DNA from: Trachythela sp. YZ-2020
Lineage: Eukaryota; Cnidaria; Anthozoa; Malacalcyonacea; Clavulariidae
Assembly: GCA_016169945.1 (NCBI GenBank)
Contig: JADLSH010000358.1
Span: 5,551,001-5,615,000, forward strand
Length of the DNA: 64,000 nt
Direction of reading: 5' to 3'
Under the pieces are notes generated by a model. The model was not told where the DNA came from. It saw nothing but the letters and a program-made list of their open reading frames with translations, and searched no databases. Both the position numbers and the translations under genes were made by a program. Position 1 is the first letter of the stretch, and each line of letters begins with the position of its first letter. Positions 1 to 64,000 of the stretch are shown one piece after another.

Positions 1-1301
1 ACCAAATTCTTACTGGAAGATTGCTCGCAGATAAAATAAATGACACATTTTCGTCCGTTACCCAACATATTGTTCCCCTCAACCCAGTTCTGAATTTAAT
101 GAGACCGAATTTGTACCAAAGTACACTATTAGCGAAGACGAAGTTTACAAGAAACTTTCTTGTTTACGTTCTACTAAATCGCCTGGACCAGATAATTTAT
201 TAAATTGGATGCTCAAACTGTATGCACCTATTCTTGCCGCCCCAGTAGCTTCTATCTTCAACGAATCCATACTACATGCTAATGTCCCTATCCGATGGAA
301 GCTAGCTGACGTTATTCCTATTCCAAAAACTGCGAGAGTTGATTATATAACAAAAGACCTACGTCCCATCTCATTACCAGCAACGCTGTCTAAAGTTTGT
401 GAACGTTTTGTCCCAGATTGGCTGATGGAGTCCATATGGATAGGATAGATAAAAGACAATTTGGTTCGGTACCCAATTCGTCTACTTCCCATGCACTAAT
501 CAGTTTCGTCCATCACCTACTAAGTGAAACCGACGGAACTAAGAAGGCAGTAAGAGTGTTTTTTTCTCGACTTTTCGAAGGCTTTTGATCTTATCGATCT
601 CTCTGTTCTCCTTCAAAAGTTATCCAACATGAATGTTCCACCTACGTTCACTAACTGAATCAGAAGTTTCCTTACAGATCGAAAACAACGTGTTAGATTA
701 AAAGAATGTGTTTCTGAATGGCGAACAGTGAACGGTGGGGTTCCGTAGGGAACTTTATTAGGTCCGATACTTTTCCTCGTGATGATTAACGACCTTTTGT
801 CTAGTTGGACAGACCGATGGAATACGTCGACGACAGCACAGTTTCCTACAAAGTCTTGTTAATGAGATCAACGACTGGACTATTCAAAACAAAATGAAAC
901 TCAATGTTACTAAATGCAAATAATTAATCGTCGACTTTTCAAAAGAAAAACGGCTGTTTTTACCATTGGATATTGGAGGAGTTTTGGTCGAAAGAGTCAA
1001 ATCTGCTCGTGTACTAGGACTTACTTTCCAAGACGACTGGAGATGGAATGAACATGTTAATAACATCGTGACGAAAGCAGGGATTTTGGATTACACGAAA
1101 ATGTTAACTTTGAAGGAACGCCGGGATAAACTGGCTGTTAATTTTTTTAGGAACAATCATAATAATTTGAAGCTCCAAGAATTTTTACCTGATAGAATAT
1201 TAACTAATTATGAACTAAGAAGTAGTGGATTTTATAATCATTATTTTTGTCGTTTTTCCCTCAAAGTGTTTCAAGATGTAATTGGAAATAGTGTGATATA
1301 A
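1..1301 (+). pseudogene. Broken non-LTR retrotransposon (LINE), RT to 3' end
   Basis: This is the 3' part of a CR1/L2/jockey-like LINE reverse transcriptase. A fragment at 209-448 carries the LRPIS-type motif followed by KVCERF. The catalytic motif reads YVDDST at about 822-839. The frame then runs through NEINDWTIQNKMKLN and, at 966-1301, the thumb-type stretch RVKSARVLGLTFQDDWRWNEH. Stop codons and frame changes (near 448, 590, 660, 750 and 920) break the coding sequence. There is also an internal deletion just after 1080, where the frame jumps from the RT connection region to the typical C-terminal tail. The 5' end lies outside the window. It lies 3' of WDR24 and has no evident role for it. 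Confidence 0.8.
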
Positions 1302-1579
1302 TTTGTAAATCTAAATTTAAAAATCGTTTTTTAACAAATTATAATTATATATATTCTTTCAACAGCAATTTATGTAAAATACATTTGTCTATTTTTTCAT
1401 GAAGGCCAGGAGCGCTTTAGCACTCATTCCAAGGCAAAGCAGTGCATGTGTTCCCTCGCGACGTTATCCTGGGGGTTACAACACGAAATGTGTGCCCAGC
1501 CTTTTCCCCAATCTATCTATTGAGAACGTCGAGTTTGAGGCAGCACTTCCTTGCGATAGTAACTCCTAGTTATAAAGTT

Positions 1580-1780
1580 AAAAGTACAAACCTTATCACT
1601 ATTTTGGCATTTTGTACAAAAAACAAAAGAAATATACGGCCGATTGCGTGTTACCATGGTTACAGTGATCAACTCAGTACTTCATGTTACAATGACTTTT
1701 GGGGAGTATAATTGCTTGGTTCTAATGAGCGAGGGGGTTCTGCATGCATGTATTTCTAGTAGACCTTTAATGAGGAAGTG
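1580..1780 (+). repeat. Dispersed repeat also found at 43120-43310
   Basis: The stretch with GTTACCATGGTTACAGTGAT, CTTCATGTTACAATGA, GCGAGGGGGTTCTGCATG and GTATTTCTAGTAG reappears in the same order and strand at 43120-43310, and inverted at 41700-41830. It is therefore the end of an interspersed element. No coding potential was seen. Confidence 0.65.
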
Positions 1781-2299
1781 CAGAGTGGGGGGATCAATTT
1801 CCGGCCATATTTATCAGTTTTGTTTTGTTTCTGTTGAATAGGAAGGACTCCATGGTATCAATTTTTTTCTCAGTAAGTTGGTTGTGGAAATGCCATAGAT
1901 ATTTAACGGGCGAATGCCTCTACTTCTATTCGGCGGTTCTCTATTCGGCGGTTCTCTATTCCCCACTTTCTGAGTTTGATTGCCACCATATTTTTACTTT
2001 AAAATACAATTGCAATTACTGTGACTTTAATACAGGGCAAGTGGCCAGCTGAGGCGTTTCTACTTGCCCAAATAGCTACAACACAAGCAGTAGTTTGGGG
2101 TGTAGTAGAAAAGGGGTGCGGGCATGCAGAAAGGCCACTTTCTACGATAAAAACTTTGGTCGCCATGCCTGTTTAGAGTCACGTATTGCATGGTATATAC
2201 CAACAGAAAGAAGGCGTTACTTGAGGAACATAAATTATTCGAAAGTTTTAGTTTAAACTAATCAGAGATTAGTTTAACCCTACTCCGTGATGGTAACTT

Positions 2300-2440
2300 A
2301 TTTCATAGGACCCTACTATATTGCACGTATTTCATACAACACTAGCTATATTGCATGTATTTAATAGGACACTACGTAGTCTGCATGTATTTCATAGCAC
2401 ACTACCTATATTTCATATATTTCATAGCACGTTACCTAAC
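2300..2440. repeat. Imperfect tandem repeat, about 35-bp unit
   Basis: Four diverged copies of a unit with CTATATTGCATGTATTTCATAG-like sequence stand side by side and run directly into the telomere-like repeat at 2441. Non-coding. Confidence 0.6.
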
Positions 2441-2520
2441 ACTAACGCCAACGCCAACGCCAACGCCAACGCCAACGCCAACCCTATATAACCCTAACCC
2501 TAACCAACCCTAACCCTAAC
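2441..2520. repeat. Interstitial telomere-like repeat
   Basis: About six copies of AACGCC pass into several copies of the vertebrate/cnidarian-type telomere unit AACCCT, with one CTATAT interruption. Short patches of the same type occur at 3428-3450 and in a larger block at 10575-10678. This is either a healed break or an element end rather than a chromosome end, because a gene-bearing sequence continues on both sides. Confidence 0.75.
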
Positions 2521-3474
2521 TAATTCTGCAACCTGGTTGGTTAGTCTTCGAGCGAAATTTATTCGGGCGATAATAACTTATACCACTTATACCATTTTAA
2601 AATGAATAAGAGTGTTTGGTATGAAAAATAAGCTAAGCGGAATTTTATGACGAAATCAACGGTGCACAAAGCTTTCTGTAGTAAGATATGTCTTTTTCGC
2701 AAATCGGTTTATTTGAGAAATCAGCTGTCTATTAAGTATATTGAAACCCTAATACGGAGTTAAGGTTTTTTATTGAGAAGGGCAGACTGTGGTACCTTAT
2801 AGAGAATTTGAAGTAGAATTCGATGATGCTTTCGGATTTCTCGTCTACCGTGCACAAAATTCAGTGTCCATTATTGAATTACTGAGATTTAGTATCCATT
2901 ATTGAATACAATTACTATGAGATATATCGCAAATCAAAATATTATTATCTTGTGTTCAAGGGCGATATATTTAGCTGTAGATGTTCTTATATGATATCAA
3001 AGGCTAAATAGGCGGTACGTAATAATGCGAATTACTAAGATTTGAATATTTATTAGTGTATGTATTGCGCTTTTAATTTGCTATTGTTAGCTAGCCAATG
3101 GCTATCCTATTGTCAGCTAATTTCACGACAGTCAACCAAATTATTTGAACAACATGTGAAATAATTTATCAGCGGTCTTCATAAATTATATTAAGATTTT
3201 TCGTAATAGTAGAATGTTTTAGTAGATGGAACGCTCGAACGGAAATTTATATACATTTTAGACCTAACCAGGATCAGTTCGAAAAATGCAGTTTAGGTCC
3301 TCTGGCAGCTTCTGTTTATATTACTATTAACACCCCAAAATTCAGGGTGTCATGTGACCAGCGGAAGCCAGTGCTATTTTCGCAGACAATCCAACTGCGG
3401 AAGCAAAAAGCCCTGAGTACGACGTTCAACCTAACCAACCCTAACCCTAATGCAATTGCAAAACACAAGTGCAA
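2521..3474. other. AT-rich non-coding stretch
   Basis: I found no convincing ORF, RNA gene or inverted repeat here. It contains ATTGAATTACTGAGATTTAGT-like partial duplications near 2870-2900 and ends in a short telomere-like patch at 3428-3450. Confidence 0.4.
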
Positions 3475-3616
3475 TTTTTCATTAATACTTCGAGAACAAG
3501 TGCTATTTCGTATTAATATTATTATTAACAATTTGACGAGAACTTGGTGACAAATATTTATTAATTTAAAAAAAAAAAAAATTAAATACCACATGTGGTA
3601 TTTTCTCCCAAATACC

Positions 3617-4364
3617 CTACCTCCTCCTCAGGCCCTTTTTCCCGCGGGCGGGTGATATTTTGCATCAGGGGAAAGAGTGACGAAGGGCCTGCCATATAAT
3701 GGTCGAAAATCAGGCATAAATGTCGACAATCCAAAAAAATCTGCCTGAAATATTGCCCATCACAGCGTAAAACGATATATTTTCGTGTTTTCCATCTTAG
3801 ATGGATATATTTTAAAAGTTATTGCTGAAATATGATCCATATTAATCGAAATATGAAACGTTGAATCAAAGTGTTTTTGTCCTCAGTCTCGATGGGCGAC
3901 AACACCGAAAAATGCACTCAAAATGCGAAGGGTTCAATTGACTTCAGTGCTAGTGATGTCGACATCATTAATGTGTCATTCAGTATGTAGTATGAGTATG
4001 TATTTGACTACGAATATGTATAACTTGAAAGGAAAATTATATGCAAAATAATAACAAATATGTATAACAAATCTAAAAGTATATATGCTCATTTATTTTT
4101 GCCATCAGTAGCGTGACAGTTAGGGCAAAGTACTTTCCCACCTTCCTTAACCTTTTGTAAGAGCCTACGTTCATAAGAATCATTAACAAACTCTTTCTCC
4201 GGACGATTATAGTCAAATAAATGGTGAATAGCTTCTGCCATCTTGAGAACATTAGTCAGCAGGCGCTTCTCTTCGCCTTACCCGCATTTTTTATGCCGCC
4301 CGTGCGTCCCTTCCCTAATTTTCCAAGCCCGCTCCAATTAATAAAGCGCCTGTGGAGGAGGTAG
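3617..4364. mobile_element. MULE-like DNA transposon, 748 bp, 9-bp target duplication
   Basis: The element starts CTACCTCCTCCTCAGGC and ends in the inverted GCCTGTGGAGGAGGTAG, a 17-bp terminal inverted repeat with one mismatch. It is flanked on both sides by CCAAATACC (3608-3616 and 4365-4373). A 9-bp duplication is typical of Mutator-like elements. No transposase is visible, so it is non-autonomous, but it carries a short open frame on the minus strand. The unbroken copy of its host repeat at 6573-6800 confirms the empty-site structure. Confidence 0.8.
4089..4277 (-). pseudogene. Short coding remnant inside the MULE-like element
   Basis: An open minus-strand frame of about 62 codons ends at TGA (4091-4089). 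The peptide has a charged helical stretch (KMAEAIHHLFDYNRPEKEF) and ends in GGKVLCPNCHATDGKNK, with a CxxC pair like a zinc-binding tail. The composition looks like real protein rather than random frame. There is no ATG at the open end, so it is a fragment, either the C-terminal end of an element protein or a captured host exon. I do not recognise the family. Confidence 0.45.
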
Positions 4365-4450
4365 CCAAATACCCATAGTAAAAAGAATTAAGAGAAAATT
4401 TTGATGTTCTTAGCCAATCAGAAACGAGGAAAATTGTTAATAATGATATT

Positions 4451-4675
4451 AAAGAAAAAATATCAATAAAAAAGGGAAAACAATATAAAAATTACAAAAT
4501 TAAAAAAAATATTGAAAAAATTGAAAAAAAAAACACAAAAAGAGAAAATATGAAAAAAATTATAAAATAAAAAATTATAACTCACTTCACTTCACTTCAT
4601 TTCATTTGATTTCATTTTATTTTATTTTATTTTATTTTATTTTATTTTATTTTAATTTATTTTTACTTTTTTTTA
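4451..4675. repeat. A-rich and TTTTA low-complexity run
   Basis: A-rich sequence is followed by CACTT and then about ten TTTTA units. It directly precedes the LINE fragment that begins near 4676, as expected for a 5'-truncated LINE or an older element tail. Confidence 0.6.
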
Positions 4676-5657
4676 CTGGACCTGATAACATCTCTCCTAA
4701 ACTTTTGAAAGCAACTGCCCACCAGATTGCATCTTCACTAACCCACAGGCATCCCAAGCTCACATTTGCTATTTAATTTTTTTTTTATTAATAACTTTTT
4801 ATTATTGCTGTTTGTATTTTATGGTATATTATGTGTATGTGTTATGTCTGTTATGTTATGTGCCAGAAATGGTATGATGGAATTAAATATATATTTATTA
4901 TTGATGGTTAGGGTACTTCATATTAGCAAATTATAGTAGACTTAATAGTCAAATATATATTGTCAAAAAATTGCTAAAATATTGTGTCAAATGTAGAAAT
5001 AAAGTTACTTACTTCTACTACAAGTTGCAATCGACTTTTCGGTGTTGACTTGGTGTGATTTTAAATCCACTTTGAGGGGATGGTATTCTATGTAATATTA
5101 AGGAGAAGGCAGGTAAATATAGCTCCAACGAACTCGCATCGGCTTCACAAATCCTTCTCGCGTCGCATAATAATGCATCGAATCGCCAAAAAAACAACAG
5201 ATCCATAAAGCCCATTACATTTCACATCACATTCATCGTCTTCAGCAAACACAAGAGATTTTTTGTCGGTGAAAATCCATAATTTGTTCGATTTTCTGAC
5301 AATCTCAGGCTCCGTGGCTGTCGATACCCGGGGATATTCAGTTGAGAGCTCGCGAGTTCGAATTACACTCTCTATTGTTATTGGTTCATTACATTGTTGT
5401 CGCGTGAACGCGATTCGAATCAACCAATAACAATAAAGAGTGTTATTATTCATTGTACTGTGTTATCGTTTTCTTATTGGCTAAAAACTTGCGAATTATT
5501 ATCGATATCTGCCGGTGCCCGCGCTATTTTCAGCGGAAACAGTAATCTGCAGAGATAATTGGACGGCGCCCGGAATATTCCAGCGGTATATCGCATAAAA
5601 TTACAAATAAGCGGGAAATTTTGAAGTTTGTTTTGTCTTCAAGTTTTAATATTTACA

Positions 5658-5771
5658 ATGGCTAGTGCTCGTTTCGCAACGTTTTCAAACGAAGAAATTG
5701 AGAAAATAGTAGAAAACAAAGACTCGGCAAACACAAAAAAGGCACAAAAGTGGCAAGAGATGTATTTTTGA
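5658..5771 (+). pseudogene. N-terminal fragment resembling DUF3504/KIAA1958-like genes
   Basis: An ATG in good context (ACAATGGC) starts 37 codons, MASARFATFSNEEIEKIVEN then KDSANTKKAQKWQEMYF, before a stop. The motif (K)DSANTKK after an acidic helix is what I associate with the N-terminus of the Crypton-derived tyrosine-recombinase-like proteins common in cnidarians. The following domain is missing, so this is a captured 5' end. The family assignment is from memory of the motif only. Confidence 0.45.
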
Positions 5772-5876
5772 AATATTCTCATATTTCTTCTGTATTGATA
5801 TTTATGAACAGTAATAAAATCTTTGTTTTCAATATTTGCTTGTTCTATTCGTCAATGCATGTTACAAAATGAATAA

Positions 5877-6030
5877 TAAAACAATTATTGAATTCGGCTT
5901 ACGCAGGATATCGATAATTATTCAGACCTCGGTCAACGTTATCCGCCTCAGCTTCGCTTCGGCAGATAACGTTGACCTTGGTCTGAATAATTATCGATAT
6001 CCTGCTCTGCCTCATCCAATAATTGTTAAT
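5877..6030. mobile_element. Small hairpin MITE nested in the fold-back loop
   Basis: AACAATTATTGAATTCGG at the left and CCAATAATTGTT at the right are inverted. The inner arms GGATATCGATAATTATTCAG and GTCAACGTTATC(C/T)GCC pair almost perfectly. A relative with AACAATTATTGAGTTCGG ends lies at 16405-16548. Confidence 0.7.
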
Positions 6031-6572
6031 AATTCGAACTCGCGAGCTCTCAACTGAATATCCCCGGGTATCGACAGCCACGGAGCCTGAGATTGTCAGA
6101 AAATCGAACAAATTATGGATTTTCACCGACAAAAAATCTCTTGTGTTTGCTGAAGACGATGAATGTGATGTGAAATGTAATGGGCTTTATGGATCTGGTT
6201 TTTTTTTGGCGATTCGATGCATTATTATGCGACGCGAGAAGGATTTGTGAAGCCGATGCGAGTTCGTTGGAGCTATATTTACCTGCCTTCTCCTTAATAT
6301 ACATAGAATACCATCCCCTCAAAGTGGATTTAAAATCACACCAAGTCAACACCGAAAAGTCGATTGCAACTTATAGTAGAAGTAAGTAACTTTATTTCTA
6401 CATTTGACACAATATTTTAGCAATTTTTTGACAATATATATTCGACTATCAAGTCTACTATAATTTGCTAATATGAAGTACCCTAACCATCAATAATAAA
6501 TATATATTTAATTCCATCATACCATTTCTGGCACATAACATAACAGACATAACACATACACATAATATGTAT

Positions 6573-6800
6573 AGGAAATAGCACGAGTGCTATTTCGTAT
6601 TAATATTATTATTAACAATTTTTACTCAATTTTTACTCAATTTTACTCAATTGACGTTGCTCAATTTTTACTAGGGGTATTTGGGAGAAAATACCACATG
6701 TGGTATTTTCTCCCAAATACCCATAGTAAAAAGAATTAAGAGAAAATTTTGATGTTCTTAGCCAATCAGAAACGAGGAAAATTGTTAATAATGATATTAA
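6573..6800. repeat. Second copy of the 3475-4450 dispersed repeat
   Basis: It is contiguous here and lies within the right arm of the fold-back element, explaining why the right arm is longer than the left. It contains the palindrome TATTTGGGAGAAAATACCAC and its inverse, immediately adjacent. Confidence 0.7.
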
Positions 6801-7559
6801 CCATAAAATACAAACAGCAATAATAAAAAATTATTAATAAAAAAAAAATTAAATAGCAACAATGTGAGCTTGGGATGCCTGTGACTAACCAAGCTATTTA
6901 ATAAATCTGTTAGTTGTGGAGTTGAATCTGATGATTGGAAGCCAGCAAACATTGTACCTGTGTACAAGAAAGCAGAAAAAGATCAAGTTGAAAACTACCG
7001 CCCATTTCTCTCCTCTCTATAAGTTCTTGAGCGCTGTGTACTTCGTAACATCCGAGATCACTTGGCAGCCTTGATCAACAACTCCCAACATTGTTTTATT
7101 CCAGGAAAATCTTGTACTTCCCAGCTGGTGGAAGTGCACGACTATATAGGATCTTTACTGGATGCTGGTAAACAGACTGACGTGATCTACATGGATATGT
7201 CTAAAGCTTTTGATAAAGTTAACCACCAAATTCTTATTCATAAACTTTACAACTGCTTTGGCATCTCTGGTAGTTTACTCGGTTGGTTCTCTGGTAATTT
7301 ACTTCCTCTTTCGCAATCCGAATTGCAAAACCAACACTACCAAATTTCTAAAGTGAAAGTCTCTTTTTTTGAGTGGAAGGAACGACAAGTGTAAGTATTT
7401 TTTCTTTATTAAATGTATATAAGTGACCCTAGAACATAGTTAGTTAGTTTTCAAAACGTTATTTCATCTAAAAGGTATAATAAAAATGTAACTATATTCA
7501 TGAGTTATTTATTAAAATTTTCTACGGCATTCGCCGACGGCCTACGATCGACGATCGGC

Positions 7560-7885
7560 ATAAAAGAGCACATACTGGTTAAAAATACGAGAAAAATAGA
7601 AAAGAAATCATAAGAAATTCTCCAGAAATTAAACGAAGCATTTTTTCTTGAAAAGATCTATTGCAATATGGTTCGTCATGTCTTTCTCTACACGGATGTC
7701 CGACTTTGATCTTAACAGAGCACAAACTGGTAAATGTTCTAAAATTTTGGCATAATATATATATATTTTTTTAACATTAAAATTAATGTGACTCACTTCA
7801 AAGACACTGAATATTATTCGTCAGGTCATTCTCTATCAGCATGTGTAACTTTAAGCTTAACAGAGCACATACTGGTTAAATTTTA
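7560..7885 (+). repeat. Three diverged repeats of about 148 bp
   Basis: AGAGCACATACTGGTTAAA-type motifs recur at about 7565, 7715 and 7862. The preceding bases (CGTCATGTCTTTCTCTACA, CGTCAGGTCATTCTCTATCA) also align between the last two. This is consistent with an old tandem array or repeated regulatory region. Confidence 0.5.
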
Positions 7886-7890
7886 TAGAT

Positions 7891-8058
7891 TATGGAACCG
7901 TGTCCTGTTGAATTGGTTAATACAATATTTGCAAACAATTTAGCCTAAGATGAGTTCGACATTGATTTATATGCGTTCAATCTGAATGTGGACGATGGGC
8001 TACATGACATTTTAACCAATTTAATTGGCTTCAACATAACCCTATCGACCGCAAAATG
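7891..8058 (+). pseudogene. Unrecognised ORF piece with an internal stop
   Basis: From an ATG at 7891 a frame reads MEPCPVELVNTIFANNLA, stop, then DEFDIDLYAFNLNVDDGLHD to a stop near 8058. The composition resembles real coding sequence. It lies just before the spliced ORF at 8088-8614 and may be an upstream exon or a broken gene of the same unit. No family recognised. Confidence 0.35.
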
Positions 8059-8087
8059 AAGACTCTACCCTTCGAATTAAATACTGG

Positions 8088-8614
8088 ATGCATCAACGTT
8101 TTGCATTTCACACTACCCATCAATCGTGCTCCTCCCCATCAATCGTGCTCCTCCCCCACATGGAACAAATAGAATTGAAAGCCACCATCTGCGCAGCGAT
8201 TCGGCGGAGAAGACAGATAGTCCAAGAAGCACAACCAGAAACAAACTTTTTGAGTGTCTGCCATACCAAGTCAATACCTACTTCGCAATTTGTAAATGTG
8301 CTATTGGAATGTGATGTTGAATACATCCGTATCATACATTTTGACACTAAAATACCATTCAACTCGTATTTCAATTTGGATGAAGCTCTGACTGAGTAAG
8401 TTTAAAAATGTTCACCGTAACCACCTAGAACAAAAACGATAATTAATTATTTCCTTTTTATTTCCTCAGATGTTACGCCACTGAAAATAATATTCTGCCG
8501 TGGAACAAATTTCACATCTCAAGATCAGTTCAGGTACCTCATATTTTCGCCATCAAACTTGTGCCTCATGAACAAAACTTTGAATACGACGCATATACCA
8601 TATTCAACCCCTAG
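8088..8614 (+). CDS. Unrecognised two-exon ORF
   Basis: Exon one (8088-8395) ends ACTGA before GTAAGT. Exon two starts at 8470 after TTTCCTCAG and runs to a TAG at 8612-8614. The splice keeps the frame (GA|A codon), giving about 150 codons. The peptide includes YWMHQRF upstream, a basic IRRRRQIV segment and VNVLLECDVEYIRIIHFDTK. I know no domain that matches. The neighbouring 8713-9393 ORF on the same strand may belong to the same element or gene. A duplicated CTCCTCCCC(A)TCAATCGTG lies near 8130-8155. It could be a transposon accessory protein. Confidence 0.45.
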
Positions 8615-8712
8615 ACTCTAGACCATGCCCCGATAGAAACCATGGTGGTAACGTTACGTTAAAACCCCGCAACCCCCACCCTATTGAGGAGGTAATTAAG
8701 GTTTGTAACCTT

Positions 8713-9393
8713 ATGTACCACTACCTCCGTGCCCTCCACGCAACCAAGCTTGTTGCCCCAACCCAATCCACCCGACAAGCTGACTCCTACCTAGAAACAA
8801 TTGAACACATCTTACAACAGCTCACTAGGTATGCTGACAACATTGGCGGAATAAGAGTGGAGACGTGTGTAACAGGAAAAACAATGGCAATCGCTCTAGA
8901 AACATACCAACAAGCAGGTACATACAAATTTATTGATTTTATCGCCCCGTCCATCCTCCAAATAAGGTCCATGCCTGTTGAATCATTTTTGCGCAACTCG
9001 TGGCGGTTGTACAATCTAACAAGAGATATTCTTCGCCAAAGAGGTGCTTTAACCCACCATAATGCGCCCAGAATGCTCCAGGACATGGAAAAGCGTATCC
9101 TCGGAGATCTAAAACTCTTACTCGGATTCACGCACGCTGGAGGAGTCCACACGGACGCTATTATTGGGTCTTCAGCAAGCGGTCACCCCCCCCCCCCCCA
9201 TATATGTTCAACAAGGCCAGCCACCGCGGGGAAATCACCAACGAATGTAGTGGAACGAAGAACAAGACCGGGCGCTTTGTCTGCATATACGACCTTTTGC
9301 GATAAATGGTGGACGCATTTCTTGGCAGAGAGTGTATGCTGGATTCAACAGAAGATTTCCTGGCCACCACCCTTTACAATCGCTTCAAAATAG
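8713..9393 (+). CDS. Unrecognised ORF, 226 codons
   Basis: The frame starts at an ATG and gives a plausible helical globular protein over about residues 1-150, for example YADNIGGIRVETCVTGK and MPVESFLRNSWRLYNLTRDI. It then degrades after a run of 13 C (9187-9199) into PPPP and low-quality sequence. The C run suggests a frameshift there, so the true protein may diverge after residue 157 or so. No signal peptide or membrane segment. It is followed directly by a hairpin MITE. Function unknown; it is likely part of a mobile element together with 8088-8614. Confidence 0.45.
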   Translation: MYHYLRALHATKLVAPTQSTRQADSYLETIEHILQQLTRYADNIGGIRVETCVTGKTMAIALETYQQAGTYKFIDFIAPSILQIRSMPVESFLRNSWRLYNLTRDILRQRGALTHHNAPRMLQDMEKRILGDLKLLLGFTHAGGVHTDAIIGSSASGHPPPPHICSTRPATAGKSPTNVVERRTRPGALSAYTTFCDKWWTHFLAESVCWIQQKISWPPPFTIASK

Positions 9394-9406
9394 ATGGAAG
9401 AGACTA

Positions 9407-9581
9407 AAGGCCCGTTTACACTACGCACGATTATTGGCACGGCACGGATAAAAATGTTACCCGTGCCACTTTTACCCGTGCTAAGACTACCTATTTAGGT
9501 AGTCTCAGCACGGATAAAAATGGTACGGGTACCTTTTTATCCGTGCCGTGCCAATAATCGTGCGTAGTGTAAACGGGCCTT
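9407..9581. mobile_element. Hairpin MITE, 175 bp
   Basis: The ends AAGGCCCGTTTACACTACGC are perfectly inverted, and the match continues through the CACGATTATTGGCACGGCA-type arms for about 50 bp. The centre ACCTATTTAGGT is itself a palindrome, so the whole unit folds as one hairpin. I could not fix a target duplication (flanks GACTA / AAAAC). Confidence 0.85.
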
Positions 9582-10570
9582 AAAACACACCCAACAACAC
9601 CTTCCATACTGGGAGTAAAAATATCATGAAACTAACCTTTGTAAATATTCTATTTTATAAAAACATTTCGAACAGTAAATTACGGTAATTTGTTTTAAAA
9701 GGTTGTTGTATATAGTATGTAAATAGATCATTTTCATTTTGTTAAATATTTAAATTGGGATTGGGTTTAAAAATATATGTTTACATTTGGCATTTTAGCG
9801 TCTTTTTTTTAATGACCTTGAACGACTTTCACCTTGACCTTCACAATAATCATTAATTTCATGTAAAACCCCCTTTTTTAATGACCTTCATTTTGACCTT
9901 GACCTTTAACTTGACCTTGACCTTGAACTCAGCATTCAACATTGATTAGTGTTAATACACTAACTTAATGCTTTATTACAAACCTAAGGCCCGGCTCATG
10001 TACACCTAACAGTAAAATCACCACCCTACTCTGAGCAGAAGCTTACCTAAGCATTTTTTGTTGAACATATATTAATAAAAAGTGTAGTATTAGGTACTGC
10101 GATGCTATCTGTCCTGGTAAACTTTTTTAAATATCGAACACTTAAATTACAAAAAGTGGATTTCCCCCTGAAATATTAACTTTTTGTTGAAGATACATTA
10201 ACCAATATTGTAGAACTCGTCAAAATAAACCGGGAAGGTCTGCTCAGAATGTTGATATCTCTCTTTGGTAAAAAGTTAAAAAATCATAATTTTTCAAAAT
10301 GGAGCTCTGCCTTTTACGAGTCGAGTGGCACCACTTTCATCCCAATCGGTTGAATAGCACCAAAGTTATAGCCAAAGGTGCGTCACCCCTAAACGCTGAT
10401 TCTATTTTTAGCAATTTCGTCATAACTTTGGAACCAAAAGAGGGACCACACCCAAATTCTAATACAATATACTAGACACATAGGGCTTTCATTTAAAGTA
10501 ATCAATCCTCGCTTTGGCAGATCGAAAGTAATCAATCCTCGCTTTGGCAGATCGAAAGGTGCGTTTAGGC
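9582..10570. other. Non-coding stretch with TTGACCTT repeats and a 29-bp duplication
   Basis: Copies of TTGACCTT/TGACCTTGA cluster at 9806-9925. A unit containing ATCAATCCTCGCTTTGGCAG is present twice in tandem at 10497-10558. No gene seen. Confidence 0.5.
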
Positions 10571-10574
10571 AGGG

Positions 10575-10678
10575 TCCTCTAAACCCTAACCCAACCAACC
10601 CTAACGCTAACCCAACCCAACCCAACCCTAACCTAACCCATGTAGGTTTACACTTAGGGTTAGGGTTGGGTTAGGGTA
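10575..10678. repeat. Head-to-head telomere-like repeats
   Basis: AACCCTAAC/CCAACC repeats (10575-10641) are followed, after GTAGGTTTACACTTA, by the opposite-strand version GGGTTAGGGTTGGGTTAGGG (10655-10675). This gives a fold-back of telomere-type sequence. It lies immediately before the gypsy-derived region. Confidence 0.75.
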
Positions 10679-10679
10679 C

Positions 10680-13470
10680 AGAACACTAGCTAGCCTTAAA
10701 CCCGAAATTTCCCAGGCTCTGAACTCCCTCCTTGAGGAAATCGATGCTACCGACGAGGCGGAAGTCCTCCGCACCGCCTTTCGGCGCTCCTCCCAACATC
10801 GTGAGAATCGTAGTTGAGTCCTCTAAACCAACCAAACAACAAATCGCCATCAAGGGAACTGACGTCACCTACTACAATTCCGCATGTCCCAATCCTAAAG
10901 AAAACCACATCAGACGCACCCAGGCGCACGTCCTTCAAGCTCCACCTCCCTTGCCATTGAGCCACGCCCAGACTACTCCAAATCAGTCCGAAATCTGTCC
11001 CGCCCACAAGTTCTAGAAGCGGCGGCAGGACAAGTTCGCACACTCAATGACACTGCAGAACCTAAGAACTTTCCCGCCATGAACATTTTTGCAAGGTTCG
11101 GTTAACACATACTCCCGACACAATGGAGATCCAACGACCTACCCATCTTTGTAACACGTCACCACTCACGCCTAAACAAATATCGTCTGTATCCGTGGAT
11201 CCAGACAACATTTTACCCGACAAAATACGGCAAAGCTTCCATTACCTCTTGAAAACCCATGATGAGGTATTCAACCGTTGAAGCTGTGGTTAATATGGGA
11301 CGAATCCAGCCTCCCCAACGGAAAGGTCGTCTTCCACAGTACGCCCGCAATAAATTAGTTGAGTTGCAACAGAAACTTGATGAGCTGGAGGCGCCAGGGG
11401 TATTCCAACCCCCCGACGACTTTTAAATAACAGTAGAATACTTAAACCCCTCCTTCCTTGTTACCAAGCCAACTCGAGGTCACCGCTTGCCACAGCTTTT
11501 GCCGACGTTGCGCGCTACAGCAAACCCCATCCATCCTTACTTCCTGACGTCGACACAACACTACGCTCTATTGCCCGGTGGAAGTATATAATCGTGACTG
11601 ATCTAACAAGTGCATTCTACCAGATACCACTGTCTAAGAGCTCAGTGAAGTATTGCGATGTCGCTACACCGTTTCGTGGGGTACGAGTTTATACATGCTC
11701 TGCGATAGGAATGCCAGGTTCAGAAACTGCACTGGAGGAATTAATGCGCCGCGTGTTAGGAGACTGTCTACTGGACGGAATCACAGCAAAGTTTGCAGAC
11801 GACCTCTACTGTGGAGTAGACTCTCCCGAGGCTCTCCTCGAGAATTGGCGTCGCATCCTACAAGGACTCCAGAAATGCAACCTACATCTTTCACCATCCA
11901 AGACCATCATCTGCCCCCGATCCACTACCATACTCGGTTGGGTATGGACAGAAGGAAGTTTATCGGCCAGCCAACATCGCATTGCCACTTTGTCCTCGTG
12001 CCCTCCACCTGAGACCGTACGTGGCCTTCGTGGATTTATCGGTGCATATTAGGTTCTGAGTCGAGTTCTACCCAAGTTCTCCCACATCATAGCCCCGCTC
12101 GAAAGTGCTATCGCAGGTCAACAGTCTAGGGAGCGCATACAGTTGACAGATACGTTGCGCGAGCATTTTCAATATGCTCAAAACAGTCCACACGAAAGCC
12201 CATGACTTTGCCACGACCATCCGAATAACTGTGGATTACCACTGACGGTTCTGTCATTAAGTGTGGCATTGGAGCCACCTTTTACTTCACCCGCAACAAC
12301 AAACTTCACCTCGCAAAATTCGTTAGTGCAAAGTTACGCAAACATCAAGTTACCTGGCTACCTTGTGAAATCGAAGCCCTCAGTATCGCCGCCGCAGTCA
12401 AGCACTTCAGCCCATTCTTATCCACTCTACCCAACAAGCATGCCTACTAACGGACAGTAAGCCATGTGTTCAAGCTTTCGAAAAATTATGCCGCGGGGAG
12501 TTTTCAGCTAGCCCTCGTGTTATTTCTATCCTTTCGATTGTCAGCAGGAACCAGGTCAACGTTTGTCATCTAACTGGTTCTGCCAATGTTCCATCTGACT
12601 TCGCCAGTCGCAATGCCCCTGAATGCAACGAACCAGTCTGAATGCGCATACTGTAACCTCCGACGAACACATGCCCATCTGAAGCAAGGAGCTCGTCCAT
12701 CCAAAAAGGTGACCAATAAAAGACGTTCAAATATGTCTTAACGTTGCTACCATCGCAAGAGATGGTTTATTGGTTGTCCACCGTAATACTGCTTTCACCC
12801 TCCAATTCCACTGATTTGATTATCGTTCCTCGCTCCGTACTGGACGGACTTGTAACTGCTATACATATAAAGCTATCCACATGGCGAAAGTAGTCGACCG
12901 TGTATGTGACACGTGCCATACATGCGCATAGTTACGCAAGCTTCCAGATCCCCTGGTGAAGCACACTACGGAAGATCCACCCGACATAGTTGGCGTATGC
13001 TTCGCAGCAGACGTTCTTAAGCGATGCAAACAAACCATTCTGGTATTACGCGAGACTACCACATTTTACACAGCGGCATCCATCATATCCGATGAAAAGA
13101 GCGCAACACTCCGTGACAATTTAGCACCTTTGTGCATAGGATTACGACCACTGAGTGGGCCACCCGCTACAGTAAGAGTCGACCCCGCCCCGGGCTTTGT
13201 CGCCTTAAAAGATGACTCCACGCTTCAACAGCTTGACATCTCGGTAGAAATCGGTCGCATCAAGAACGTGAACAAAATCCGGTAGCTGAAAAAGCTATTG
13301 CAGAAGTGGAAGATGAGCTTCTTCGACAGACTCCTAATGGCGCCGGACCAGTTACACAACTTGGCCTTGCCATCACTATTTCGCGATTGACTCCCACCTG
13401 TGCAGGGACGGCGTTTCTGCTCATGAACTATGGACACAAAGGAATCAAGATTAGTAATGTCAAGTTAAGT
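10680..13470 (+). pseudogene. Decayed Ty3/gypsy-like LTR retrotransposon (pol)
   Basis: The order is that of a Ty3/gypsy pol. An upstream gag-pol linker-like region (10690-11400) is followed by reverse transcriptase at 11594-12052 ([33 protein letters not shown], then the catalytic FADDLY and TTILGWVW). A broken RNase H region with VTDGSV-like sequence follows near 12235-12640. An integrase core near 12860-13440 (VLRETTTFYTAASII, RVDPAPGF, IGRIKNVNK) is last. Stops and frame changes occur throughout, for example at 12052, 12190 and 12460. No LTRs were recognised at either end. It lies 3' of WDR24. The style of RT and integrase resembles elements common in cnidarians. Confidence 0.75.
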
Positions 13471-13564
13471 TACATAGCTAGCAAGATCGTTCATATTAAC
13501 AGATATAGTTAGTACTAGTGAATTACGAACTGGCGTAGAACGCACGTAAGAAGAAAGAAACCAC

Positions 13565-13790
13565 GCCACAATACAGACAATGTTGGTCAGGTCATACGAA
13601 ATACAGACACTGATGGTCAGGTCATACGAAATACAGACAATGTTGGTCAGGTCATACGAAATACAGACAATGTTGGTCAGGTCATACGAGATACAGACAA
13701 TGTTGGTCAAGTCATACGAAATACAGACAATGTTGGTCAAGTAATACGAAATACAGACAATGTTTGTCAAGTCATACGAAATACAGAGCT
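13565..13790. repeat. 30-bp minisatellite, about 7-8 copies
   Basis: The unit ATACAGACAATGTTGGTCAG plus GTCATACGAA is repeated head to tail with few changes. It is open on the minus strand as a 10-residue peptide repeat (ISYDLTNIVC), but only because the unit length is a multiple of three. Confidence 0.9.
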
Positions 13791-13903
13791 TTAGAGCTTG
13801 TTGTAGAGAGTTTGTTGTATATATATACAAGGAGCCAGGGGGTGGGGTGTGTCAGTATCCATTATAGCTCTATAAGATGAAGAACTTACCAGAACAGCAT
13901 TGA

Positions 13904-14904
<1,001 letters not shown>

Positions 14905-15040
14905 TCATCTATATTCACAGTTATGACCACATCCTGTAGGACAACTGCGATAATTCTTGAACCAGTCTTTAATGTGTCGTAGATGGCCACCGTGACCACA
15001 TCCTTGGCACCAGGCTAACAGACCACGCACCGTCGTATTA
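14905..15040 (-). CDS. WDR24: WDR24 terminal exon, zinc domain part 2
   Basis: Encodes [20 protein letters not shown], then [20 protein letters not shown] and EYR, stop TGA. All zinc-ligand Cys/His of the family C-terminus are present. Acceptor ATTACCAG. A MITE starts 60 bases upstream, within the intron. Confidence 0.95.
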
Positions 15041-18000
15041 CTGGTAATACAGAACAAAACAGAAACATAAAGTAAACAAAATTTTGCTAACATTTTTTAC
15101 TTAAAGGGCTTATGCAGCGAAAATTCGGTTCGAGTGAAACTCTCTTATTAAAGAGAACTTTTGAAGTTATGAAGATTGACGTTTGCAGCTTTTCCATATC
15201 CCACTTCGTTCTTGAGATATTAAGATGTGTTTGATATGTAAATAACATCACTGTGACATCACACTGCATAATGAAATGTTGGAAAATCACGAATATCTTT
15301 GAAATAATTGAATTAAATCACTTGAAACTCTGCATGACTTGTGTGGTGTCCTGCGATAGGCAGAAACAAATGACAGTTTGAAGGCGATTGGTTAAATAAT
15401 CTCAGAGGTATTCGTGATTTTCCAACAATTCATTATGCATTGTGATGTCACAGTGATGTTATTTACATATCAAACACATCTTAATATCTCAAGAACGAAG
15501 TGGGATATGGAAAAGCTCCAAACGTCAATCTTCATAACTTCAAACGTTCTCTTTAATAAGAGAGTTTCACTCTAACCGAATTTTCGCTGCATAAGCCCTT
15601 TAAAATTTTGTCTTGTAGTAAGCATTAAAATAATTATATAGTTAGTCGAATGCTTGTTTTAGCTGTGAATATGATTAACAACTGATGGTACCAGCTGTAA
15701 TATACTCAAAGTGATCCAGTGTGGTAAACAACGATTATGAAGTGCCTTCAGGCACTTGAAAATCCTGGCAAGTATTCAACAGTCTGTAAAGTGGGCAACT
15801 AAAGTTAACTAAACAGGAAAATGGTAAAAAGATATTGGTTTGTTATGAAGAATGACGAATATTACGTTACGACTGATTTAATCAGCAATTCGTTCTCTAT
15901 CAAAGACAAAGGGGAAATGCAATAAAACATACCAAAAATTATTGCTTGTTTCCAAGCATTTAGGTCAGAGATATGGTGGCGTTTTTGCTAGAATACGCAT
16001 TATTATCTATTTAAAAGAATTGATGATTTCTGATTTGCTAACAGCCAACGGTGATCATCATATCAACGCAATGGCTGACCAAATACGAAGTTGTGACATC
16101 ACATTTGACATCTTGACGTGCGACATGAAAAAGAATTATCGCACGCTATGACGTCATGCCAATGACGCAAGGCGAGCCGAAGGAGGGAAGCATTGTTTCA
16201 CAACACAACTTGTTGTCTATTTAAGTCTAGACATGGTTTACATTTATTCACTGTAGCCTAAGTTTCACCGCATTAGAGTAAAAAGGGCTTCGTGCAACCT
16301 GATTTCTCAAGCGTTTAACAATATCCAAAAATCTATTGGTGGTAACAAACAACTTAAACGTATCGTACAACCAGCCACTGTTTTCATCTTTTAAATAATA
16401 GTAGAACAATTATTGAGTTCGGTTTTCGCAATAGATGAAGAATTATCAAGGCCTCTGTATATATGTGTTACTAGCGTCAGCCTCCGTCTTCGGTTGATAA
16501 CACAAACTTCGGCTTTCATATCGTGCTCAAACTCGATCAATAATTGTTAAATTAAATATTCAATGTTCAGGGCATAGAAATGACAGGATTACTCAAAATT
16601 ATAAAAACATGGCAGTATTCATGGCAACACGTGCAAATCTGAGTATATTTTAAGCATGATGCATGCAAAAATGGGGTTTGGATATACAATCATGTTTCCA
16701 CTCTATGGTGTAGCCCATAAGGACTAACGTAGTATTCTTCTAAACAATACATACCATATAGAACAGGCTGGAGTAAGACTCTTGCACTTGGCACAACTCC
16801 AACCACATTTATCAGGCGGTAGTGGTTTCCTACATCTCTCATTACTACATAATGTGTGAACTGTCGTTGACATCTACGATATTGAAATAAAAAACACAGT
16901 TAGGCGACAAATGTGATGATGTTGTTTCCTATAAAGTCATTTATATTATCTAATGCCCGTCTACCATCTTTTACCACAGACCTAAAACATTTCATTCATG
17001 TCTATTATAGGGTATATTGATTAATCAACCAAGTTGAAAACAAGGTTGAAACAAACGGTATAAACACCATCAAATGTTGGAACAACTTTGTAGCAAGTTC
17101 ACTGCAGACGTAGTTGTACGAAATTGTGCATACTCGTACAACTACGTATATATTTACTTTGTACATATTTGTGTACTTTTATTATAAATACTAATGCACA
17201 TGAAAGGTTTTCTCTCTTGTTGTACATAATACAGATGTAATAAATGACTAAAGAGGTGCTTTTTCGTATTCGGTGGATAAAAATATTCGAGGGGCTTTTG
17301 TGGCGCAGTCGTCAGAGCAAGCGCCTTTCACCTCTGAGTCGTGGGCACAGAAGAAAGATATATACAGAAGGGCCACTCAGCGGTGCAACGTGTCCTCGGT
17401 TTTTTATGCAAAAATATGCAGTTTACTGGCCAGGAAAATGGCGGATCAGCCAGTTCAGCGTGCTTATTGGCCAGAAAAAGCAATTGACTGGCCAGAGAAA
17501 TGGCGGCCAACATGCGTAATGCGATATGCGCGACCCCAAAAAATTCAAAGGTTCCCAAGAGAGTGAACCCTCTATATAATATTTACTCTATGTCGTGGGT
17601 TCGATTCTCGCTGGGGACTCTACTCATGTGAAAAGGGTAAGTCAGCGCTCTGCCGAAAGTCGTGGGTTTTGTCCGGCCACTCCCGTTTCCTCCCACATGG
17701 AAAGTTGACTGAGTGGATTAGGATAATATAGATTAGGAAAGTAATATCACAATTGTTGTAAAAATACATAGTGTAGGCTAACTACGTAATGTAGGTACGG
17801 CAAGCGAAATACTTGGTGTAATCAGTCACTGAAAAGCCACGACGGGGAGTGAGCTGAATAATGTATAAAATTCTGTAATAATGTGTAATGAGCTAATTCA
17901 GTCCAAACAGTGGACCAAGTTATGTTACATTACTTTAGATTCGGTAAACGAAACAGGACGCCCAATAAAAAGACTAATTTTAAACTTGGTTAGAAGTCAG

Positions 18001-21000
18001 AGAACGTACAGAAAATATTAGCAACGGTATCACGGAGCCATAAATGTTGTATTTTACACAACTAATCTAAGGAAGCTTTAAAAGTTACATGCTGCAATTA
18101 GCTGAGAGATTTTAACTTGCAACGTTGTGCATCAGTGCATGTTCTCGTCGAGTGTATGATAAAGTGAAAACATGCATCAGTCCTCGAGTAGGACCGATAT
18201 TTTTAGAATTAATAGTGCTTGTATCTTAACTGTATTAGCTTGGTACTCCGTAGTATCTAACCAGCACCCATGCACGCAGTCTAGTACTTGCCTGATTGAG
18301 CTCCGTTAAGGCAGGCAAGTTTGAAATATTTATGATTTCAGCTGAAATAGTCCACATTTGTAAGCGGCTAAGCAAATCTAAAATGAAAAAGTTCACCAGT
18401 GTTATGTCTTTACCCTCAGAAAATAAAGCCTAATCTAATCTAACCTAATCGTCGGTTAATACTGAAAGCCCTGCAAATAAAGTTGCATGTTTGGCACTAT
18501 TTTTTTTCATTTTCAAGAGGGAACCTAAATTAGAATAGTGATAACTTTTCATCTGGAAAAATGCATAAAATGACACTGCGAAAGAGTGAAGGAAATTAGG
18601 CAGTTCGGAGTTTCGACTGCGCATACAAATGACGCGTTCTGCGTCGGGATAAAATCGCAGTTGAATAATAACATGAAGCTGAGACTGGAAGAACTAAAAT
18701 ATGCATATCGAAGTATTTAACTGTTCAGTTGAATATGCAAAAGTTGCTCGAAGAACAATTAGTTTCCCCACGGTTGACTCGCCTTACTTAGAAAATTTAT
18801 TCCCTTAAGTGCACCTTTCTTTATTTTGCTTTACACAGAAGACAAAATATACTCGTACAAAAATGTTTGAATGACAGTTCTATTGTGGCTATAATTATGT
18901 GGAACACAACTGAATGATTGAACAGGTGAATACATTGGTATGCATATTTTAATTCTTCCAGTCTTAGCTATTGGGAGAATTAGAATCTCCTTGAAACGTA
19001 GACCATGAAAATACAAAACAGATTTAGAATTGAGCTTGTTTTCAAGGAGTAATAAGGCAATGAAATTTGAAAATTTCAAATTTTAACGGCTAAAGTTTTT
19101 GAAACCGCGAAGGTGGGAAACTGGTAACTAATACGTCACAATAGGAACCCATTGCCTACTCGGATAAGTGAAAAGTATATAAATGCAAAGGGCGAATCGC
19201 GATCAAGCCCGGTAAAAAATGTCGTAAACGAGTTCAGATACAGAAAATAATAGTTATTACCAAAGCGATGACTCCGACTGGAACTATATTCCCGGGCAGT
19301 ATATCAAATCGAGAAATCGAGTGAAATCGATGAAAACACCGTTGACGCGAAGTCAAGCAGCGATCACGAAAAAGACGTCGGTCCCGACGGTCCGTATATA
19401 AATAATGAACTAGTTGCTGACGAAGAATCGCTCGCAAAATACCGCGAAAAAGAGCAATTGAATGACGAACGTCTCAAGGAACTACATGCAGCGAAGACTT
19501 GATGGTATAGAATAAATGGTAAATATTTCACTTTGATTTTGTTGCGTAACATGGATTTCGCGACTCGTGTATTTGCCTTTAATCTTGCCACATGTACAAT
19601 ATTCAAATTACAAAATTAATATAATATTTCAGGTGTAAATGTAGCAATTGTCGCATTGAGACGCTTCATATGCTAAAGAGTGTCAATGTTGTATGGAAAT
19701 TGAGGAGTGCGTAGATTATTTAAACAGTGACATTGTCCCGCCAAGTTGAAGTCCCGCCATCATGTATAGTCAGGCATCCTTGGTTTAAAATAGCTTATAC
19801 TCGATACCTGGGCCCGCCCCTCCGTTTAGCAGCAACGAATTTACGAGCAAGAATATCGTCAAACAAGCACACAAGAGTGGTAAATAATGCTTTATTTGAT
19901 AACAACACATTGTCATTGAATATATACTGTATACAGTATATACAATTATGATTATATATATTTATACATGTCAACACGCAAATACACGTTTTATTAAAAA
20001 GAATTAAATATTTATTTGTAGATTCTTACGGAGCACAGCAAATAGAAGCTTTGTGTGGATGGTTTATGAGCGTCTAGCTTTTAATGCCAGCACGCGCGTA
20101 TGAGAAAATAAGGAGGCAGTTTATGCCTGCTCTTGATGAAGACCTTGTAGGATTTGTAGAGGAGGACAGCTCTTAAGATACCATAGACTATTGTTTTAAT
20201 ATACCTATTTATGTGTATATACCTTTTTATGTGGTCTATGAGCCACATATACTTTATGTGGTCTATGAGCCACATATATATTATTGATCTTTTATGTGGT
20301 TTATGAGCCACATATACTGTATATTTTACTCTGTATATAGATATTGTATCTGAGATTTTCCCTGCAGTGCGTGCGTATAATCTGTGAAGAAATCTGAAAC
20401 ATTATAATAATAATAAAAAAGTTTATTTAAAGAGGGTAACAGATGACAATCCGCTTAAAGACTGATAAACTACTGGCCCTCAAGCTGCGCTATGTACAAT
20501 AGTATTCAAAATAAGGAAATCCAAATTGATTAACATATTGAACAGTTAAATAAAATATGTACCTAATTAGTGTTTCTATATCTATTAAATTTCCTAGAGT
20601 TACTATGCACTAAACGAACGCCGTTCACCGCGGTCACCATCAGGACCCTGGGGACGAGGTTGCTAAAAACGTTGATGGAAGGTTTCTGACGAAGTTCTGT
20701 AGGTAAACCATTCCAAGTTTTAATTCCTCATACCGTAAATGATCTTCCTCCTTCAGTCTCACGTTTATATCGCGGGCAAACTATATTAATATGTCCATGT
20801 CTAGTGACTCTTGAATGTACGTCAGTGTTACGTAGAAACATATCACAGTAATATACTCAGGACTTTCTTCATTTATTCTTTTGTAAATAATTGAGCATTT
20901 TATGATTTCGACTTCATCATTAGAAAGGGATGCGAGTTTTCCCTGTATAGAGCGTACAAAATATATCAAAACACAATAAAATATTGTATGTACGTTTTAA

Positions 21001-24000
21001 ATTATTTTATAATCATTGACATTGTATCGTAGTTTGCTTTTGTTGTTATAAACTTGTTCCATGTTTTTCTTCCCTTATTAAACAGGTATAACCAACACAA
21101 CAACTAGGCTCAGTTGAAATATTATTCTTTTAAATAATCAACGAGCACAAGGTCAATGAGAGTTTTATCATTTACTGCTGCGTCATATTACTGCTACATT
21201 ACCGTTTAAAATAATACAGTATACACTTTGTACATCCTTTGACGACGCAACCAAATGGTTTTGACACGCTATTTCACTCATATCCTCACGATTTTGTGCT
21301 ATTCCTATAGTTACTAAATTGGCTGTGGTCATTTACATCTATTGCGTGACTATGACAAACACGAGCAGACTGCATCGAAATAGCTTCTTTTACAACCTAT
21401 TTAGATAATATATTTGTGACTAAAATTGGTCATATATTAAAACGATTGACAAACGAAATTTGCCCTTAACAGAAAAACAAAATAGAATCAGAAATTTGAA
21501 AGTATTGTACCTATCATTCTCTTGGCTCTCGGAGATAGAGATTTGTAGTACTACACATCTATTCGACATTTTTCAGTTTCGCGATTTTATTTGCACTGTT
21601 GCCTTCTAGATGATAGTACACGGAATAGTGTTTTCTACATTGTTGAGTTGGACGATTCCTATTGTGAAGTCACACGCACAATTCCGTTCCTTTTACAACA
21701 CGAAATTCAATAACTTTTAACTATAAATCCGATTTCAATTCTGTTCTAGAACTTACGTACTGATTTGAACCATAAATTTCAAAAATGCAAAGTCTCATTT
21801 TATGACATGGGCACTTTAAAGGTTACAATTTTTTTGAATTATTCATATTCAATATAATTCACATTTCATCCAAAATAAGATGTGATAAAAGTGTAGCTAT
21901 ACTGAAATTACTGTATACATGGCGTTGGCAGTGCAGCGGTTAACTGTATGCATGCATGTACATTTCCTCTCTGAGTCAGTTGCACTATGCAACCCCGCAG
22001 ACTCCCCGAATACTTCCGTAACTTCCTGTAATAATGCACAATTAAAGGTTGAACAGTTTCGAACTGGAAGAGATGTCCAGTATAAACATAGTCGAAATAA
22101 ATCAAGCTCAATATATTACAGAGTTCCACCTGAATGACTGCTTCTTGCATGAAACAGGCTGTAGTGGACACCTTGAGGTATATATATATATACAGCCAAT
22201 TCAAAAAAGGTTGTCCTTCAAAAATCTTAAACCTTAAACATTGAGCGCGAAAGGGATGATGGATAACTTCCTATTTAGAGTCTTTAACTCGGGAAATGCG
22301 CTTTTGTAACAATGCAAGGTCATATAATAAACACTTACGATGTAGGGATATTTGGTTTACTAAGCTAATGTTCCATCCAAATAAGTAATACCCATCATAC
22401 CTTGCGCGCTCAAGGTTTAAGATATTTTGAAGGACAACCTTTTTTGAATTCGCTGTATGTATATATATATATATGTAAACGTTTTGCATGAACCACGCAT
22501 GTGGTCACATAAAATGATACCTTACCTATATAGGACAACAACCACTGTTCTTGTTCTAATTCATCTATCTCCGCTCTTATTTTATCACCAAGCACAAGTA
22601 GAACTGATACACACATCTGAATATCTCCCTACAAACGATATATAATTTATATAACAAGTGTAACCAAATCTATACAATCACGTGAAACGGTAACACTAAT
22701 AAAGAATGCACTGCCAAATGAGGCTGACGAAGAACTAGGCAGACCATGAATACAATGATTATTGCAGGTTCCCCCAAGATATACGGTCAACCCGCTAATA
22801 AAAAAGACCGAATAGGAAATTTGATGGCCTTATGGTGAACATCTGGGGCCGGTTGTATAGAAGTCTTAACTACATTTTGTAGTTAAATAGTAGTTAACTG
22901 TAAAATTCGCGATTCTGATTGGTAACTTTCGCACTAACTATAGTTAACTTTAACTACTTTTTTATACAACCGGCCTCAGAAACCTAACGAGAAATTGTGA
23001 ATACGAACAAATTAAGTACATTTCACCCCAGCTGTGTTACCCTAAGAATAATACCCTTCCTTAAGAGTGAATGACCAATTATTGTTCTTTTAGCATAAAA
23101 TGTCCCCGATGTCTTGGAGTAAAAATTCTAACATGAATTCGGTGGCATTTAGTTCCATGTTCCACAGAGCATACCTTGTTGGCATAGTACTTCAAGCAAT
23201 CTTTCACGACATCTGAACAATCCCATTTCGGGAAAAGCTGAGAAAAGAAATATAATCTATAATCAGTATTTAACTGTCTTAAGATCACTTTATACTGCTT
23301 TGTCTCGACATGTTGAATATAAAGAAAATGCAAATATAACTGCAAAATATATGGCCGTATTCAACCAGTGTATTCAACCCATGCATGCAAGGGAAGTCAC
23401 AACACCTTATTTCACGTAATTGCGTGGCGTTCGCCATTTTGGATGGCAAATATTTAAAATAAATTAAGAATAAGCGTGGCTTCAACTGGTATACAGCAAG
23501 GCTGCGGTTGTTCCATTTTTTTCGAGAATTCAGCAAAGCCTGGTTCAAAGCCTTCTTAAGACCTGAATATATAACTCTAAAATATTGATCGGGAAGTATG
23601 TCTCGAATAGAACAACGAATATACTTTTCCTACATTGTAATGTAAAACCTTAAATGAACATGTTTTCTGGTTAGTTTCAAATACACAAAATTGATCAGTG
23701 CCTGTCACTCATTCTTAAGAAAAATTATTGATAATATTATTGTGTTTATAAATGTTATAATCGACCAAGCAAAAATGCTGATATAGTATACTATAGGTTC
23801 GTATAGCGGTCCTCTGATATTCTTTCCCGAAATCATATCATAATCAAGATCATTTGAAGGTTTTGATCTCTTTGCTGAATACGTTTCCTAAAGTTAGTTT
23901 CACAGTGTGCATATGCATAATAAGAAGTCTAGCATAATTACAGAATACATTGGAACCTCTATACTAACGGACACTCTGTATAACTGACATCTCAATACAA

Positions 24001-27000
24001 CGGACCTGCCTCGTATCCAGGCACTTTGGTTTGCTACTTTTGCCACTGCAGTATAACGCCCACGCAGCAGATTAGTAAACCATGGCGTCCGAGTACGAGG
24101 CAGACAACGGGCAGTAAAGTTCAGGTCCCGATTGTTTTTAATTGAAATCTTGATTATGAACACCTGTAAACAACGGACCACGGACACCATCCTGATTACA
24201 AACAGACTATATGCATGCAAGTAAATACAATCTCTATATAACGGGCAGTTATAAAAATCCGTATATAAAGAACAAACTACAAAATATGCATGAAAACTGT
24301 ATCGCACTGCCCGTACCTGTTCATACGCGTGTATAATGTAGAACCTGCAAATTTGAAAACATATACTCAAAAAGCTACGAAAACACTTTGCTATCACCGT
24401 ATCTTGCACGCCTCTCTCGTCAAGCTACTGTCGCAAAACCTCTAACCAACGGACAGTCCCTTCGGCCCCAAGGTGTCTGTTATATGGAGCTTTCACTGTA
24501 ACAGAATGAACCAATATTACGGCAAACAGTTACTAGTACGTACCACTGCTTTCATCTGTTCGTTGTTTGTTAACGATGAATCCACAAAGGAAGTCTGCTG
24601 AGTATATGCACTTGTGATGTCAGAATCTATGGCACTATAAAGACAATAAATTGAAGTGTTACTACAGTACCACTGATATAAGCTATAATACAAAGCTCAC
24701 TTCCCTTGTGGTCGTATGAGCACTCTGGCCCCAAGACACTTCACGCATGTCTGGATGCGCATGTGTCTGAGTATTGTACCACATGCGCTTGGTGAGAGCA
24801 AGAATGTTCATCTATATTCAGTTGAATTCAGGCGTGCTTGGTTTGGCATCTTGTTAAAAACACGCAAAAAACACAAGTTTTTTGGTTCTCTGATTTCAAA
24901 TTTTTGGGGGGTTCTGTATTATTAAAAGACAAAGACTTTTATCAGGATTCTTAATCATGGAAATGGGGATGTTGTAATCTTGCAATCTGATTGGTCAAAA
25001 ATAGTGCGATAAAATTCCCAAATCGCACTATTTTGAGCTTTGCTCGCATCATCTTGAGTATTGATCGCATCATTTTTAAACCAATCAGATTGAAGCTCTG
25101 CACCACAACAACCACTCAGATTGAATGATAGAATTCAACTAGCCAATCAATTTAAAGAAAAATGTGATGTGGCAAATGACCAAATCTGTTCACCATAAAT
25201 TGTCAATACTCTAGACTGCATTACTGCAGTTTTTTTCATAAAAATCAACATAAAGGCGAGTCAAACTTAAAAGAATATCAAATAAATTTTCACAAATAAT
25301 ACTGGCCAAATTATCAACAAAATTTTGAATGAAACATAGTCAAAATGTCAACAAAAACAAATTTCATTTGAGCAACAGCAAAAACTGAACAAAAAGCCAC
25401 AAGGTATTAAAATATGGAATGATCAATCGTAGTGTCGATGTTTGAATGCACAAAATCACAAGAAACGTTTATCAATTTACACGTAAAGTCTACGATATCT
25501 TTAAACTTACTTTTGCGGTCTTTATTTCTAAAAATCCACTCACATTTTGCTTGTTTAATACTGAGTCTTTTTATTAAATTAAACTATTTTTGTCAATTTG
25601 TGAAATTACAATTCATGTTGTTGCTATTCTACGGCATTTTAGGGAGTATCGTGGGTGTGTCAATTGTAAACAAAGACTAATAAAATACCGCTTCCGGTTT
25701 AAAAAAAGTATTTAGATTTCAAAATGAATATAATAAAGTAGAAATTGAACTTCGTGTCGTGCAATTTTGGTCTGAAATCAAACTTGTGATTACAAATCGC
25801 ACTCCCGCTTCGCGGTCGTGCGATTTTGTAACCACGCGTTTGATTTCAGACCAAATTGCACTCCACTCAGTTCTTGTTGTATTTTTTCCAATGCTTGATA
25901 CTTCTGAAGAACTAATGATTAAGGTCATAATCATGGCCCTTAGCAATGAAATTAGTTTTTACATAACAGACGTGTCACATTCACCCTGACAAATGTTTGA
26001 AAAGTAATAAAACGAATATTGTATGGTCATTACGATTATATAATATGACCATTGGTCTAACTGCATACCGGAAAATCATTACTATAAAAACTAAAGTATG
26101 AGTATGTTACACAATAACATATACTGACCTTATTGGGGTATCTGGTCTCTCTTGGTCTGGCTCTAATGATGGTGGTCTATAAAAATATATTGTTTAATGA
26201 AGAAAACCTATAGGTGAATAAGTGCTCGACCACAGTCTAAGGTCCTCCAGTCTAAGGTCCTCCAGTCTAGCCTCCCCAGTGTGCGATAATTCGCGTACTT
26301 ACGCACTCGAGGTACGTCCATATTACTGTAGGGTCTGGTACGATGATGGGAACGAAGTAGAAAATCCTAACCTTCGTCGTTCCCACCATGCATCATTATT
26401 TTTTCGACATCATTCATGGACTGGGTACGAGTCAGCTACTATGTACTGTAAGTTAAAAGTGGGCGGACTTGAAACAAAAAATATCTTACTTTCCCGATCT
26501 ACAGTTCAAGTAACCGGATGTAAGTAGTAGTGTAGGTACCGTTCGACCCCCTTTTTTGAGGGTGTGCGAGGGTGTGCGAGAGTTTTGAGGGTGTGCAACA
26601 TCATTAACATAATTATGTATTGACGTCATAATGATATACAAGGTGAGTTTGGGCGAAACAGTCATTATGTTGAGTTTTGAGGGTGTGCAACATCATTAAC
26701 ATAATTATGTATTGACGTCATAATGATATGCAAGGCAAGTTTGGGCAAAACAGTCATTAAGCTGAGCTCAGCATATTTTGTGTGCAAAAATATATGGGTT
26801 TGTTGTCGCGAGATTTATAAACTCCTTCAATCTCGTATCTAGTGAAGTATTTCTTTCTGAGTCGACCAATACTAATAAGTTTTTAAGCGTTTATTTAGTA
26901 AAGCCTGTACAAGCGAGATTTACAAACATTAAAGCGTTAGAAACATAAATATTTTGATGCTAAGTTAAACTAAAGACACAATAGCTTAACTCATTAAGGG

Positions 27001-30000
27001 ATTAAGTCAAAAGGCTTGTTTGGGCGAAACAATCATTAAACTGAACCATCACAATAGCTAGACCTTTCCTATATATTTTGCCAAGCGTTGTGTTCCAAAC
27101 ACAGTCCGTTTCGACAAAGAGTAAATATATTCTCGTATCTAATATCACCTTAAACAAGACGGCTTAGACAACTAATATAGCGACGCTTAACCTAGTAAAA
27201 TATTATGCGAAATAATAACAAGTAGAAATATAGCGTTCTAAAACGAGAAAAGTCTTATAGTCTAAGAGAGGTCTAAGATCTTATAGAGCAATATAAATAT
27301 ATGTTTGCCAAGCGATTGTTAAAGGGATTTAAACCTTACCGAGTTTCAAGCGTTTTAGATGTAGCAGTGATTTTTAAGCGAGATACAAACATTGTATGCA
27401 AACACAATTCTATGCGGTTTGTAAGTCATTTGTAAATCGTTAACAGTGATTTGAATAAATTTAGAATATATCATAGGACGGGAAAATATTGTACAATGTA
27501 CACACACAGAATTCGTTTTAAAACATATTTATTGCTTAAAATTTCTTTTACAAAGTGTCTTAAATGTCATCTTGGGAATATTCACTGTCCGAGTCATTTT
27601 CGTCGCTACTTTCATCATTCCTTATCCACCTTGTTGGTCTTCTATCCTCATCGTCTATATTGAAACACAGTCTTTTCCTTTTGGTGGATGGTATATTACT
27701 GCGTGAATTTTTTCGTCTCTTATTTCCTCGGCCTGATTGTCGTAGTAACGTCTTTGCTCCCTGTTCGGCAAAGTCTTTGACAACTTCCCGTCCACGAGAC
27801 TTTATTGATTTTGATACATTTTTCCCATCGAGTACATCTTGACCAACTTCCGTTGCTGCTTGTAACGCTCTTTTACCAACTGTTTTAGCGCCTTGTTTGA
27901 ATAAAGGTATTGCAAATCTAGCAAGGCTTCTGAAAATACCCCGATTCCATATCCCTCTGCATTCTTGCTCCATGAAATCCTTCAATACTACCACCACGCT
28001 GATTTCTTGTGTAATGTTCAGTTAGTAGCTTTACGTCAGGATAAGTACACCCTCATCTTTTATGTGTCTTGGTCGGCTTCCAATGTTCAACTGATGGGAG
28101 GATGCTTCACTTGTGTATTTTATTTGAATCATAAAAGTGACTTCTATTTGTACGGACGTCTAATATTTCATCACAATAACAATGTGAACAACACGCAATC
28201 GTATGTGTGAAATCATCTTTGTTAAGTGTACAATCACAAATCATACAGTGACATCCGGTAAAACTGGAATAAAAATCCGTCCATGTACAGATAGGGCATG
28301 TACCCAATTGACATATCTGTAAACAATTTTCACAATTGTTACATTTTATATCTTCAGACGAATCCTCAATATCTTCATCTTGCCGTGACTCCATCCGTGC
28401 TAGCATTGCGAGGACCCGCCCGTTGGTGATAAGACTTTTATCAATTTCCAATGCCGCAAGACCTTTGAGAAATATACTCAATCCATAAGGTTCTGGAATA
28501 TATGGATGAAAAGGCCTCGTGCAATATTTTAGAATGTTTACAATATCAGTTCCACGTATATCCTGTCCTCTGTAGACGATCTCTCCTTTTGTATTCCACG
28601 TCAAAATGTCCGTAGATGTGAGAATAGAGTGAAGGATTTCTTCGGCGCCATAACTATTTTCATTGTCAAGATAATGAAGAATGTCTTGAAGTCGCCACTG
28701 TTCAGAGATGATCTTTTGGTGCTATCCATGGTTGGAATGATGGATATGAATTTAATTTTGATCATTTTATACCAATTCTGCAAGTCCTTCTAAGATTGGA
28801 GCCAGTACCAATCCTAGAAAACCATTTCCATGCTGAACAAGTATCTTCCTTTTTGTTTTAACACTTTTATTTTTGTTAGTCAGATGAATAATATCGTGTT
28901 CAAAAGGTCTAAGTTTATCCATTGTGTGTTTAGGAAGTGCGAGGTTCATAAAACTTTTCACACAATTACATAGAAACCGAATCTGTTCATGAGATGTAGA
29001 TCTCAACAGAGCTTGTTGTTGAGTTGGATAAGAAGTACATAGGAGCTCTATAAACGATCTGTGCTTGGGAAGGTTAGTCATATCTGCTCGAAGGTCAACA
29101 ACGTAATGAAGACCTGATTGAAAAAACGTGCATATATATGAAGATATGGTTCTTACATCTTAGAGCTCGATATGGAGCTAAGCTCGCTCGATATGGAGCT
29201 AAGCTCGCTCGATATGGAGCTAAGCTCGCTCGATATGGAGCTAAGCTCGCTCGATATGGAGCTAAGCTCGCTCGGCTCGGAGCTAAGCTCGCTCGGCTCG
29301 GAGCTAAGCTCGCTCGATATGGAGCTAAGCTCGCTCGATTTGGAGCTAAGCTCGCTCGGCTCGGAGCTAAGCTCGCTCGGCTCGGAGCTAAGCTCGCTCG
29401 GCTCGGAGCTAAGCTCGCTCGATATGGAGCTAAGCTCGCTCGATTTGGAGCTAAGCTCGATTTGGAGCTAAGCTCGATTTGGAGCTAAGCTCGCTCGATA
29501 TGGAGCTAAGCTCGCTCGATTTGGAGCTAAGCTCGCTCGATATGGAGCTAAGCTCGCTCGGCTCGGAGGTATGTTTATAAGTCATAAAAGTTTAAGTGGG
29601 AATTCATTATCTATCAGTCCTTCGTAGAGTAAACATGTCTCATCTGTGTCATATCTGTGGAAAATATTTCTCTAAGTCGTTCAATCTACATCGACATCGA
29701 AGGGCGGTCCATGGTCAAAAACCAACAGAGAATGCTCGCATATTAGTTGATGGATCTACAGTTCTGCAACATCCCTTTACTTGTATCGTAGCAGGATGTA
29801 CTCAAAGTGGCAAAACTGTATGGGTGAAAAGTCTATTGGAGAATGCCCAGAAAACCATAAGTCCACCTCCTCAGCGTATCATCTGGTGTTATGGTCAATG
29901 GCAGCCATCCTATTTTGATATGAGAACAATGCCTGGAATAGAATTCAATGAAGGAATACCTGAAGATATTGACAAGGTAGATTACCTAGATGTTTCTCAA

Positions 30001-33000
30001 CGCAATTTGATCGTACTAGATGATCTCATGGCACAATCTGGCAAGGATAAACGTATAGCTGATCTTTTCACAAAAGGGAGTCATCACAGAAATTTGTCCG
30101 TCATCTACATTGTCCAAAATATATTTCATCAAGGCAAAGAAATGAGAAATATTAGTCTCAACGCTCATTATATCGTGTTGTTTAAGTCACCGAGAGATAA
30201 GCAACAAATCTCTATGCTTGCAAGACAAATTAATCCTGGCAAAGTCGGAGAGTTTATGAGAAGTTATGAAGACGCTACGAGCCGTCCTCATGGGTATTTA
30301 ATGTTGGATTTAAAACCTACAACGGATGATCAACAACGACTCAAAACAAATGTATTGCCAGGCGAGGTCTTAGTCGAATATGTACGGAAACAGTCTTATC
30401 GTCAACCACCCCTTCTAAATGCGATGTATAACACCGAGCAGCGAATGAAAGAGATCATTAAAGCACCACAGCTTACCCCGGATGAAAAAAGCAAGCTGTA
30501 TTCTGACCAACTAAATCGATTTCTAACTTTTAAAAACAAGATATCCCAGATATTTTAAAACCCCAGATATCGTTGAACCACCAACCGCTCCTGAACCTAT
30601 GGAGATAACACAACCAACCACTCCTAGATCTATCGAGATGACACAACCTGTGCCTGCTACTCCTAAACCTGGCTTTCTCACACCACCACCAACACAAGGA
30701 GAACGACCCAAACTCAAACACAGCTTTTTCCACAATTGGGTAGACTCGGCTGATTGGAGACCTAAAGATTTAGCAATGATGACTCCAGAGCAACGAGAAG
30801 GTTACGAACAAAGACATCACTTTGTAAAAGAAATTTTAAGCAATAAATATGTTTTAAAACGAATTCTGTGTGTGTACATTGTACAATATTTTCCCGTCCT
30901 ATGATATATTCTAAATTTATTCAAATCACTGTTAACGATTTACAAATGACTTACAAACCGCATAGAATTGTGTTTGCATACAATGTTTGTATCTCGCTTA
31001 AAAATCACTGCTACATCTAAAACGCTTGAAACTCGGTAAGGTTTAAATCCCTTTAACAATCGCTTGGCAAACATATATTTATATTGCTCTATAAGATCTT
31101 AGACCTCTCTTAGACTATAAGACTTTTCTCGTTTTAGAACGCTATATTTCTACTTGTTATTATTTCGCATAATATTTTACTAGGTTAAGCGTCGCTATAT
31201 TAGTTGTCTAAGCCGTCTTGTTTAAGGTGATATTAGATACGAGAATATATTTACTCTTTGTTGAAACGGACTGTGTTTGGAACACAACGCTTGGCAAAAT
31301 ATATAGGAAAGGTCTAGCTATTGTGATGGTTCAGTTTAATGATTGTTTCGCCCAAACAAGCCTTTTGACTTAATCCCTTAATGAGTTAAGCTATTGTGTC
31401 TTTAGTTTAACTTAGCATCAAAATATTTATGTTTCTAACGCTTTAATGTTTGTAAATCTCGCTTGTACAGGCTTTACTAAATAAACGCTTAAAAACTTAT
31501 TAGTATTGGTCGACTCAGAAAGAAATACTTCACTAGATACGAGATTGAAGGAGTTTATAAATCTCGCGACAACAAACCCATATATTTTTGCACACAAAAT
31601 ATGCTGAGCTCAGCTTAATGACTGTTTTGCCCAAACTTGCCTTGCATATCATTATGACGTCAATACATAATTATGTTAATGATGTTGCACACCCTCAAAA
31701 CTCAACATAATGACTGTTTCGCCCAAACTCACCTTGCATATCATTATGACGTCAATACATAATTATGTTAATGATGTTGCACACCCTCAAAACTCTCGCA
31801 CACCCTCGCACACCCTCAAAAAAGGGGCTCGAACGGTACCTCTACTACTACTGATGTATATCTACACTTACGAGTATCTCAACGGCTTTTACCAAAACGT
31901 AAATTTATTTAGCTTCGCCAACTAGGGCAGGGTCACCACAACAGCATATGCCAATTACTGTGGGCCCTTTTACCTAACACACCCTGTCAACTTTCCCTGT
32001 GGGAGAAAACCGGAGTACCCGGAGAAAACCCACGACTTTCGGCAGAGCGTTCACTTTACTCTTTTCACTTGAGGACTGGGTTCGAGTCGCATTGAGAAAG
32101 TTCTCACTGAGACTTGAACCCGCGGCCTTAGAGGTGAAAGGCAAGTGCGCTAACCACTTCGCCACCGAAGAACTACTGTACTACAATATTAGAAAAGCAT
32201 CGTTGGTGATTACAATAAACGAGGTTAAACCACGGTTAATAGAACTAGATGGTTAGGCTAGCTGGACCACGTGACAAATATGTTATTGTCCTCTTTTTAT
32301 TAACGTCACGTGACGAGATAAGGGGGCGCTTGTTATGGAAAGTGTTGACAGATATATTGTCGACGTCGTGTGCGTATCAAATATCTTCGACATTGTTTGA
32401 CCTAAATTACAAACTTCACAAGTAATATATTGTAGCCATGCCTTAAAGAGATAGTTTTGAGGTATGGTCGGTCACAATTGCGCGTTGTATGGCTGCTCAA
32501 CTAGCAGAACACACGAAGGACGTTCGCTCTTCAAGATACCCGTTGTTGGCGCTGCAGACGGAGAAGAAACGGCAGCATTAAAGAAAACAGCTCGTGAAGA
32601 ATGGCTTCGTCTGCTGTTGAGAACAAGACAAGTCACAGCTGATTTGAGAAAACGAATTGAGGCGAACAACATCTTCTTTTGCGACCTTCATTTTAAGCCC
32701 GAATGTATCATTTCGCATAAGTAATTATAATATTATTCGTTTGCGTTTTGTCTAAATATTATGTATTATTCTGCTCGTCATGGGTCACTGCTCACATACG
32801 CGTCATTAATTGTAAATGATAATATAGAGTTGTTTTATTTTTTAAGATCCCAAAAGAAAGGTTCTTGCCACTGGTAGCGTTCCTACGGAGAACTTGCCAA
32901 CAAAGAGTCACGAAGTTGAGACTAAAAAGCGTCGCGTTTTAGTGAGATCTTCGACTGATGACGAGCCTAGCACATCAAAGGGCATATCAACCAGTCTAAA

Positions 33001-36000
33001 GAAAGGTTCACTCTCCCTGGAAAAGTTCTGGAAACATATACAAAAAGACGAAGTTCTCGGCAGTTGGAAAGTAGAACAGGAAACGAATGAATACGAGATC
33101 AGGCGAGAACTACACGACGGCTGTCACATTATTCCAAAGTATACTATAATTATAGACTCTGGTTTTACGTTTACGCTTTTTGTATATAATTGGCCTATCC
33201 CCGATGAACACGCGATATACCAAAAACGAGCTCGATCTGTAAGACCTGAAAGTATTGGAGAACTCTTACGATCAATCGAATCTGCACAAATATGCGAAGG
33301 ATTACCTGAACTTACAGAGGTTAAGGATATTGCGTTGGACCCTGTAGATGATGCTCGGATACCAGGAACAATTCTTCGCCATTCTCTTCCAAAATTAGTA
33401 ACTAATAATGAAGCATTGTTTGAAGTATCGGTTTCATTCAGGTCAGTAGCCTGTTCACTTCTCCAGGAAAACAACACAAACTGTGACAAACCTTGTGAGC
33501 TGTGTTCAGGTGCACTGAATGCAATCAAAAAGTCCAGTAGGAAGAAGTCAAAATCTGCTGCTACTCCGGCCAAATGTAAAGCACCACTTTCTGCATGTGG
33601 ACAAAAGTAAAGCACCACTTTCTCCATGTTTCTGCTCTCCTCCAGTCGAAGAAGATGGCCAGAAGATATCATCCACAGGTGATTAGATTTGCCCTTTCCA
33701 TTCATGGCAAATCACCAGCTGCGTACAGGGAACTTAGAGATAGCGGAGCACTTGTACTTCCCAGTGAGCGAGTCTTGAGGGATTACAAGAATTATTTTAA
33801 GCCGAAAGCTGGGATCAATACGGAGAACATAGAATGCCTAAGAGAAAAAATCCAATCTTTCTCTGAAGTGCAAAGATATGTGGCTCTGGTGATGGATGAA
33901 ATGAAGATCCAATCCAATCTTGTCTTTGACAAATACTCGGGGGATCTAATCGGTTTCATTGATCTTGGGGATCCAATTGTCAACTTTGCATGTGTGTCAT
34001 GCTCTGGCATTTCTGGTAAGAGGAATGTGTACTGACTTGAAGCATGTCATTTCATATTACTTGACTGGAGACCTCACATCATTCTAACTGATGCCACTGT
34101 TTTGGCAAGCAGTATCTGTGTTAGAGCTATCTTTGCAGTTGTATGTGTGTGCAGCTGTGAATGATGGTGCTTCGCCAAACCGAAAGTTCTTCCGCCTACA
34201 TGTTAATCTGGCAAAGGATTTGGAGTGTGATGTTGTTTACAAGACACCCAATGTCTTTGCAATATCACGCTTCATCTGATGAAGACAGCTCGAAACTGCC
34301 TCTACAACTCGGGGTCTGGTTCTCGCAGCCGCTATATGTGGAACAATGGCAATTACCTCCTGTTTTCCCACATCGCTGATCTATTTTACGGTGACCAGGA
34401 ATTTGGGCTTCACATCCTCCCTAAATTGACGTTGGACCACATTGTACTGACATCATACAGCAAGATGAAGGTGAAGTTGGCAACACAGGTAATACTTGCG
34501 CACTTCTTTTATACACATCCTGTGGAAATTATCTCTCATTTCAGGGCTCAAGATTTGCAGTATCCCGATATCCACAGGATACCAGATTTTAATTTTGGAT
34601 ATTAGATATTGTAGGCTTAGTATCCTGATGGGATAGTATAAAAATTTTGAATTTCCAATCGAAATTACGAAGTCTGTACATTGTAGCGAAATGTTTGACA
34701 AAATAGCTCTATTTTGGCAATTTGTTTCTTATTCGGTGTATTTTTTGTTTGTTTGTCGGTTTATAATACTGGTTTAATTGGTTTAAAATACATATTTCCA
34801 TAATCATTGTTATACAATTGTCAATTACATTAATAATGATCAGCATATGGATACTGGCAAAAAATTCAAATCTTGAGCCCTGATTGATGCCAACAGTGCA
34901 GTGGTGTGTAACCCATTAAGCTGCATTGTGCTGTAATAATGCGCCCTATTTTGTTTGTATACCCTAACTAATGCCAGATGACTTTACTAACAGACTAACA
35001 TACGCCAGACAAGGGGAATGTCTTGCACACTAATGGGTTAAATGTCGTTTTTCTATCTATATCTATGTAGGTTCTCAGTAAGTCTGTGATGATATAGCCC
35101 TTCAGGAAAAGGAGAAAGAAGAAGTCATGGAAACTGCAAAGTTTTGTGGCATGATGAATGATTTCTTTGACTGTACTAATGTTCGGTCAACCACTGAACA
35201 TATCAGGAAAAGAAATCCATTCATCAGGCCATATACATCACCTGAAGATGAGCGGTTTTCTTGGTTGCTTGAGAAGTTTATCAAGTACCTTGATGATTGG
35301 AAGGAGAGTATCTCAACGCGTCCTGGTGAATTCTCGGAAAACAGCAAGATGTTTTTGTCATTGCAGACATACGAGGGGCTTAAGATCTCGGCTTTTTCCC
35401 ATGTTGAAGCCATCAAATTTCTCTTGGAGCAAGGATTCCAGTATGTCTTGTCTGAGCGATTCATGCAAGATGTACTGGAGGATTACTTCGGTCATCAACG
35501 CAGCAAAAGAGGAAGATCGGACAACCCAACAGCTCAACAGTTTGGCTATAATGACCTTACAATTGCAGCTCAAAGAGACATTGCACCAGTGATTCGAGGA
35601 AATGTTGGGGAGAGGTATGAAAAGAAAAAGTGATATAAAGTCAGTGATGAACCAGTGCACAAGCGGGAAAAGGTTACTAAACATTCTGATGGTTAGATAG
35701 ATGTAGTTTCAGATTATCCTATACCACAGTATATACACAAATTAATTGTTTGGGTGCACATTAAACAGTCACACAAGTTTGATCCTGTCAATGATTATTC
35801 ATCACTTATATATATTGTTTTGTGTGCATTTAAGCATAATTTACAGATGTTTCTATTAGTTCATTAAAACATGTTAGAGGATTTATGTATATATTTTAAT
35901 GTGCAAGGTTCTCTCCCCTAGTAGGGTAAAATTATATGAGATGCATTTCAGCACAGTTTAAATCATATGCCACATGGTGGGTAATGCTTTAACCACTTTG

Positions 36001-39000
36001 ATGCTTTAAACCATTAAGCTGCAGTCCGTACTACCACAGGTGTATATTCTTTTACTCTGTCTAATGCCAGAAGATGTTACTCATCACAGGGTAGTACATT
36101 TGCTAATTGTTTTACTAACCAAGGGAGAACCTTGCATGTTAATTGTTATAACATTTGGCTCCTTCAGATGTGCAAAACTAATGTCGTGATACTTTGTAAA
36201 TGACTAATTGTTGTTGTTGTTGTTTAGGGACTTATACCTATTAGGGGATTGTATAACATTAATAAGATATTGGGACCTATTCGATTAGTCAAAGCTAATG
36301 ACTATTGACACTGTCAATAATTAATTGTACTTAATTTAATAAGTTGTTGGCATGGTGATATAATCAGTTTGTTGAAAACACAACGATTATTTATTTACCA
36401 AATTTATTTGGTTAATAAATAATCATGGTATCTTCCACAAAAATTCAATTAATAGTACTTGTTCACTTTTGGAATTCTTAACACCTATCAATATTAGGTC
36501 TCAGACATAATGTAAGACTTACAATTGATAGGGGCTGATAATGTAAATACTGTTTTGTAAATATAATAATTGTGAATACAACATTTACCACATTTGAAGC
36601 AAAATATGAATGAAGTTGCAACATGGTCAATATTGTCTGATGTTAGAAAGGAATTACTGTTAAGGTTGTGAAGATTCTGTGTTCACTGTCCTAAAACTCT
36701 AGAGCTTTTATGAATCTTCCCTGAGCAGAGCTGGAGAAATTTAACCCCTTTAAGTAGCATTGCACCCCAATGCACCACATGCTACTTTATTTAACTCTGT
36801 TCCACCGCCAGTAATTTTACTCATCAAGGGGAAAGTGCTGGCACTAAATGGGTTAATCAGACTATCTGCCCATGTGTCTTGTTAACCTTTACATGGTATT
36901 GTGCCCCAATGCACCTTACTTTGTTATTTTACTGTCTAATGCCAGACGATTTTACTCATCAATGGGAGGGTGCTGGCACTGAATGGGTTAAACATTAATT
37001 CCCCCATATCATGTTATATCCAAAAGATGGTCATTGTGTGAGAATTTCTATTTGAAGACATACAATTACAAAGATAATAGAAAGCAATTTAATACATAAT
37101 TTTGATATATACAGTGAAATATTTACAATTGCAAAGATGATAGCATCACTTTCTTTTCAAATCTGTCCTTGGGGCTTTCTTTTTTAGTTGCTTTGCTTTT
37201 ATATTATATTTAGTGATCAAATCTCTAGCATAAGAAAATGAACGAACTCTTACATACAGTTTAATAATATTTTCCAAGCACAGTTTCTGTGCAGAACTGG
37301 ACAGTTGGCCTTCTGTTGACACAATGTTATCCCACAAGGATTTAACAATGGGTGAGCTTAGGGTTAAGTTTACTATCGTTTCAAGAGGGATATTTCTCAG
37401 AACTGTATCACTTTGGTCGACATGTTCCCTGAAACAAATCTCTGTAATTTCTACTATCTTTACCAAGTCCCTGCAAGGTGTAACAAGGCCTCCTCTTGTT
37501 CTAGCAGAAATGTAGTTGTTGGGCTCTGAACTTTTAACACTCTGCAATAATCTCTGTAGCTCCTGGCTGTTTTCTCCTTTCTTGGTTCTACTCAGTTGGT
37601 AGAGTTTTGCAATTACATACCCTGCAACATAGGTGAGAGGTCCATACTCTGCTGGGCCAAGTTGTGCCTGTTCCTTTGGCATGCTTTCGGTCAAGGTTTT
37701 ACTGCTGTTATAAAACTTTATCAAACGTTCTGGGAGATGAATCATAATCAAGTTGGCTACTCTGTAATCTTGACAAGACAGTAGTTCACAGGAGCGTGGG
37801 ATTAAACCATAAAATAATTCCAAAAGCTTGTCTTGATTCTTCTTCCTACAGAATGTTTGGTAGATTGGCAGCAAAGCACTGAACAAAGCTTCAGTAGAAG
37901 ATACTGTGTCCAATCCAGAAATTATTTCTGCACCACAGAGTTTCTCCTCTATTATCGTGTCTTTGATTGCTTTGACAAAAGTATCACTAGGATGACTTCC
38001 TGAAGACCCCTCAGGCTCAGAGTGTTTTGAATTCGTATGTCTTGTCAGACCACCTTTCGACTTGCAAACTTTGTCGCATAAACTACAAGGAATAGCCACA
38101 GATACCTCAAAGTTAAATAAATCATCATAATCGTATGACCACTCAGAATACGCCATAAAATCGTCTTCGTGTTCGCCTTCATTTCCCCGTCGTAAACTAC
38201 GTTCACTGTCGTCAATACTTGTCTCACCGACCTCAAATTCTTCACGCAGCTCTTCTGCTTCCATATTGCCCTCCATTACAGTAAAAAACCTTCGAACGAT
38301 CAGAAAAAAGCACTTTTGATAGCTGTAACCTGATATTCTGCTAATGTTTTCCTACAAACGCCACTCATCGCACCCCCGTATCTCGTCACGTGATACTTTT
38401 TTCCTTTGATCCCCAACATCATTCGCCGCCCCCTTTGAAGTTTCGCCGCTAGCCTAACCATCTAGTTCTATTAACCGTGGTTAAACCAGTAGATGTATAG
38501 GACGGCCGATAGGTCTCCGGTCAAAATGACCGGTCAGCTTGATTTTAGCTCGGTCAACATCTGTTTTTGACCGGTCACTAATACGCATATACTAACAGTG
38601 AAACAAATCATAAGAATTTGTTCAGAGACATCGCTTTTATTGTTTCACAGTGACGTTCTAAACGCTCAAGACGTTAGCAATCACCGTGTATTTAGGTGAA
38701 TAGGCTACGTTATCAGTGTTACTGTAGTGCTTTCAGGTAAATCTTTATCATAAGGATTTAAAATTCTAGCGGAAGGCATGAAAATGTGGCCGGTCAAAAT
38801 GGCCGGCGAGGTTTAAAAGTGACCGGTAAACGGATATTTTGAGCCCCGCTATAGTAGATCGATACATAAAGACAATGAAAGAGAAACTTGGAGCAAGTCT
38901 AGTCGCTTCGGTTCAGTTTTGAACAGAGATTTTCCGAAGTTGACAAGTCTCTATTTCTCGCTCCGCCACCCCTCGCTACGTGATGTTATTTACACATCGA

Positions 39001-42000
39001 TACAGAAAGACATGTAATGAAAGAGAGACTTAATCAGACGGGTTCGTTACCGAGACAAATTTAATCGTACAAAGTCCTGCATTTTTCAAATAAGATAATT
39101 TGAACCTTACCTATCTTCAATATCTTGCCTAGGCTGAAATGCCTCCTACAAATTAATTAATTAACAGTATTTCAATTAATTCTGAGGGGGAAACGTTTAA
39201 AATGTTGAGTTACCAACGATCAAACCATTGAGTAGAGTACTACTCAAATTTTGGACATTTAAGAGCTACTGTTCTTGGGCATAACATTATCATGATGGAG
39301 TAACTCAAGGTATATATATATTAGGCAGAATTATACAGTTTAGCCACATTTGCGGCAAAACTTACATTAGCCAACGTGTAATCTTCGAGTTGCATTTCTG
39401 CGCTGATATCCTGAGAATCAAATTGGAATTCCTGCTCTTCGCTAAATACAAAATCTGAAAAGATAGCAATTCAACAATTAGCTCTGTTTATTTGTTGGAT
39501 GACTACCCACATTACTAAGATATGTCAATCAGTATTTTACCATTTGCATAACATTAGACAAATGAGGAAGTTCTTATCGAACGAAACCACTAAATTTCTT
39601 GTGCAAGCAGTGATAATGGCACGCATTGACTACTGCAATAGTCTCTGCATGTACGGTTACCAGCTGTGCATCTTTCCAAGTTACAGCGTTTACAGAACAC
39701 TGCAGCACGAGAATATACACCCAGAATCTGCCATATAACGCCCGTATACTATATATGCATTGCATTGGCTGCCTGTGAGGTTTCGAATCTGTTATAAAAT
39801 TGCTGTGATCACCTTTAAAGCTATTCACAATCTAGCTCAAGTGTACTTAAAGGAACTCATAAACATTATGGATAGAGTCTATGCTATAACATGAGGTCTA
39901 ATACTGGTAGAACTCTGCAAGACTCAACAGCTAAGTTCAAGCTGTTGGATTTGGAACAATCTACCATGCTCTATGAGAAATGAGGAACATTTTTAATAAG
40001 TTTAAGAGCCTCCTTAAGACTCATTATTTTAGGGAGGCATACATGTATTTGACCTATAAATCTATTGAGATTTTATTTTGTATTATTTTATGTGGTTGTA
40101 TATAATTATTTTAGTTTTATAAGTAGGTTATCTTAGCATAGTAATTTTATTCTATATATAATTATATATACATATATTTGCATTAGTAATGTAATGCGCA
40201 TTTGATCATATTCAAATGCTAAAATGCGCAATATAAGTATTAAATATTATTATTATTATTTGTTTGTAGGAAATTTACGTATTACTCAACGAGAAATATC
40301 TATCTTTGACACTCAATAAAAAGCATTCCTCGAACGCAAATTTGTTTGTACGGTTTCTGACCAATTGTAATAAGCAAATACATGCGGTAAAGACATTTAA
40401 GAGATAAAATTGATTTCACTTTTTCGTCTAAAACTTTTAATATTGAAATTTATGTATTGAATATTAAAGCTCTAAATTGTGATTATACTTGTAAATTTAA
40501 TAAAAGTTGAAGATTTCTATAACTAAATACAAAGCATGAAGAGTTAATGCAAGTATATATGCAGATCTAGAAAAGCCAGACAATCGTTTAGCCTTAAACT
40601 TGCTCCAAGTCCCTCTTTTGTCTGGGTACTGTGTCGATCCACTATAGTGTGCATAACATGACGTAGCGGGGTAAGAGAGAGCGAGAAAAGGGACTTTAGC
40701 CAATGTTCGAGTCAGAATTATAGTCAGAATTGTATAGTTTTTCTGAAAGGAAAAGTATATATCTGTCAAAGGAATAAATTTGTTTAGTTTTATACGTTTT
40801 TATTCAGTCTTGTTTAGTCTTGTTATCTTCAGAAGAAATTTATTGAGATCTATCTGAGACGTTTTAACCAGAGATTAAAAAAACAGGATTGTATTGTGTT
40901 AGCTTACATCCGGACCGAATATTGTTGACTGTTGGGATTCCTCGCTCCCCCTCGCGCGGTACGTCATGTTATCCGCAATAATAAGGTAGGCCTACTTGAC
41001 AAACAGAGACTTGGAGCAAGTCTACTTTAGACTGAAACTCAAAGAAATCCTTATAAATAACAACGAACATCACGACGGGACGAATATTTGCCATTGCTTT
41101 TAATCTAGGGTGCACCTTAGTGATTTATATTGCATTTATATCGAAATGGTACAAACCTTTATCGCCAAAAAACGTCTCACTCTCCGTAATATCATCCCCG
41201 CTTCCTGACGAATCTTCTGCAGAACATAAAAAGTAAACATTACACAACAAGAAAAACATACGCACGTTTACACAATAAATTGGAAGAAGTTGCAATATTG
41301 TACTCGCTATAATTTTCTAAGCTAGATTCCCAGAGTTGCAAATAAGCTGCGGGTATGAGGGGTACCATCCGTGAGGAATGTTTACTGGCATTGAGGAAAG
41401 CTGAAAGTGAAACACTGCAAAAAAAACATTGCAAAGCAGTAAATATTAGACTAGTCAGGCTAGAATTAGTAGCAACAGTCAGTACTGCAATGGCCAACTC
41501 GGAAAATTTCCAGTTATTTTGAGGAAGGTTGGGAAAACCCAAAATCCTACCCAGAGGAAGGTTGAAAAGTTTTGCAACTCTGTAGATTTCCATTCGATTC
41601 ACTCATTAGATTCTTTGTCCCCGAGCCGGCGCAAAGCGCCGTGCGAGGGTACTAATTCCGCTCGGATATTTACACCCGGGTATGTGAAAACACAGTGGAA
41701 CTAGAAATACATGCATGCAGAATCCCCTCGCCCATTTGAACCAAACAATTTACTCTCCAAAGTTATTTTAACATGAAGTACTGAGTCGACGAATGTAACC
41801 ATGGTAACACGCAACATGTATATTTTTTATATTTTAATTTGTACAAATATTATTTTGTTTTTAACTATAAAATTATCATTTGCCCAACTATATAAAGTGG
41901 GTATGCTATTATGTACTCTTTTAGCTTTGATTTACTGTAACATTCAACCTTCGACGTTCACAAAACGTTTCGAAATTTTCAAAAAACTTCAACTGCTTTT

Positions 42001-45000
42001 CGAGGAGTATTTTTATACTTCGCACTTGCTTTTGCAATGAAGTTTTTGAGATTTATTGTTTTTTATTTTTCTATAACATATTTGAATCAATACTAAAATA
42101 CTCTTAAAGATCAATCAATGTTGCCAGTATTGACCACACAGAATGATATACACATTTTCAAATTCACAAACTATACTGCATGCTATGTTAAAAAATCGGC
42201 AAAGCAAGCATGCAAAATAGACACTTGCCTGTTTAAAACGCTCCTTTTTCGGTATTTCGACTGTTTTTCCTCTTGTTAATTTGCCTCTAAATAATTTTCA
42301 TTTATCCAAACTTACTTACATAGAGACTTACTTATAAAATGTGTGCAAAACTTTTTTGAAAAAAGTTTGCAAAATGGAAGTCTTCTCTGGGCTTGAACTT
42401 GCGCATGCGCATAACTTACGAAAAGGTCGAGTCCATGACAAAAAAAAATGGCGGACGACTTTGCATTCCACAATGTTTTCACATACCCGGGTGTAAATCT
42501 CCGAGCAGAATTAGTACCCTCGCACGGCGCTTCGCGCCGGCTCGGGGATAAAGTGGAATCCAAAGTCGTCCGCCGCGATGTCGTGGACGGTTCAGGGTTT
42601 TCTACGTTATACGCATGCGCGAATTCAGGTCGAGAGAAACATACGGATAAACATTTTTAAAAGATTTACGGATAAAGATTTTGTTATTCATCAAAAATGA
42701 GTTTTAATACTCGGGCTATTGGAAAAACATACCGATAAACAGAGTCTTCAAAACAAGATAAACAAGATAAACGAGAAGGAGTCGAATGGCTGGAAAAAGG
42801 ACACTGTCTATTTTTCATATTTTAGTTTGTGGATTTGCAAAAGCGTATGTCACTCTGTGAGGTTATTATAATATCGATTAAACCTAAAAGGTATTTTAAC
42901 AAGTTTAAATTTGAATTTTGGAGAAACAACGTAATGTCAAAAACTTCATTTTAAAGATAAATTAAAAAATATATACTCAATTGTCAAAAAACAGTTGAAG
43001 TTTTCTGAAAATTTTTGACGTTTTTGTGAAATGTCTAAGGTTAAATTTTACAACAATCAAAGCTAAAAGAGTACGTAATAACATATCTACTTTATATAGT
43101 GGGGCAATTCATAATTTTATAGTTAAAAGTACAAATATTTATATTACTCTTTTATCATTTTGTACCAAAAGTAAAAAAATTGTGTGTTGCTATGGTTAAA
43201 ATGATTGACCGAATACTTCATGTTACAATAAATTGTGGGAAGTATAATTCCTGAGTTCGAATAGGCGAGGGGATTCTGCATGAGTGTATTTCTAGTAGGC
43301 CTATATCTAGCTCCATCAACAACGGCTCGGTATTAGAATACGTAAAGACGGTAATCGGTATTAGAATACCTCGTATATGGAACCATCTTGTTGACAAACA
43401 GGAACAACGTTTGTACAACGTTTAAATCGCAATTTAGCTTCTTCTTTGTACACGTACATGTTATAACGAGGGATTCTTGAAATAATGCACCTCTTTTCGT
43501 GGTCTCAGAAGTTCAATTTCGCGCTTTACAAGAGCATTTCGTTTCTATTTGCTTTCGTGAAAAAAGGTTGACCGAGGTTTGACTGAGGTTTGACCGAGTT
43601 TAACGTAGGTATGACCGAGGTTAACCGCGGTTTTTGTTAGGTTATTTCTGGACATATATAACATGGTACTTGTATTTCAAATTTAATGTTTCTTTTTGTA
43701 TTCACTTGGCCCGCAGTTTCGGATTCCCTTCCCTGATATAGGTTTGTGTATAATAGTATTAAAAATATACATAAAAATATTACTCGACTGTGATTGGTTG
43801 ATTTCAGTGCAGTTAATCCAAACAAGCAGTGCAAAATTCTGTAACAGCAGTGCAAAAATATGTAACAGTGCAAAAATTTGTAACAAACTCATCTGAATGG
43901 TCGAAAAAACAAACATTCCTAAAATCAACCAATCAGTTTAGGCAGTTTCTGCCCGCAAATGACGGCCACAGATTGCTCCAAAACTAAACAAATATGGCTA
44001 AACAAAGTTGAGTTCTGGCCGAAAATATGGCTTCTATATTTATTCGAAATTAACAAGACTTTAACTTAAACAACTTTAACTTAAACTTGCTTGGTTATGT
44101 GAAACTTTCAAGCCGTTGCTGATTAAAAAAAATTTATAAGAAGCGGTGAAAATTTTATCGGTAGACGGCTCGACGAAACTTGTATTAAAGTTGAAAGTGC
44201 AGTTGTGTCGAACATTTTTATGTATATTATTAATAAGTATAGGCATGGTTTCTCGTGAAATTTGGATAAAGCATTCACTCGTGAGTTTTTCAAAGACATC
44301 AAATAGCACTCTCTATTTTGAGGTCTTTGAAAAACTCACTCGTGCATGTTATAGCCAAATTGCACTCGAAACCATACTATTACCTACACATACAAGACAA
44401 ATTACATGACGAAGTAAATATAAACACGTTAAACAGTACATAGACAAGAAGTAATATCAGTAAACTAAGCTAAGATCTCAAAAAACCCAAATACGGCACA
44501 CCTGAAGCTTTGGCAAGTAAATAATCGTGGTGTGTACCGACCATAAAAACAAAACAACTACATTATATTCATGGACTATATGTATAATTATAATTATAAT
44601 AACTACTATTATGTATACAGTACCAGGTTGTTGATCTGTAGGTGTGTCTTTCTTACTCAATATACTCTGAACTTCCTTGTCGTCAGCACTGAATGATGCT
44701 TCAACAGCCGGACCTAAAATAAAGTAAATGTTTTCAATATGACATATAATCGTATAGCAATAATTCAAAAATCTGCCAGTCCAAGGAGAAAAAAATAAAT
44801 AGATTGAATCGAACTCAGCCATTGCTATTTATAAAAGTTAACTTCTATGTATATTTATTTGTATAAGATTCCTGAATGATATATTGATTTTGGGCAATGG
44901 TTTTTCATTTAATGTTTGCCTCAAACGAAAAATATATTATGCTTTTATTCTCAAGTTATTCTTGAAAGCAAATCAATAAATAACCCAATTTAAATTTGAA

Positions 45001-48000
45001 AGCAAATACTGGTGTATGTACCACAGAATACCACGGTGCCACAGAATACCAGTCTTATTTATTGATCTTATAAAATTTGGAGGAAACATACTATATACTT
45101 TATTTTTGTGAATATATATTAGTTTTAGTTGACATATAAAAAACAAAAAATGAATATTTTCTTTAAAATTCTAAAATTCTTTAAAATAATCAGGATTAAC
45201 AAAAAATAACATTGTATGTTTTTGATCCTTTTTTCCCGCATAATGCCTGTAAATTCGAAAGTTTAAAAATAAGTTTGCAAACCAGTATAATTTATGTTGA
45301 TCACGACTTTTTCTATGCAACACAACATTATTACTATACAGGAATCACACCGAGGAATCAATTTTACCATTGAAAAACTGAATTTTTCAAAATTATTGAC
45401 AAACGTGGTATTCGTTGGTTACACCACTGGTATGCTGTACTGATTTTAGTATTTACCTTTCACTAAATTAAGTTAGCAATATACTACAGTATTATCACAC
45501 AACATGACACACCAAATCCTGGTACAATTTGATAAACCGTTGCTTATTTATCTCTGCACTGGTATTCTGTGGTACATTAGAGTTTATTCCACAGAATGTT
45601 CAATTAAAAAATAATAAGAAGTCACATTATATATATTTGACAAAATATATGGGGGGTTACGACCACTTAGTGAGTTCGATGTTCTAGGGGATCGGGTTTA
45701 TGAGGGCTCTATGGAGATTATTACTCCAATGGCATTCCCGAAGTATGGGGGACTATTTCCCCAGGACAACAACAATAGGGCTGTAATGAAGGTTATAATT
45801 GGTTCACTTCACCCCGATCTCTATCTCCCACAATAATTTTGTGTGCGATCTTATATCTATCTGGTATTTTTCATCTATAATATGCTTGGATCATGAAACC
45901 AAAAAAACAACACTCTGTCCAAGCTCGCTCTAAAGTGAAAAATCAAATACTGTCATGACTTACTATTTTGGTTGACAGCTTCTGTGGCTGCCGGTGTTGC
46001 ACTGGCTGGTGAACAATTACTTTGCACAGCTTTGCCAAGGCTCGAAGGACTTGGTGGCATTAGCTCAGAAAAATTACACGAATACATGACCTTGATTATA
46101 TTCCATGTCTGTGCCTCATGACGAAGTCCAAGCTTACCACATTGCTGAAAAATAATTAAAATAAATTATCAGCTTCTCTCTGAGACCTCCAATGGCAAAA
46201 AATAATTTATGGAAAAACTGCAAACTACCCTGGGGAAATGTTGGCTGCAGCTACAAGCTAGACATAATAAATATTTGCATACAAAATGAAATTACCGTAT
46301 TAAATGGCGTCACCAAATTGTACTTTACATTTACAGGTTATTCCATCTGATGGTAATATAATATCATGCATAATAAATAAACAGCACATTCTATTAATGA
46401 AGCCTATCATACCTTAGCATTGTGGTCGCACAGTTCGCCAAAAGGTCGTCCACTAAGAAGATAATTTTTGGCCAATATCTTGAAACGCTCCAGGTCCTAG
46501 AAATATTGAGAACGAATGATATTATTGATATGAAAAAACTAAACCCCAGCTGTGCGAGCGTAATACACCCTTTCGATAATTACGTCACGAATACTTCCTT
46601 GGCCTGGGAGCCTCGCTTTCATGAATCAAGAAGAAATGCAATTCGCTCACGATTCATGAGAATGAGGCTCCCAGGCCAAGGAGAGATTTGTGACGTAATT
46701 ATCGAAAGGGTGTATTGGGGTATTTTATTGTTCGTGCATAATCATTAATTGATATTAGGGCCATTTATACGGGACAAAATAAGACGCGTCTTATGTAAGA
46801 CGCGAACTTGTCGTATAAAAGGCACAAAATTCTTGTTCGCGTCTTATCTAAGTCGCGTCTTGGATAAGCCACAAAAACCCTCGTATCTTTTCGCGTACTT
46901 TTCGCGTACTTTTCGCGTACTTTTCGCGACTTACATAAGACAAATGTAGAAATATTCTAGCTACGTATGCGTGAAACTCTGTGCGTGAAAACTGGAACAA
47001 TGGAAAAAGGCTCTAGCTCAAATTATTAAAAATTAAGATGCGAATGATTTATACAATACCTTCGCGTCGTATGTAAGACGCGCTCGTATAGATAGTAAAG
47101 TTCGCGTCTTACATAAGACGCGTCTTATGTAAGACGCGTCTTATTTTGTCCCGTATAAATGGCCCTCATTTCGGAATTTCCATATATTGGATTACCAGAA
47201 TGTTGTGGAAGTGCAGATACAATTATATAGCTCCAAAAACTTGTATTTGCTGTATTGATTTCTGAAGACGTACATTACGACTTACATTTTGACTGTCAGC
47301 AGTAAAACTATACAGCGTGCTAGTAACTGCAGTGACTTCCTCAACCTTGGCTGGCTGCTGAATACGGATCGCACCCAGTGAAGCAGTCAAATGCGCATTA
47401 AATTTCCTGAAATGAAAACGAGAATTACACCATTCCGAGAACGTTAGAGTATACCTTAAAGACTATTGAAGTTTACGACGCTTTTGATACATTTAAGGAA
47501 AACATCGATGATAAAAGTTGCACATGTACTATGAATAATTCTGCCAAGTCTGGACTTAAGATCACTACTAATGAAGATCCTAGACTGGAGTGTCGAAACG
47601 TTTGGTCGTGAATTTGATCTGTTCGTGGTTTGGGTTCGTAGTAGTGCGAAAAGAGTAGCGAGCAATTTTTATCGAAATTGAACCAAAATTAAATCAATTT
47701 GTTTTTGGCCTATGGCCATTAGCTCCACAAATTTTCATATTCAAATATTTGATATTTATTGAGTTATTGTACTCAGAGACAAACAAACAAACAAACAAAC
47801 AAACAAACAAACAAACAAACAAACAAACAAACAAACAAACAAACAAACAAACAAACAAACAAACAAACAAACAAACAAACAAACAAACAAACAAGCAAGC
47901 AAACAAACAAACAAACAAACAAACACACACACACACACACACACATGTACTTGCGGAGATAACAAAAAAACATACTGTTTCGGTTTCGGCTCAGGTGGAG

Positions 48001-51000
48001 TAAGTTGATCACTTTTGGCAAATGCAATATTCCCAGTCGAGCTGAAACCAAGTGCAACAGGAGGGGCATGGTCTGCAGGTCGATAGGCATCAACGAACCA
48101 GTTTTGACAAATCATTGAGTCCTTTCCACATGAGAACAATATATTGGGGTCTTTGTGCCAGACTATTCCTGCGGTAAAAAATATCACAACGTCTTCGGAA
48201 GAGAATCTACAATGCTTTTACACTTATATTGATGATAATCATGATAATGATCATACTGATTATGAGTTAAGGTACGTTTAGACGCTGCGATTTGTCGGGC
48301 CGAATTCAGATGCACGTTAATGATATTTGAAAAATACGTGGCAAACGTCATCTGACAACATCACCAACTGAAAATATTCGTCATTAACATTCAGAGAAAC
48401 CTAAAATCGGGCCGACAAATCGCAGCGTGTAAACGTACCTTTAGTTGATGTCGATTACACAGGGTGTGGTTGCCCAACTCACCCGAGCTATAACCTCATG
48501 ATACACGTTCTATAAGGGTCAGTTTTTTTGTGAGGGAGGAAAACTGGAGAACCCGCAGAAAAACCCTCAATTATGATTTGCTATGAACCATGATTTGCTC
48601 GCAGTTCGTGTTCTAAATGTCAGGATTTCAATGAGCGATGACTTAAGAAACTTATGCGTAGATTTCAGAGAAGACTTTGGAGCAAATCTTCCGTGGCGTT
48701 CGTCACAACATTCGAATTTGATAGTCCCATGAACAGCAATGAGTAACTTTTCATAATACTTTTCATTACTCTTATCTATTTAAACAGTACTTCCACCTTT
48801 TTACATATTATATTGTTTTTAAAAGTTTGTTCTGATAAATATATTTTTAAAAATTGATAAACAGAAATGTAGGTGTTTTGTCGTATTTCAGTAATTGGGG
48901 TTTTTTGTCGCCGCGGGGATATTGTCGTCGGGGTTTTTGTCGGTGGGGGTTTTGTCGGTGGGGGTTTAGTCGGTGGGGTTTTTGTCATGTGGGGTTTTTG
49001 TCATGGATCCGGAGTTCTCAAGTACATAGAAATTAGCCAACTGACTGTAAGTAAATCTCCTACCATAAGGGCAAGCTAATTGACAATTTGACATTGGTGG
49101 TGAAATTTAAGCTTACGATATTTAAGCGTTACAACACAAGGTTTGGGCCAGAGCAAGTGCCGTATTATTGCTAAAGGGAAATCATGATTTAATAATGATA
49201 AATATTTCATACATAGACATACAGTACATGAAATAGTTGCGATAGAAATAGGAATTTTATGCATTAATTCCAATTGGATTGTTCCCTTGTCTCAGGTATA
49301 TCAGCTTAATATTAATAAATCGGATATTTCATGCAGTTAAAATTAGATATAATTATTTTAACGTGGGCATCATTGTAATATTTATCTTCTAGCGGGCAAG
49401 GTAGGAAAGTACATTTAAATATGGATCGTATACAGGCATGCAGGTGTTCCTGCTTCACCAACACCTTGGTGAGCAGTGGTTCTGACTATGGTGAAGTTTG
49501 GCCGGAGAAGGTGTACTATATTCTGATCTGCTTATTGATGTGTAAGTCTTTCATCGCTGTTATGTTGTCGTTGAAAGAAACTATATACTTATAGGGGTTG
49601 TTTTTAAGATTATACGTTACTGTACACTGTAACTTCAAATACGAAGAGCTGTGGATACATATACGATGCATGCATACCTGTGACGGAGTCCTGGTGTTGA
49701 GTGAATTGAGCATGTGGAAGGTATGGCCTGCGGATGTCCCATACACTAACACAGTTATCTACCAGCAAGGCACAACTACAAAAATAAACAATGGTCAATC
49801 AAATTATTATAAATGATTGAACAGGAAGCATGGTATTTGTCAACAATACACGTCCAGCAATCAGCTGTTTAAGGTTCTATAGATACTTCCAGTAGGGGTT
49901 CAACTGTATTATAAAAATTCCAAAGGGAAAAACCCAAACCTCGCAATATGATATTTTATTGCTGGCCTCCATTTAATACGAGCAACCTCAGCAATAGCTC
50001 GAATTTGATGCGTTTCTGTCGGCTTGTGCTGTGTGTCCCAAACCTAGAAATGTTTTAAAGAAATATATTCCATTATTCGCCTTTTAATCTATTTACCCAA
50101 TTACTCTTTATTGAGTTTTTAGAAAAAGTTTTACGTCAAGGAACTAAAACCCTCTCGAAGGTTTTCCGAAGAATGAGTGCTTCTGCAAAATTTTTCAACT
50201 ATGCAATCAGAAAATGTTACTTTACTTTATCTAATCGTTTTATAAGAAAGTCGTCCACGGCGCGTGCATAGTAAGATTGAAACATAATTCTCAACATAAT
50301 GCCTTGTTAGTATATACATGTAGGCCTAATAGGATAATGTGATTTTATGCCTGTCCCCAGCCAATTAGATCACATATGTAATGCTTTGCTCCAATCTTTG
50401 CTTACAATATTATTTCGTCCAAAAGAAGATGCGAACAAGAATATAAATTCCATGCAAGACACCTCCCTTAACAATACTATAGTTATACAACGAATATGAT
50501 GAAGCAACAGAAGCGAATGATGAATAATATGGATTTATAACTCAGTTTTACATAGCAGATGGAGACAATGTCTTGTCGCCTCTATTTTGAACGATTTACT
50601 TCAAAGTTTAGTCTAAGAGCAGTCCCACACGTGTACACGATATCAACAGGTCGTAAATAAGTCCTTTACAAACGTTTTAAATGGCGTTAAACTAGAAAAA
50701 CTATTTGGAGGAGCAGTGAGTATGATGTTGTTCCAAAGCTTGACAATGCGGTTGAAATATGATGCTTGAAAAGTGCTGGTTCGACATGCAGTATATGGTG
50801 TTTTTAGCGTTCTCACTTGCCTTGACCTGGTGCGGCCATGACTTACAAAAGAAACAAAGTTGGAAATATTATCATAACAGTGGGAATAGGCATGTGAGTT
50901 GGCCGAGTAGATGTGAAATATATACATCGAGAATTTTCTACCATATACCGTTCGTGATAAAGTAAGTGCAGTTACACATTTACCATTTACTGATTTAGGT

Positions 51001-54000
51001 CATGCGCTCAATGTTGAGCATTTTAGACCATGTTAGAGTGCAAACTTTTGGCAACCTACTTTAATTAACTTATCTCTTCCAGCAGTGCCAAGCCAATCAG
51101 GTTCCTCGGAATGCCAGTCAATGGAGAACACTGGACCAATGTGTGCCACAAACTGCTGAACACAGTTATCGGGCTTGCGTATGTCCCATAGCTGAATGAA
51201 ACCAAAAAGTGAGGTGATTTTACTATTTAACACTTTGTACTGAGGATTACTGAGGGGTATATAATGTTACCCCGTTGTCATCGGTTACGAAGTAACATCA
51301 CTCTTTTTGGACCGCGTGCTGAGATTTTGGTCTATAATGAAAAGCCACGAACAACGAACTTTGCCACTTTGTATTATAGCAAATAAATTTCTATCGTTTG
51401 CAAAGTTTTCAAAATTTTAGGATTTTAATACTTATCAATTTTGACAGCACAGACACAGCGAATGAACATTTAATATATCGAAGGGTTTCGAACTCGCCTC
51501 TTTGAGAATCTGGCGCCCCGCTCTTTCAATGAACTATCGATTCAAATGTAACCTGGCGAGTTTTGTATAATTATTGGTTTGTTATTTTCATTTATAATTT
51601 ATGAAGAAAACACAAAGGAAATGATGACCGCGAAGGAGCTCGTATATTTGATGCAAAATCCTGCTGATTTACATCAACATTAAGTTCAGTTCATTTTTCT
51701 CACTCAATATCATTATATTGTATATCTTATACAACACGGCCGCTCGTGCTGTATATATTACTAACCACTGAAATATGTCGACGACGTTTTCAACTAAACC
51801 TGGGTGTTGTATCCAAGTTGCTCGACATTGGATTCAAGTAAAATTTATACAAGCTACACTATGATGATTTCCATGTTAGGTTTTCACTTTAACAATAAAT
51901 TATCCATATATTTGTGTTACTCAGCATCCACATGGGCACATGTAGAATAAACTTTTATTTACAAAAACTCCAGTAATATAACACCTCCTTAGTTTACAAC
52001 AAGAAATCTCTTCCTAAAACTATGCGAGGCGCTAGGCGGTCATCACGCTCGGCGCCAGGCCCCGGCCGCTACGCACGCGTACTTAGTGAGTAATTAACAA
52101 TGTAACATTTGCAGGACAAAATAGCTTGGTTGATAGCACGAAGTCAAGAAAATGTATTTTACCATTTACATTGATTCTTTTAAATTTCTATTCAAGAATA
52201 CCTTACCTGAATTTCTCCAATTTCCATTGCCGCCGCAAAACACTTCCCGTCGGATGGTTTGAACTAAATTATACAAAATATATCTTCCATAAGATGAAAG
52301 ACGGTAACACGAGTTTAAGAACTAGTCCAACGGCAATAGTAATTCAAATACCACCTGCACTTTAATATCAGTGACAAGAAATCGTTGGACAGTCAAATAA
52401 ATATATGTTATTTACCGGCTGGGAGGTCCGTACTGGAAAAATATTTTCCCGAAGTCTCAGAAGCGGCCCGAGACCGAAGGTCGAGGGCCGCTTCTGAGAC
52501 TGAGGGAAAATATTTTTCCAGTACGGACCGACCAGAACGGTAAATAACGTGTTTATTTTTTCGTGTTTATTTCTTCACTCCTTTGTTTGTTTTGGCGCGA
52601 AAAGTTGCGAGAGGTCCGTACTGGTGTGATACGGACCTCGTACTCAGCCAATCAAAAGGCTCTATTTTAGTTACGGACCTGAGTTACGGAGTCAATACGG
52701 ACCTCAAAAAAAATAAATAATCGTATTTTAAGTTCGTGTCAATCAATATGCATTATTCTTGCCTCCCCCATAAACAATGCAGTTTGAATATAGTAACCCA
52801 GCTTAAGCGCAGCTTACTTTCATCCACACAGAATGGAGGGGAGGGGGGGGGGACAACGGAAGGGGCTAAAGGGGTTACATTTTTTAGATGGGTGCTTCCT
52901 GCCTTTTATCAGTTCATCGGTCAATTCTGTACACAATTTAACCAACCATGACAGGTACCATTCGCTAAAAATCATTTATACAGCATGTAATTGTATCTTA
53001 AATAATTTTCCGCTTTCAAAACTTTACACAAACTTACAGTTCCTTTTTCTGTCAATGTAATATTGTACAGTACATATAACGAGACCAAACACCGTGCTTT
53101 GACGAATTTTCTAATGATGCTTGAGTAAACGATGTTGGTAATCGATTCACGTACCTTAACATCCCGGATGCTGGTGTTCTGTGACTTTCCTTTAAAAGTA
53201 GACACTGACACTGTATCTGGTCTACGAAGATCCTAAAGAAGAGAATCCATTTCCAGCCGACAACTTTAAGAAATATATAACAAAGCATACCCTGAATGGA
53301 AGCATCTTGTGCGAGGGATGTTGTATTACTCTGAAAAACGCGCACGAGCACTACAGCGCGGAATTAAAGGGACATTGTTGACCCGATTTGGGAATTCTGA
53401 GAGGAGATTTGACATTTTGAAAGGAAATTTGCTGATTTTGCTAGAGATTTAGAGATTTTTCGTCATTTTCTGAGGGGGGATTTTAAGGATCACACACTTA
53501 GGCAGGATTTCAGAATTTTTGAATTTTGGAAGATTCCTTTAGGATTTTGAGAAAGTCTACGAGAATGTTTTTAGTAGTGCACTCCTCGATATCGTGCACT
53601 CAAGATTCACGCAATCAATGACTCAGTTGATGAATAACTACCACCATGCATGTGTTAGGTCAAACTCGTGATTAACAAGGCTAGCGTCTTATCCTATTCA
53701 GGGGAAGGTTTTAACTCAATACTATGAGCCATTGCGTGGAAAATTGTGTAGTATTTAGCGAGGAAAAAATCGTAATAATTTATAGAACCGCAATAGGACA
53801 CCAATTTCAATCATTGTCGATTGTGTAAAATATTGTACTGAATAACAACTTAAGAGAATCATCGTACAGTTCCAGTAGCAAGTCAGCTTTTAATATTAAT
53901 TGTGCACCTATTTTAAGAATTTCCTGCTATATTATAGGGTGTATCACTTACAAAACATCTCATGGTGCCGTCTTGAGAGCCACTGATCAAGACATCACGA

Positions 54001-57000
54001 TCAGTAGGATGGAATGAAATTCTATTCACAGTTCTCTTGTGCTCGGTTATATCTGAATGGACATTATGTACAATACTATTGTAGCTATTGTCATAAGTAA
54101 AGTACTTTACTTACATATAGATCTATGATCTACCTAACTTAGTAAGATTAGCACCAAGTGTACATGTTTTTAAATCTAGACTGAAAACACACTTGTTTAA
54201 ACTTTATTTCTGTTCTTAAATGAATAGTCTGGATGTACATATTTTATTAAGAGTTTTTAACAGATTTGTATTTTTTTTAGTGATTGATGAATGATGTAAT
54301 AGCTGTAATTCTTCTTAATTCTTCTTCTCGTTGAACTATATACCATTGTAAAGCGCATAGATTTTTTCTCTTTTATGCGCTATATAAATTTTTGATAATA
54401 ATAATAATAATAATAGGTAATTACGGTTGTAGCAAAACTACTAGTCTTAACCTGGCATAGGTCTACTGCTATTTGCTGGCCATAACATTTGTTTTTGCCG
54501 TATCACGGAATATAACTTAAATTTCATTAGGCGTAGAAAATAACTATACCTCTTTTTCCGCAGTTTACTTGTCTGCTATTCTTTGACAGATTCACATTCC
54601 ACACCAGGATGGTTCCATTGCCTGCTGCAGTCGCAAGTCTTTCATCTACACGATTCAGATCAATCGCTTGCTAGTTTACTTGTATTTTCATGAAATAGCT
54701 AGTGATCGAAACATGCACAAATGTCCCAATCACGTTGCGTATAAAAGATAATAACTTTTCGTATAAAAGAAAAACCCACACGAGAGCTCTCTCGTTGACG
54801 ACTAAATTCGTCGGGTGACATAATGCGAAATTCTTTATTGTCCCATTTGGAAGAATCGTTTACGTTACAGTATATACTTTATCTTTGGGTATAAAATTCA
54901 GTTTTATATATTCAATACTAACAAATTTAAGTTATTTCCAATACCAATAAACACTTTGCATAATGTGCCATCTAACCCTTAAAAGTGTAAGTGAATTTTT
55001 TCAACAAAATCGTTCGGAAAGCTCCATACAGTACTGCCTAGAACTTAACACTGCTGTTCGGCTGCGGTTCGTTCGGTTAGCGATTGCGGTACGTGCGGTT
55101 AGCGGCTGCGATACGTGCGGTTGGCGGTTGTGGTTCGTGTGGTAATTTGACTTCAAACATAAATAATAGCGTCGTTACCCGACGCTTTCTGACTATACAA
55201 TGCGGTTATTGACGCTATACGGATTTACAGGCAATATATCTTATAAACTCCGGAACATGCACCAGTGATATTATGTTGCAAACATAAAAGAGTAAGGTAT
55301 TAATGAAACTCACATCAACATATTTGTATACATTTTAACTACAAGAATTAACCATGAGAGACGAGTCAGTCCGGCTAGGGGCCTGTTCATTTGTTGCCTG
55401 AAAGAGATCTGCATGTTGTGTGTTCTTAGGTAAGATCTCGCCTCGCGCTACCCGCAATCTCATGCAGTCAAGTGGAATGAAATTTTCATGTGATTGCTTA
55501 AATTTCAAGATGATGTTTTTCTTCAAAATTTGGTTATTTATGCAATGCCTATTGGCAGAAGGCTCAAAGACGAAAAGACCTCAAATTCGATTTATAAAAT
55601 ACATTGAATTTTTGGTTGCTAAAGACCATTTGGAGAATTACTGGAACGTACTGTAGCATTATACACCACAGCCTCGACTTCATTCCTTGATTTATTTTTA
55701 ATTTTATTCAGTTTTACGTAAAGCTTCAAGTTTCTGCCTGTTTTCAAAAGAATGAATTCGAAGCAATATATGCGTGTATAATGCTACGCTCCAATAATTC
55801 TACAAATTGTCTATGCGCTGCACAATTTTGCCTGTAGAGGAGTTGCACCGTCACGTGACAAAAAACTGGCTGCTTAACATATTATGTTAATTAGTAGTAA
55901 TGATCTTAAATTGAAAATTCACAACTCTAAAATGTGCTTAGCCTGACCAAACAAAACCAAACATGATTTTAAATAGAGCATACAATTCTCGCAATAGCAT
56001 GCATTTGACATTATTTTCAATCAATACTAAAGTAAATATCCGGACGCTTACTCACTGAAAACGTTTCCATACAAAAGCAAAACTCTTTAAATGCACAGTT
56101 TTCCCCATTTCTGTCTAATTTTATTCTATTTAACCACCATTAACATACTGTTGTAGATAACGTTTCAAAACTATAACTTACTACTGTACATGAAAATGTT
56201 ATTAACAAGTAAAATATTTCTAAAACTATATCATTGAAATATGTAATTGATATTCATAATATCATAGTGTTTATAATTATATTATGCACTTTAAAGGTTC
56301 CGTTTATGTTCAAGCCTGTCACTTCTGAAATATTTAACTGTTCAACATAACAAAACCCTCATTAGATCCTTCAGTTCTAAGTCACTGAATTCATTGCAAA
56401 CGTTCTTGCGCTAATCTAGATTATACCGTAGAATATAGAAAAACAGCCTGTCGAAACGTTGACATGTGCCAATTATGTAAACGCAGAACGTTTATGTCAG
56501 CAAATGTCCAAAATATTCAGAAATCTACAATTACCACTTACTATATACATGTAGGCAGCTACTTACGTTTGTCGCGCAGGTTTTAGAGAAAAAAAATGTT
56601 CATACTGTATCTGCATGTAGACTAAAGTTCTCTTAAATGAAGATGATGCTTCCATTTCTTACGATAGCAAGAGGACCACTTGGATGGGACGCGAGTTTAT
56701 GAAATTCATAGTCTATTCTCATACATATGAATGTTGAGGTTTCGAGTTCGCCTGCTTCGGAGAAACACAGAAGGAAATATGAATCTTTTTCCTCTACATA
56801 GGTTAAGACCATTATTTTACCAATGACATAGTGAAATGCCACACTCCATACCTGGTGACCTTCTGGTACAGTTAAGGTCGACTTCAGATTTCCTTCCTCT
56901 TCGTAGAAGTGAACAATCTTGTGATCGTCTGCTGGTATCATGATTTCGTTTTGTTGGGAAATACTCAAATGCCATCTACGTAGCCAACCTGACGAGTGTC

Positions 57001-60000
57001 TTTCAAACTTGTGTTTCAATTGCCCAGTATTGTCACAGACGTACACATTGGGTTCATCACATTTGATGATGACGATATTATTGTTTTTGTTTATAGCGAT
57101 CCTTACCGAATACAAATCTGTTGCCTCGAGAAAACCCAATGTGCACTCATGCTTTACATTGTAATTCTCGTCCAATACAGTCAACACGTAACTTTTCACG
57201 TCGCCGTTTTCCGTCCGTACATCAAGCAATCTAACAAAATAACCATTGTTATTGTTATCAACAGCAAGTCCTACAATAAATTGCTCGATAACTTCACCTT
57301 CTCTTGGGTCAGGTAAGTTAATCGCCTTGCTTTCACCGTTTCTGGAAATAACAGTGATTATGTTGTCACGATTCCCTATAACAAAAACATCCCCATGACT
57401 GTTCACAGCAGAATGATACGGATTCATTGTTCCATAAATTAACAGTCCGTTGGGATGTTGGGTCAATTCTTCGCCCATAGACTTTCTTGTCGAAACCTCC
57501 TTCCAATATAATATAGGGTTGAAACTGCGGTCAGCGACTTCAATTGTTGGCCAGGTGAGCACGAAAGAATATTTACTGCTGAATTTCGAAACATATCGAA
57601 ATACAACATAGTTAATCAACATTACGGACTTGACGTATTCCACTCGTTCTGCCTTTTTTAAGATCGATTTGACTCCGCCGTTGAGATACACGGAAAATAT
57701 ACCTTGAATGGCAGGTAGGCTATGCAGATTTTTCAAAAACGACAGACACCCTGTGATTGCGGTTTCAGGACTATCGAGACATTCTAGTATTTCCGAAACT
57801 ATTCGTAGTTTCGCGGCGAAGATTCTATCTTCAATAATTAATGCCTCATTCCAGAAAGCATGGGTTGCTGTTTTTCGCGCTTCCTCGAATCTTTTCTTAG
57901 CAGATTCAAACTCTTTATCTGAGTTGACTTTCAGCTTTCCCATGGCGTTCGAAAGTTCCAAGGCTTCGCTTAAGATACCATGGGACTCAACACCGCACGG
58001 CATTCCCGATGTTTCACCGCGGTCGTTTTGAGTTTCATTCAGCAAAGATTTCTGCTCGAGCTTTGATTTATCAAGAGAAACATTGAGTAAACCTACTCCT
58101 TCCTGTAGAAAGTCGTAGCTGCTGAGTAAATTTGCACGGGAAAGACCATCAATTCTCGACTTGATATCGCTTAACTCGCGCACGACAACATTGCGAATTT
58201 CTGCATCTGTAACATCGCCGTCCTTCAATTTAGCTGCAGTGGAGTCACGAGCTTTATTCCATAATAAACCCACTGTTGAACTTAAAATACTTGTCACGAT
58301 AGACGACATACCGAACTTTTATACTCAAACAACAAAGTGATGGCTGAATTTAAACTAAATAGACAATATGCGAAAGCACATTCACTCACGGAATATATAG
58401 GACTTAGACTGCGAATTTTCTAGTTGTATTGATATAAATATATAGTGTCTATATGACGTGTATTCCTGTCAATTAAAAGGGTGTGTTTGAGGATGATGTT
58501 TACAAATAGAAACAGAGAAAAAAGAAACTTTGTCTTATTGCGAATTATTTTCAAGAGAATACGTAAATCCACGCCTTCCTGCAGCAAACTGTACCTGTTG
58601 AGTAAGTCTTTGTGCAAAAAAGATCAAGTTTGCTCTTGTTGTCGTTTAATTCTCGTAAATATGCGCTTGTTGTATAAATATATATTTAACTTATGTTAGT
58701 TAAATATAATAGTGCAGTGTTTTACAGTGTTCTGTTTTATATTTTTACATTATTTTACCTAAAGAAATGTTCTTTATTTAATGAGGGTGGTACGTATAGT
58801 GCTGAAGCACTAAATAAATAAACTTTGTTCCGTACCGTATATCCATATTCCATAGTTTATCAATTCGAATTTCGAGTGTTGCAGCGTTTTTAAACCGGCG
58901 ATATAAATCCGTCGAAATTCGATTTGCAATAGATTATATTATGGAAATGCAAAGTAAAGCGCGTTCTGTACGAGTCTAATATGAGTCTGATACTGTCAAA
59001 ACAGTCTTATACAGTTATAACGTTTCGGCTACGTTACATGCATGGCTACTGTGATAAACATGGGTTGCCTGCTTTGAGTAAGTTTATATCATGAAACTTC
59101 TTGCAGCAAATTAAAATAGAATTTCATGTTTAATAGAAACATTGGCATTGCGCAGCTGATTTTACCACGGAAATTATCCAGTTAACCAAAGCGAATATGT
59201 GTACCGCGTTGGATTTTCTAGATGTTTTGTAAACATTCGGCTTTTTTTACATTTATAGTACTTTTCAGCAGAGCGGGAAGCTCGACTTTATTAAAGATAA
59301 ACACTAATTTGTCAGCATTGAGAACCTTCGTGGGAGATTCATGCACTTGGCGTGTCTATAAACAAGCAAGAGTTATATAATAGCAATTACAATTTACAAC
59401 CACAGGGGGCCCAACTACGGGTTATGTCTGTAAACAAGTGTAAAATAATAAAAAGAATAAACTTACTTGGAAAGATTTACACAAACAATTTTGATATTAA
59501 TATGTCGGAAAAACAGCCAACAATAATCTATATGAAGTACTGTAGAGTCCTCAGCAGGTAAGTAATGCGGGCACATATGGAATTAATTGCTGTCGAGCCT
59601 CAGCGAGGCAGCACCCTAATAGACTGGAACACTAACGCAGGGGGGGAAATTGAAGCCAGCTTAATTCAGTTTTTCTGAGTTTTGAGTTGAAATACTTAAC
59701 GCCGAACATTGGGCTGTATATGAAATTGAAGCTATTGAAAGGTTCTATTTGATATAAAAACTTCAAGACTTTAGGTAAAAGGGAAATACTTGCCGTATTT
59801 TACAAAATTGCGGTTGTATTTGTATTTTTTAACTTATTTTTTAATATATTATCAACTGTTTGATAACCATATTTGATAGTAAACAGCTAAAATATTCTCC
59901 GAAAGTTTATACTTTTGCTCTTCGGCGCGAAAATGGCAACTTAAGAAGAAATGAGCCAGCTATTTTCGGCCAGCGTCGATAAATTGCCCACCTGTTTGGG

Positions 60001-63000
60001 CAGCACAAGGGCAGCACACTATTCCATTCTCGTACCCAAAATAATAAATCCAAATCAGAAACGAATATGATTGGCCACGCCGAAGGTTTTTATATTCTTT
60101 CAAAACATGTCAAAATAGCATTTACTTTAATTTTTAGAAAGTGTGCTATTTAGAGATTAAGTTGGCTGAATTAGCTGGCTTCAATTCCCCCCCCCTGCGT
60201 TAGCGTTCCAGTCTATTATAGTTCAATGTTTATTATAACGCCTGCTACGGGCGGGACAGGCGGTGCAGGCTAATTTCACGTGCGCCCGCATTTTTTATTA
60301 GTTTACACTTGTCTACAGACATAAATCGTAGTTGGCCCCCCTGTGTTACAACTCATTGATTGAGGCAATGAGGAGGGTTTTCCCTGTAAATAGTGGCACG
60401 CTATTGCTCAACTGTCATGAAGTATGCTAACTGCTGATTGGTTAAGAAAGGAATGTTCTGCTCGGGTAAGCAGACGTTAGTTGGCAACTAACGTCTGCGA
60501 AGGAGGCCACGTCGAGGCCGGTGCTCTTTAAAAAGTATTCTGCCTTCACAACGAAAAGTTCTGGAGAGAGAGTTAAACGACAGTGCATTGAAATTATTTT
60601 GATTATTATTATTAAAATTCTTTACACACACTAGAAGGAGTTTATTATAGTGATTTGAAACACCGAAAAGTGTGTTGAAAAACAAGGCGCTAGCCGAGTT
60701 TTTTTACATACTTTGAGGTGTTTTTAAATCACTATAATAAACGACTTCGAGTGTATGATATATAGCTTCTCAAACAAACCAGTATTTAAAGAGAAGTTCA
60801 ACGCGAAAGTTGAGTCAATTTATGGGTGTTTATTATCGTGGTATCAAGACAACGATACGGTGGTGATTTCCTTTGTGTTTTGCTCATGAATTATTAATGA
60901 GTTTGAGAAAAATATACAGTACTGATTTTCAAAGGGCCGTGTACACAGTATAATTATATTATATCAAATATATGGTAAATAGAACATCGCATTTACTAAA
61001 CTATATGTACATACGAATATCAACTAACTATAAAAGGTGATTATCAGCAATTTCACTAGATAATTCGTTCCATAATTTTGCAGCTCTGTACGAAAAGCTT
61101 CTTTTGACGAAATTTGTCTTAGGTTTTGGAAGCGCCAGTTTAGTGCTATTTAACAATTAGTCGCCGAAGGTGAGGTGATTACAAGCCTATGAGGTCAGTT
61201 GAAAAGGCTATAGGACAAAATTCAGCGCTTTTCTCAGCGGCCGGTTATTAAAAACATGCCGGCAAAAGACGAGTGTCAAAAACATATCGAAGCGAAACAA
61301 AAACAAACAATTTCGTGAGAAAAATACTTTGGAAGGGCTCAAATACAAAGTAGAATGGTTTTAGAAATATATCACAGCTAGGTTTTTGCTGAATATAACG
61401 ATATAAATGAGGATAAAACGAATTTTCAAAATAAACACTTGAGTGGTTGAGCCGTACGGAAAAAGTTTTATACATGTACATTTCAACAGCGAGAAAACGC
61501 TGCGGCCTTCCATGGAAGAAAAATAGTGTATTTGTTATCGCTTACCTTTAAAAATGTCAAAAATATATCCTCCTTGAATTTAGCGGTAGTTTTTTTCATT
61601 TAAAACTTTGAATCAGGCTCAAAAAAACGATTTTTGTTTTAAATTCGGCAGCTTGCGAAGAAGCCATTTTGAAAAAAAGTGATAGTCACTGGGCAGTGAC
61701 TATCACTTTTTAGAGGCTCAATTTGGACCAATCAGAATGCAGGAAAAGCAACAATTTCTACTAATACTTCTTAGACAGTAATTATTGTTTTCGCATTTTG
61801 TAAATAATTCTGCAAGATAATCCGGTAATCGCCCGGTTAATGCTTTAAATGTCATTGTTATTGTTCGATTTTTTAAGGTTTCTTCGATTGGTATCCTGAG
61901 TCAAGATTTTCTAGAATTTGTGTTGGAACGAACATCATAACTAGAGTGAGGCAACACTAATGCGCTATACATTTTTATTACTGTATGCCTAGGAACATAT
62001 GGTCTTGCTCTTTACTCTTATACTTACTTTAAACTTAAAAAACAATGTAGTATAATAAATGTCTGAGTTTGATGGACGATTGACATGTACTTTCAGCTCG
62101 AACAATTCCGCCTAACGTTGCTTCGGTTAAGCGCCGCGTTGTTGTGAATAAGTGCGGCGCTTATTTGAGGATGGCGTCTTTAATATTTTTTTATTCCGGG
62201 GGGGGGGCTTAAACGAGTAAATGCGATAGTTGATATCTAACGATAACGTATTGTGCAATAAGGTACAATGTGACATAAATTTGCTTCTAATGCACATCAA
62301 AAAACCTCACTAAGGAAGCACGAAAATGTGTATACAAGAAGTTACTGTACAATTTTGACGGTTCATCAAATGGGACAAAAGATATTTGCGTCATGTCACC
62401 TAAAGGGCTAAACTAATTCAAAGTGTACTATTACAGCTACAGTATTTTAGTGTAATAAATTAAAAGCATAATCGGATTTTAGTTATCTGATAATAGTACC
62501 CTCCTAGCAGAAGTAACAGGGTATGATTACCGAAGACAAAACAAAGCAAATCAATTTGGCCATTCGAACAAGAAAACAAATTTATTTAATATATAGATTT
62601 TTATTATTTTTTACCTCCAGCAGGTTCCCATCGTACATCGGTCATACTGTAATCCAGACTCATCTTCCTATTCCTGCCACAAAGGTTGGCCACCTCATAA
62701 AACACATTTTTCTGAACAGTCATGATTTTTAGCACTACAGGAAAATAAGGACACAAATTGAAAATACGCAACTTTTGAAAAAGTTTAAATTACTTAAGGT
62801 TACAGGGCACCTTCAAATTCCAACGGTAATAATATAGATGAAAAAATTACTCAATTCTGATTGGCTAAGAGCAGTGCAATTATTTTTGAAAGTGCAATTA
62901 CAGCAGTGCAAATTAACAAAACAAGATCAGAGCCTGGAAATGAGGTAAGAAAAATCAACATGGCGGCGGATTTAGCAATGTAAATACAACAATTTAAGTT

Positions 63001-64000
63001 CAAGGAGCACATAGACTGAAAAAGTTTGCTAGCAAGCAACGAAAACAATGCTTAAACGGCGTAGGTGAGTGCACAAGTGTTATCAAAGCGTGTAATTTTT
63101 TCATGTATATTATTAATAAGTAATAGTATGGTTTCTCGTGAAATTTGGAAAAACAACACTCGTGAGTTTTCAAAGACGTCAAATTGCACTCGTCCTTCGG
63201 ACTCGTGCAATTTTGATCATCTCTGAAAAACTCACTCGTGCATGTTTTTTCCAAATTGCACTCGAAACCATACTATTACATATACTAAACCATATCTAAT
63301 TTTAGTGTGCAGTGATAACCAATTTGTGCAGTGATAAATTGAAGTATGCAGTGATAACATTTGTTGTGATAAATTCTTAAGTAATAGAACCCACTAAACG
63401 TTTCGAAATTAATTTACAGTACATCATTTATCTAAATGTCCTATCGAGCTCAAAAGATACCAAACAGAGTTTAATGTCTCTCCTCGGAGTTTACATGAAC
63501 GTCGCCCTGGTTTATTTCATTAAAAAAATCCTTGTCATGGATTACTTTTAATGGGCAGGCATGGTCGTATTTTCAGTCACTCTAAAGGGAATCGTCACAA
63601 AAAAAATTCTGGGGGGTATCAGTAGTCTCCGGCGGGCAGATTCCCTATTGCTTATTGAATGTGCAGTGTCATAAAATTAGGTTTGCGGTAAACTTCATAC
63701 GGTGTGCCTTCTAGCGCAATGGGGCACTTAATTATCTTATACTGTAATTAAAAGCCTCTGAGAGAGTTTGGGGCTCTCTGGGGGGAATCGTTATTACTTT
63801 ATCTATAATGAAATTCTTGTGAATATAAACGCATACAACCTGTCCAATAACGCACCCAACCTGTATAGAGGATGATATATGACTTGTGGCATATGATACC
63901 AATACATGATGATAAAACGACATCATGGCTTGACAAACACTTACTCTTTCTTCCAGCTACTGCAATAAAAGACGGCTCTTTTGTTGAAATGTCCATGGCG
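14905..64000 (-). CDS. WDR24: WDR24, GATOR2 complex subunit (5' end beyond window)
   Basis: WDR24 is a WD40-propeller protein of GATOR2 (with MIOS, WDR59, SEH1L and SEC13), which relays amino-acid sufficiency to mTORC1 at the lysosome. I placed 24 coding exons; every junction keeps the frame: 63945-64000+, 62615-62734, 54550-54645, 53952-54052, 53155-53232, 52207-52263, 51060-51191, 49940-50043, 49678-49775, 47976-48168, 47286-47406, 46413-46496, 45964-46144, 44624-44713, 41157-41216, 39366-39454, 39111-39145, 26129-26176, 24544-24634, 23175-23237, 22526-22628, 18292-18377, 16755-16873, 14905-15040. Exons 1-10 encode the propeller ([20 protein letters not shown]), 11-13 a helical part ([14 protein letters not shown]), 14-19 an acidic linker, 20-22 helices, and 23-24 the Cys/His-rich zinc domain ending GCGHNCEYR. 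About 780 codons are visible, close to the usual family length (about 790). No broken exon was found, so the gene looks functional despite a span of over 49 kb. Confidence 0.93.
15105..15599. mobile_element. piggyBac-like MITE, 495 bp, TTAA target
   Basis: TTAA (15101-15104 and 15600-15603) flanks inverted arms beginning AGGGCTTATGCAGCGAAAAT. The arms match for over 200 bp each and include TGTGACATCACA-type sequence near the inner ends. There is no ORF. TTAA duplication fits piggyBac-mobilised MITEs. Confidence 0.8.
15604..16754. other. WDR24 intron sequence
   Basis: No gene seen. A hairpin with AACAATTATTGAGTTCGG at 16405 and its inverse at 16548 marks a small MITE related to the one at 5877-6030; its interior is less well paired. 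Confidence 0.5.
16755..16873 (-). CDS. WDR24: WDR24 exon, zinc domain part 1
   Basis: Encodes [20 protein letters not shown] then [19 protein letters not shown]. Four CxxC-type cysteine groups are visible. Acceptor ATCGTAG, donor GTATGT. Confidence 0.93.
17288..17740 (+). mobile_element. tRNA-derived SINE split by an insertion
   Basis: The head at 17288-17335 has an A-box-like TGTGGCGCAGTCGTCAGAGC. The B-box-like GGGTTCGATTCTC and the body (GTGAAAAGGGTAAGTC, CTGCCGAAAGTCGTGGGTTT, TTTCCTCCCACATGGAAAGT) continue at 17592-17740. Between them about 250 bp of unrelated sequence is bounded by GTCGTGGG on both sides (17337 and 17592), consistent with an insertion with an 8-bp target duplication. 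A related minus-strand SINE lies at 31975-32175. Confidence 0.75.
18292..18377 (-). CDS. WDR24: WDR24 exon with a GC donor
   Basis: Encodes [20 protein letters not shown] then LPALTELNQ. The acceptor is CATTTTAG. The donor reads CAG|GCAAGT, so the following intron is of the GC-AG class, with an otherwise perfect consensus. Confidence 0.9.
18378..20404. other. WDR24 intron sequence, mostly unrecognised
   Basis: No convincing gene. Contains an AACAAAAAT-rich stretch, a palindrome TATACTGTATACAGTATA near 19922-19940 and, at 20216-20330, three copies of a hairpin unit with ATGTGG(T)CTATGAGCCACAT. Confidence 0.45.
20405..20800 (-). pseudogene. LINE 3' fragment
   Basis: On the minus strand the peptide [11 protein letters not shown], stop, [20 protein letters not shown] resembles the conserved C-terminal tail of CR1/L2 LINE ORF2. 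The ATAATAATAATAA run at 20405-20418 is the LINE 3' microsatellite tail. Confidence 0.7.
20801..22180. other. WDR24 intron sequence
   Basis: I see no gene or clear element here apart from AT-rich sequence; the first part up to about 20970 may still belong to the LINE above. Confidence 0.4.
22180..22480. mobile_element. MITE with TA-rich flanks
   Basis: CAGCCAATTCAAAAAAGGTT at 22193 and its near-inverse ending TTGAATTCGCTG at 22454 bound arms of about 65 bp that pair (TTGTCCTTCAAAA..CTTAAACCTTAA). Runs of TATATA lie on both sides. It starts 45 bases beyond the donor of the WDR24 exon at 22526-22628. Confidence 0.7.
22526..22628 (-). CDS. WDR24: WDR24 exon ([11 protein letters not shown])
   Basis: Encodes [20 protein letters not shown] then [14 protein letters not shown]. 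Acceptor TTTGTAG, donor GTAAGG; leaves in phase 1. Confidence 0.93.
22852..22979. mobile_element. Short MITE, about 128 bp
   Basis: GGCCGGTTGTATAGAAGT and the inverse CTTTTTTATACAACCGGCC flank arms rich in TAACTAC/GTAGTTA. Confidence 0.75.
23175..23237 (-). CDS. WDR24: WDR24 exon ([12 protein letters not shown])
   Basis: Twenty-one codons, [20 protein letters not shown] plus K, between TTCTCAG and GTATGC. Corresponds to the helix before G(D)IQM. Confidence 0.88.
23948..24498. mobile_element. Tigger/pogo-like MITE, TA target
   Basis: The ends CATTGGAACCTCTATACTAA and, on the other strand, CAGTGAAAGCTCCATATAAC have the CAGTG..CCTC.ATAACGGACA look of pogo-superfamily termini and are flanked by TA. 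The interior holds ACGGACA-type repeats and no transposase. The right end lies 45 bases from a WDR24 donor site. Confidence 0.7.
24544..24634 (-). CDS. WDR24: WDR24 exon (SSLTNNEQM)
   Basis: Encodes [20 protein letters not shown] then [10 protein letters not shown], with the family VDSS motif. Acceptor TTTATAG, donor GTACGT. A Tigger-like MITE ends 45 bases beyond the donor. Confidence 0.85.
24635..26128. other. WDR24 intron with two hairpin MITEs
   Basis: One hairpin lies at 24980-25095 (CAATCTGATTGGT.. and ACCAATCAGATTG ends). Another is centred at 25812, where TTTTGGTCTGAAATCAAAC at 25767 pairs with GTTTGATTTCAGACCAAA at 25838. No gene. Confidence 0.6.
26129..26176 (-). CDS. WDR24: WDR24 exon ([15 protein letters not shown])
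   Basis: 48 bp between TTTTTATAG and GTCAGT. The Pro-rich segment continues the previous exon in the family order, and phases 2 in and 2 out fit. Confidence 0.8.
26523..27557. repeat. Left terminal inverted repeat, 1035 bp
   Basis: Nearly identical to the inverse of 30818-31852. I noticed only a few differences, for example CGACCCCC versus CGAGCCCC near the end and TTTCGACAAAG versus TTTCAACAAAG. It contains two tandem copies (about 92 bp each, from about 26580) of a unit with the palindrome TGACGTCA. The match stops abruptly at the 3' end of the leftmost gene. Confidence 0.93.
26621..26720. promoter_or_regulatory. Paired CRE-like TGACGTCA palindromes
   Basis: TGACGTCA, the consensus CREB/ATF site, occurs at 26621-26628 and 26713-26720, and symmetrically at 31655-31662 and 31747-31754 in the other repeat. 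The element therefore carries four sites. Whether they act in transcription or replication is unknown. Confidence 0.45.
27560..27997 (-). CDS. Basic PX-like (adenovirus pX/pVII-like) protein of the element
   Basis: About 145 codons. Residues around 20-95 show the repeated helical pattern seen in PX-like proteins of Polintons and adintoviruses ([39 protein letters not shown]), then a basic GRGNKRRKN patch and an acidic tail ending [10 protein letters not shown]. These proteins are thought to condense or coat DNA in the particle. The frame has no good ATG at its open end. An overlapping frame reads the [19 protein letters not shown] N-terminus I would expect, so a one-base frame change near 27940 is likely. 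The stop lies 3 bases from the inverted repeat boundary. Confidence 0.65.
   Translation of the reverse strand: MVVVLKDFMEQECRGIWNRGIFRSLARFAIPLFKQGAKTVGKRALQAATEVGQDVLDGKNVSKSIKSRGREVVKDFAEQGAKTLLRQSGRGNKRRKNSRSNIPSTKRKRLCFNIDDEDRRPTRWIRNDESSDENDSDSEYSQDDI
28107..28604 (-). CDS. Small Polinton/adintovirus-like protein with Cys-rich tail
   Basis: The N-terminal part ([20 protein letters not shown], then [20 protein letters not shown]) resembles a small protein commonly encoded beside PX in invertebrate Polintons/adintoviruses. The tail is unusual: about 60 residues with 14 cysteines ([34 protein letters not shown]), suggesting metal binding. The frame extends upstream to about 28720 without an ATG; an ATG-started frame at 28728 is offset by one base, so a frame change or splice is needed. 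Function unknown. Confidence 0.6.
   Translation of the reverse strand: MTWNTKGEIVYRGQDIRGTDIVNILKYCTRPFHPYIPEPYGLSIFLKGLAALEIDKSLITNGRVLAMLARMESRQDEDIEDSSEDIKCNNCENCLQICQLGTCPICTWTDFYSSFTGCHCMICDCTLNKDDFTHTIACCSHCYCDEILDVRTNRSHFYDSNKIHK
28767..29081 (-). CDS. Small structural-type protein of the element, 104 codons
   Basis: A true ATG at 29081-29079 starts [13 protein letters not shown]. The centre [20 protein letters not shown] and the end [28 protein letters not shown] follow the layout of a very common Polinton/adintovirus-like small protein: a helical stretch, basic KxKRKIL, then a glycine-leucine hydrophobic end. It is probably a membrane-active or capsid-associated protein by analogy. 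Intact. It diverges from the ATPase across the 21-bp repeats. Confidence 0.7.
   Translation of the reverse strand: MTNLPKHRSFIELLCTSYPTQQQALLRSTSHEQIRFLCNCVKSFMNLALPKHTMDKLRPFEHDIIHLTNKNKSVKTKRKILVQHGNGFLGLVLAPILEGLAELV
29160..29575. repeat. 21-bp repeat array between the divergent genes, about 19 copies
   Basis: The unit is GGAGCTAAGCTCGCTCG plus a 4-base variable part (ATAT, ATTT or GCTC-type). Two units near 29440-29490 lack part of the sequence. It is the only sizeable spacer in the element, so it is the likely divergent promoter or origin. Open frames across it (a seven-residue repeat ARYGAKL) are by-products of the 21-base period. Confidence 0.9.
29635..30558 (+). CDS. C2H2-FtsK/HerA-type packaging ATPase of the element
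   Basis: The start ATG at 29635 has a good context (AAACATGTC). 307 codons. Residues 5-26 form a C2H2 finger (C5, C8, H21, H26; [12 protein letters not shown]). The ATPase core follows, with Walker A GCTQSGKT at 54-61, Walker B-like NLIVLDDL at 124-131 and a sensor-like [11 protein letters not shown] at 156-166. This is the layout of the genome-packaging ATPases of Polintons, virophages and adintoviruses. The coding frame stops at 30558, but a Pro/Thr-rich frame continues in another phase (30527-30904), so the C-terminus may have been cut by a frame change. Intact otherwise. Confidence 0.85.
   Translation: MSHLCHICGKYFSKSFNLHRHRRAVHGQKPTENARILVDGSTVLQHPFTCIVAGCTQSGKTVWVKSLLENAQKTISPPPQRIIWCYGQWQPSYFDMRTMPGIEFNEGIPEDIDKVDYLDVSQRNLIVLDDLMAQSGKDKRIADLFTKGSHHRNLSVIYIVQNIFHQGKEMRNISLNAHYIVLFKSPRDKQQISMLARQINPGKVGEFMRSYEDATSRPHGYLMLDLKPTTDDQQRLKTNVLPGEVLVEYVRKQSYRQPPLLNAMYNTEQRMKEIIKAPQLTPDEKSKLYSDQLNRFLTFKNKISQIF
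30527..30904 (+). pseudogene. Pro-rich frame following the ATPase
   Basis: Open in a different frame from the ATPase and overlapping its last codons. It reads [19 protein letters not shown], then a [15 protein letters not shown] linker and [20 protein letters not shown]. The last residues fall inside the right inverted repeat. It is either the displaced C-terminal tail of the ATPase or a separate small protein starting at ATG 30599. Confidence 0.5.
30818..31852. repeat. Right terminal inverted repeat, 1035 bp
   Basis: Inverse of the left repeat. The last codons of the rightward frame that follows the ATPase run into it. Confidence 0.93.
31975..32175 (-). mobile_element. tRNA-derived SINE, minus strand
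   Basis: On the minus strand GTGGCGAAGTGGTTAGCGCA (A-box region) and GGGTTCAAGTCTC (B-box) are followed by the body AGTGAAAAGAGTAAAGTGAA, CGTGGGTTTTCTCCGGGTAC and the CCTCCCACAGGGAAAGTTGA-like end. Relative of 17288-17740; a tail fragment is also at 48525-48575. Confidence 0.8.
32464..35633 (+). pseudogene. Broken THAP-domain P-type transposase
   Basis: THAP finger: C6-x4-C11 in [10 protein letters not shown], the conserved W in EEWLRLLL and [10 protein letters not shown] (CxxH) at 32464-32720. Then comes a linker (about 32850-33607) and the catalytic region in pieces: 33650-34015 ([20 protein letters not shown]), 34091-34279 ([14 protein letters not shown]), 34279-34490 ([29 protein letters not shown]), and 35060-35633 ([12 protein letters not shown] at the end). 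Breaks: the THAP exon does not splice in frame with the obvious sites; a 30-bp tandem duplication lies at 33580-33635; a small deletion with frame change occurs at about 34277; and a further frame change near 35085. Related to THAP9/P-element transposase. Not functional as it stands. Confidence 0.8.
34900..36995. repeat. Four copies of a dispersed 110-130 bp repeat
   Basis: Copies lie at about 34905-35042, 36010-36140, 36745-36855 and 36885-36992. They share TAATGCCAGA(C/T)GA(T)TTTACT, CATCAATGGGAGGGTGCTGG and an end in AATGGGTTAA. This is a recent short-repeat family inserted several times within the P-like element. Confidence 0.7.
37146..38276 (-). CDS. C2H2-containing protein of the P-like element, 376 codons
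   Basis: Intact single ORF from an ATG at 38276. The N-terminus is acidic (residues 1-60). A C2H2 finger [21 protein letters not shown] follows at about 64-84. The C-terminal half has [14 protein letters not shown] and [20 protein letters not shown], which resembles the C-terminal part of cellular P-element/THAP transposase relatives, and ends in a basic [14 protein letters not shown] tail. It is convergent with the transposase within the same inverted ends, so it is probably an element protein (a DNA-binding partner or regulator). Its intactness contrasts with the broken transposase. Confidence 0.7.
   Translation of the reverse strand: MEGNMEAEELREEFEVGETSIDDSERSLRRGNEGEHEDDFMAYSEWSYDYDDLFNFEVSVAIPCSLCDKVCKSKGGLTRHTNSKHSEPEGSSGSHPSDTFVKAIKDTIIEEKLCGAEIISGLDTVSSTEALFSALLPIYQTFCRKKNQDKLLELFYGLIPRSCELLSCQDYRVANLIMIHLPERLIKFYNSSKTLTESMPKEQAQLGPAEYGPLTYVAGYVIAKLYQLSRTKKGENSQELQRLLQSVKSSEPNNYISARTRGGLVTPCRDLVKIVEITEICFREHVDQSDTVLRNIPLETIVNLTLSSPIVKSLWDNIVSTEGQLSSSAQKLCLENIIKLYVRVRSFSYARDLITKYNIKAKQLKKKAPRTDLKRK
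38500..39060. repeat. Dispersed repeats with (T)GACCGGTCA motifs
   Basis: CCGGTCAAAATGACCGGTCA, TGACCGGTCACTA and GTGGCCGGTCAAAATGGCCG occur within 350 bases. A second unit (GGAGCAAGTCTAGTCGCTTC, CTCGCTACGTGATGTTATTT) at 38885-39000 recurs inverted at 40590-40690 and 40930-41025. Confidence 0.55.
39111..39145 (-). CDS. WDR24: WDR24 micro-exon ([11 protein letters not shown])
   Basis: Only 35 bp. Reads [11 protein letters not shown], matching the conserved EAF..R.(E/D)I.D segment of the family. Acceptor TTTGTAG, donor GTAAGG. Its partner exon lies 13 kb away. Confidence 0.82.
39366..39454 (-). CDS. WDR24: WDR24 exon, acidic linker 3
   Basis: Encodes [20 protein letters not shown] then [10 protein letters not shown]. 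Acceptor TTTTCAG, donor GTAAGT; leaves in phase 0. Confidence 0.8.
39490..40260 (+). pseudogene. LINE 3' end with ATT tail
   Basis: The peptide [20 protein letters not shown], then [20 protein letters not shown] is the conserved RT-distal tail of CR1/L2 LINEs, followed by broken frames ([26 protein letters not shown]) and a (TTA)n tail at about 40243-40260. It lies between two WDR24 exons. Confidence 0.8.
41157..41216 (-). CDS. WDR24: WDR24 exon, acidic linker 2
   Basis: Encodes [20 protein letters not shown] between TTCTGCAG and GTTTGT. Acidic like the equivalent linker in the family. Confidence 0.7.
41610..43310. mobile_element. Composite inverted element with nested MITE
   Basis: TAGAAATACATGCATGCAGAAT at about 41702 and ATTCTGCATGAGTGTATTTCTA at about 43295 are inverted ends. 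Long imperfect arms (about 41700-42050 and 42940-43300) include TATATAAAGTGGGTATG and its inverse. Inside, a hairpin MITE with GCGGACGACTTTG ends lies at 42451-42580; its core (CCCGAGCCGGCGCAAAGCGC) also occurs inverted just outside the left end at 41620-41700. Confidence 0.6.
43560..43640 (+). repeat. Short tandem repeat of TTGACCGAGG-type units
   Basis: Five or six 12-13 base units such as TTGACCGAGGT, TTGACTGAGGT and ATGACCGAGGT in a row. Non-coding. Confidence 0.6.
43760..44410. mobile_element. Hairpin MITE family, copy 1
   Basis: Arms with ATTACTCGACTGTGATTGGT, CAGTGCAAAAAT and GGTTTCTCGTGAAATTTGGA, plus the central inverse pair CTCGTGAGTTTTTCAAAGAC / GTCTTTGAAAAACTCACTCG. The same family is at 62840-63300. 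Confidence 0.65.
44624..44713 (-). CDS. WDR24: WDR24 exon, acidic linker 1
   Basis: Encodes [20 protein letters not shown] then [10 protein letters not shown]. Supported by splice sites (TTTTAG, GTACTG), phase continuity and composition rather than by strong family conservation. Confidence 0.7.
44825..45960. other. WDR24 intron, no gene seen
   Basis: AT-rich. The phrase ACCACAGAATACCA is repeated near 45020-45050, and a GC-richer non-coding patch lies at 45650-45830 that may be an old repeat. Confidence 0.4.
45964..46144 (-). CDS. WDR24: WDR24 exon (HEAQTW)
   Basis: Encodes [20 protein letters not shown] followed by a Ser/Pro/Ala-rich linker ([12 protein letters not shown]). Acceptor TTTTTCAG, donor GTAAGT. 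Confidence 0.9.
46413..46496 (-). CDS. WDR24: WDR24 exon ([13 protein letters not shown])
   Basis: Twenty-eight codons, [20 protein letters not shown] then ELCDHNAK, between TTTCTAG and GTATGA. The ELCDHNA motif is diagnostic of the family. Confidence 0.93.
46563..46715. mobile_element. Hairpin MITE, about 153 bp
   Basis: ATACACCCTTTCGATAATTA and its perfect inverse, then ACGTCAC and CCTTGGCCTGGGAGCCTC arms, close into one hairpin. It begins 67 bases upstream of the WDR24 exon at 46413-46496, in the intron. Confidence 0.85.
46768..47165. mobile_element. MITE with GACGCGTCTTA repeats, about 398 bp
   Basis: Inverted ends GGGCCATTTATACGGGACAA then AATAAGACGCGTCTTA; the interior repeats CGCGTCTTA/TAAGACGCG and TTTTCGCGTAC many times, so it folds in several ways. 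No ORF. Confidence 0.85.
47286..47406 (-). CDS. WDR24: WDR24 exon, post-propeller linker
   Basis: Encodes [20 protein letters not shown] then [20 protein letters not shown]. Acceptor ATTTCAG, donor GTAAGT. Phases fit both neighbours. Confidence 0.8.
47778..47945. repeat. (AAAC)n microsatellite with (CA)n end
   Basis: About 37 AAAC units with two GCAA variants, then about ten CA. In the direction of WDR24 transcription it reads GT repeats then GTTT repeats, starting about 35 bases after the donor of the 47976-48168 exon. Long open frames here are repeat artefacts. Confidence 0.95.
47976..48168 (-). CDS. WDR24: WDR24 exon, end of propeller
   Basis: 193 bp encoding [20 protein letters not shown], then [15 protein letters not shown] and [15 protein letters not shown]. 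The donor GTATGT is followed within 35 bases by a (GT)n and (GTTT)n run in the intron (47780-47945). Confidence 0.93.
48270..48441. mobile_element. Hairpin MITE, about 170 bp
   Basis: AAGGTACGTTTAGACGCTGC and the inverse GCAGCGTGTAAACGTACCTT; the arms continue GATTTGTCGGGCC. It resembles the 9407-9581 MITE in style but not in sequence. Confidence 0.85.
48890..49010 (+). repeat. G-rich tandem repeat, GGGGTTTTTGTCGGTG-like
   Basis: Six or more units of 16-18 bases, each with a run of four to five G followed by TTT(T)GTC. It could form G-quadruplexes on the plus strand, which is the non-template strand's complement for WDR24. Confidence 0.8.
49678..49775 (-). CDS. WDR24: WDR24 exon ([10 protein letters not shown])
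   Basis: Encodes [20 protein letters not shown] and [11 protein letters not shown]. Acceptor TTTTTGTAG, donor GTATGC. Confidence 0.94.
49940..50043 (-). CDS. WDR24: WDR24 exon (VWDTQHK)
   Basis: Encodes [20 protein letters not shown] and [14 protein letters not shown]. Acceptor TTTCTAG, donor GTTTGG (weak donor). Confidence 0.9.
50600..50940 (-). pseudogene. LINE 3' ORF fragment
   Basis: Minus-strand peptide [20 protein letters not shown], then [16 protein letters not shown] fits the C-terminal tail of CR1/L2-type LINE ORF2. Confidence 0.75.
51060..51191 (-). CDS. WDR24: WDR24 exon ([10 protein letters not shown])
   Basis: Forty-four codons with [20 protein letters not shown] and [20 protein letters not shown]. 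Acceptor TTCATTCAG, donor GTAGGT. The clearest family signature in the window. Confidence 0.95.
51192..52206. other. WDR24 intron, no gene seen
   Basis: No element with clear ends was recognised. Confidence 0.4.
52207..52263 (-). CDS. WDR24: WDR24 exon ([10 protein letters not shown])
   Basis: Nineteen codons, [19 protein letters not shown], between AATTTAG and GTAAGG. It fits the blade segment before QLWDIR. Confidence 0.88.
52418..52700. mobile_element. Hairpin MITE (GGTCCGTACTGGAAAAATAT ends)
   Basis: GAGGTCCGTACTGGAAAAAT and its inverse pair around a GGCCGCTTCTGAGACT arm set (52425-52530). Additional GGTCCGTACTGGTGTGATAC and TACGGACCTC copies follow to about 52700, so a larger related unit may be present. 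Confidence 0.75.
53155..53232 (-). CDS. WDR24: WDR24 exon (DLRRPDTVS)
   Basis: Exactly 26 codons, [20 protein letters not shown] then SIRDVK, between TCTTTAG and GTACGT. Confidence 0.92.
53952..54052 (-). CDS. WDR24: WDR24 exon (EHKRTVN)
   Basis: Encodes [19 protein letters not shown] and [11 protein letters not shown], one of the most conserved stretches of the family. Acceptor CATTCAG, donor GTAAGT; leaves in phase 0. Confidence 0.93.
54120..54418 (+). pseudogene. LINE 3' end with ATA tail
   Basis: Peptide [20 protein letters not shown], then KLYFCS, stop, followed by the conserved GCGCTATATAAATTTT-type end and (ATA)n. Confidence 0.75.
54550..54645 (-). CDS. WDR24: WDR24 exon ([11 protein letters not shown])
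   Basis: Encodes [20 protein letters not shown]. Acceptor CGTGTAG, donor GTATAG. The N-to-G change in an otherwise conserved WD blade is mild. Confidence 0.9.
55030..55145 (+). repeat. GCGGTT(A/C)G-type tandem repeat
   Basis: Diverged units such as GCTGCGGTTCGTTCGGTTAG and GATTGCGGTACGTGCGGTTA in series. Non-coding. Confidence 0.55.
55146..56630. other. WDR24 intron, no gene seen
   Basis: No element with recognisable ends. Confidence 0.4.
56633..58309 (-). CDS. Single-exon gene: helical N-terminus plus probable beta-propeller
   Basis: 558 codons from ATG 58309 (GGTATGTCG) to TAA, without introns. Residues 1-90 resemble an N-terminal module I associate with large cnidarian gene families ([20 protein letters not shown], then [20 protein letters not shown] and LQEGVGLL). 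About 110-230 is helical ([20 protein letters not shown]). From about 295 to the end comes a repetitive beta-rich part with NHL/WD-like blades ([58 protein letters not shown]). No signal peptide or membrane span. A ligand-binding or scaffold role is plausible for the propeller, but I cannot name the function. It lies in a WDR24 intron on the same strand; the absence of introns suggests a retrocopy or an intronless family. Confidence 0.8.
   Translation of the reverse strand: MSSIVTSILSSTVGLLWNKARDSTAAKLKDGDVTDAEIRNVVVRELSDIKSRIDGLSRANLLSSYDFLQEGVGLLNVSLDKSKLEQKSLLNETQNDRGETSGMPCGVESHGILSEALELSNAMGKLKVNSDKEFESAKKRFEEARKTATHAFWNEALIIEDRIFAAKLRIVSEILECLDSPETAITGCLSFLKNLHSLPAIQGIFSVYLNGGVKSILKKAERVEYVKSVMLINYVVFRYVSKFSSKYSFVLTWPTIEVADRSFNPILYWKEVSTRKSMGEELTQHPNGLLIYGTMNPYHSAVNSHGDVFVIGNRDNIITVISRNGESKAINLPDPREGEVIEQFIVGLAVDNNNNGYFVRLLDVRTENGDVKSYVLTVLDENYNVKHECTLGFLEATDLYSVRIAINKNNNIVIIKCDEPNVYVCDNTGQLKHKFERHSSGWLRRWHLSISQQNEIMIPADDHKIVHFYEEEGNLKSTLTVPEGHQVWSVAFHYVIGKIMVLTYVEEKDSYFLLCFSEAGELETSTFICMRIDYEFHKLASHPSGPLAIVRNGSIIFI
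58540..58665 (-). pseudogene. Relic N-terminal fragment related to the 558-codon gene
   Basis: Minus-strand pieces ELNDNKSKL and, in another frame, [17 protein letters not shown] match [12 protein letters not shown] and [17 protein letters not shown] of the neighbouring gene. A frame change separates them. A decayed tandem duplicate standing 5' of the live copy. Confidence 0.6.
58666..59389. other. WDR24 intron, no gene seen
   Basis: AT-rich intron sequence without clear repeats. Confidence 0.35.
59390..60360. mobile_element. Two nested inverted elements
   Basis: Outer: ACAACCACAGGGGGCCCAAC, then TATGTCTGTAAACAAGTGTA at 59397-59440, is inverted at 60303-60352. Inner: ATAGACTGGAACACTAACGC and the GGGGGGGAA.TTGAAGCCAGC arm at 59619-59660 are inverted at 60170-60216. 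The interior is non-coding. Confidence 0.75.
60640..60765. mobile_element. Short hairpin MITE
   Basis: AGTTTATTATAGTGATTTGA, AACACC and the inverse GGTGTTTTTAAATCACTATA, ATAAAC close a loop; outer CACTAGAAGG/CTTCGAGTG are weakly paired. Confidence 0.7.
60990..61145 (-). pseudogene. LINE C-terminal fragment
   Basis: Minus-strand peptide [20 protein letters not shown], then SSEIAD is the conserved W-N-L tail of CR1/L2-type ORF2. Confidence 0.65.
61671..61712. repeat. Perfect palindrome AAAAAGTGATAGTCACTG
   Basis: AAAAAAGTGATAGTCACTG, a short GG/GC centre and the inverse CAGTGACTATCACTTTTT. Possibly the middle of a larger MITE. Confidence 0.7.
61713..62614. other. WDR24 intron, no gene seen
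   Basis: A G run of nine at about 62200-62208 and a duplicated GCGCCGC / GCGGCGC pair near 62132-62160; otherwise nothing recognised. Confidence 0.35.
62615..62734 (-). CDS. WDR24: WDR24 exon, first blade
   Basis: Acceptor CCTGTAG, donor GGTAAAAA. Encodes [18 protein letters not shown] and SMTDVRWEP. 120 bp, entered in phase 1 and left in phase 1. Confidence 0.85.
62840..63300. mobile_element. Hairpin MITE family, copy 2
   Basis: Contains GGTTTCTCGTGAAATTTGGA, CACTCGTGAGTTTTCAAAGA and the inverse GAAAAACTCACTCGTGCATG, TTGCACTCGAAACCATACTA. Same family as 43760-44410 and similar in style to 25745-25950. Confidence 0.7.
63945..64000 (-). CDS. WDR24: WDR24 first visible exon (partial)
   Basis: Reads [17 protein letters not shown] and ends AAGA before GTAAGT; phase 1. 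It matches the start of the first blade (VAGR). It is open to the window edge, so the ATG at 63996-63994 may be internal. Confidence 0.8.

What the first reader, a model, noticed from the sequence alone, without database searches (positions are those of the whole stretch)
26523..31852. A 5.3 kb miniature Polinton with packaging-type genes but no replication or integration genes
Seen: 6-bp GATGTA duplication, two 1035-bp inverted repeats, a packaging-type ATPase and three small proteins of Polinton/adintovirus style in a divergent layout. Known: Polintons of 15-20 kb carry protein-primed polymerase, integrase, protease and capsid genes. None of these fits in the 3.26 kb between the repeats. Inference: this is a defective or satellite-like derivative that keeps assembly genes rather than replication genes, the reverse of what a simple MITE keeps. 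If the same layout recurs in the genome, it would be a distinct, packaging-oriented parasite of Polintons.
Basis: partly seen in the sequence, partly recalled or inferred. Interest (0 to 1): 0.9.

Follow-up and report, generated by a model that had tools for sequence, protein, structure and literature searches.

The report
Packaging-gene satellite of animal Polintons
An animal genome holds many copies of a roughly 5 kb mobile element that shares its ends with a larger virus-like Polinton but carries its own DNA-packaging motor, whose zinc finger appears matched to a repeat array in the element, which looks like a way to steal another virus's particles.

Summary
The window holds a 5,330-bp element (26523-31852) with 1,035-bp inverted arms, a 6-bp duplication and four genes, three of them broken in this copy. 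The layout recurs: 78 of 129 listed ATPase loci have a listed p104 within 5 kb, 77 divergently; 13 of 14 two-ended coding copies have a perfect 6-bp duplication. A 14-kb Polinton-type element in the same genome carries the same end motif, an integrase and its own ATPase; two other copies of that family share over 1 kb of arm with some satellites. The satellite is not a simple deletion of it. Unexpected: in 27 of 27 copies read, the ATPase's zinc-finger type goes with the type of the central tandem array (position -1 K with GAG, N with GAC, T with GAT; two copies fit less cleanly). Four of five elements read that lack the packaging genes carry several array types side by side; 41 loci hold such an array junction. 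Best reading: a packaging satellite whose ATPase reads its own array, with gene-less elements riding on both. The pairing is shown by sequence; binding, packaging and helper dependence are inferred.

The parts
26517..26522 (.). target-site duplication GATGTA (left)
26523..27557 (+). left terminal inverted repeat, 1,035 nt, starts AGTAGTAGTGTAGG; holds a 92-bp direct repeat (26580-26766)
27560..27997 (-). remnant of a basic protein gene (145 aa from a GTG here, 166 aa in most other copies); homologue of a helper 150-aa protein (57% aa; window 27791-28060 is 91.6% at the DNA level)
28107..28604 (-). remnant of a Cys-rich protein gene (165 aa from a TTG here, 219 aa in most other copies); N-terminal part resembles a helper 239-aa protein (26%)
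28767..29081 (-). p104, intact 104-aa gene; homologue of a helper 107-aa protein (27%)
29165..29560 (.). central tandem array, 21-bp unit, 19 copies, GAG-rich (type A); proposed recognition signal of the ATPase finger
29635..29715 (+). C2H2 zinc finger at the ATPase N-terminus (residues 1-27), type A
29635..30558 (+). A32/FtsK-type packaging ATPase, 307 aa here, about 447 aa in copies with an open frame; frame broken after residue 303
30563..30814 (+). rest of the ATPase C-terminal region, in another frame; the last stretch before the right arm is missing compared with other copies
30818..31852 (-). right terminal inverted repeat
31853..31858 (.). target-site duplication GATGTA (right)

Best explanation
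The element is one decayed copy of a family of packaging satellites of a Polinton-type virus in an animal genome. Shown by sequence: the family shares its ends with a longer Polinton-type lineage that has an integrase and its own, finger-less ATPase; it lacks an integrase and any recognisable polymerase or capsid gene; its genes have pN/pS below 1; and its packaging ATPase carries an N-terminal zinc finger whose type goes with the type of the tandem array beside it. Inferred: the helper's polymerase and integrase replicate and insert the satellite through the shared ends; the satellite's ATPase binds its own array through the finger and loads satellite DNA in preference to helper DNA into helper-made capsids. 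Different satellites hold different finger-array pairs, and gene-less elements with several array types use whichever ATPase is present.
For: Recurrence: 78 of 129 listed ATPase loci have a listed p104 within 5 kb, 77 of 78 divergent. Separate insertions: 13 of 14 two-ended coding copies, and 3 of 4 two-ended copies without the packaging genes, have perfect 6-bp duplications. Separation: 1 of 129 compact ATPases within 20 kb of a helper integrase (18.8 kb), against 35 of 50 helper ATPases within 8 kb of one. Shared ends: the motif stands at both ends of the 14-kb element; a helper arm end matches satellites L025 and L027 at 96.4-96.5% over 1,427 and 1,421 nt. Selection: pooled pN/pS 0.45, 0.26, 0.27, 0.34 for ATPase 1-303, p104, p165, p145 (15, 17, 16, 16 copies). 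Finger and array types agree in 27 of 27 copies, four types; in the seven type B and C copies measured, finger residues 1-27 are 10-13 identical to the window, while residues 43-303 are 252-259 of 260-261 identical. Elements without the packaging genes carry several array types in 4 of 5 read; the A|C array junction has 41 clusters, 0 within 6 kb of a listed compact ATPase (129) or p104 (150). Known parallel: adenovirus packaging repeats are bound by the packaging ATPase IVa2 (PMC5033970, passages).
Against: No binding, particle, expression or helper-dependence data. Finger and array are neighbours, so they may be inherited as one block; the effective sample is four types, not 27 copies. Type C (N at -1, array GAC) is not what the published table predicts (DNR for GAC). 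In type D, GAA is also frequent, and in L048 (66 nt of array) GAA 12.1 exceeds GAT 9.1 per 100 nt. L047 (type B array) has A, not T, at -1; L044 and L045 have lost a zinc ligand and L046 is frame-broken. The helper's polymerase is supported only weakly (best BLASTP E 9e-6 over 51 aa to another Polinton's PolB; no useful Pfam, NCBIfam or PDB match), and its capsid genes not at all beyond place and general look. The PF03175 search does not find this helper lineage (1 of 50 helper ATPases near a listed PolB), so '0 of 129 compact ATPases near a listed PolB' says little. Array order is the same in the three four-array elements read, so they may go back to one event. The array also lies in a divergent promoter region.
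Confidence: 0.58

Rival explanations
1. The finger does read the array, but for transcription: the ATPase represses or activates the divergent promoters beside its own gene. Packaging is not involved.
For: The array lies between the p104 and ATPase starts in the 19 copies, and between two divergent ATPases in L042 and L048. IVa2 of adenovirus is also a transcription activator (passages).
Against: Elements without these genes keep several array types (4 of 5 read; 41 junction clusters).
Confidence: 0.21
2. Passive non-autonomous Polintons: an old rearranged derivative is copied by the helper because of its ends; its proteins no longer matter, and finger and array are simply inherited together.
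For: Finger and array are adjacent; many copies are broken, including the window copy; 41 junction clusters spread without the packaging genes nearby.
Against: pN/pS below 1 in the ATPase and the three small genes (stop-free copies only, so slightly biased); finger and array differ together in a nearly constant background in seven copies; the -1 residue fits the published table for types A, B and D.
Confidence: 0.15
3. The compact elements are one segment of a cooperative multipartite virus, or a host-favoured defence element that limits the Polinton, as mavirus does for a giant virus (recalled).
For: Recent exchange between the two: 96% shared arms and 274 nt of the basic-protein gene at 91.6%.
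Against: The longer element has its own ATPase and homologues of p104 and the basic protein, so it should not need the compact element's genes. Effects on helper or host are untested.
Confidence: 0.06

Closest known systems
Polintons / Mavericks / adintoviruses
   Same: 6-bp duplication, long inverted arms starting AG (that start is recalled as a Polinton feature), A32-type ATPase, homologues of three further genes of a Polinton-type element
   Different: no integrase and no recognisable polymerase, protease or capsid gene; about 5-6 kb instead of 14 kb; ATPase with zinc finger and neighbouring array; rearranged gene order
Phage satellites that redirect packaging (SaPI/PICI, cf-PICI, P4)
   Same: use a helper's particles and bring their own packaging protein and signal (recalled; listing only)
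   Different: animal host genome; the motor ATPase itself carries the DNA reader; inverted arms shared with the helper; no sequence relation tested
Virophages and transpovirons
   Same: small DNA parasites of larger viruses; transpovirons are linear molecules parasitising mimivirids (PMC11071308, passages)
   Different: virophages have their own capsid genes and protist hosts (recalled); no finger-array pairing known to me
Adenovirus packaging ATPase IVa2 and packaging domain
   Same: packaging ATPase that binds repeats in the genome it packages (PMC5033970, passages)
   Different: repeats near one genome end; DNA-binding domain not described as a zinc finger in the passages seen; not a satellite

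Membership tests
Polinton/Maverick | 6-bp target-site duplication and long terminal inverted repeats | tested here: met
Polinton/Maverick | protein-primed DNA polymerase B and retrovirus-like integrase | tested here: not met
   no such gene between the arms; helper integrase within 20 kb of 1 of 129 compact ATPases
Polinton/Maverick | capsid proteins and protease | tested here: not met
   four genes between the arms, none matched to such a family in Pfam or PHROGs; relatives too distant for these tools cannot be excluded
Polinton/Maverick | A32/FtsK-type packaging ATPase | tested here: met
   Pfam Pox_A32 31 bits, cut-off 22.8; 43% to helper ATPase
simple internal-deletion derivative or MITE of the longer element | internal sequence collinear with the longer element | tested here: not met
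   gene order and domain arrangement differ; DNA match to the 9.9 kb read is limited to 274 nt and 41 nt
packaging-redirecting satellite | lacks replication and capsid genes, shares cis ends with a helper in the same host | tested here: met
   the helper's own polymerase and capsid genes are only weakly identified
packaging-redirecting satellite | own packaging specificity (protein plus signal) | tested here: inconclusive
   finger and array types agree in 27 of 27 copies; binding and packaging not tested
packaging-redirecting satellite | transferred in helper-made particles | not testable with these tools
   needs particle DNA
virophage | own double jelly-roll capsid gene | tested here: not met
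   no such gene found between the arms by frames and Pfam

The most novel reading that the evidence does not exclude
A three-tier chain of parasites inside one animal genome: a full Polinton virus; packaging satellites that steal its particles with a motor whose zinc finger reads a private repeat array, with at least four interchangeable finger-array pairs maintained; and gene-less elements that collect several arrays so that they can be packaged by any satellite's motor. This would be a packaging lock-and-key system with a one-residue switch (K, T or N at finger position -1 choosing GAG, GAT or GAC).
Probability: 0.47. Interest if true: 0.96.

Novelty: new variant of a known kind. Interest (0 to 1): 0.92.

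Why it matters
Satellites that redirect packaging are well known for phages. I know of none for a DNA virus of animals. Seven of my ten paper searches held Polinton, Maverick or adintovirus terms and listed none; I saw titles and abstract starts only, not all papers found (20 of 26, 20 of 50, 8 of 24), and most subscription papers are not in that library. Maverick particles had not been observed as of one abstract (PMC8097293, listing); a satellite whose packaging ATPase shows pN/pS below 1 argues that packaging happens. The finger-array pairs turn packaging specificity into a simple binding test with built-in controls, and the gene-less elements with several arrays are a natural experiment on what a packaging signal is.

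Tried and rejected
One-off deletion: rejected, because the layout recurs. Simple internal deletion of the helper: rejected on gene order and divergence. The PolB lineage found with Pfam DNA_pol_B_2 (C241) as helper: rejected for that copy, because the stretch read shares neither the arms nor these genes. Association of finger type with the terminal end blocks: looked at by eye in a few copies, none seen. A segment test for recombination between ATPase and other genes gave 0 of 28 pairs below 1e-4, but its length filter dropped copies with a diverged finger part; the per-residue count replaced it. In one search full-length type A copies have 245-260 of 261 identical; L027 shows 160 of 259 because its frame is broken; type D copies were not in it, and their ATPases are 76-78% identical to the window's. 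Relatives in viral contigs: none matched the patterns. Helper capsid frames: no useful match in Pfam, NCBIfam or PDB sequences, and none to the C241 element's 311-aa protein. The D|A junction search did not complete. Dropped before counting: L028 (fragment, no array), L018 (other half of L017). Three of 27 finger assignments (L019, L025, L046) were made by eye because a substitution or frame break defeated the script's pattern.
Full report
What is in the window. A 5,330-bp element lies at 26523-31852, flanked by GATGTA (26517-26522 and 31853-31858). Its arms are 1,035 nt each and differ at 5 positions, three of them within the first 25 bases. Between the arms lie four genes: on the minus strand a basic protein (145 aa here), a Cys-rich protein (165 aa here) and p104; on the plus strand an A32/FtsK-type ATPase with a C2H2 finger at its N-terminus. 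Between p104 and the ATPase stands a 21-bp tandem array of 19 units. Compared with other copies the window copy is damaged: only p104 is whole; the ATPase loses its frame after residue 303, and the other two lose theirs near the 5' end.

The host and the copies. The window is part of a 578-Mb assembly in 396 contigs. The arm gave 54 listed matches, with 40 of 2,328 candidates scored, so counts are lower bounds. I fetched 20 stretches by arm match and 5 by ATPase match. Of the 20, 14 (13 elements, L017 and L018 being two parts of one) carry the four-gene core or parts of it; L028 is a remnant; L010, L011, L020, L021 and L022 have the arms without these genes. All five ATPase-chosen stretches carry the core, L035 only in part. 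Genome-wide, 129 of 1,833 candidate ATPase places were scored and 150 of 469 for p104. Of the 129 ATPases, 78 have a listed p104 within 5 kb, 77 in divergent arrangement. Eighteen loci had both ends recognised; 16 of 18 have an identical 6-bp duplication (13 of 14 coding, 3 of 4 without the packaging genes; L011 and L019 fail). These are many separate insertions of a compact unit.

Selection. Among copies without stops in the compared stretch, pooled pN/pS is 0.45 for ATPase residues 1-303 (15 copies), 0.26 for p104 (17), 0.27 for the Cys-rich protein (16) and 0.34 for the basic protein (16); the ATPase tail gives 0.70 (16 copies) with almost no divergence. Requiring stop-free copies biases slightly towards intact genes, and pairs share branches, so these are indications, not exact values.

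The helper. The end motif AGTAGTARTRKAN8TCRASCCNNWTTTT has 425 forward and 412 reverse exact matches and none for the reversed control; about the first hundred places were listed. One pair of ends 14.0 kb apart (C30:5421618-5435579) encloses a Polinton-type element. I read 9.9 kb of it: three polymerase-type frames, a 212-aa ATPase (Pox_A32, 23.4 bits, cut-off 22.8), a 107-aa p104 homologue, a 239-aa protein, a protease-like protein (Peptidase_C5, 17.5 bits, below its cut-off of 21.3), two capsid-type frames, a 150-aa homologue of the basic protein, a 259-aa protein and an integrase (rve, 54.4 bits, cut-off 32.6). Only ATPase and integrase rest on a family match above cut-off. The polymerase name rests on motifs that I recall and on weak BLASTP similarity to the C241 PolB (E 9e-6 over 51 aa, E 0.002 over 197 aa); Pfam, NCBIfam and PDB sequences gave nothing useful. 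The capsid names rest on place and general look alone.

Of 50 helper ATPase loci that I listed, 35 have a helper integrase within 8 kb, mostly near 5 kb; of 129 compact ATPases one lies 18.8 kb from such an integrase and none within 20 kb of a listed PF03175 polymerase. That last count says little, since only 1 of 50 helper ATPases lies near a listed PF03175 polymerase either. On the contigs covered by the listed end motifs, integrase lies 1.7-1.8 kb inside an end motif at four of six contigs with helper genes (C30, C43, C5, C52; not C2, C22; read by eye).

Shared ends and exchange. An arm end of another helper copy (C5) matches the arms of satellites L025 and L027 at 96.4-96.5% over 1,427 and 1,421 nt, L026 at 96.9% over 745 nt and L034 at 94.4-94.5% over about 1,055 nt; that of a third copy (C43) matches the same four at 93.6-95.5% over 535 to 1,212 nt. 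In the lines printed the window's own arms match at 86-90% over 89-177 nt. L025-L027 have one helper-type arm and one window-type arm. The basic-protein gene shares 274 nt at 91.6% with the helper copy read, while otherwise only 41 nt of the ATPase gene match at the DNA level. So satellites and helper exchange pieces. Gene order speaks against a simple deletion: in the helper, ATPase, p107 and p239 run together and p150 opposes them; in the satellite, p104 and the Cys-rich gene run against the ATPase. A stretch of the helper's 239-aa protein corresponds to the satellite ATPase's C-terminal part and another to the Cys-rich protein (34% over 44 aa, 26% over 66 aa).

The finger and the array. I read finger and array in 27 coding copies (19, 3, 5): the window, 13 chosen by arm match, 5 by ATPase match and 8 mostly more diverged ones. 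Type A (12 copies, the window among them): finger positions -1, 3, 6 are K, N, R; GAG 11.8-15.9 per 100 nt of array on both strands, GAT 2.6-5.0, GAC at most 0.5. Type B (8) and type D (2): T, N, R, save L047 with A at -1; GAT 9.1-15.3, GAG at most 3.0, GAC at most 1.9; B and D have different repeat units; D also has GAA 9.4 and 12.1, so that in L048 GAA exceeds GAT. Type C (5): N, N, R; GAC 10.8-14.4, GAT at most 1.8, GAG at most 1.1. Finger type and array type agree in 27 of 27. L044 and L045 have lost a zinc ligand and L046 is frame-broken. In one array per type the triplet ranks 2, 2, 2 and 3 among 32 strand-merged triplets. In the seven type B and C copies measured the finger is 10-13 of 27 residues identical to the window's, while residues 43-303 are 252-259 of 260-261 identical. 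The finger matches solved DNA-binding C2H2 proteins (2i13, E 1.6e-9). A table in PMC5260074 pairs GAT with TNR (two of three fingers), GAG with RNR, GAC with DNR (passage); Lys reads G and Asn reads A (PMC12264921, passages). Types A, B and D fit; type C does not follow from the code.

Relatives. Of 120 listed database homologues of the ATPase, 46 have a readable finger: -1 is N in 20, T in 14, K in 11, R in 1; position 3 is N in 45 and position 6 is R in 44. The best-scoring homologue is 86% identical over 99% of the query and the best p104 homologue 66%, so these are likely other species (inferred). Three longest-contig lengths occur in both lists (474,766, 1,032,840 and 2,510,143), which hints that ATPase and p104 share contigs there. 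The helper stretch read has no comparable array.

Elements without the packaging genes. L010, L011 and L021 carry arrays of types B, D, A and C side by side, in inverted repetition; L022 has B and D; L020, which has a RING-like frame, has a B remnant. The A|C junction occurs 68 times (56 exact, 12 with one mismatch; control 0) in 41 clusters. None of the 41 is within 6 kb of a listed compact ATPase (129) or p104 (150); one is near a helper ATPase fragment, out of 28 helper places checked; and all 7 clusters on contigs C2-C59 have at least one end motif within 6 kb, four of them both. An array that served only as promoter would have no reason to persist there; an array that is a recognition signal would. 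The constant order suggests one origin followed by amplification.

How it most likely works. Shared arms let the helper's polymerase and integrase copy and insert the satellite (inferred). The satellite's ATPase recognises its own array through the finger and feeds satellite DNA into helper capsids (inferred; adenovirus IVa2, which binds packaging repeats, is the model, PMC5033970 passages). p104 and the basic protein have helper homologues and are probably particle-associated (inferred). Gene-less elements would profit from any satellite ATPase. Membership: it works like a packaging-redirecting satellite; it is not a Polinton in the full sense, since no polymerase, integrase, protease or capsid gene was found in it.

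Limits. Only one host genome was available, unnamed; related species could be judged only from single proteins. I read 27 coding copies, five elements without the packaging genes and one helper copy in part. No experiment has been done.

Noticed in passing
one search list; window 26523-26556 and 31819-31852: The outermost 34 bases of these elements look like interchangeable short blocks (for example GTGTA/ATATA/GTAGA, then GGTACC/GGGGCC/CAGGCC/GGTGGT). Both ends of one element often carry the same set (12 of 18 pairs identical), but sets differ between elements; the window's two ends differ at three of the first 25 bases.
   Followed up: partly
L015 (C37), L042 (C195), L048 (C273:2709400-2710160): Apparent palindromic doubles, by eye: two divergent ATPase genes around one array, in L015 with p104 on both sides.
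   Followed up: no
L020 (C49:986936-993807): 6.9-kb element with the same ends, two 2.9-kb inverted halves at 99.8%, with a RING-like 207-aa frame and a 208-aa acidic frame instead of the packaging genes.
   Followed up: no
L036, L030, L037 (C241:1881000-1902000): A different Polinton lineage with a 1,236-aa PolB (Pfam DNA_pol_B_2) and an rve integrase, without these arms or an ATPase like the satellite's in the stretch read.
   Followed up: partly
L017 and L018 (C255): A satellite copy whose Cys-rich gene is split by an insertion of several kb.
   Followed up: no
L019 left end (C235): The left end abuts a type A array unit and has no matching duplication, suggesting nested insertion or rearrangement.
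   Followed up: no
window 13570-14025 and 47779-47945: Long simple tandem repeats (30-bp unit, ACA, ACAA) unrelated to the element.
   Followed up: no
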